Shown: positions 1 to 64,000 of the stretch, one piece after another
Layout of the letters: every line of letters starts with the position of its first letter
Position numbering within the stretch: position 1 is the first letter of the stretch
NCBI RefSeq assembly: GCF_964204645.1
Contig: NC_134032.1
Span: forward strand, 13,758,275 to 13,822,274
DNA from: Tubulanus polymorphus
Lineage: Eukaryota; Nemertea; Palaeonemertea; Tubulaniformes; Tubulanidae
DNA: 64,000 nt
Direction: 5' to 3'
Translations under genes and position numbers: made by a program
The notes under the pieces: model-generated
What the model was told of the DNA's origin: nothing
Databases searched by the model: none
The model's input: only the letters and a program-made list of their open reading frames with translations

Positions 1-92
1 CAGTCACCCCATCTGGTGTTACTGACACCAATTAAACCAATTAATTCTAGGTTGAAAGATAACTAGTTTGTAATTGATGTAATTGTTTGTAG

Positions 93-3000
93 TTGGATTT
101 ACCGATGAAACATATCCGCGAGAAATGCGATCTGATCGATGACAAAGGGAACGTGGTCGGCGATACGATCGATCGACGAGTTGATTTCCATTTCAACGCC
201 ATGTTAGACATCGTCGCCGATTGGAGGAGAGATAAACGTTTAAACGATGATTCAAATCTTTACGGTGATTATAACCTTTAATCATTACCTTCGTTAATCA
301 ATGACTATATATTTGATAAACCTTAATCCATTAATTGTTTGTTTCATCGATCAGATAAAATTGAAGAGATGCATAAAGATTTCCTATCAGAATCGCAGTT
401 GAGTTTCTCAGAGGTGAGTTTCTTCTTATTGGAGTCAGGGAAAGGTGTACATATTATTGGAGTACCTACTTGCCCTGATGAGAATATACTTGTCCCGGGC
501 AATAGGACACGTGCTTAGATCGGACCCTGTGTCATCTTTATTTTAACTCTTTGTAGGAAGAGCGTCAACTGTTTCAGTTTCACATCGGTAATTTAGAATA
601 CGCGTGCGGCACCGACTTGCACAACGTCTCCGCGATTCACTGGGATCAGAACGAAAGGTATCCGCAGTTCACCGGCGAACACGTTTTACTCGTTAACGGA
701 TACTCGCCGATACTCGATAAACTCGCCGCCGAGATCAACATCGAACGCGGGTGCCGAGTAACCGATATCGATTATACCGGCTCTGTTACCGTAGTAACGA
801 CAGCAGACGGCAAAGAATATAAAGCAGACAAGGTAAAAGATTCATCGGTATTCAGGTTCCCTACGACTCCTTGGTTCCTTTAAAACTCTGTCAGACAGAA
901 AATACTTTCAGCGGTCCTTTCAAGTACTTCTTTGTCCTTCTTATGGAAAAGGTTTGGGCAAACATCATCTTTGTCCTTCTTGGAGTAATTTGCAAAAGAA
1001 AATGGTCCGCGAAAAATACATAAAAATGAAATTTGGAAGAACTTTTTCATCTTAAGGAAGGACTTGCGATCATAAAGAAGGAATTTGTGAAGTACCGCTG
1101 GAAACCCTGAGGGTGCTTGAAACTCCTTTGAATTTAACAAAATGCTCGAGACTCCTTCAATTTTGAGAAATAGGCAGTTAGAAATGTTTGTCATTTTTGT
1201 AATTGTACAGTAGACTTCGCCAAAATCTGTTCAGTTGAGATCAGGATTATTTTCAATACCCAATTAGGCGGTTACCAAATTAGAAAACGAGTTAATTGTG
1301 TAAAGGATAAAAATTTGGTTATGAAAGCTCTGAATTCTGAAAATTACTGAGATAGAGTACTGATTTAGGAGGAGTGATGAAAGTGATGCAAACTCTTCTC
1401 TAAATTTCGAAATTTTCTCCTTGAAAACTCCTTATATCCAGGAATGACTGATCTGTATAGATACTAAACACTAGAAACTGTTTATCTATTGTTGTTGTAA
1501 TTATTAGGTGTTAGTGACGGTTCCCGTGACGATACTGAAACAACGAATGATTAAATTCAATCCCGAACTACCGAAACATAAACTGAAGGCTATTGATCAG
1601 ATTGGAGCTGGAATTATCGAGAAGGTAATAAGATAGCGTCAGCCCTGGAGAAATTTGGGGAGATTGGGTGTTGGACCCTAATACTCGGGAGAAGGGGTTA
1701 CCGTCCTTGAGGATCAAGGACAAATCTAGGAATTTGGGATTTAAAAAAAACTGGGAATTTTTTTTTTTGTTCGTCGGGGTTTTGTTTTTTTATAACATGG
1801 AAAAATCAGGGAAAGTTTTGAATTTTTGAATGGGAGGTAAAAGTGGCGCCGTCCTGTGATAGCTGTAGTTGTGTATGTATTATTTATTTCAGGTCGGGTT
1901 ACAGTTCAGTAAGAGATTCTGGACGGTGAAAGACGGCGATTTCTTCGGTTATTTACAATCGCAGCAGTCTCATCGCGGTCTGTTCAACGTGTTCTGGGAT
2001 TTAACTCCGAAGGTAACTGTCTAGAGAATATTCAAACACGGTCCCTACAACTCTTTGATCACTTTCAATTAAACTCCCTTCTTAACTGACAATGCTTTAT
2101 TAATTAAAATGTGCTTGAATCTCCTGTTGTTTGAGTAAAATGCCTGAAACTCCTTTGAAACTCGGTCAATTTTGAGAAATAGGCGAAATACGTAACTCAT
2201 TTTTTACTCGATGATTTTGTCTCTGAGAGTTTCTGAGATGTTGATTTGTTGTATTTTTAGGATTGTAAATCGTTTTTGTCTCTGAGAGTTTCTGAGATGT
2301 TGATTTGTTGTGTTTTTAGGATTGTAAATCGTTTTTGTCTCTGAAAGTTTCTGAGATGTTGATTTGTTGTATTTATAGGATTGTAAATCGTTTTTGTCTC
2401 TGAGGATTTCTGACATGTTGATGTATTGTATTTTTAGGATTGTAAATCGTTTTTGTCTCTGAGAGTTTCTGAGATGTTGATGTGTTGTATTTTTAGGATT
2501 GTAAATCGTTTGTATTGATGACGTACATCAGCGGTTCAGCGGTTCAGTTCATCAAAGATAAAACCGACGCGGAGGTCATCGAACTGTGTATGAAAACTTT
2601 ACAGTCGATGTTCCCAAAACAGGTCGGTGTATATTTTATTGAATGCAGATGATAACATGAAAATTGTCCACGTATTTTTGCAACTTTAGGGCAAAAGGGC
2701 ATTTTATGAATGTCCAAAAAGGCAATATTTAGAGTAATCCTGCACTGGAATGCACCAGTGTTATCTTCGTTGAAAAAGGGTACTAAAAATCGGATGCATG
2801 GTTCCCACAAACCTGTTCCCGAAACTGGTCGGTGTATTTTATTGGACGCAAATGATAACTTAAAAATGTCCACGTATTTTCGCAACTTGTTTTAAAGTCC
2901 CAAAAGGGCACTTTCTGTCAATGTCCAAAAAGGCAATATAATACTGAAATACACTGGTGTCATCTTCACTAAAAATCGGATGCATGGTTCCCACAGAACG

Positions 3001-4381
3001 GGGAAATTGGGAATTTTGAGATAATAATTCCCAGTTTGGAAATATTTGGGAATTTGAGAAATTTTCCTCAAAACAGGGAAACATTTAAGAAATTCATTTA
3101 CATTTCACATATTGCATTTGCCAAGTGCATCTTTCATCAGCGAATTCCCTTGAAAATCATCTTTATCGACCAGTCACCGCTAAAATGTTGACTGAAGCAT
3201 GAATGGTATCTGTTCATTTCCATTTGGGAAAATTGAAAAATTACCCAAGAAATACCTGGGAATTTTGGAACCTGGGAACCATGTGGATGACTTGTAGAAG
3301 TCACGTAAGTCCCCCTGGACCTGTTTCCACTGTTTCATCAGTTATTTCTGATTCACAGAAAGTTCCCGAACCGTCGCAGTATTTCGTAACTCATTGGAGA
3401 TCCGATTCCGACAGCCAGATGGCGTACAGCTACATTCCCGTCGGGCAGACGGGTGAAATTTATGACGATATCGGCGAGCAGATCGAGGATAAGATTTACT
3501 TCGCTGGAGAGGTTAGTGTTTCTTGAGGGTGCCAGGCTAGAAGTCTCTACAGTACGAAGGGGTGTTGCAGAAGAACAATGGGTCAACAGGCAACTCCAGG
3601 ATTCCACTTATGGCAAGCGAGTTACTCTGGCTTTCACGTTCAATTTTTTTTCTAGCTTTCTTTAAATGAATTAAGGATGAAACGATACCAATCAATGAGT
3701 GGAATAATGAATTCAATGTAAATTCAAGGGAATATATATTTGACGGGTCCAGTGATAATATATGGATTCGAGAGCCTGAAAATTCTGTTCAAAATTGATT
3801 GATAAAGCTAAACAAAAATGAAACCTTGTTTCTCCGAAGCGGTCTTGTAATTTTTGTAGATATGATAGAATTTGTAATCAGTTCATTTCTATGGCGGCCG
3901 GGTCTGTTATTCTAAAATAAATCATGATTTGCAAAAATTAATGTACAGGGCAAATAGGCAACCGGCCGGGTCAACTTTAAAAGTGGACAGAGCGGAGAAA
4001 CAAGATATCAAATTTGTTTAGCCTTATGAACCAATTGCTCATCACGCTGGGCGAAATTCGGTTTTCGTATCTAGTCGACTAATGGCCGGAACTAATAACC
4101 AAATGCGCTTGATTTTCGAACTATTTCCGGAATATGGTTCCGACTATCGGACATTCGGTTTCCTTTAGTTCGACTATAGTCGACTAACTCGGATAACCGA
4201 AGGTGGCCCTATCTGGCGGTGCTTAGTTAATTGTGATTTTCTTGATTTTATCTTCAAGGCTACAAATCGTCAGTTCCCGCAGACAGTCACTGGAGCGTAC
4301 CTAAGCGGAATCAGAGAGGCCATCAAAATCACCGAGACGTTACAACGACTCCAAGAACAACCCACCAAACCTACCGGATAG
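93..4381 (+). CDS. KDM1B: Lysine-specific histone demethylase 1B (LSD2), 3' part
   Basis: Eight coding exons: 93-264, 355-413, 557-832, 1508-1624, 1893-2012, 2497-2622, 3359-3511 and 4259-4381 (stop TAG 4379-4381). All junctions are GT-AG, phases join without a break, and they give 381 residues. The first exon follows an acceptor AG at 91-92, so the gene is 5'-truncated by the window. The product is the C-terminal part of a flavin amine oxidase. EYACGTDLHNVSA and the GEATNRQFPQTVTGAYLSG FAD-binding signature match KDM1B much better than KDM1A or polyamine oxidases. The conserved lysine near the flavin N5 is the last codon of exon 4 (IIEK, 1622-1624). The family removes mono- and dimethyl groups from H3K4 in the nucleus using FAD. 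The zinc finger and SWIRM domains would lie upstream, outside the window. Family assignment is from remembered similarity. Confidence 0.93.
902..1110. repeat. Dispersed foldback repeat F1, copy 1
   Basis: In the KDM1B intron after exon 3. It begins with a TTCAGCGGTCC-like arm and ends with the inverse (ACCGCTGGAAACCCTGA). Between are AAGTCCTTCTTTGTCC-like motifs in both orientations. Related copies are at about 5132-5262 and 12852-12970, so it is a short interspersed foldback or MITE-like family. No terminal duplication could be defined. Confidence 0.6.
1278..1462. repeat. Dispersed repeat F2, copy 1
   Basis: About 185 bp in the KDM1B intron before exon 4. It shares TGTAAAGGATAAAAA, ACTGATTTAGGAGGAGT and the order of all segments with SCRIB intron 14 sequence at 32948-33160. 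It has no coding potential. Confidence 0.6.
2212..2496 (+). repeat. 59-bp tandem repeat carrying 3' splice sites
   Basis: Almost five copies of a 59-bp unit. Each unit ends in a T-rich tract plus TAG, followed by GATTGTAAATCGTTT, the opening sequence of KDM1B exon 6. AG dinucleotides fall at 2259-2260, 2318-2319, 2377-2378 and 2436-2437, and at the real acceptor 2495-2496. Spacing is exactly 59 bp throughout. The array therefore consists of copies of the exon 6 acceptor and exon start. Confidence 0.95.
2611..3000 (+). repeat. Duplicated exon 6 donor region in KDM1B intron
   Basis: The exon 6 end and donor with its intron flank (from 2611) recur from 2816, about 205 bp downstream. The second copy keeps a GT at 2828-2829 in the same GTCGGTGTAT context. 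A third partial copy follows near 2977. The duplicate donor is intronic in the model given here. Confidence 0.8.
3000..3290. repeat. Dispersed repeat F3, copy 1
   Basis: In the KDM1B intron before exon 7. It shares GGTATCTGTTCATTTCC and the CACCGCTAAAATGTTGA-type segment with 27780-28045 and 46640-46930, both in SCRIB introns. Unclassified interspersed repeat. Confidence 0.5.
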
Positions 4382-4935
4382 GGAAAAACCTACAGCCTTA
4401 ACAGCAGAAAGAAACAGAGCCTGATTGAATCGTAGGGCGACCTACTGGATACCTAGACGATAGGGCTGAGCAGACTAAGGGATACACCTACTCACTGGAT
4501 GGGAAGAGGACCAGATCGGCAGAATTCGACAACCTGGCTAGCAGCCTAAATTTTTTTCGTTTATTCTCGTGAGTCTTTAAGCCTCAGGGGCCAGGTCGCG
4601 CAGTCATGACATTAGTCAACTATTCTCTTAAATCCTGTTTTTGAGTTGTTTAATTGCCGCCTGGTTCCAGATCTGTTAAACATTATATTTCTTTTATTTG
4701 TTGGTTTACAACATGTGAATATTCATGGAATATTCATGGAGATATATATTTCATTTACAATTCACATTATTAACATTGTATTCATTTGATTCAATGCAAA
4801 AATGATGTCGTCGCGCGTCGTGTGTTTTATTGCTATTATTCAGGAGAATTTGCTCACATTATTTTTATCAATATTTTCTGTATCATTTATATCAGTTTAT
4901 ATACAAAACACTAATTGTAAATAAATAAATTTATG
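4382..4935 (+). other. KDM1B: KDM1B 3' UTR and polyadenylation signal
   Basis: Non-coding sequence after the KDM1B stop. Two overlapping AATAAA hexamers lie at 4920-4929, about 540 bp past the stop, in AT-rich sequence. They are the first clear signal downstream, so the transcript probably ends near 4950. No other gene is seen here. Confidence 0.6.
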
Positions 4936-5131
4936 ATCAACTGCATATGATAACGTATTTGTGATTTTTATTTAGGAAGTTTCCAGGAATCGGTTGCAGC
5001 CCTCAAGGCTGGACTCATATAATACTAGAAAGTAACTAGTTTGGGGTTATGAGGCACTCCACTGTCTTAAAGTTTGGTATCAGTGGTTTGTAGCAACTCG
5101 GCTAAATGCTAATTTTGGAGGAAGGCCCTGG

Positions 5132-5262
5132 GTTTCCAGCGGTCCTTCCAAGTCCTTTTGGAAAAACTTTACACAAACATCACCTTTGTCCTTTTTTACT
5201 CTTAAGTCCTTCCTTTTGATAAAAACGTCTTCCAAATTTGATTTTTATGTATTTTTCGCACG
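5132..5262. repeat. Dispersed foldback repeat F1, copy 2
   Basis: Intergenic copy of the element described at 902-1110. It starts TTTCCAGCGGTCCTTCC and contains the AAATTTGATTTTTATGTATT segment, in the opposite orientation to copy 3. Confidence 0.55.
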
Positions 5263-5657
5263 AAATTTTGTCACAAATTCAACTGTTGAAGTAATACTAC
5301 TAAAAGGGCTCTTTAAGTCAGGCCTGTTAATTCAATTGTCAGTAAGATTGAATTAGCGTAAAAATAATTTTTTTAAATAATCTTTGGAGAGGATTTTCAC
5401 TGTTTTTCAATGGCTTTGTTTCTTTGCAAAGACCTGAGGGTAAAGCGTTACTTCATCCAAGTTTGTCAAATTTGTAGTAAAAAATTGCCAGCAATATTTT
5501 GATCGTCACGTGCTGCCCCTATGTATGGCGATAGCGGTGAACGTGCGAACTAACTTGATAGAGCACAATTCCTACTGCGGCATGTGAGTAATAAATTAGT
5601 TCACAAATTCACCAACAACGATCTGTATAGAGGCAGCACTTGACGGTTATGATTCAT

Positions 5658-5775
5658 CCCTCGATAGCTCAGTTGGTAGAGCGGAGGACTGTAGATTCAG
5701 ACTAAAGTTTGCGATTAGTTCTTTTCCTAGGATATAAAGAGCCACGATGGTTCGAGCCCGGGACACCCCAGTACA
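5658..5775 (+). tRNA. tRNA-Tyr-like pseudogene with intron-like insert
   Basis: The 5' half reads as a tyrosine tRNA: a CCCTCGA acceptor strand, an intact A box (TAGCTCAGTTGGTAGAGC), then GGAGGACTGTAGA with anticodon GTA. An intron-like stretch follows the anticodon, then TTCCTAGG from the 3' anticodon stem. The 3' half is abnormal. Extra bases precede the T arm, the T stem pairs poorly, and no TCGAGGG strand closes the acceptor stem. The B box GGTTCGAGCCC merges into the tandem array that follows. It is best read as a pseudogene or tRNA-derived repeat head. Confidence 0.6.
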
Positions 5776-6215
5776 TCCTCTATTCAGCATCAGGAGCACT
5801 CTGAACCAGGAATAGGATCATTAATCACTGGGTTCGAACCCGGGACCCCCCTGTACATCCTCTTCAGCATCAGGATCATTCTGAATCAGTGTCAGTAATA
5901 ACTGGGTTCGAACCTGGGACACCCCATGTACAGTATTCAGCATCAGGACTGACTCTGAATCACTGTCAGTAATTACTGGGTTTGAACCCGGGACACCCCT
6001 GAACATCCTCTATTTACCATCAGGACCACTTTGAATCACTATCAGTAATCACTTGGTTCAAACCCAGGACACCCCTGTACAGTATTCAGCATCAGGACTG
6101 ACTCTGAATCACTATCAGTAATTACTGGGTTTGAACCCGGGACACGCCTGTACAGTATTCAGCATCAGGACTGACTCTGAATCACTGTCAGTAATTACTG
6201 GGTTTTCGACATTGT
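5748..6215 (+). repeat. 74-bp tandem array of B-box-like units
   Basis: About six units of 73-76 bp follow the tRNA-Tyr-like head. Each contains a GGGTTCGAACCCGGGACACC-type block, starting at 5830, 5904, 5978, 6054, 6127 and, degenerate, 6200. Each also carries a TATTCAGCATCAGGA / CTGAATCACTGTCAGTAATT segment. The block fits the Pol III B-box consensus (GGTTCGANNCC). The short reverse-strand open frame here reflects the repeat and is not a gene. Confidence 0.9.
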
Positions 6216-8259
6216 CACAACTGTGCAACTGGGACCAGTATCATTCCTTATACTGAGATTTTAAGACAATGCAGAGTGGGCTATCCTTGCTTGCCAGAGC
6301 TTGACTGCCTCCAACCAACGGAGTCGCACGAGGCTATACTGACAACAAACTTCAGGAGAACTGGAAAAAACCTCTGCAAGTGATAAGAAAAACCATTTAA
6401 TTCATTGTATGCATGAATAAGTAATTTATTAGAAACGATTTAAACAATAGTGACAGGTGACAACTGACCCCGCCCTGATCCCTTAATGACAGAGACAGCC
6501 CCACCCTTATCCCTTGATGACAGTTATAACCCCACCCACTTATAACATCTCGCGCCTACGCATACGACACATTGTATCCCACCACCTTTCGTGACAATGA
6601 ATCCCGCCCATTTATGACGACACAGAATCGCTGTACCGCTTAATTGAAATCTCATGTTTCCAAGGCGACAATGATCTCGATTACAACAATGAGTATTACA
6701 ACAATGGCTTCGGTTCATTTAAAAACTGCGTTTATAATTCTACCAAAGCGTAGAGAAAATTTTGCGACATGATTCAACGACGTGGGAGAAATATAGTTAA
6801 TTAAAAACATTCAATTCGAGTATCGTCTAAAAAATAACTAACAGAAATCAATAATAAAATATTAATCATAATCATTAATATAAATGCAGAATCGATCTGT
6901 ATAATATGAATAATATTCATAAACACCAGATCGAGAGGAATGTGACCTTTATTATCAATCAACGATGGATATTACAATTAAAACATAATCTGGTTGATTG
7001 TCGGGAATGTTGTAACCTTAAGTCGGGCGTAGGTCGAATCGTGACTGGTCACAATATCAAATGCGATTATCAGCGCGAGTAGTCTCCATTGGTGGCAAGA
7101 GTTGGTCAGTTGCGGCTAGCAGAGACAAGGCACATCGTGTCACTAGTGGTACGTGTAGAAATTACACGACTGGCATTGCTAGTAGTCGCAAGGACGCATA
7201 GGTCGATGGTTCTTTGGGACGGGATTGCCACTGCCAGCGATCCAATATTCTATGCTACCGAGTTGCAAGATCGACCTACACCCATCTTTACACGCGGGAA
7301 CAGTTTTTAAGAAATAGACTTTTCGAGATATTTATAACAACTTTTTAAATTTTATGAATAAATTAATAGATATTTGAATAATAACGATAACTGACCGTCG
7401 TTCAGTGATCAACACTTTGACAATTAATAAAACAATAATTAAATCCATAAACAGTGATTAATTAATCTCATAGTGCGTTAAGTATTTAATCTAATCAATA
7501 ATAGTGTAATAACATAGAGAACCAGTTCACAGCCCTGCTTAACGCCCCTCATATACTAATACTGAACTCCCCTCTTAACCCTGTACTCAAAATTCTACGC
7601 ATTTGTTGATTAAACACATCATTTAATTCAAATATTATGTCGATAATAAGTTTTCTCCGTGGCAAGCAAATTCTGGGGCAGTCGGATAATGATGATAGGT
7701 CATTATCGCATGAAATTATGAGTTGAAAAGTTGAAAAATTTCAACTTTACTTCTACCCAAGACGAGCAAAATTCCAAGGCAAATGTTTTTGCTCTCATCG
7801 TAGCAAACTATTGAAATGATTTCATCTATCCTATGGTGGAACTTTCCTTTGGGGATCTATGATAACTCACTTCTTTGCCACTTTAACCAACGCGATCTAC
7901 TTGATTGCTACACTTTTTCCACTGGTTCGATAAATAAACATCAATAACAACTACCGAGTAATTTGAAAAACAAGTCGTTTCTATGCGGCTCAACAAAATT
8001 GTGCGATTTCGTTTTCAGCAAATGAAAAGTCTCGTGAGAAATCACACTTAAAATGCCCTCTGTTGGCAATAGGTGGAACTTAAGTTTACCGGGAACCCAC
8101 GGAGGGTTAAAACATATATAGGTGATGAGATATTCATTGGTTCATTGTGGATCTGTGATAGGTCGATAAAGCTAACTTAATGCATCGATTGGTCAATTGC
8201 AGGTTTCCTAGTCCATGATTGGTCGATTTGTGGGATCCTGCTCTGTGATTGGTTGATGA
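6216..8259. other. Intergenic region between convergent genes
   Basis: No gene is supported. 6470-6730 holds degenerate CCCCACCC / TGACAG repeats. 7024-7285 has weak terminal inversions (GGGCGTAGGTCGA and TCGACCTACACCC) that may mark a foldback element. The rest is AT-rich. The RhoGAP 3' UTR must lie in this interval: a minus-strand AATAAA is at 6948-6953 and another near 6425, but neither is certain. 8140-8260 has repeated GTGATTGGTCGAT motifs running into the RhoGAP stop codon. Confidence 0.5.
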
Positions 8260-11200
8260 TTATGATATCACATCTTTAATCACCCACTCAGCGTTAGGAT
8301 TCACATGGTACAGAGCTAACATTCGTGTTTTATGATGTAAACACCTTTCCCCTAAAAATCATCAATCAAAACAAATAATATGATAAATCGTAGAAATTTC
8401 CCAACGATTTCGATGTTTTTAATTCTCTCAGTGCTGAATAATTAATTCCTGAAAGTCCTGGTGATAATTTGAACATTTAAAAAAATCCCCACCCAAGTGT
8501 GTTGAAAAACGGGAATACTGCTATAGCGCGTCTACACCAAAGCTCGGTGTATCATAAGTTACTAATATTTCACCATTTGATACACCTGCTGCCATCTTTC
8601 AATAGAGACCAAATAAAGATGAAAACTAATTACGAATAACATAAATACACTGCGGTGCAGCGTACTAGCACTATCAAAATCCATCACCAATTTATACACT
8701 GCACTGCAGTGTAGACGCACTGAAAGGGCTATGGTATAAACGATAAAGCGATTGTTACCTATATTTCCACCAATTTCGTATAAATGCGTTAAGTCTTTAG
8801 CGAAACTCGGTCGTCGCGGTCTGACGTTTATTGAGCTGTCAGAATTTGACCGGCTGAAAAATAAAACAATTCATGGACTGTATTTGAGCTGTAAAGTGAA
8901 AGGAAGACTGGGAAGAGGGAGTGAGAGAGAGGCATAGATTGCGTTAGAGATGAACATTGAAAGTAAAGAGAGAGAAAGTGAGGACATAGACTGGGTTAGA
9001 GCTTAAGAGAAAGAGGAAGATAGTGAGAAGAGATGGGAGAATGAGAGGAATAGGAAAGAGGGGTGAGGAGTGAAAGGGGAAGAGAGATTGGAGATAATAG
9101 AGTGTCGAGAAGGAAAGGAGACAGAGAGCAGAAAAAGAGCAGTTGGAAGGGGTTAAGGGCTGGGAAGGGGAGACCAGGTTCAGAGGGGGAGACCAGGAGA
9201 AGTTAAGGGCTGAGAAGGGGAGACCAGGTTCAGAGGGGAGACCAGGAGAGGGTTAAGGGCTGAGAAGGGGGGACCAGATCTAATTCAATAAACTTACGTT
9301 CCAGCACCATTTTGAACTTTCATGAACTGACGGAATTTCACGATGACATCGAAAGCTGTAGTTTTATCATCGATTTGAATCGGTTTGGCAGTTTTACCCG
9401 TCGTCGAGCCGGCATGAGTCGTTACTCGGATTATATTCTTCTGATAATCTTCCTGAAATACACGAACAAACATCAAAAACAAATCAGTAGTATCTGTTTT
9501 ACAGCTATCAATCCGCAGTTCGTATGAACCCCTTCAGTCAAGATCACAATCTTTAAATGAACTGATTGTCTTACTATATTATTAGTCTTCTGTTTTTAAG
9601 CATTTCTATTTAAAAATTACTGTAGATGACTGTATCAGAGTGGCTACTTTTATTTGACTTGCTTTTACCAAATACCAAACCATCACTATTCCCTGACATG
9701 CACATTATTTTCCCAGACATCTGCTTAGAATCCAATCAATTAACACAGTCAAATAAGTAAGACATAGGCGGAAACAGTTTGATTTTAGGCATAAAATTTC
9801 CCTGACTTTTCCCTGATCTTTAACTTTTTAACAAGTTTCCCTGACTTTTCTAAAGAAAAGAAAATTCCTTGACAATTCCCCGACTTTTTGACGAGAAGTA
9901 ATTTCCCTAACTTCTTCTCTGATTTCCAGGAAAGTGGCCATCATGCATCAGACAGAAGATTCATTTTGCGCATAAATCATGATAGACTGAATTTATTTCA
10001 GAAATCATTACCTCATTTAAAATGGCAGTTTTTTTGTAAGCTTCTGATTTGTCTTTTTTCGTCAATAATTTCATAATCTACGAAAAAACAACAATGAAAA
10101 AGTTTCAATTAGAATCATCGCGGGACCGGTTACAGTTAAAGATATATCCCGTAGCGCCGGATTCCCGACCGGAATCTTACCGAACGTGACTTTTTAATTT
10201 GTTCGCTTTCGTACTGATGTCTGATTTGAGTAATCATAAAATATGGAACCTACAACGAAACAAATTCCATCTATCAGTCAAAAGGAAAGAAAAGGCATAA
10301 AGCAGCCATGTCAAAGGCCATAAGCGAGATCCCACTCTCGCTGTTTAGATATATTTGATGAAATATTCCCTTAAAGATGCAAATTCACAGTATGTGTCAA
10401 ATTTGTAGGTTTTCTGTCTTCTGAAGAAAAGAGTAGCCTGAATGGGAATGGGAAGGTAGAGGTTAGGAGCCCTGAGACCACCCCCGAAATCCGCCCCTGG
10501 TATGCTACTTACGGTCCACAGTATATCCTGATATTTAATCAACATCCGGACGATGTTAGCGGTACCGGCGGCCATATTGATTTCGAAATCTTTAATGACG
10601 CTTTTACGATTGCCCTGCGATTGGCTGAGGAATAAGTTCGGAGCGATGATCATCGATACGTTGTTTATGTTCATTTTATTGTTGTCCTCGCAGGCGATCA
10701 CCTCTGCCAGAAACCGTAGCAACAACTGACAACAAATTCAAAAGCATTTCATTAAATTTCGATTCTAAATAAATAGATATTTCAAATACTCAAGATTTTT
10801 CGCGTCAAATCTAGATTAATTCAAAAATCAAGATCCATCAGGTCATTTTCAACGTTCTAACTTTTCAGTCAAATTAATAACCCATCACAAAACATTCAGA
10901 AGTTTAGACTTACTTTAAGCATCTCTTGTTCTGTATTTGGCAGAAGGATTATGAGTAAATTTAGGGCTTTAACTTGTTGTTTCCGGTCTGCTATATCTAC
11001 AAATATAATGAATGCCGTCTTTTAATGTTTCCTGGCACTGAGTATAAGCGAATGCGGTGAGGTACTCCGAGTACTTACTTTCTATCAACGCGAAGGCCTC
11101 GAGGTACTCGTGAGTGAGTAAAGGACTGGGTAATTCTCGTAAGTACTGTTTAAGTATAGCTGCCATGTCGTTAGGATGTACGTTCTCCCAGCTGAATGAA

Positions 11201-14200
11201 CCGGTCTGGAATTTCTCTTCAATATCTGTTCTTAGGGCCTGAAAATAGAATCCAACAGAAAACTGTTAGATGATTGATAGAGAGAAGGGATATTGGAGAA
11301 GGTTCAGGTCCCCCTCATTATTGCAGTGGTCCAGACTGATGAACTCCTAAATTTTTACTTTTTTTCATATCCTTTCAATTGGCTTTTTTCTCACGAAAAA
11401 TACAAGGATCACACATAATTTCAACAGATTTTTTACATTCTACGCAACATTCTTTTATAGATTTTTTCAAAGTAATGTTTATCCCGAGACCCTAAAGCAG
11501 AGTGTAGGATGATGAAGGGGAAATAGGGTAAAAAGAGGGTTTACGTTCACCTTTATTCTGGACGCTGATCCCGGAACCCTGAGCAACCCTTCCTCATGAA
11601 GACACGTGTTCATCAAATTATCAATTATCTGAAACGGACGAAACAATAATCGAAATTTTAGAACGCAACCAATTTTAGAGATGAACGTTAGTTTGGATGA
11701 GACGATATTTGTTTATTACCTGTTTAAAGAATAAAGGCACGCGTAGATTAGGCTGTTTACGGCGGTCCTGCTCCAGCTGTAAACCACACGATACACCAAA
11801 CACTCCTGTATCTACAACAACAAAAAAAATCCTTTTTTAAAATAATGATAGAAATAATCAAACACGTTATACCGTAATCAGAGCGACGAAATTAACCTTT
11901 ATTCTTTTTCTTCGATTTCCTCGCGTAGTAAACGATGTGATGCGAATCGAACACAGCCGTCAATTCAATTAAAGCCAATGATTTTATTCGACACAAATCT
12001 TCATTGCTCAAATCGTTGATTGTCGTACACCCGAGCGGTTCCTCTTTCAATCGAAAAACCTGAATGAAATAAACCATCACACCGTTTTGAAGAGGGGTGG
12101 TAGGGTTAAATGGGGTTTGAACTAATTACTGAGGTCATCGACGATCCACAAGGTGTCGCTAGTGCGCAGTAGGACATCAACTACAGCGGTAATAGAGGAT
12201 TCTATGTGGCAAGTATGGATCCACCAGGTGTCACTCATGTGCAATAGGACATCCAACTACTGCGGCGATAGACGATTCCACTTGTGGCAAGTGAGGATCC
12301 AAAATACAGGTGTCACGTGTAGTCATCCGCATTTCTTCTACTTTTCCATTAAAATTGAATCAAATTTACTCTAGATCTTAAGAATCCAGTCAAAAATTGC
12401 TACAAAATGAACTTATTTAGACCCTTAACGTAAAACTGACTGCGAATCACGCCATCTGGTGGCAGCTACAGCTGGTATTAACCTACCGGTAAATCGCGTG
12501 GTTTTCTATTGCCAAATTCTAGTTTCTGATCGGGAGTAAGGAGGCCGCCGCCCTCGTCGATCTCAAACGATATCTCGTTATCGGTAATCACCGAGGTAAT
12601 CGCCGATATCGAGTATCTATGCGGCGGTTGGTCGCGGTCTACGATCGTTCCCGTTGGTTGAATACTTATAGTCTCTATACCTACAACAATAATAATAGTT
12701 TTTCACAATATAAAATTCTCTCAAAGCTCTTAACAAAATATGGAGAAACATTTAGAATTTCTCTCGAGAAAAAACTATATATTCAATCTCACTGACAAGT
12801 GAATTACCAGGCCTTACTAATAAAATACTTCAACAGTCAAATTCTCGACACAATTGCGCACGAAAAATACACGAAAAAATAAAATTTGGAAGGACAAAGA
12901 TGATGTTTGTCTAAACGTTTTCAAAAAGAAGGACAAAGAAGGACTTGGAAGGTCCGCTGGAAACCCTGAAGAACTTCTCTAAATAATGCTATTTTAACTG
13001 CCATTTCATAAGAAAGGGATACAATACTTTGAGTTTAACTGTACATGTTGATAAGGTAACTAACCAGTAGTTGCTAAGGCCTCCTCTACGACATCGTCGC
13101 CCGTTGCCGTCATGTTGTACTCGGCACGGTTTTTGAAGATGTGCTGACCTTTAGCGCTACCTCTACGCTTGTGTTTAGTTTGATCGGAGTTACGGAGGAA
13201 TTCCGGAGAGACCGGAGCGCTAGCACTGTCTCCCGCTTGCACAGTTCCCTACATTAGAATAAACAATCAACTGTAATATTTTGTAGACCTCCAGGGCCCA
13301 GTTCCATAGACTGAGTATCAAAGTTATCCCTAGTGGTAAATCTTCAATCTGGGCGACAACCACCATAGTAACAATGAGAAACCATGGTTATAACTGACGA
13401 ATTCCAAAATATTCCCAGGGACTATTTTTCTTCCACATCTATGAAACCCAGCCCAGAAGTTGTGAGTAGATACTATATTAAGTAGGCCTACATACATATG
13501 TATGGAGGTAAGAAATTAAGTAACATTTCAGACCTGCAGAGGTTATGAGGTATATACCTCTGGATCAAGGAGGTAATTACCTCAGGAGGTTGTGAGGGTA
13601 GGTTGTGAGAGGTGGTAATTACCTCAGTAGGTTGTAAGGAGGGTAGGTTGTGAAAGGAGGTATTTACCTCAGGAGGTTGTGAGGGTAGGTTGTGAGAGGA
13701 GGAAATAACCTCAGTAGGTTTTAGGGAGGGTAGGTTATGAGATGAGGTATTTACCTCAGGAGGTTGTGAGAAGATGCGCCTCACATCGACGTGTCTTTGG
13801 CGTTTATTTGAGTGAACGACGTGAAGAGTTTCAAAGCGACGTTTAACGGCCTCCGCCTGCTGACGAGTTAGAGACGAGAACTCCTGATTTAAAACTTCAT
13901 CGACGTCGACGACAACTCCACTTTCTATTTCCGACACCAGGTGGCCGTAGCCCGCTTCTTTTAACCATTTAGACTCTTTTTCGCCTTCTACAAACGAAAA
14001 TTTCGTAAGTCAAAAATATGCATCGTCAAATCTACAGCAGCGCCACCTAGTATATGAATATGTAATGCAGGTTCAGACTGGCAGGGAGATCCCACCAAAT
14101 TCCCCTCATACATCCTTGATCCCTCAGGGGCCCTTCTCCAAATCATAAGATATCCTCAACAGGGACTATTCCTTATCACGAGGTTCCTTCCGCAAGATCC

Positions 14201-14519
14201 AGATTCCAAAGAACCAGACACAAAAATTCAAATTCCCTGACTTTTCAAGAAAGAGTCAGAATTCCATGATCTTCCTTGATCTATTAGAGCCTTGTTACCT
14301 GACAGCGCCACCTAGTGTATAACTAAAACTAAAACACGTACCATCGGGAGTTTTTGAGCCGCTCGTTTCTGTATCCTCGTTTTCGTGTTCGACGTCCAGA
14401 CGTCCGTCTGTCAGACAAATACTCCCGCTTCGCTCGATATCTTTAAACTCGTTCCAGAAATCTTCGAGTAAATCTTTCGACGGACTCAAACCGGCCGCAA
14501 GTGTTTTATTGGACGCCAT
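8260..14519 (-). CDS. Rho GTPase-activating protein, ARHGAP18/28/40 (conundrum) family
   Basis: Fifteen coding exons, 5' to 3' on the minus strand: 14519-14342, 13987-13755, 13248-13065, 12680-12487, 12059-11897, 11811-11720, 11628-11551, 11238-11079, 10996-10914, 10725-10513, 10249-10181, 10077-10012, 9452-9298, 8853-8759 and 8351-8260 (stop TAA 8262-8260). All introns are GT-AG, phases join, and the total is 2055 nt or 684 residues, close to human ARHGAP18. The RhoGAP domain spans roughly residues 320-525. The arginine finger lies in GLLRVPG (about Arg365), and KNKM-, IAPNLF- and MAAGTANIVRMLIKYQ-type motifs follow. The C-terminus has LYEIGGNIGERCL and NPNAEWVIK, diagnostic of this subfamily rather than other RhoGAPs. 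The start ATG is the first codon of the acidic N-terminal region. Family members convert RhoA-type GTPases to the GDP form at the cell cortex. Which vertebrate paralogue matches best cannot be told here. Confidence 0.92.
8423..8728. mobile_element. Old copy of TTAA MITE
   Basis: Diverged relative of the 288-bp elements at 39447 and 41264, in the last RhoGAP intron. TTAA precedes it at 8419-8422. It ends CGCACTGAAAGGG, but the 3' flank is CTAT, so the target duplication is lost on that side. The internal GTGTGTTGAA and GTCTACACC segments are recognisable. Confidence 0.7.
9141..9275. repeat. About 50-bp G/A-rich tandem repeat
   Basis: Around three imperfect copies of a unit built from GGGCTGAGAAGGGG and GAGACCAGGTTCAGAGG, in the RhoGAP intron between exons 13 and 14. 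The upstream 8900-9140 is a purine-rich GAGA tract. Confidence 0.8.
12852..12970. repeat. Dispersed foldback repeat F1, copy 3
   Basis: In the RhoGAP intron between exons 3 and 4. It has the same AAGGACAAAGATGATGTTTG core and ends GGTCCGCTGGAAACCCTGA. Confidence 0.55.
13290..13475. repeat. Dispersed repeat F6
   Basis: The RhoGAP intron between exons 2 and 3 holds a segment (CCACCATAGTAACAATGAGA, ATCTGGGCGACAACC) whose reverse complement recurs at about 42570-42670 in SCRIB intron 18. It also contains CCCAGTTCCATAGACTGAG. Unclassified. Confidence 0.5.
13560..13760 (-). repeat. 42/45-bp tandem repeat carrying 5' splice sites
   Basis: Two alternating half-units of 42 and 45 bp begin at the RhoGAP exon 2 donor and extend into the intron. 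On the minus strand each copy reads CCTGAG or ACTGAG followed by GTAAAT, GTAATT or GTTATT. Exon-side last bases fall at 13755 (real), 13710, 13668, 13623 and 13581. Both half-units are multiples of three and contain no stop in the exon's frame, so the reading frame stays open to about 13488. Confidence 0.92.
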
Positions 14520-61599
<47,080 letters not shown>

Positions 61600-62860
61600 C
61601 ATACAGGTAATTATAAAACCACTTGAAATCTGGATCGGTCAGGTAGGTCGATGGGTCCCTCTCAATACCCTTCAAGATTGCATCGGACCTTCCCCATCGC
61701 TGCTAAAGTTTTGCCTAAGACCCCGCGTGTCTCCACGCCTACCACACTCGATCGCGGATCCTTGTGACTTGATCAACCTCGCATCCTCCAGACCAAACAC
61801 TCTTAAATCTTTATCACTTGTGCCCGTGAGCCTCGACCCTTCAAACCCGATCGATTTCCCCAAGCGCAACTTTGACAAGGAGATCCTCACGAATCCCTTT
61901 CAACCCAAACCATCTAACTGGAAGGCGTTGCTGTAACCTACCGATTAAACAACTGTGAAATGGTTTATTGGGATAATAGCTCGTAGCTGCAACTAATTCA
62001 CTCATTCTTTCTCTATTTCCAGGTGCTACAAACAGAGTTCGAAACTTCTCTCGATTTAGAAATAAAGACTGAAGAATTTCTAATTAAAGCAATATTTGAT
62101 TAATTAAAGTTTGTAATAATCTAGTCTATAATTCACGCAATATGTATCATCAATTATTATAATTACTTTGTATTCAGTTATTAATACTTTGTATAATGTT
62201 TGTTTATTTAATCGATTTTCGATTTCAGATTTTTGGGTTTAAATTCGGGTTTTCCTGGTTTTTGTACAACAAAAAACAAATCGTTGAACGAAATTGGTTT
62301 TTTTAGTTCGATCGGTAAAATCGGTAGTATTTCGCCTGGAACGATCTCCCACCCCTTTTTTATTTCGTTTATTTTCAATCAACACCGAGAAGAAGATATC
62401 GCGTCTTCTTCATAAATCCTATGATTAGGGGTGGTAGGTTGTTAAAAAGATGTGATGTAGCTTTTTGTAAGATATTAGTTCAAATTTCAGCCCACCCTCG
62501 GTTTTGCAACCCTCCCCGCGTCGACTTTACCCCATTCCAAATCAACGTATCATTGTAAATATTCGAAGATCCCAGAATTTTGTAAATAAATAGTCTAGAA
62601 GTTCGAAATGTGAATTATTTAAGTTTTCGGGGTGACCTCTGTGTTTTTGAAGGTCATGTGAATCTTGTTATAAGAGGTATGAAGGGGAGGTGAGATACGT
62701 AGTCACTCGGACTGCAGCGGTGGATTATTAGCATTTGTAAATCGTCTATAGATTAAAGCTAATTGTTATATTAAAACTAGTCTGTAAATAAAACTATCGT
62801 GTGTTTAAAAACTGTATTAAAAACTATTAAACTGACGAATGATCGTGTACGCATGCGCCA
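61600..62860 (+). other. SCRIB: SCRIB 3' UTR with intron
   Basis: Seven bases after the stop lies a donor (CATACAG|GTAATT, 61606/61607). A good acceptor (CTATTTCCAG) ends at 62022, giving a 416-bp 3' UTR intron. The junction is too close to the stop to be expected to trigger nonsense-mediated decay. AATAAA hexamers occur at 62061-62066 and 62787-62792, so short and long 3' ends are both possible. 61640-61935 inside the intron is an unusual GC-richer block. Confidence 0.55.
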
Positions 62861-64000
62861 AAATAAATTCGAACATTTCCTATCTATAAACAAACCATTT
62901 CCGTCTCAATTATGACTGGGCCTGCTGCTATTCCATTTCAACTTGGAAGTTCTCTGGGAGCTAGTTGATAATGACCCAAAAGACTCCAACAGAAGGCCAT
63001 TCACTCGGCGTTAAGACGCCTGTAGGCAAAGGTCAAATGACAGGATGGAGGCAAACGAGGCTGAATTGTGAGCTCCTGGGCCTACTGGACCAGGATCCGA
63101 AACAACTCGACCCCAAACTCTACATCGAGCCCCGTTTTCACTACAATCCCACCAGCCATCACTGGAGCAGGACATGACTTGAGAATGATGCACTGCCGCC
63201 CGGCCAACCCTCGCCAAGAAAAAATGAAACCGTGTGCCCGTTGTGGTTGGTGTACTTCTAAAATAGTTGTTTTTGATAAATATTGCTTCGGTGTGGTCGG
63301 GTGAAGACTTGCTGTCATGTGCTGCCGCTGTGCATATGGTTAACGGTTTATATATGAACTAAATATGTTCCCTAACAGCCTATAATATGCTTACTGCGGC
63401 ATGCCGCCTTTTGCACTTGAATAGACTGGTTGCCTGTCCATTTCGTGACCGGTCACCAGTCTAGCAATGGAATTGATCTCTGCCGGATCCGAACGAACCA
63501 TCACTTCGGTTGAACTATGAAACAATATAGAAAGTTACCTTTTAGTATTACACCAACCTCGCTGAACGAAATAATTCGAACGAAGATTAACTCAAACTGT
63601 ACAATATATCAAATAAAGCTGTTTCATAATCCGATAAAGTATCTGATAGCAGTGAAGTTTGTGAATAAATACAGGATTCGAACCCTACATTTCAGTGTAG
63701 ACAAGTGGCGCCACCTGAACTGTCATGGTGTTTTTTATGGGGTCAATGGATTATTGTAGTAGTTTTGTATTTTGACACTGTACGTAAGTAATAATCTAGT
63801 ACCTAGCTGGGCCGTTACTACGGCTGGTATTCAGACTATGCAAGTAAGGCCTTGAAATAATCTGGAGTCTACTTTTTGTATGGGATTAATTTTTTGGGGA
63901 TATTTCGCATCTTTTTGAACACGACGGCCGGCGGTTGGTCCTAATCAGTAATCTATCTTATTCTTATTCCTTCGAGATTCGTTTTGGTTTTATCGGGTCG
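62861..64000. other. Unassigned sequence after SCRIB
   Basis: No gene is supported. 62910-63330 is GC-richer and has overlapping short frames on both strands. One ends in a small Cys-rich motif (CARCGWC), which could be a decayed transposase tail but is not recognised. GGATTCGAACCC at 63673-63684 is an inverted B-box-like motif. Confidence 0.4.

Follow-up and report, generated by a model that had tools for sequence, protein, structure and literature searches.

A tandem array of candidate in-frame splice donors at the exon 2 boundary of an ARHGAP18-type RhoGAP gene

Can a tandem repeat that carries copies of an exon end, each with its own splice donor, offer a gene a choice of protein lengths? 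The question is raised by a minus-strand RhoGAP gene of Tubulanus polymorphus, in which a minisatellite meets the putative donor of exon 2; an earlier note on this DNA proposed that five alternative donors, all in frame, could allow both splicing and repeat polymorphism to alter the length of the protein. Here, this proposal is examined in the window, by which we mean the whole stretch of 64,000 bases that was analyzed. Every donor discussed below, 13755 included, is read from the sequence, exon ends being placed by reading frame and donor score.

The host gene appears to be of the ARHGAP18/28/40, or conundrum, type. Hand-joined translations of its exons match the RhoGAP domain in Pfam (Table 1), and further comparisons employed provisional human ARHGAP18 segments; against these, exon 2, in the upstream block near the VR-IF-Q motif, is identical in 28 of 77 columns (36%), and the later exons, joined by hand, show 36% identity over 164 columns. 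The alignment of exon 2 with the provisional segment stops at the last codon before the first donor, where the translation ...VRRIFSQPPE is followed by CTGAG/GTAAAT on the minus, or sense, strand (a slash marks the exon-intron boundary throughout). Between exon 2 and the exons of the RhoGAP domain sit exons 3 to 5 (at least about 60, about 55 and about 54 residues as read), and the array therefore does not lie just upstream of the domain, contrary to what had been claimed. A further donor-like site, GAT/GTGAGG at 13785 (score 7.29), would remove the residues VRRIFSQ if used; it is unlikely to be the real exon end, given that these residues align with the provisional human segment. The same gene holds a second array on the minus strand (9152-9277, period of approximately 50 bp), which starts 21 bp past the inferred donor 9298 and does not carry that donor.

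Table 1. Features of the RhoGAP gene, its tandem array and the candidate donors, in window coordinates.
Feature	Position	Strand	Description
Exon 1, from first ATG	14342..14519	-	Open frame and donor ATG/GTACGT, phase 1; inferred gene model
Exon 2, ended by donor 1	13755..13987	-	GEKESKWLKEAG...VRRIFSQPPE; last 16 bases within array
Tandem array, 2.3 units of 87 bp (45 + 42 bp halves)	13567..13770	-	TRF; straddles exon 2/intron 2 junction
Six self-complementary 14-nt cores	13547..13757	-	GAGGTAATTACCTC type, perfect or imperfect; each with donor or donor-like site
Donor 1, GAG/GTAAAT	13755 (last exon base)	-	Phase 0, score 7.51
Donor 2, GAG/GTTATT	13710	-	Phase 0, weak, score 2.87; 15 extra residues if used
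Donor 3, GAG/GTAAAT	13668	-	Phase 0, score 7.51; 29 extra residues if used
Donor 4, GAG/GTAATT	13623	-	Phase 0, score 7.51; 44 extra residues if used
Donor 5, GAG/GTAATT	13581	-	Phase 0, score 7.51; 58 extra residues if used
Two truncated repeat copies, 23 + 24 bp	13534..13580	-	Homology read by eye
Intron 2, defined by donor 1	13249..13754	-	Acceptor ...TAATGTAG/GGAACTG; putative
Exon 3, phase 0 start	13065..13248	-	Putative
RhoGAP-domain exons	10513..11640	-	Pfam PF00620, E 5.8e-26, hand-joined translations

Re-reading of the sequence, together with TRF (which reports a period of 45 or 87 for the array), confirms that CTGAG/GT recurs at 13755, 13710, 13668, 13623 and 13581, with spacings of 45, 42, 45 and 42 bp. 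The earlier description as a 42/45-bp repeat is thus correct as to spacing, with the refinement that the more recent unit is a dimer of 87 bp. The junctions at 13755, 13668 and 13581 have CCTCCTGAG/GT in common and the internal ones at 13710 and 13623 share CCTACTGAG/GT, and it is this alternation of two junction classes that points to duplication of an older 45/42 pair. The 87-bp copies differ at eight sites, five of them between the 45-bp halves and three between the 42-bp halves. Because the final 16 bases on the exon 2 side already belong to the array, it straddles the junction; the repeat does run into the intron, as had been proposed, but starts ahead of the donor rather than at it. On the intron side, the truncated copies end in donor-like sites at 13558 (score 4.53) and 13534 (4.54), both out of frame. 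At the sensitivity of the search, no second copy of the array was found in the animal's own 268-Mb genome, and queries with exon 2 DNA and with the exon 2 plus repeat protein revealed no second copy of the gene with a different array length. The array and the exact 14-mer palindrome of the cores each occur at a single place in the 268-Mb genome, in a search that may skip very common words, and a dispersed repeat or MITE was accordingly rejected. The notion that the units are tiny introns was set aside, 42-45 nt being probably too short for an intron.

Donor sites were scored with a matrix based on approximate human frequencies rather than trained on this genome, and the scores depend on that matrix. 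The value of 7.51 falls inside the 3.1-11.0 range of the other inferred donors in the window, and of the five alternative donors that had been put forward, all share one phase, but only four have plausible scores, 13710 being weak. The additions that had been calculated for donors 2 to 5 were reproduced, with the frame open and phase 0 throughout. Exon 3 should begin in phase 0 at 13248, and any of the five donors would consequently give an in-frame join, with introns of 332 to 506 nt. Of the six frames over 13770-13567, the sense coding frame is the sole open one. As far as 13581, the copies are spaced by multiples of three, a regularity that the next copy, of 23 bp, breaks; up to that point, the units combine a length divisible by three with an open frame, as in a coding VNTR. 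They also resemble a donor-initiated VNTR, in that the array spans the putative exon donor and its units carry that donor. The anatomy would therefore permit the proposed variable length, with four equal donors and a weak one in one phase, free of stops, in a probable linker region.

How surprising is such an arrangement in this genome? TRF arrays occupy 9,225 of the 64,000 bases of the window (14.4%), and of 27 inferred donors (our own reading of exon ends, a few of which are uncertain), two lie in an array or no more than 50 bp upstream of one, compared to 4.7 expected at random positions. The meeting of an array with a donor is thus unremarkable, and the idea that arrays are gathered at exon ends is unsupported. 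The shared open phase is rarer, and unusual. A phase scan covered 264 kb, composed of the window and 20 additional 10-kb stretches (13 on contig C8, seven on contig C1), and included 46 arrays on both strands, that is, 92 array strands, the RhoGAP array among them, with a donor threshold score of 6. At least three donors were present on 11 of the 92 array strands, and they were all in one phase on a single one of these 11, which is the RhoGAP array with its four donors; at least three same-phase donors within an open frame were found on 2 of the 11. The plus strand of the RhoGAP array carries five donors scoring at least 6, in mixed phases. Among control arrays, a set outside which the RhoGAP array falls with fewer than three copies of 87 bp, the period was divisible by three in 13 of 26, and in 10 of the 20 that measure at least 195 bp; in these 20, open frames numbered 7 of 120, and five arrays had any open frame. 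These rates overstate the surprise, since the finding was picked for precisely this property.

Whether the array is translated was approached through its codons and its substitutions. Codon content is -0.165 bits per codon, which is under all 26 scored exons (minimum, -0.14) and falls among the values of open intron stretches, with 12% of 333 open intron windows scoring higher; the exons that trained the codon model are mostly conserved sequence, and a low-complexity linker could score low regardless. The 333 windows are those open in the given frame among 15,674 overlapping 58-codon windows of intron. This intron-like codon content counts against translation of the array. The 87-bp copies differ by four silent and four replacing changes, a silent excess that is not significant (P = 0.12-0.19), and comparison of the older 45- and 42-bp copies gives one to four silent and four replacing changes in each of four pairings. 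Of the two signatures expected of a coding VNTR, coding-like codons or a silent excess, the array displays neither.

A further property of the repeat is its capacity to fold. The six cores start at 13757, 13712, 13670, 13625, 13583 and 13560, and the 241-nt region that contains them has a fold z of -6.57, none of 200 shuffles being as stable. In the predicted ensemble, cores 4 and 5 pair mostly with each other, as do cores 1 and 6, while core 2 is divided and the pairing of core 3 is split among itself, core 2 and core 6. The predicted cost of opening is 5.54 kcal/mol for 13755 and 5.91, 6.43, 6.58 and 8.22 kcal/mol for donors 2 to 5, and 5.87 and 4.48 kcal/mol for the out-of-frame sites 13558 and 13534, respectively; all of these values come from folding in silico, which ignores proteins and co-transcription. 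Among the 26 other inferred donors, 22 are cheaper to open than 13755, and all 26 are cheaper than 13581. Given that the remaining four are harder to open than 13755, a costly structure does not necessarily silence a donor. The controls weaken the view that structure sets this array apart: the 204-nt TRF array alone, on the sense strand, has a z of -5.58, and of the 70 strands of 35 arrays, 9 fold with a lower z; perfect palindromes of at least 12 nt occur in 5 of 46 arrays, that of the RhoGAP array being the longest at 14 nt. In MAPT exon 10, a hairpin masks a donor by holding it in a short RNA stem; the RhoGAP array differs in that several donors are predicted to be complementary to each other.

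The closest case found is the VNTR in intron 18 of human ABCA7. Its first two bases are those of the exon 18 donor and each 25-bp unit begins with the donor GT (PMC5954066). The isoform that retains one unit is reported at approximately 2 ± 1%, unaffected by VNTR size, as well as frameshifted and subject to decay, and premature-stop transcripts rose under cycloheximide; the effect of length, over approximately 12 to 427 units, consists in skipping of exon 19 (PMC5954066). The two systems are alike in having an array at an exon donor and units that carry the donor, the downstream donor of ABCA7 being used in vivo. They differ in that the 25-bp unit shifts the frame, whereas the RhoGAP units of 45 and 42 bp preserve it and the end of the exon is itself part of the array. 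Because the RhoGAP array keeps the frame, an isoform that retained units would escape frameshift decay, and it is in keeping the frame that this array would be new, downstream use being a prediction. Among the literature matches listed, no donor-initiated VNTR other than that of ABCA7 was recognized from titles and the starts of abstracts.

Taken together, the sequence evidence on the use of downstream donors is evenly balanced, with equal donor scores and a shared open phase arguing in favor of use, and intron-like codons, a silent excess that falls short of significance and the ABCA7 precedent arguing against much use. At one extreme, 13755 would be the sole donor and the open frame a matter of luck, in which case the array would be an ordinary intronic minisatellite and its in-frame spacing would require no special role. 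The codon content, the abundance of arrays in the window, their being no commoner at donors than at random positions, and the frequency of periods divisible by three all agree with such a reading; furthermore, a repeat makes an open frame cheap, and for approximately 15-29 independent codons the chance estimated from the open-window rate (333 of 15,674) is 15-37%. The small number of open frames in control arrays, when here it is the coding frame that is open, and the presence of four donors of equal score are less easily accommodated, and a purely intronic array is considered unlikely, albeit a serious contender. At the other extreme, 13581 would be the usual donor, making exon 2 longer by 174 nt, and alternative splicing would be slight or absent. 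Competition between equal donors is often won by the intron-proximal one, donor 5 scores the same as donor 1, and the end of the multiple-of-three spacing at 13581 is what would be expected if selection on frame stops there. That loss of frame is, however, a single event, and the intron-like codons, the silent share of four changes in eight and the top predicted opening cost at 13581 all speak against an ordinary coding VNTR, which we hold to be unlikely, slightly more so than a purely intronic array.

Structure could itself be the switch, if the donors pair together and copy number decides which of them is free. The stability of the 241-nt fold, the mutual pairing of cores 4-5 and 1-6 and the length of the palindrome are consistent with this, but the control arrays indicate that structure is common in such repeats and the folding is purely computational; a switch of this kind seems very unlikely. 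If each unit is regarded as an exon end, a splice donor and an RNA-pairing core at once, it may be imagined that copy number and pairing would jointly define a graded series of linker lengths from an ezrin-tethered N-terminus to the GAP domain, specific to tissue and individual, a scheme that we judge very improbable.

The explanation that is tentatively preferred, at somewhat less than even confidence, is that 13755 would serve as the main donor and that the downstream donors would be minor in-frame alternatives. It is supported by the equal scores of donors 1, 3, 4 and 5, the single open phase, a predicted opening cost that is lower at 13755 than at donors 2 to 5, and the downstream donor of ABCA7. 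In an animal genome rich in minisatellites, a segment bridging the exon 2/intron 2 boundary would have been duplicated in tandem, as the observed repeat anatomy suggests, to form a minisatellite at one locus; copies of 45/42 bp probably arose first and 87-bp dimers later, and each unit would thereby carry a copy of the donor. Since all spacings are divisible by three and no stop interrupts the exon frame, an encounter of the U1 snRNP with any of the four similar donors would lead to an in-frame mRNA. Low-level use of the downstream donors would then generate minor isoforms with 29-58 extra residues, which would be placed in the linker that joins the N-terminal region to the RhoGAP domain. Pairing between the mutually complementary donor cores is predicted to lower the use of downstream donors most.

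Other known systems share parts of this arrangement. GYNGYN tandem alternative donors likewise place several competing donors at one exon end, and differ in lying only a few bases apart and in not being minisatellite units. Coding VNTRs such as that of PMC1273636 are similar in that a copy number in multiples of three would alter protein length, and different in that the RhoGAP repeat also carries an exon boundary, its inclusion being dependent on splicing. In intron gain through tandem duplication of AGGT (PMC4974935), duplication of an AG/GT segment also provides new donor copies; the RhoGAP array, by contrast, multiplies an existing donor, and no new intron is shown. SR proteins are reported to activate intron-proximal cryptic donors (PMC9177970), which is distinct from the choice between equal donors.

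In human ARHGAP18, an ezrin-binding motif is reported at residues 10-17, a GAP construct covers residues 319-523, and the GAP-only protein was mislocalized (PMC10830128). If the downstream donors of the RhoGAP array are used, the extra 29-58 residues would fall between the positions of these two elements, and, if the ezrin motif is present, would lengthen the tether from targeting motif to GAP domain. One mutable repeat would in that case alter protein length both by splicing and by array length while keeping the frame. It would then parallel the ABCA7 VNTR without shifting the frame, and its competing donors, so nearly alike, would form a natural series on which the choice made by U1 could be tested.

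A number of further observations were made in the window. Two other arrays stand out: 35677-38297 holds approximately 105 copies of a 25-bp unit, whose repetition seems to account for the long open stretches present in all three plus-strand frames (814, 933 and 911 residues), and at 51809-51991 a 22-bp unit is repeated perfectly in tandem (8.3 copies, 100% match), folding being predicted to be very stable on either strand (z of -11.6 and -9.66). On the plus strand, an exon at 557-880 matches flavin-containing amine oxidase (PF01593, E 1.5e-08). Adjoining the RhoGAP gene on the opposite strand, scattered plus-strand exons of a leucine-rich-repeat and PDZ protein extend over 15463-35147 and beyond; from their translations, we take them to resemble Scribble, and the one such exon that was scanned gave a sub-threshold LRR match only. 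An inferred exon of this neighboring gene ends at 31639 on the plus strand in GAG/GTAAAT, identical to donor 1 and also in phase 0 (E/V). Its predicted opening cost, 0.46 kcal/mol, is the lowest of the 27 donors, making it a useful unstructured comparison for 13755.
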